The position numbers were made by a program, and so were the translations under genes. A stretch of 11,736 nucleotides of DNA from Thermoplasmata archaeon. Its GTDB lineage: Archaea; Thermoplasmatota; Thermoplasmata; SG8-5. The DNA lies in assembly GCA_023136815.1 (NCBI GenBank), contig JAGLQM010000013.1, forward strand, positions 1 to 11,736, in the 5' to 3' direction. Shown piece by piece: positions 1 through 11,736 of the stretch; position 1 is the first letter of the stretch; each line of letters begins with the position of its first letter. Under the pieces are notes generated by a model. That model was not told the origin of the DNA. It saw only the letters and a program-made list of their open reading frames with translations, and did not search any database.

Positions 1-28
1 TTGTCAAATTTGCGTAATCTTCGTAGCT

Positions 29-79
29 CATAATCTAAAACCAAAGAGATTATGGGCGTCAACATTTTATCCCATAATC
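29..79. promoter_or_regulatory. Triple CATAATC inverted-repeat cluster upstream of glyA
   Basis: Three copies of one motif alternate in orientation. CATAATCT at 29-36 is the exact reverse complement of AGATTATG at 47-54. GATTATGGG at 48-56 is the exact reverse complement of CCCATAATC at 71-79. The arrangement could be an operator, or the second pair could form a 9-bp RNA hairpin with a 14-base loop 12 bases ahead of the glyA ribosome binding site. The copy at 29-36 overlaps an AT-rich stretch that could itself be the TATA element. Function is inferred. Confidence 0.45.
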
Positions 80-100
80 CTATATTGGCATGGTGAACCT

Positions 101-1387
101 ATGAGCGACATGCGGAATGAGGCAAATTACATTGTAGAGCAAATTGACAAGCACCATGACTGGTTTGGTAAATCCCTGCCGATGATTGCATCAGAGAATT
201 TGATCAGCCCGCTGGCCAGAGAAATGCTGGTCTCGGATTTCCATGACAGGTATGCCGAGGGACTGCCTGGCGACCGGTACTATCATGGTAATATCTATGT
301 GGATAAAGTAGAAACAAGAGCCACAGAACTGGCTAAAAAGCTTTTCAATTGCGACTATGCAGATACAAGACCTACTTCAGGCACAGTGGCCAATATAGCG
401 GTTTTAAAGGCACTGGGAAAGCACGGAGATCCAATCACCCATTGTGCGCTTTCAGACGGTGCACACATCAGCACCGCCAAGTTCGGCGCAGTAGGAATTC
501 GCGGACTGGTAAGTCACACTTATCCATTTGATACTCATGAAATGAACATTGATGTTGATGCTGCAAAGCGCACCATTCTCGAGGTCAAGCCCAAAATCGC
601 ACTTTTCGGCAGGTCAGTATTCCTTTTCCCTGCTCCGATTGCAGAGCTTCGGGACGTATTAGAAGAGGTTGGCTGCCCGGTCTGGTATGATGCGGCACAT
701 GTTCTGGGCCTCATTGCCGGAGGTAAATTTCAGGATCCGCTCCGGGAAGGTGCCCACGTAATCAGCGGTTCAACCCACAAGACTTTTCCCGGGCCGCAGC
801 ATGGGATAATAGTAGCAAATCCAAAAGACGACAAGATGGCCAGGAAGCTCAGTAGTGGCGTATTCCCAGGTGTAACAAGCAATCATCATCTTCATGCAAT
901 GGCAGCACTTGGGATTTCCCTGACCGAACATATAGAGTTTGGTGCAGATTATTCAGATCAGATAATTCGGAATGCCCAGGCACTTGGTCAGGCACTTTAT
1001 GAGAGAGGAATAGAGATTCTTTGCGAGCACAAGGGTTTCACAGCCTCTCATGTACTGGCCTTGGACGTTGAGGAACATGGTGGCGGGGCACTGGGCTCAC
1101 AGCTTCTGGAGGATTCAAACATAATAGCCAATATGAACATGCTGCCAAGGGACACAAAACCAAAGAGTCCCAGCGGCATAAGATTAGGCAGCCAGGAACT
1201 TACCAGACTGGGCATGAAGGAAAGCCATATGTCCGAGGTTGCCGAACTTATTAAGAGAATAATCGTGGACAAGGAGCCCACAGAAAAAGTCAAACAGGAT
1301 GTCATCCAGCTGAAGAAGGATTTCAATACCATCCATTACTGCTTCAATGAGGGACATCCGGCATATGAGCGATTCAAGTTAGTATAG
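101..1387 (+). CDS. glyA: Serine hydroxymethyltransferase, archaeal type
   Basis: This cytosolic PLP enzyme interconverts serine and glycine, moving the one-carbon unit to a folate or archaeal pterin carrier. The sequence shows the SHMT hallmarks: MIASEN near residues 28-33, YAEGLPGDRYYHG at 51-63, YDAAH at 196-200 (Asp197 should contact the PLP ring nitrogen), and STHKTFPGP at 224-232 with Lys227 as the Schiff-base lysine. SGIRLG at 358-363 supplies the substrate-carboxylate arginine, Arg361. Length (428 residues) is full for the family. The ATG at 101 is preceded by GGTGA at 92-96, a good match to the anti-Shine-Dalgarno. Which pterin it uses cannot be told from sequence alone. It appears to be transcribed alone: the next gene starts about 150 bases on with its own promoter-like element. 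The upstream region carries three related CATAATC half-sites. Confidence 0.97.
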   Translation: MSDMRNEANYIVEQIDKHHDWFGKSLPMIASENLISPLAREMLVSDFHDRYAEGLPGDRYYHGNIYVDKVETRATELAKKLFNCDYADTRPTSGTVANIAVLKALGKHGDPITHCALSDGAHISTAKFGAVGIRGLVSHTYPFDTHEMNIDVDAAKRTILEVKPKIALFGRSVFLFPAPIAELRDVLEEVGCPVWYDAAHVLGLIAGGKFQDPLREGAHVISGSTHKTFPGPQHGIIVANPKDDKMARKLSSGVFPGVTSNHHLHAMAALGISLTEHIEFGADYSDQIIRNAQALGQALYERGIEILCEHKGFTASHVLALDVEEHGGGALGSQLLEDSNIIANMNMLPRDTKPKSPSGIRLGSQELTRLGMKESHMSEVAELIKRIIVDKEPTEKVKQDVIQLKKDFNTIHYCFNEGHPAYERFKLV

Positions 1388-1466
1388 GCAATCTGCCTAT
1401 CTTACACCCTCTGTTATCTGGAAGCGGTTCACGATGTGGGTTGATACTACACCTTGCTCAAAATCC

Positions 1467-1482
1467 CGAAAGGCTTATTAAG
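1467..1482 (+). promoter_or_regulatory. BRE/TATA-like promoter of the coiled-coil gene
   Basis: CGAAAG followed by GCTTATTAAG resembles an archaeal BRE plus TATA box. The centre lies near 1476, which would put transcription start near 1502 and give a leader of about 34 bases containing the GGTGA at 1526-1530. The same CGAAAGG string precedes a TATA-like element on the minus strand at 4646-4652. Position and sequence fit; no direct evidence of activity. Confidence 0.4.
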
Positions 1483-1535
1483 AGGCCTCCCTTTTGGCCA
1501 ATCTATTCCAGCATATCTGGCTAATGGTGAATTAA

Positions 1536-2414
1536 GTGGAACTGGTAGACGAACTCATAGAAAAACGGGAGCGACATAATTCCGAGGCTGAGAAACACAA
1601 GCACCTTAGAGACAAGCTTAATGAGCAGACCAAAGAATGGGTCCAGAAAAGAGATGAACTCAACAGCCAGGCCAGGAGTCTTATTGATGTTGCTAACAGT
1701 CACAAGGCCAGACGCAACGAGCTTAACCAGGAAGTCCGGGACACAAAGGTTCATCGTGACGAATGGAACAAGAAGGTTAATGATCTGGCGGAGTTGCTGG
1801 CCAAGAAGAAGCGGGACAAAGAACCAAGAAAGGGTCCAAGTATCCGCCAGCTCAAGAAGAAGCAGAAGACTCTGGAACTGCAGCAGATGACCTCAGTAAT
1901 GAAGCCAGACAAGGAAAGGGAACTTATTGAACAGATAGGCACCCTCAGCAAGGAGGTTAAGGTTCTGGAAAACGATCTGGAAGGTGATGAGGACATCAAG
2001 GATCTTCTTGATAGTGCTACCGAAGCCCGCGAAAAGGCAGAGTATTACCATGCAAAAGTCGAGGAGATGGCCGACTCATCACAGGCAGAGCATGACTCCA
2101 TGATGGGCGTTTACGATAAATCCGATGCAATCCGCAAGGAAGCGGATAAAGCTCAGGAGAACTTCATAAAATGCAAGGTCCAGGCAGACGAAGAGCATCA
2201 GTCCCATATCGAGCTTATTCGCCAGATTCATGATTATGATAAAATGCTGTCTGGCTTGCGGCAAAGGGACTCACCTACCTCATTTGTACCATCTGCTCCA
2301 GGGACGCACAGATCGGATAAAGACGAGGCCAAGGAAATTTATGAACAGTTCAAGAAGGGCGATAAGCTGAGCACCGAAGATCTGATGTTATTGCAAAAAT
2401 CAGGATATTTGTAG
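1536..2414 (+). CDS. Archaeal coiled-coil protein (COG1340-like)
   Basis: This 292-residue, strongly charged protein has heptad-like, Lys/Glu-rich sequence over roughly residues 5-235, so it is expected to form a long cytoplasmic coiled coil with no membrane segment. A mid-protein break near 96-125 (proline/lysine-rich, then QLKKKQKTLELQQMT and EKE-type helix) matches the hairpin arrangement I associate with the archaeal COG1340 coiled-coil family. A Pro/Ser-rich linker (about 246-258) leads to a short C-terminal module ending KGDKLSTEDLMLLQKSGYL, also typical of that family. The molecular role of the family is not established. I see no HAD-type DxDx(T/V) motif, so a phosphatase assignment would not be supported. 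The start is GTG, chosen because GGTGA at 1526-1530 sits five bases upstream. Confidence 0.88.
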   Translation: MELVDELIEKRERHNSEAEKHKHLRDKLNEQTKEWVQKRDELNSQARSLIDVANSHKARRNELNQEVRDTKVHRDEWNKKVNDLAELLAKKKRDKEPRKGPSIRQLKKKQKTLELQQMTSVMKPDKERELIEQIGTLSKEVKVLENDLEGDEDIKDLLDSATEAREKAEYYHAKVEEMADSSQAEHDSMMGVYDKSDAIRKEADKAQENFIKCKVQADEEHQSHIELIRQIHDYDKMLSGLRQRDSPTSFVPSAPGTHRSDKDEAKEIYEQFKKGDKLSTEDLMLLQKSGYL

Positions 2415-2450
2415 ATTAATTCAGTAAGTTGGTTAGACTTATAACATATT

Positions 2451-2483
2451 TTTGACAAAAAGGTTTATACTTTTAATGTCAAA
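2451..2483. terminator. Bidirectional T-rich inverted repeat between convergent genes
   Basis: TTTGACA at 2451-2457 is the exact reverse complement of TGTCAAA at 2477-2483. The + strand has a T-run reaching into the left arm (ATTTTTG), and the minus strand has CTTTTTG. It lies between the ends of the coiled-coil gene (2414) and the ABC operon (2512), so it may terminate transcripts from both sides. Archaeal termination depends mainly on T-runs, so the hairpin itself may be incidental. Confidence 0.4.
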
Positions 2484-2511
2484 CTTGAGTTATAATTTTC
2501 AGAATTAGTGG

Positions 2512-3153
2512 CTACTTTATCATGGCTATCGGATCTTGTCTGGAAGCCATAACAGCAGAACTGTGGGAGCCCATAATTGAAATAATACTTGTTATGATGA
2601 ATGTTATAATAATCACACCAAAACCACTACTGCTCGGAGCAAAGAACATTGCACTGTCTCCACCAAGAAATAATTGATGTAAAAATTGATTACTGACTAT
2701 CAAGCCGCCAAAAAGGCCAACTAACCATGATGATAATGAAACCCAGAGAGTTTCTATAGTATAGATTTTCCCAATTTCACGATTTGTCAGGCCTATTGAT
2801 TTCAATATTCCTATGTCTTTTCGAGATTCCCAGACAGAAGAGCGTATTGTGTTGAAGATTGCGGCTGTTGAGGATATGACTATTAGACCTGCAGCTGTAA
2901 GTAACCACCGTGCCAGAGCCTCGGCCTGATTCACAGATAATCTTACTCTAAAAAATTCATAATTATACGGCAGGATTTCAATTTCACTATTATATAAACC
3001 AAATAATAAAGATAGAATGGTTGTAAGTACAGACACACTAACCGATATTGTAATAATCATCAGTATGTACCTGGCCCAGTAATGTTTTACTCTATTCCCT
3101 ATATAATGGTAAATGCTGAGATCCGAATAGTCTTTTTGTTTATTCTCTCCCAT
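2512..3153 (-). CDS. FtsX-like ABC transporter permease (second subunit)
   Basis: A 213-residue membrane protein with four predicted helices (about 29-52, 83-101, 132-155 and 179-196). Between helices 2 and 3 is the FtsX/LolE/MacB-type cytoplasmic signature, SRKDIGILKSIGLTNREI, which docks onto the ATPase. The loop between helices 1 and 2 is only about 30 residues, so the large extracytoplasmic domain of MacB and LolC/E permeases is missing. The frame is open up to 3252, but I choose ATG at 3153: AGGAG lies nine bases upstream, and starting at 3252 would add about 33 unrelated residues overlapping the ATPase. ATG at 3159 is an alternative. The gene overlaps the end of the ATPase gene, so the two are probably translationally coupled. 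It likely pairs with the permease at 3831-4439. Substrate unknown. Confidence 0.9.
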   Translation of the reverse strand: MGENKQKDYSDLSIYHYIGNRVKHYWARYILMIITISVSVSVLTTILSLLFGLYNSEIEILPYNYEFFRVRLSVNQAEALARWLLTAAGLIVISSTAAIFNTIRSSVWESRKDIGILKSIGLTNREIGKIYTIETLWVSLSSWLVGLFGGLIVSNQFLHQLFLGGDSAMFFAPSSSGFGVIIITFIITSIISIMGSHSSAVMASRQDPIAMIK

Positions 3154-3838
3154 ATACATTTGCTCCTGCATCAATCTCAATGTGCCCATCAAGGATAGAT
3201 ATTTTTTGAACGCCCTCGGCCATAAAAAGTTCAGGATTGTGGGTGGCCACAATAATGGTCTTTCCCTGGGAATTCAGTTCATGTAATATCCTGATAATAA
3301 TTTCTCCATTTTCTGAGTCTAGATTTCCGGTAGGTTCGTCAGCTAATATTATGTCTGGGTCATTTATCAGTGCCCTTGCAATTGCGACTCTCTGTTGTTC
3401 GCCCCCGGATAATTCAGAAGGGAGATGGTCTTTATGAGACGTTAGGCCCATTTCATCCAGTAACTCAAACGCTTTCTTCTGCCGTTTGTCCTGATCCATA
3501 ATTCTTGAAGCGATAATATTTTCAAGTGCAGAGAGTGAGGGGATTAGATTAAAGGCCTGGAACACAAAGCCAATGGTTTCTTTCCTGAGCCTTGATATGC
3601 TGCTATCTCGAAGTTTATAAATCGATTTCCCATTGACAAATACCTCTCCATGCGTGGGCTCCATCAATCCGGCTATAAGATACAAGAGGGTTGATTTTCC
3701 GGATCCACTGGGGCCAGTAATGACAATCATGCTTCCCTGGGGGATGTTTATCGATGCCGAATCTACTGCGGTTAATCCGGTGTTGCCGTCCTTATAAATT
3801 TTCGACACTTCAACCATTTTAATAAAATCATCATTCAT
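3140..3838 (-). CDS. ABC transporter ATP-binding protein, LolD/MacB family
   Basis: This 232-residue cytoplasmic ATPase should drive the two FtsX-type permeases encoded on either side. All catalytic motifs are present: Walker A GPSGSGKST at 42-50 (Lys48), Q-loop Gln94, signature LSGGEQQR at 143-150, Walker B IILADEP at 163-169 with Glu168, D-loop at 171-174 and switch His200. The LSGGEQQRVAIARAL and ADEPTGNLD strings are characteristic of the LolD/MacB/FtsE branch, which works in mechanotransmission or lipoprotein and antimicrobial-peptide export rather than classical import. ATG at 3838 has GGAGG nine bases upstream, within the end of the preceding permease gene, and the two genes overlap by eight bases. 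No membrane-fusion or substrate-binding protein gene is nearby, so the transported or acted-on molecule is unknown. Confidence 0.95.
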   Translation of the reverse strand: MNDDFIKMVEVSKIYKDGNTGLTAVDSASINIPQGSMIVITGPSGSGKSTLLYLIAGLMEPTHGEVFVNGKSIYKLRDSSISRLRKETIGFVFQAFNLIPSLSALENIIASRIMDQDKRQKKAFELLDEMGLTSHKDHLPSELSGGEQQRVAIARALINDPDIILADEPTGNLDSENGEIIIRILHELNSQGKTIIVATHNPELFMAEGVQKISILDGHIEIDAGANVYGRE

Positions 3839-4439
3839 ATTTCAGAACCTCCTCTATAGGAAGATGCCAGAAGAAATAAAACGTAATGTTAGATATTATT
3901 ATGGTTGAAATAAAAATAACCAATAATGGTGAAAGCATCCATACTGTGACAGAAAATGGGGATGCAAAAATCCCAATTTCATGATTAAAATTAATGTCCA
4001 TAATCAACCCAACAAGAATGGAGAGAACAGTGCCAATAAGGAAAGAAACGCTTGCAGGGATTAAATGTTCTGCGAGAGTCAAGTGCAGGAAGTGCTTACG
4101 TTTGAGTCCAATGGCTCTATATATTCCCATATCTTTTCTTCGCTCGGAAATATCCCTTAATATCTGAGTGAATAATGTTACAACAATTATTAGTGACACA
4201 ATCCCAAACAAGGTCCTGGTCCAGCCACCCACCGCTTCAAAAAAGTTCACTCCATTGTCAAAAATTTCCGGCCGCTGAGCCAGCTCATTTTCAATTCCCA
4301 CAGACAAACCAATAAGCAGCGACTGAACAAAAACACAGATAGATAAACAAAAGATTAGAATGTGAATCTGCTTGTTTTTATTTCTTAAATTTGATTTAAT
4401 GAGATTAAATGTGGTTGGATGACTGCTTTCATTAATCAT
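3831..4439 (-). CDS. FtsX-like ABC transporter permease (first subunit)
   Basis: First gene of the ABC operon: 202 residues with four predicted membrane helices (about 27-47, 77-93, 125-146 and 168-192). The coupling signature DISERRKDMGIYRAIGLKR lies between helices 2 and 3, as in FtsX/LolC/MacB permeases. As in its partner, the loop after helix 1 is only about 30 residues, so no extracytoplasmic domain is present. The two permeases are clearly different in sequence, so a heterodimer with an ATPase dimer is the simplest model. The frame can be read from a TTG at 4454, but ATG at 4439 has GGAG nine bases upstream, the spacing used by its neighbours, so I prefer it. The stop overlaps the ATPase start. 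Confidence 0.88.
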   Translation of the reverse strand: MINESSHPTTFNLIKSNLRNKNKQIHILIFCLSICVFVQSLLIGLSVGIENELAQRPEIFDNGVNFFEAVGGWTRTLFGIVSLIIVVTLFTQILRDISERRKDMGIYRAIGLKRKHFLHLTLAEHLIPASVSFLIGTVLSILVGLIMDINFNHEIGIFASPFSVTVWMLSPLLVIFISTIIISNITFYFFWHLPIEEVLKYE

Positions 4440-4447
4440 TAATCTTC

Positions 4448-4478
4448 TCTCCAAACACCAATATTAATCTCCAAACAC
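4448..4478 (-). repeat. 11-bp direct repeats, 20 bp apart, at the ABC operon start
   Basis: On the minus strand GTGTTTGGAGA occurs twice, at 4468-4478 and 4448-4458, exactly 20 bp or about two helical turns apart. The copy nearer the gene contains its GGAG ribosome binding site. The two copies bracket the expected transcription start (near 4465). This could be an operator for a regulator binding the same DNA face, or a duplicated Shine-Dalgarno. Function is inferred. Confidence 0.4.
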
Positions 4479-4483
4479 ATCAT

Positions 4484-4497
4484 CCATAATAAATATT
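4484..4497 (-). promoter_or_regulatory. TATA-like element of the ABC operon
   Basis: On the minus strand AATATTTATTATGG is a TATA-like stretch centred near 4491. Transcription would start near 4465, leaving a leader of about 26 bases before ATG 4439 that includes the GGAG site. Confidence 0.4.
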
Positions 4498-4689
4498 CTG
4501 TCTATAATCGGTTCTAAGCTTGCATTAAGCTTCGACGAATTGAAAAAGGAAGGGAAGGCTAGCTTTAAGTCAGAAGGGATGGGATGCACTCTAACAAACT
4601 AGCCCAAAAATCCCCAGGTTCCCTATATTTAGATTTATATAAATACCTTTCGAATAAGATTTATATACTCATCTCGAAAAATCCAATGC

Positions 4690-4801
4690 CCTATGCTCCC
4701 ATTTTTCGCATTTGCTATTTAAAGGCAAATTTCACTGGCTTCATAAAGTTTAATTTATTAAACCCATTTCATATATCTACTATATAGATACATCTATTTT
4801 T
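4690..4801 (+). ncRNA. Possible small structured RNA (speculative)
   Basis: Downstream of the + strand BRE/TATA candidate are three short perfect stems in a row: ATTTGC/GCAAAT (4710-4715 with 4725-4730), GTTTAA/TTAAAC with a 4-base loop (4748-4753 with 4758-4763), and TATCTA/TAGATA (4774-4779 with 4785-4790). A T-run at 4797-4801 follows. This promoter-stems-T-run order is what a ~110-base RNA gene would show. AT-rich DNA makes such stems by chance, so confidence is low. Confidence 0.18.
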
Positions 4802-4820
4802 GAAAAATAAGAAAGAAATG
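4802..4820 (-). terminator. T-rich terminator after the giant gene and 39-codon ORF
   Basis: The minus strand reads CATTTCTTTCTTATTTTTC, an archaeal-style T-rich termination tract about 40 bases past the stop of the 39-codon ORF. Next to it TATTTTTgAAAAATA (4795-4809) is a perfect palindrome with a one-base centre. Confidence 0.4.
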
Positions 4821-4857
4821 ATGTCAAAATAGGCTTTAACTCCCGCAACTCATACAT

Positions 4858-4977
4858 CTATGCGATAAACTCTCTGGCCACCGCTAAAAAGATGACCGGG
4901 CCAAGTATCAGTATAGGCAGGTTTGCCATCAGTTTTTCGGAAGCTGTTTTCAGTCTCTCTGAATCAAATTTTATCAT
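4858..4977 (-). CDS. Small single-helix membrane protein, 39 residues
   Basis: This short ORF begins 25 bases after the giant gene's stop on the same strand. It encodes a charged amphipathic-looking N-terminus (MIKFDSERLKTASEKLMANL) followed by a hydrophobic stretch from about residue 20 to 35 (PILILGPVIFLAVA), ending REFIA. That is the layout of a one-pass small membrane protein with its N-terminus probably inside. GAGG lies seven bases before the ATG, putting the start in nearly the same Shine-Dalgarno register as the other genes here. It ends before a T-rich terminator, so it could be co-transcribed with the giant gene. I recognise no family. Chance occurrence cannot be excluded at this size. 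Confidence 0.45.
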   Translation of the reverse strand: MIKFDSERLKTASEKLMANLPILILGPVIFLAVAREFIA

Positions 4978-5002
4978 TTATTTCCCTCGGTTCCATGCTA
5001 AT

Positions 5003-8000
5003 CTACCCTTTCTTTCGCTTATACTTTGGTTTCAAGTTTCTAAACAGGATAACAATGAGAAGCATCCCCAGAATGGGAATAATCAGATTATGCATTTCAG
5101 GAATGATTACGATTGTGGTTTCCATGGAATCACCCTTTATCTTCCACCACCAATTACCATCATCATAATAGACCTCTGCCGTGTTGATGAGAACGTCACC
5201 GTTCGGGACCGTGTCACTTACGGTCATGGTTATGGTTATTGTGACACTGTCTCCGCCAGCCAGTGTTCCAAGGCTCCAGGTATCATTATCGTATGTCGGG
5301 GAAGGCGTGGCACTGACAAAGGTCGTGTCTGCAGAATAGAACTCCATAATATAAAGATTATATGCTGCAACTCTCCTGGTGTTGGTCACGGTTATGGTGT
5401 AGGTTATGGTATCTCCTGGGCCTGCGGTTGCAGGTCCGGTCTTTGTAATTGACAGTTTTGGTTTTTGTGCTCTTGTTCCGGTGCTGGTATTAGTGTTGAC
5501 AGCAGTCATCTCAACCGGCTCATCGGAGGCATCATAGGCCCTATTCCAGTCCTCCATACTGGCATAGACAGTGAAATTATTGCCAGTGGCTATTCCCATG
5601 CTAGCCAGATCAATAGCCAGCTCCAATCTGTACCAGTCAATTGCAGAATCAATCTCTCCAATATATGACCAGGGTTCAGAACCCTGTGAAAGGTTAAATT
5701 CGAAGAACTGGCTTGAAACAATTTTATTGTGTTTTCCTGTGACCTGGGCTACATAATCTATTCCCAGAGCACCGTAAACATTGGTGCCGGTTCGAAAATC
5801 ATCATCGGCATCGATCATCACATAGGCAGAATCATAGCCAAATGCCTCAACATGGCCAATAGGGCCAACATATATTGATACAAATGCATCTGCCCAGTTT
5901 ACCGGGAAGTTAGAGGGAACCGTCGTGTTAAGCCAGTTATCTGTTCCGCCCCTGGGATATTCTGCTGTTCCATCGCCATCCCAGTCTCCATTGGAATCTG
6001 TGTTGTTAACGCCGTCATTATCAAAGTCAAATGGCATGGGGTCAAGGATGTCTGGTACCCTGTCCAGGTCCGAATCATGGGTATTGTTTATCGGGGTCGA
6101 TGTCTCGGACGGTCTTGTTCTGTAGATCGGAATATCCTCTCCGCCCAGTATTGTTCCGCCAACCGACAGGAAGACAAACAAATCTCCATCAGCACATGCC
6201 CGGAGGTCGGCCAGATCCACATTTTTATTCACCAAATCCGGGTTCTGTACCTGGAAGAATATATCGTTTGAGGCATCAACGTTCCTGGGTATGCTGGCCC
6301 AGTCCCCGAACGCCCCATCAATGCTTATTCCCGAAGGGCTGCCAACATAATGCAGCATAGTGTTCATGTTCCTTGCATATGCCAGTGAACCACCTGTGGT
6401 GACATTGACAAGCTTGATTCCCAGGGTTTCGCTGGTGGCATTGGCATCAAGGTCAAGGGTGAGCCAGAAGTCCCGGGTCCTGTTCAGTGGAATGCCCAAC
6501 GGGGAATTGAGAATGAAAGAGAATTCAGAAGCAGAGGTTTCAATAATTCTTCCATCGAGCGGCAGGTCTGCACCATTCTGGCCTCCGTCTCCATTTGTGT
6601 CATTGATAATTCTGATATTGGAAACATCGTCAAGCTCAGCAGAACCGGTCATCTGAAAATTGAAACCGGTTATTAGGGTGCTGGCAAGGCGACTTCTTGC
6701 TGTTATGCGTGCCAATGTAACCCCTGGTGAATTAATGTCCAGTACATCGCTTCCTGATGAATAGGATACCACATCAAGTGCCGCTGGCAGTTCAGAAAGC
6801 AGGAAGTCTGTCATATCTGAATGTCCCTCTGAGCTCTGGAGCATGACTATTGCTCTGGGATGTTCTGGAGTAATCTCCATTGTTTTTGGAGGATAGATTC
6901 TGACCTCGATTTCCGAAGTTCCAACAGCTACCGGTGCTGTTCCAAAGACCCTGAAACCATTCCAGTCATCCTGCCTGTAATCATTATCGAAGACAAGGGT
7001 ACTGGCGTGTCTTGCATAATTGTCCCAGCCATAAACATCCGCCGCCATGTCTGCTCCTATGCCTCCCATGGAATAGCCAGTCATTACATCACCATCAAGA
7101 TCCACAAAGACCACGAAACTGTCTACAAATTCATAACTGGTATTGGCGGCAGTTCCCTGAAGGCCAGTCCCTTCAGCTCCCTGAAGGACCGTTCCTTCCA
7201 CGCTTACGTATATACTCAATCGATCTCGTTCGACAAATATCTTGGATTCCAGGATGTTCAAGTCAGCATTATATACCTGATCAAGGGGTGAATCGTAGTA
7301 TGAAGGAATATCATTCCAGTCTGAAAAATTACCATCGATATAGATGGTGCCCATATCCTCCTGGACCATGAGATTGTTCAGCATTGAAAGCATAAGGATG
7401 ACTGTAACGAACATGACCATGGCACTTAGTCGGTAGCGCCACAGAATACGGTCCCGCTGCCTGTGTCTGAGCTTTCGAAGAGAGCCAGCACCGTCCATCA
7501 TACCCTTCCCATTCACCATGCCAAGGCCATTCACGAGTCCACCATTGATCAACCCACCGCTGCCATTGATAAAACCGTTATTCATTCCATTGGTTAAACC
7601 ATTGGTCAAGCCATTTGTAAGTCCATTTATCAGGCCGCCGTCAACGAATCCATTGGTTTTTCCGCGCACATTGTTTATTCCATTTATCTGGCCACTACTA
7701 GATCCATTTGTTCTCCCGCGGCCGTTTGTCAATCCTCGTTGAATAAGCAGGCCATTCACCCTGCCGTTCACACGGCCCTGGCCGTTTGTCAGGCCGATTC
7801 CGATAGTGGATAATCGCAAGTCTGGTTTTGTCCCCTTCCTTAAACCTGCATATGACAATGAGATGGATTTATCAAAGCATTCGACGGCCTCTTCATGGCG
7901 GCCCAGCAGTTCCAATATTTCGCCCTTCTCCTGCCAGAGCGTACCGTCATCCGAATTATCGGCAAGCTTTGCCTCCATCTCTTCCAGACGAGCTTCGGCT

Positions 8001-10183
8001 ACCGTATGTTCATCGAACGCCAGATTTTCGAGATCATCAATTTCTATGATATCTGAGAGATCAATACCATCTTCAGCTGGTTCAACGCCCATAAGTTCCA
8101 GCATCCGGCACTTGTATTCCACTTCCCTGGCCGGATTCAACTCTGCAGCCTTGTCCAGGCAGGCAATTGCCTCATCTACATCTCCCTTTGTGGCGTATTC
8201 CATTGCCTTCATTGACCAGAATTCATGAGAATCTGTTTCGTCAATATCAGCAACCAGGGACTCATCCATGTATTTATCTTCTTCAACAATGAGATTCCCC
8301 ACTCCAAGGTCTTCCTCAATCTTCTCATCGGTTTCCTGGCTGTATTCCCAGCGTCTTTTAAAATCTGATATAAGGGATGGTTTTTCAGCTTCCTCTTCAT
8401 CCAAATCAAGTTTTTCCCATCTGTCAAGGAAGCTCTTGGAAATACCCTTCTTATCTGGTTCTGACGAATCCAATGGCTCGTCCAATGGTTCTGCCTCTAT
8501 TTGCTCTATCTCTGAGGTAATTTCCGTGGAAAGTATCTCGGGACTTGTAATATGCTCCTGAATAGAACTCACTGGCTCAAGATCAAGGTCCTCAATATCA
8601 TCGAAGACCGTATGGCACCATGGGCACTTGGTCAGGTTCGGCTCTATGAAAGCACCACAGATTGGGCAAAGATAGATGGAGTCCACATCCACTTCCGGAA
8701 CATCTACATCAATCAGAGATTCCAGCTCATGCTCCAGTTCCACAGAGTCAATGAGACCTCCGACCTTCTTTTCCATAACCTCTTCGTCAACGAAGGCCTG
8801 TCCACAGTTATGGCAGGTCTCTGCGGCTTCCGAAAGGAATGCACCGCAATTCGGGCATATGAACAGGGTGCCTGATTTTTTATACCAGAATCCATCGTGT
8901 TCTCTCTCGATGGCGAAATCAAAACCGCAACCGTCACAGTTTTCAGCTTCGGCAGAAAGCATATTTTGACACATTGGACAAGCTACAAAATCAGGTGCCC
9001 GTTCCAATTCCTCTTCTGTAGACTCATCAGAGTCCGAATCATCAAAGGCAATGCCGCAAGCATTACAGACACTAGCATCCGAAGCAATGAATGATCCACA
9101 ACTGGGACACATGGATAGGTTCTTTTGCTCTTTATACCAGAACCCATCATCCTTTTTCTCTTGTATAGGCTCAGATGATTTGGGTGCTGGCTCTTCATCT
9201 TCGAATAGTACACCACAGTTTGGGCATGATTCCGTACTGTCAGCAGCCAATGAGCCGCAGTTCGGGCACATGAACAGACCCCTTTGTTCCTTAATCCAGA
9301 ATCCATCGGCCTTTTCGGAGAAGTCAAATCCGCAGTTCGTACATTCTGCTCCTTTTGTCTGCTCCTTGCTACACATGGGACAGAATAGTATCTCTGGAAC
9401 ACCAGGCTCCACTTCATCGGATTCGTCAGAGTTCACATCATCATCAAATGCCGTGCCGCAGGAATTGCACTGATTGGCCGAGCCTGGCAGAAAAATCCCA
9501 CAATTGGGGCACATGAATAATCCGTCCTGTTCCTTGAACCAGAACCCGTCATGTTCTTTCTCTATAATGAAATCGAACCCGCACTTTCCACAGGTTTCTG
9601 CATCCTCTGGAAATATGGTCTGGCATATTGGGCAGATAAGTTTGTTTGGAACTCCCTGCTCTTCCTCCTCGAAGTTTTCATCATCCTCAAAAACGGCTCC
9701 ACAGGCACCGCAGTGATCTGTGTTATTGGCTATGAATGAGCCGCAAGCGGGGCACATGAAGAGCTTCTCCTCGGCTTCTGCTGAAGTCGTGACAGAAACT
9801 GGTGTTTCCGCAGGTTCGGATGTCAGTTCCTCGTTTTCATCATTAAACAGAACGCCGCAGCTCGGGCACTTGGTCGAGCCATCAGCAACCAGTGAGCCGC
9901 ATTCCGGGCAAATAAAAAGGACAGATTCTTCTTTCTTGTACCAAATTCCATCTCCAGTAGAATCATCTTGCTCGGAATCTGCATAACCCTCTATTTTAAC
10001 AAAATTTATCATCTCCCTGGCCATCTCAAGACTGATGCCAGGCACTTTCGATAGGTTCACGGGGTCAGCAGTAGCAATATCTGCGATATTCTTGTAACCG
10101 TGGGAATGCAGGATTTTAGCTCTGGCTATTCCTATCTTTGGTATCAAGAGTAGTTTCATAAGATTATCACTATTTTCTTGCAT
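5003..10183 (-). CDS. Giant zinc-ribbon/TPR membrane protein with extracellular domains
   Basis: A 1726-residue multidomain protein of no single known family. In order: helix-hairpin-helix (about 10-62); ten CxxC/CxxC zinc ribbons (92-523); acidic linker with two TPR-like units (652-690, 744-780); Asn-Gly repeats (797-895); basic patch (901-918) and membrane helix (918-940); extracellular part with IDGxFxDW motifs at 949 and 1288, acidic calcium-type loops at 1195-1206 and 1370-1404, and a DUF11 domain (about 1576-1672); C-terminal helix (about 1696-1714) and basic tail. There is no N-terminal signal peptide. The basic flanks predict both ends inside and residues 941-1694 outside; that part has 13 N-x-S/T sequons. 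Start: ATG 10183 fits a leaderless mRNA from the TATA near 10211; ATG 10159, with GTGAT six bases upstream, is possible. Role unknown; a surface sensor or scaffold is my inference. Confidence 0.92.
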   Translation of the reverse strand: MQENSDNLMKLLLIPKIGIARAKILHSHGYKNIADIATADPVNLSKVPGISLEMAREMINFVKIEGYADSEQDDSTGDGIWYKKEESVLFICPECGSLVADGSTKCPSCGVLFNDENEELTSEPAETPVSVTTSAEAEEKLFMCPACGSFIANNTDHCGACGAVFEDDENFEEEEQGVPNKLICPICQTIFPEDAETCGKCGFDFIIEKEHDGFWFKEQDGLFMCPNCGIFLPGSANQCNSCGTAFDDDVNSDESDEVEPGVPEILFCPMCSKEQTKGAECTNCGFDFSEKADGFWIKEQRGLFMCPNCGSLAADSTESCPNCGVLFEDEEPAPKSSEPIQEKKDDGFWYKEQKNLSMCPSCGSFIASDASVCNACGIAFDDSDSDESTEEELERAPDFVACPMCQNMLSAEAENCDGCGFDFAIEREHDGFWYKKSGTLFICPNCGAFLSEAAETCHNCGQAFVDEEVMEKKVGGLIDSVELEHELESLIDVDVPEVDVDSIYLCPICGAFIEPNLTKCPWCHTVFDDIEDLDLEPVSSIQEHITSPEILSTEITSEIEQIEAEPLDEPLDSSEPDKKGISKSFLDRWEKLDLDEEEAEKPSLISDFKRRWEYSQETDEKIEEDLGVGNLIVEEDKYMDESLVADIDETDSHEFWSMKAMEYATKGDVDEAIACLDKAAELNPAREVEYKCRMLELMGVEPAEDGIDLSDIIEIDDLENLAFDEHTVAEARLEEMEAKLADNSDDGTLWQEKGEILELLGRHEEAVECFDKSISLSYAGLRKGTKPDLRLSTIGIGLTNGQGRVNGRVNGLLIQRGLTNGRGRTNGSSSGQINGINNVRGKTNGFVDGGLINGLTNGLTNGLTNGMNNGFINGSGGLINGGLVNGLGMVNGKGMMDGAGSLRKLRHRQRDRILWRYRLSAMVMFVTVILMLSMLNNLMVQEDMGTIYIDGNFSDWNDIPSYYDSPLDQVYNADLNILESKIFVERDRLSIYVSVEGTVLQGAEGTGLQGTAANTSYEFVDSFVVFVDLDGDVMTGYSMGGIGADMAADVYGWDNYARHASTLVFDNDYRQDDWNGFRVFGTAPVAVGTSEIEVRIYPPKTMEITPEHPRAIVMLQSSEGHSDMTDFLLSELPAALDVVSYSSGSDVLDINSPGVTLARITARSRLASTLITGFNFQMTGSAELDDVSNIRIINDTNGDGGQNGADLPLDGRIIETSASEFSFILNSPLGIPLNRTRDFWLTLDLDANATSETLGIKLVNVTTGGSLAYARNMNTMLHYVGSPSGISIDGAFGDWASIPRNVDASNDIFFQVQNPDLVNKNVDLADLRACADGDLFVFLSVGGTILGGEDIPIYRTRPSETSTPINNTHDSDLDRVPDILDPMPFDFDNDGVNNTDSNGDWDGDGTAEYPRGGTDNWLNTTVPSNFPVNWADAFVSIYVGPIGHVEAFGYDSAYVMIDADDDFRTGTNVYGALGIDYVAQVTGKHNKIVSSQFFEFNLSQGSEPWSYIGEIDSAIDWYRLELAIDLASMGIATGNNFTVYASMEDWNRAYDASDEPVEMTAVNTNTSTGTRAQKPKLSITKTGPATAGPGDTITYTITVTNTRRVAAYNLYIMEFYSADTTFVSATPSPTYDNDTWSLGTLAGGDSVTITITMTVSDTVPNGDVLINTAEVYYDDGNWWWKIKGDSMETTIVIIPEMHNLIIPILGMLLIVILFRNLKPKYKRKKG
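5102..7363 (-). other. Predicted extracellular region of the giant protein
   Basis: Residues 941-1694. Two domains open with IDGNFSDWNDIP (949-960) and IDGAFGDWASIP (1288-1299), the IDGxFxDW start of DOMON/CBM9-like beta-sandwiches common on archaeal surfaces. A middle domain (about 1138-1270) has the DTNGDG loop of calcium-stabilised surface repeats. Asp/Asn-rich loops at 1370-1404 resemble thrombospondin type-3 calcium sites and interrupt the second IDG domain. DUF11 (about 1576-1672, starting KLSITKTGP) precedes the C-terminal helix. Confidence 0.7.
7499..7795 (-). repeat. Asn-Gly tetrapeptide repeat region of the giant protein
   Basis: Sixteen Asn-Gly dipeptides lie within residues 800-892. 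Residues 851-874 are six perfect tetrapeptides of the form xxNG (LING, LTNG three times, MNNG, FING), and the DNA there (7562-7633) has a matching 12-base period. Flanking units are looser, with Arg or Gly inserts such as GRGRTNG. The stretch sits between the TPR units and the membrane helix, so a flexible cytoplasmic tether or assembly segment is the simplest guess. Confidence 0.9.
7844..8230 (-). other. Two TPR-like units of the giant protein
   Basis: Residues 652-690 (with GDVDEAIACLDKAAELNP) and 744-780 (with LLGRHEEAVECFDKSISL) match the helix-turn-helix pattern of tetratricopeptide repeats, which form protein-binding surfaces. They are separated by about 55 residues of acidic sequence, so they may act separately rather than as one superhelix. 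Confidence 0.75.
8615..9910 (-). repeat. Array of ten zinc ribbons with recurring DGFWYK linker
   Basis: Forty cysteines form ten CxxC...CxxC pairs, with first and last cysteines at residues 92/109, 144/161, 184/201, 225/242, 268/284, 306/323, 359/376, 402/419, 443/460 and 506/523. Two subtypes are visible: CPNCG...CGxxF(D/E)D, and CPMCQ...CGFDF. The motif DG(F/I)W(Y/F/I)K precedes a first-subtype ribbon five times, at residues 78, 212, 293, 346 and 430. Acidic linkers separate units. The pattern indicates internal duplication of a two-ribbon module. Each ribbon should bind one zinc; the ligand of the array is unknown. Confidence 0.9.
9998..10156 (-). other. Helix-hairpin-helix domain of the giant protein
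   Basis: Residues about 10-62 contain two hairpin-type turns, IPKIGIARAKIL and VPGISLEMAREMI, separated by a helix with ADP, as in the HhH_5 type found in DNA polymerase, ligase and RadA-like proteins. This fold usually contacts nucleic acid backbone, though in some proteins it mediates protein contacts. Finding it on a predicted membrane protein is unusual. Confidence 0.75.
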
Positions 10184-10205
10184 TATGCACTTAACTTATG
10201 GAGCA

Positions 10206-10216
10206 TGATATATAGG
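10206..10216 (-). promoter_or_regulatory. TATA box of the giant gene
   Basis: The minus strand reads CCTATATATCA. The centre near 10211 is about 28 bases above ATG 10183, so transcription starting 25-27 bases downstream would begin at or next to that ATG and give a leaderless mRNA. CATTATA at 10217-10223 and its reverse complement TATAATG at 10249-10255 lie just upstream and may be a regulator site. Confidence 0.45.
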
Positions 10217-10287
10217 CATTATAGTGACTAATTCAACGTTGTATGGCGTATAATGATAACAGTATTAACACACAATTATGTTAAAAT

Positions 10288-10995
10288 TTAACCACTTTGG
10301 CAGGTAATATACGGATTGATGCCCACCTCAATGGTAAATCTTCCAGATGAAAATCCCACCTCAATAATAATTCTGTCAAGTCCCTTTTTGATAATCCCCG
10401 GAGACCTGCCGCCCTGGTGTCCGAGTTTCTTGATTAGATGTTCAGAAAAATCCCTGGAATGCTGATAAAAATCTTCTGCCCTATCAGGTAAAAGTGTCGT
10501 TGAATAATATCTAATATTGTTTCCGTCAGCAACCCTCGTCACAAGACCGGCATTCTCCAGTTCTCCCAGTGACTTTGCCACAGTTTGCCGACTATGGCTA
10601 ATTGATTCGGAAATATCTGCCTGGGACATGCCGTTCCCCTTGATGACTTTGATTAATATTTCCATCAGCCGGGGCAGGTTGAGGACATAAAAGAATTCAA
10701 TCTCATTGTGGGTTATGAGCCCCTGGGGGAAGAAAATTCTACGCCGGCCGATTCGATTTTCACTAATATATCCTGCCTTGATGAGGGATTCTAGATGCCA
10801 TCCAACAGTATTTTGAGCAATGCCAGTCCTGGAAGCCAACTGACTGATTCCTATGCAAGGCGTCAGCGTCAAGGCAGAATAAATTTCCCTGCGGTGAGAA
10901 TTGAGAAAAATATGTTTACTAGATTTTTTGACAGACGCCTGAACCTCCTCATCCTTTATGGCAGATGCCAGTGCCTTTCCGACTCCCTTGCTCAT
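10288..10995 (-). CDS. Two-domain winged-helix transcriptional regulator
   Basis: A 235-residue DNA-binding protein with two winged helix-turn-helix domains in tandem. The first spans about 31-92, with IGISQLASRTGIAQNTVGWHL as helix-turn-helix and a basic wing NRIGRRRIFF. The second spans about 98-167, with MSQADISESISHSRQTVAKSL and wing VADGNNIRYYS. A small C-terminal segment (about 170-235) of unknown function follows and could hold a ligand or dimer surface. The layout resembles ArsR/MarR-like archaeal regulators in which two wHTH units are fused. ATG 10995 has GGAG nine bases upstream. The gene ends 104 bases before the giant gene on the same strand, so control of that gene, or of its own promoter, is plausible but unproven. 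No cysteine cluster suggests metal sensing. Confidence 0.9.
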   Translation of the reverse strand: MSKGVGKALASAIKDEEVQASVKKSSKHIFLNSHRREIYSALTLTPCIGISQLASRTGIAQNTVGWHLESLIKAGYISENRIGRRRIFFPQGLITHNEIEFFYVLNLPRLMEILIKVIKGNGMSQADISESISHSRQTVAKSLGELENAGLVTRVADGNNIRYYSTTLLPDRAEDFYQHSRDFSEHLIKKLGHQGGRSPGIIKKGLDRIIIEVGFSSGRFTIEVGINPYITCQSG

Positions 10996-11030
10996 GTATT
11001 CTTTCTCCAGGTGGATAAATGAACAATTGA

Positions 11031-11038
11031 ATTTATAG
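11031..11038 (-). promoter_or_regulatory. TATA-like element of the wHTH regulator
   Basis: CTATAAAT on the minus strand is centred near 11035. Transcription would start near 11009, immediately above the GGAG at 11005-11008 and about 14 bases before ATG 10995, so the leader would be very short. An alternative AT-rich element lies at 11041-11049. Confidence 0.35.
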
Positions 11039-11080
11039 ATGTTTATTCCTCAGAATGGCATGTTTACGCATATATTTCAG

Positions 11081-11146
11081 AGGCCTAATCCTCCGAATAT
11101 GCGCATACTATCGTATGCAAATCCGGAGGTCTAATCCTCCGAATAT
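11081..11146 (-). repeat. 20-bp direct repeat and hairpin at the end of the ATPase gene
   Basis: The 20 bases at 11127-11146, which include the last codons (YSED) and stop of the ATPase gene, recur at 11081-11100 with one mismatch, 46 bp apart. Between and within them is a hairpin (11090-11129). Its outer stem pairs CCTCCGGAT with ATTCGGAGG (one G-T pair), and its inner stem is GCATAC/GTATGC around a GATA loop. No T-run follows immediately, so a classical terminator is not clear; a 3'-UTR structure or protein site is possible. Confidence 0.6.
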
Positions 11147-11736
11147 TCCGCAATAATCTCCTGCATCAGGGTTTCAAGCTTGATGGCGGAAAAATCATCG
11201 TCCCTCAGTTCATGGAGAACGCCTATCAGCCTCTGGTAGACCCTGGCAGGAATATGGCCCCTGCTTGTTTCCAGCATTTTTTGCAGCTCTCCTGGCATTT
11301 CCTTGGTAGGCACAAGGCTGGAATTCTCCGGGTTCACAACTACGCCCAATCCTTTCACGATTGTATATTCATGCTCCATCTTGCTGTGTCTGCTTGACCT
11401 GCATTTCAATATCTTCAAGCGGCGCTGGAGCCCCTCCTCTGGGGTATGCAGTGTTTTCAGATGAATGACACAATCAGCCAGGTACATTGGAATGACAGTC
11501 TCATTGCCAGAAAGGTCCCCGGCCATACCATGCTCCTCAAGGGTTGCCAGCACTGTTCCCACTTTCCTTGTCTCCTTTAACATGAAGCCAATGAGCTCTC
11601 TCTGTTCGTAACGGTCTGATGTGGACCACATGACTGGCGTTAATGGGTCAATGGAAATTCTTGCATTTGCCCCTTTCCAGTCTGCCACAAAGGCAGGCAA
11701 TTCTTTCTTAATGAAGGCTGAAAATTCATGGCCAGA
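11131..11736 (-). CDS. KaiC/RAD55-like RecA-superfamily ATPase, C-terminal part
   Basis: The frame is open to the window edge, so the N-terminal part with Walker A lies outside and only the last 201 residues are visible. Hydrophobic strand ARISIDPLTP (Asp30 of the fragment) fits Walker B of RAD55/KaiC-type ATPases. Next come a helix with QRELIGFMLKE, the strand TVLATLEEHG, and YLADCVIHL followed by RRLKILKCRSSRHS, all in the order and spacing of that family's core. About 60 residues of extra helical sequence follow the core, ending EYSED. These proteins are NTP-dependent and serve in signalling, motility or recombination; which applies cannot be judged here. A TTG at 11700 is in frame but would cut the domain, so I treat the gene as partial. 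Confidence 0.85.
   Translation of the reverse strand, partial: SGHEFSAFIKKELPAFVADWKGANARISIDPLTPVMWSTSDRYEQRELIGFMLKETRKVGTVLATLEEHGMAGDLSGNETVIPMYLADCVIHLKTLHTPEEGLQRRLKILKCRSSRHSKMEHEYTIVKGLGVVVNPENSSLVPTKEMPGELQKMLETSRGHIPARVYQRLIGVLHELRDDDFSAIKLETLMQEIIAEYSED

Follow-up and report, generated by a model that had tools for sequence, protein, structure and literature searches.

Introduction

KaiC-family ATPases have been proposed as hubs of archaeal signalling (iKaiC/KaiC hubs; Makarova, Galperin and Koonin 2017, as cited in passages of PMC5847659, PMC6393860 and PMC13286277). The systems described in these passages share with the family and loci reported here a KaiC ATPase encoded beside a DNA-binding regulator, as well as degenerate KaiC and DUF835 domains fused to other modules. 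They differ in the partner: in the family studied here it spans the membrane, measures about 900 to 3200 aa and has a zinc-ribbon/TPR scaffold assigned to the inside and a CBM9-type module to the outside. A further likeness exists to ArlH/FlaH of the archaellum, described in passages of PMC13286277 as a KaiC-family ATPase tied to a membrane-spanning surface assembly. Compared with cyanobacterial KaiC, the partner KaiC is a single ATPase domain with a C-terminal extension of ~65 aa; its profile matched solved KaiC chains in two stretches.

Proteins of the TcaA type combine a zinc ribbon, one helix and an outer domain. A weak NCBIfam TcaA match was obtained at one ribbon of the giant (residues 305–338, E 1.9e-4), but it lay far below the 550-bit cut-off, and the giant has ten ribbons, an HhH domain, TPRs and an NG tract. 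A two-component system was considered as well. With Pfam, no histidine kinase or receiver domain was found in the giant (best 25 of 30 matches), the regulator (best 25 of 45) or the KaiC fragment. For 11 genomes of Thermoplasmata, a passage of PMC5847659 gives values of 3 and 4, which we read as kinases and regulators. Receiver-domain matches were detected in 19 of 21 genomes (over the cut-off in 18, with 0–16 per genome), so we make no claim that these archaea lack two-component systems.

In the open-licence PMC literature, judged by titles, abstract openings and passages, the giant family was not described. The KaiC hub idea is already known; a giant receptor-like partner and the trio of genes appear undescribed in these sources. 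Here we put forward the three-gene module as a transmembrane system for signalling or scaffolding that is coupled to KaiC: glycans or other surface structures would be bound outside, KaiC would dock on the inside, and the output would run through the winged-helix protein. We give this assignment an even chance of being right.

Results and discussion

Architecture of the locus and of the giant family

The window, i.e. the whole stretch of 11,736 nucleotides that was analysed, is an entire contig of a MAG of 949,536 bases and 61% completeness. Three genes follow each other on the same strand in the order KaiC-like ATPase, regulator, giant, and the last of them occupies a single ATG-to-stop frame of 1726 aa. 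The features are as follows.

11131–11736, minus strand: KaiC-like ATPase, truncated by the contig end to its C-terminal 201 aa (PF06745, E 3.9e-12)
10288–10995, minus strand: tandem winged-helix regulator, 235 aa (HTH_24, E 4.6e-16, two stretches, 31–77 best)
10184–10287, minus strand: regulator–giant intergenic region, with candidate dyad ACATAATTGTGTGT at 10268–10281 and TATA-like CTATATAT at 10208–10215
5003–10183, minus strand: giant transmembrane protein, 1726 aa (ORF, Pfam, hydropathy)
10004–10156, minus strand: N-terminal HhH domain, residues 10–60 (Pfam HHH_5, E 8.5e-10)
8615–9910, minus strand: ten zinc ribbons, residues 92–523, 20 CxxC (Pfam Zn_ribbon_3/DZR, E 5.9e-26 / 1.7e-23, and CxxC count)
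7853–8224, minus strand: TPR region, residues 654–777 (Pfam TPR_8, E 3.2e-12)
7493–7795, minus strand: NG-rich tract, residues 797–897 (sequence; common to 80 of 84 family members)
7364–7420, minus strand: membrane helix 1, residues 922–940 (hydropathy; K/R asymmetry in 84 members)
6794–7363, minus strand: IDG module 1, predicted CBM9 fold, residues 941–1130 (motif at 949; predicted structure)
6341–6781, minus strand: middle beta domain, like the N-terminal domain of GH33 sialidases, residues ~1135–1281 (predicted structure)
5474–6322, minus strand: IDG module 2 with Asp-rich insert, residues 1288–1570 (motif at 1288; conserved Asp columns in alignment A1)
5165–5455, minus strand: DUF11 domain, residues 1577–1673 (Pfam, E 4.5e-15)
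5033–5089, minus strand: C-terminal helix, residues 1699–1717, with IIPEM before it and a basic tail after it (hydropathy and C-terminal motif survey)
4858–4977, minus strand: 39-aa single-helix microprotein directly downstream of the giant gene (similar sequences in relatives)

Some part of the giant was matched by 91 of 100 relatives (E ≤ 0.001). From loci around the better matches we collected an outer-core family of 84 ORFs, each of at least 350 aa; as they stem mostly from the better part of the matches listed, counts refer to a non-random sample. The search profile contains helix 1, which is therefore present by construction; the NG tract and the ribbons lie outside the profile. An NG tract was found within 200 residues before helix 1 in 80 of the 84 ORFs, and at least one ribbon before helix 1 in 60 and after it in a single one. 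HhH, ribbon(s) and outer core share one ORF in 22 genomes from ten family-level groups, and seven more proteins carry the HhH further in, plus ribbon(s). The number of ribbons in the cytoplasmic part ranges from 15 (L042) down to none. The giant, which an earlier note on this DNA had described as a chimera with no characterised counterpart known to it, is not unique but belongs to a large family whose members exchange their cytoplasmic N-termini. Alignments were made from subsets, namely 46 (A1) and 52 (A5) of the 84 outer cores, 13 N-domains (A2), and 27 of 52 (A3) and 28 of 34 (A4) profile hits.

Sequences resembling the microprotein were also seen directly downstream of the giant in five relatives (L036, L038, L039, L043 and L044), and in L042 the giant's own frame continues into such a sequence.

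Topology and C-terminus

The hydropathy threshold was exceeded in the giant only at residues ~913–941 and ~1690–1719. All 84 family members have more K/R in the 15 residues before helix 1 than in the 15 after it (mean 4.8 versus 0.64). N-x-S/T sequons are depleted before helix 1 (2.35 per 1000 residues, 5.1 expected from shuffles) and enriched after it (12.3, 9.0 expected), and the frequency of Cys per 1000 residues is 25.8 before and 4.3 after the helix. Paralogues carry a KaiC-type domain, expected in the cytoplasm, before helix 1. Because of the K/R, sequon and Cys asymmetries and this KaiC-type domain, a location of the N-terminal half inside the cell and of the long middle part outside is well supported by the sequence signals. 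They thus agree with the N-in topology and large outer part claimed by the earlier note, and point away from a placement of both halves on one side of the membrane, which the note had named as the outcome that would speak against it.

The second half of the claimed N-in/C-in arrangement is less certain. Among 68 complete C-termini of the family, 56 have an IPEF-like motif before the helix and 50 a basic tail. Since motif, helix and tail resemble archaeal sorting signals, a C-in orientation is uncertain for the mature protein. The likeness to PEF-CTERM/archaeosortase systems extends to a match for exo_archaeo (exosortase/archaeosortase-type) in 8 of 14 genomes; no such match was found in the incomplete MAG of the window. 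It is limited by TIGR03024, the curated PEF-CTERM model, which matched four of the ten tails scanned, each below the cut-off, and none of the other six, the window's tail included.

Outer domains

Motifs of the IDGxFxDW type start at residues 949 and 1288 of the giant. When folded alone, IDG module 1 was predicted to adopt a CBM9-type beta-sandwich, and the further domain between the two modules (residues ~1135–1281) resembled the N-terminal domain of GH33 sialidases in its predicted structure. A fold search with the whole ectodomain hardly covered the first domain, and it was module 1 alone that matched CBM9. The first-listed Foldseek rows for the whole model (integrins, complement etc.) were left unused, with TM-scores of 0.10–0.17 by query length. 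The predicted likeness of module 1 to CBM9 carbohydrate-binding modules lies in the fold, at an identity of only 14–15%, and does not prove sugar binding.

No Pfam model matched the IDG modules, and none of the Pfam matches that the 46 proteins of A1 gave at E ≤ 0.01 was to a CBM9 family. Against the sequences of solved structures, the profile of the outer part gave no match and that of IDG module 1 gave two matches at chance level. NCBIfam TIGR04145 matched IDG module 1 in 21 of 52 copies (best E 5.3e-6), reaching 22.4 bits against a cut-off of 50 on the copy in the window. The 51 other modules, of all types, are 20–66% identical to that of the window. DUF11, LTD and FG-GAP domains also occur in the family.

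Linkage to a KaiC ATPase and a winged-helix regulator

The account in the earlier note was limited to the giant, and the two genes upstream lie outside its coordinates. The regulator contains two winged-helix domains, the second being covered by MarR_2 (118–158) and TrmB (114–163) in agreement with alignment A4. The 201-aa KaiC fragment scored 46.5 bits with PF06745 (gathering score 26.6). It is 90% identical to the full-length KaiC of the relative L036, which scored 128.3 bits. As the N-terminal part is missing from the copy in the window, active-site residues were read from relatives: all 27 aligned full-length KaiCs keep K35, E60, D121, K202 and R204, which we take to be the Walker A, catalytic Glu, Walker B and KxR residues, a further likeness to cyanobacterial KaiC.

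Upstream linkage was counted in the 70 family members having at least 1.5 kb of upstream sequence. KaiC and regulator were both present upstream of 16 of 20 members with the HhH first and of 6 of 8 members with the HhH further in (HhH-mid). Members with a KaiC domain of their own had a separate KaiC directly upstream in 6 of the 9 cases with enough flank (and also in the tenth, L080), and both genes in 2 of 9. For the type termed 'other', which includes L053, L054 and L084 as members with KaiC and regulator that the HhH profile missed, the numbers were 7 of 33 for KaiC and 3 of 33 for both genes. Neither gene was found upstream of 26/33 'other', 4/20 HhH-first, 2/8 HhH-mid and 3/9 KaiC-fused members. 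Control ORFs of at least 250 aa from the same loci had a KaiC upstream in 2 of 216 cases; with 18–36 KaiC-family matches per genome (13 genomes), adjacency by chance should be rare. L057 shows the order giant, KaiC, regulator. An ABC transporter at 2512–4454 was dismissed as a partner of the giant and placed outside the conserved block, since in the loci then collected, the window's own being left out of the listing, its ATPase matched only two stretches of L057 (E ≤ 1e-4).

A search with the L036 KaiC (E ≤ 1e-40; best 24 candidates scored in some genomes) returned two groups of hits separated by a gap in score, an upper one of at least 64 (279 bits and above) and a lower one of at least 34 (204 bits and below). 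In the upper group, 63 of 64 loci were used, the omitted one (G006:C69) sharing coordinates and score with an included one. The regulator was adjacent in 58 of these 63 loci and absent from 5; a giant lay within 3 kb in 31 and a truncated giant in 5. Where at least 3 kb of downstream sequence was available, a giant was present in 29 of 46 loci and none stood beside the KaiC in 17, so the KaiC–regulator pair also functions on its own or alongside different partners. In the single-contig genome G024, such a pair occurs, and a 1233-aa protein with the outer core is encoded at another place. Neither regulator nor giant was found beside the lower-group KaiC in the five loci examined out of 34. The KaiCs of 20 other HhH-type modules are 50–92% identical to that of L036; set against the 20–66% among IDG modules, these identities suggest a constant KaiC hub combined with a variable receptor.

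The spacer between regulator and giant measured 74–135 nt in 23 of the 27 trios listed. In the window, the TATA-like box lies 25–32 nt before the start codon of the giant, and a like box occurs in seven relatives of the same family. A dyad of the form ACA-N5-9-TGT begins no more than 30 nt from the stop codon of the regulator in 12 of 26 spacers (≥ 60 nt) and is absent at that place in the other 14; shuffled spacers gave a mean of 1.69 and a maximum of 5 (300 rounds), numbers to be read in the light of a pattern chosen after seeing the alignment and of related, non-independent sequences. We regard the motif as a candidate operator and as a lead only.

The main rival to a signalling function is, in our analysis, that KaiC assembles or positions the giant in a manner similar to ArlH. 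The giant would then be a structural surface protein (an adhesin or S-layer-like stalk) that KaiC assembles, positions or switches, the regulator would merely control its expression, and information would pass from the inside to the outside. According to passages of PMC13286277, the archaellum cannot be assembled without ArlH, a homologue of KaiC, and according to passages of PMC4858521, KaiC genes cluster with type IV pili; DUF11, LTD, FG-GAP and tails resembling sorting signals would suit structural surface proteins, too. Yet an inner scaffold that combines HhH and TPR with as many as 15 ribbons would seem to exceed the needs of an anchor, and KaiC pairs with the regulator more often than with the giant (58 versus 36 of 63, truncated giants included). 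A structural role is the less probable of the two readings.

KaiC fusions and inactivated copies

In ten members of the family, the giant itself begins with a KaiC domain (PF06745 E-values of 2.8e-25, 1.8e-27 and 2.8e-6 on three of them). In the alignment of nine of these domains (L068 was left out), the catalytic Glu, the Lys of KxR and the Walker-A Thr/Ser have each been lost in 9 of 9 copies; all 27 aligned separate KaiCs keep these residues. Four relatives (L040, L041, L045 and L056) adjoin a separate KaiC and carry a further decayed KaiC copy, for which hhalign gave probabilities of 99.6% against the fused copies and 0.5 and 2.3% against the separate KaiCs. In L040, the gene before the KaiC encodes a protein of 198 aa whose winged-helix matches are weak (HTH_20, E 7e-5) and stay below the cut-off. 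Because the six KaiCs aligned from modules of the fused or decayed type are only 25–29% identical to the L036 KaiC, the fusions speak for a related but distinct module and not for the KaiC of the window itself.

An active KaiC stands beside a giant-borne inactivated KaiC domain in L060, L063, L080, L083 and L097, an arrangement as would be expected of a physical complex. The giant of the window has HhH and ribbons in place of the inactivated domain. A phylum-wide draw of 145 genomes yielded 13 with the outer core, three of them being the window's own or from its class; the ten genomes outside the class were recognised at E ≤ 1e-10. Of 22 core ORFs outside the class, 6 have a KaiC within 3 kb upstream and 15 are without a KaiC link. 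The regulator lies between KaiC and core ORF in L125 and L127, the KaiC is only 14 bp away in L129 and L133, and L138 has a KaiC domain in mid-protein. The N-terminus of L129 is a DUF835 domain (E 2.2e-31), listed as an inactivated KaiC domain in a passage of PMC5847659. By eye, the N-terminus of L133 looks like that of L129.

The exchange of N-terminal domains also bears on the inner half, which the earlier note had called nucleic-acid-style and which might tether the nucleoid, mRNA or ribosomes to the membrane. HhH domains and zinc ribbons are frequent in nucleic-acid proteins, and a basic charge was measured for the NG tract and the juxtamembrane stretch of the window (+8 and +5), as it was in 43 of 56 members. 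However, the net charge is –100 over residues 65–640, a value that favours contacts with proteins, and –26 over residues 641–790, and the part preceding the NG tract is acidic in 52 of the 56 members. Paralogues, moreover, have a KaiC-type domain in the place of HhH and ribbons. With an array so acidic and replaceable, the label is a weak one, and a nucleic-acid tether as the main function, improbable in our view, is not preferred.

Inherited synteny might likewise have kept a KaiC–regulator pair and a functionally unlinked giant side by side. Within the window's family the block order is kept near an SHMT gene and beside a gene that we take to be pdxS, and KaiC–regulator pairs without a giant exist. 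But the linkage to KaiC recurs with different members, at different loci, in different orders (L057) and in the form of fusions, so that we ascribe little probability to mere neighbourhood.

Finally, the giant is retained in close relatives. Residues 70–1725 are matched at 67% and residues 1–130 at 55% identity in the same-genus genome G002; G001, also of the same genus, matches in three pieces (60, 73 and 78%), and L035 (DAOVXH010000017.1, a record of G002 contig C86) matches residues 1–1725. Their retention of the giant excludes chance and assembly error, and ORF, Pfam matches and same-genus orthologues agree with the earlier note on a real fused protein in one frame. Its worry that homologues might exist only as two separate proteins did not come true, the homologues being unsplit with both halves in one ORF. 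An artefact of assembly or annotation that joined two genes, as a single short contig of a MAG at 61% completeness might suggest, is refuted by these orthologues and by the one-ORF architecture in 22 genomes and retains practically no probability.

Proposed function

Our preferred reading, the KaiC-coupled signalling or scaffold system, builds on the observed architecture, the linkage of the genes, the paralogues with fused KaiC domains, the active-site residues that these domains have lost, the topology signals and the predicted folds; from these we infer a ligand, physical docking, a direction of signalling and a regulon. The outer part, composed of two IDG modules, a domain like a sialidase CBM and a distal end that varies (DUF11 in this case), would bind a glycan or another surface ligand. 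The inner part, with HhH, acidic ribbon array, TPR and NG tract, would be the scaffold on which the KaiC ATPase docks. A ligand bound outside, or strain there, might alter how KaiC assembles or which nucleotide state it is in; KaiC would then change the DNA binding of the partner regulator, and the regulator probably controls the module itself as well. Linkage and fusion would equally fit a role in assembly or in the control of expression. The transmembrane scaffold or sensor envisaged by the earlier note is hence plausible, as a real fused protein with a large outer part; what it missed are the KaiC and regulator partners.

As a more tentative extension, with chances that we place somewhat short of even, the module may represent a class-wide archaeal system in which giant CBM9-type receptors signal to a dedicated KaiC and winged-helix regulator via an interchangeable adaptor (HhH and ribbons, TPR-HhH-ribbon, inactivated KaiC or DUF835).

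Conclusions

A distinct gap in scores separates one KaiC subclade from the rest; its members go with a single DNA-binding partner and, in many cases, with giant transmembrane proteins whose outer domains resemble carbohydrate-binding ones. KaiC-family matches are plentiful in these archaea (18–36 per genome in 13 genomes, next to 0–16 receiver-domain matches in 21), yet to our knowledge few inputs to the proposed KaiC hubs have been identified. If true, the class-wide system would supply the missing receptors for these hubs, and paralogous modules within one genome would sense different surface ligands. The linkage reported here turns the archaeal KaiC-hub idea into concrete, expressible and testable trios of proposed receptor, ATPase and regulator.

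Genes downstream of the giant gene

Three features of the window lie beyond the 3′ end of the gene for the 1726-aa transmembrane protein (the giant):

1536–2414, + strand: DUF7121 protein (DUF7121 match, E = 3.9e-42)
2512–4454, – strand: FtsX-ABC-FtsX transporter genes, located between the DUF7121 gene and the giant gene
4858–4977, – strand: single-helix microprotein of 39 aa, directly 3′ of the giant gene

Microprotein-like sequences with a motif like LxNLP were also found 3′ of the giant at five related loci (L036, L038, L039, L043 and L044), the one in L044 lacking a clear start codon on inspection, while in L042 the reading frame of the giant continues into such a sequence. The DUF7121 gene adjoins a serine hydroxymethyltransferase gene, and this pair recurred in L038 and L044. 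Since the transporter ATPase had no match in L038, L039 or L044 (E ≤ 1e-4), the transporter genes were probably inserted locally or lost elsewhere.

KaiC genes in other contexts

The MAG that contains the window encodes a second KaiC on another contig:

G000:C16 (L143), 2210–3395: second KaiC and start of a regulator

This KaiC showed 91% identity to the full-length L036 KaiC and is followed, at the contig end, by the regulator start; the arrangement may be a paralogous module, or it may stem from differences between strains or from contamination. Contigs G010:C58 and G006:C69 yielded matches with identical coordinates and bit scores despite belonging to genomes of different families, suggesting contamination common to both MAG bins. 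In two family-f6 genomes (L148, L150), the gene after the KaiC of the upper group (≥279 bits against L036 KaiC) does not encode the winged-helix regulator; its product is a protein of 197 aa that carries two CxxC motifs.
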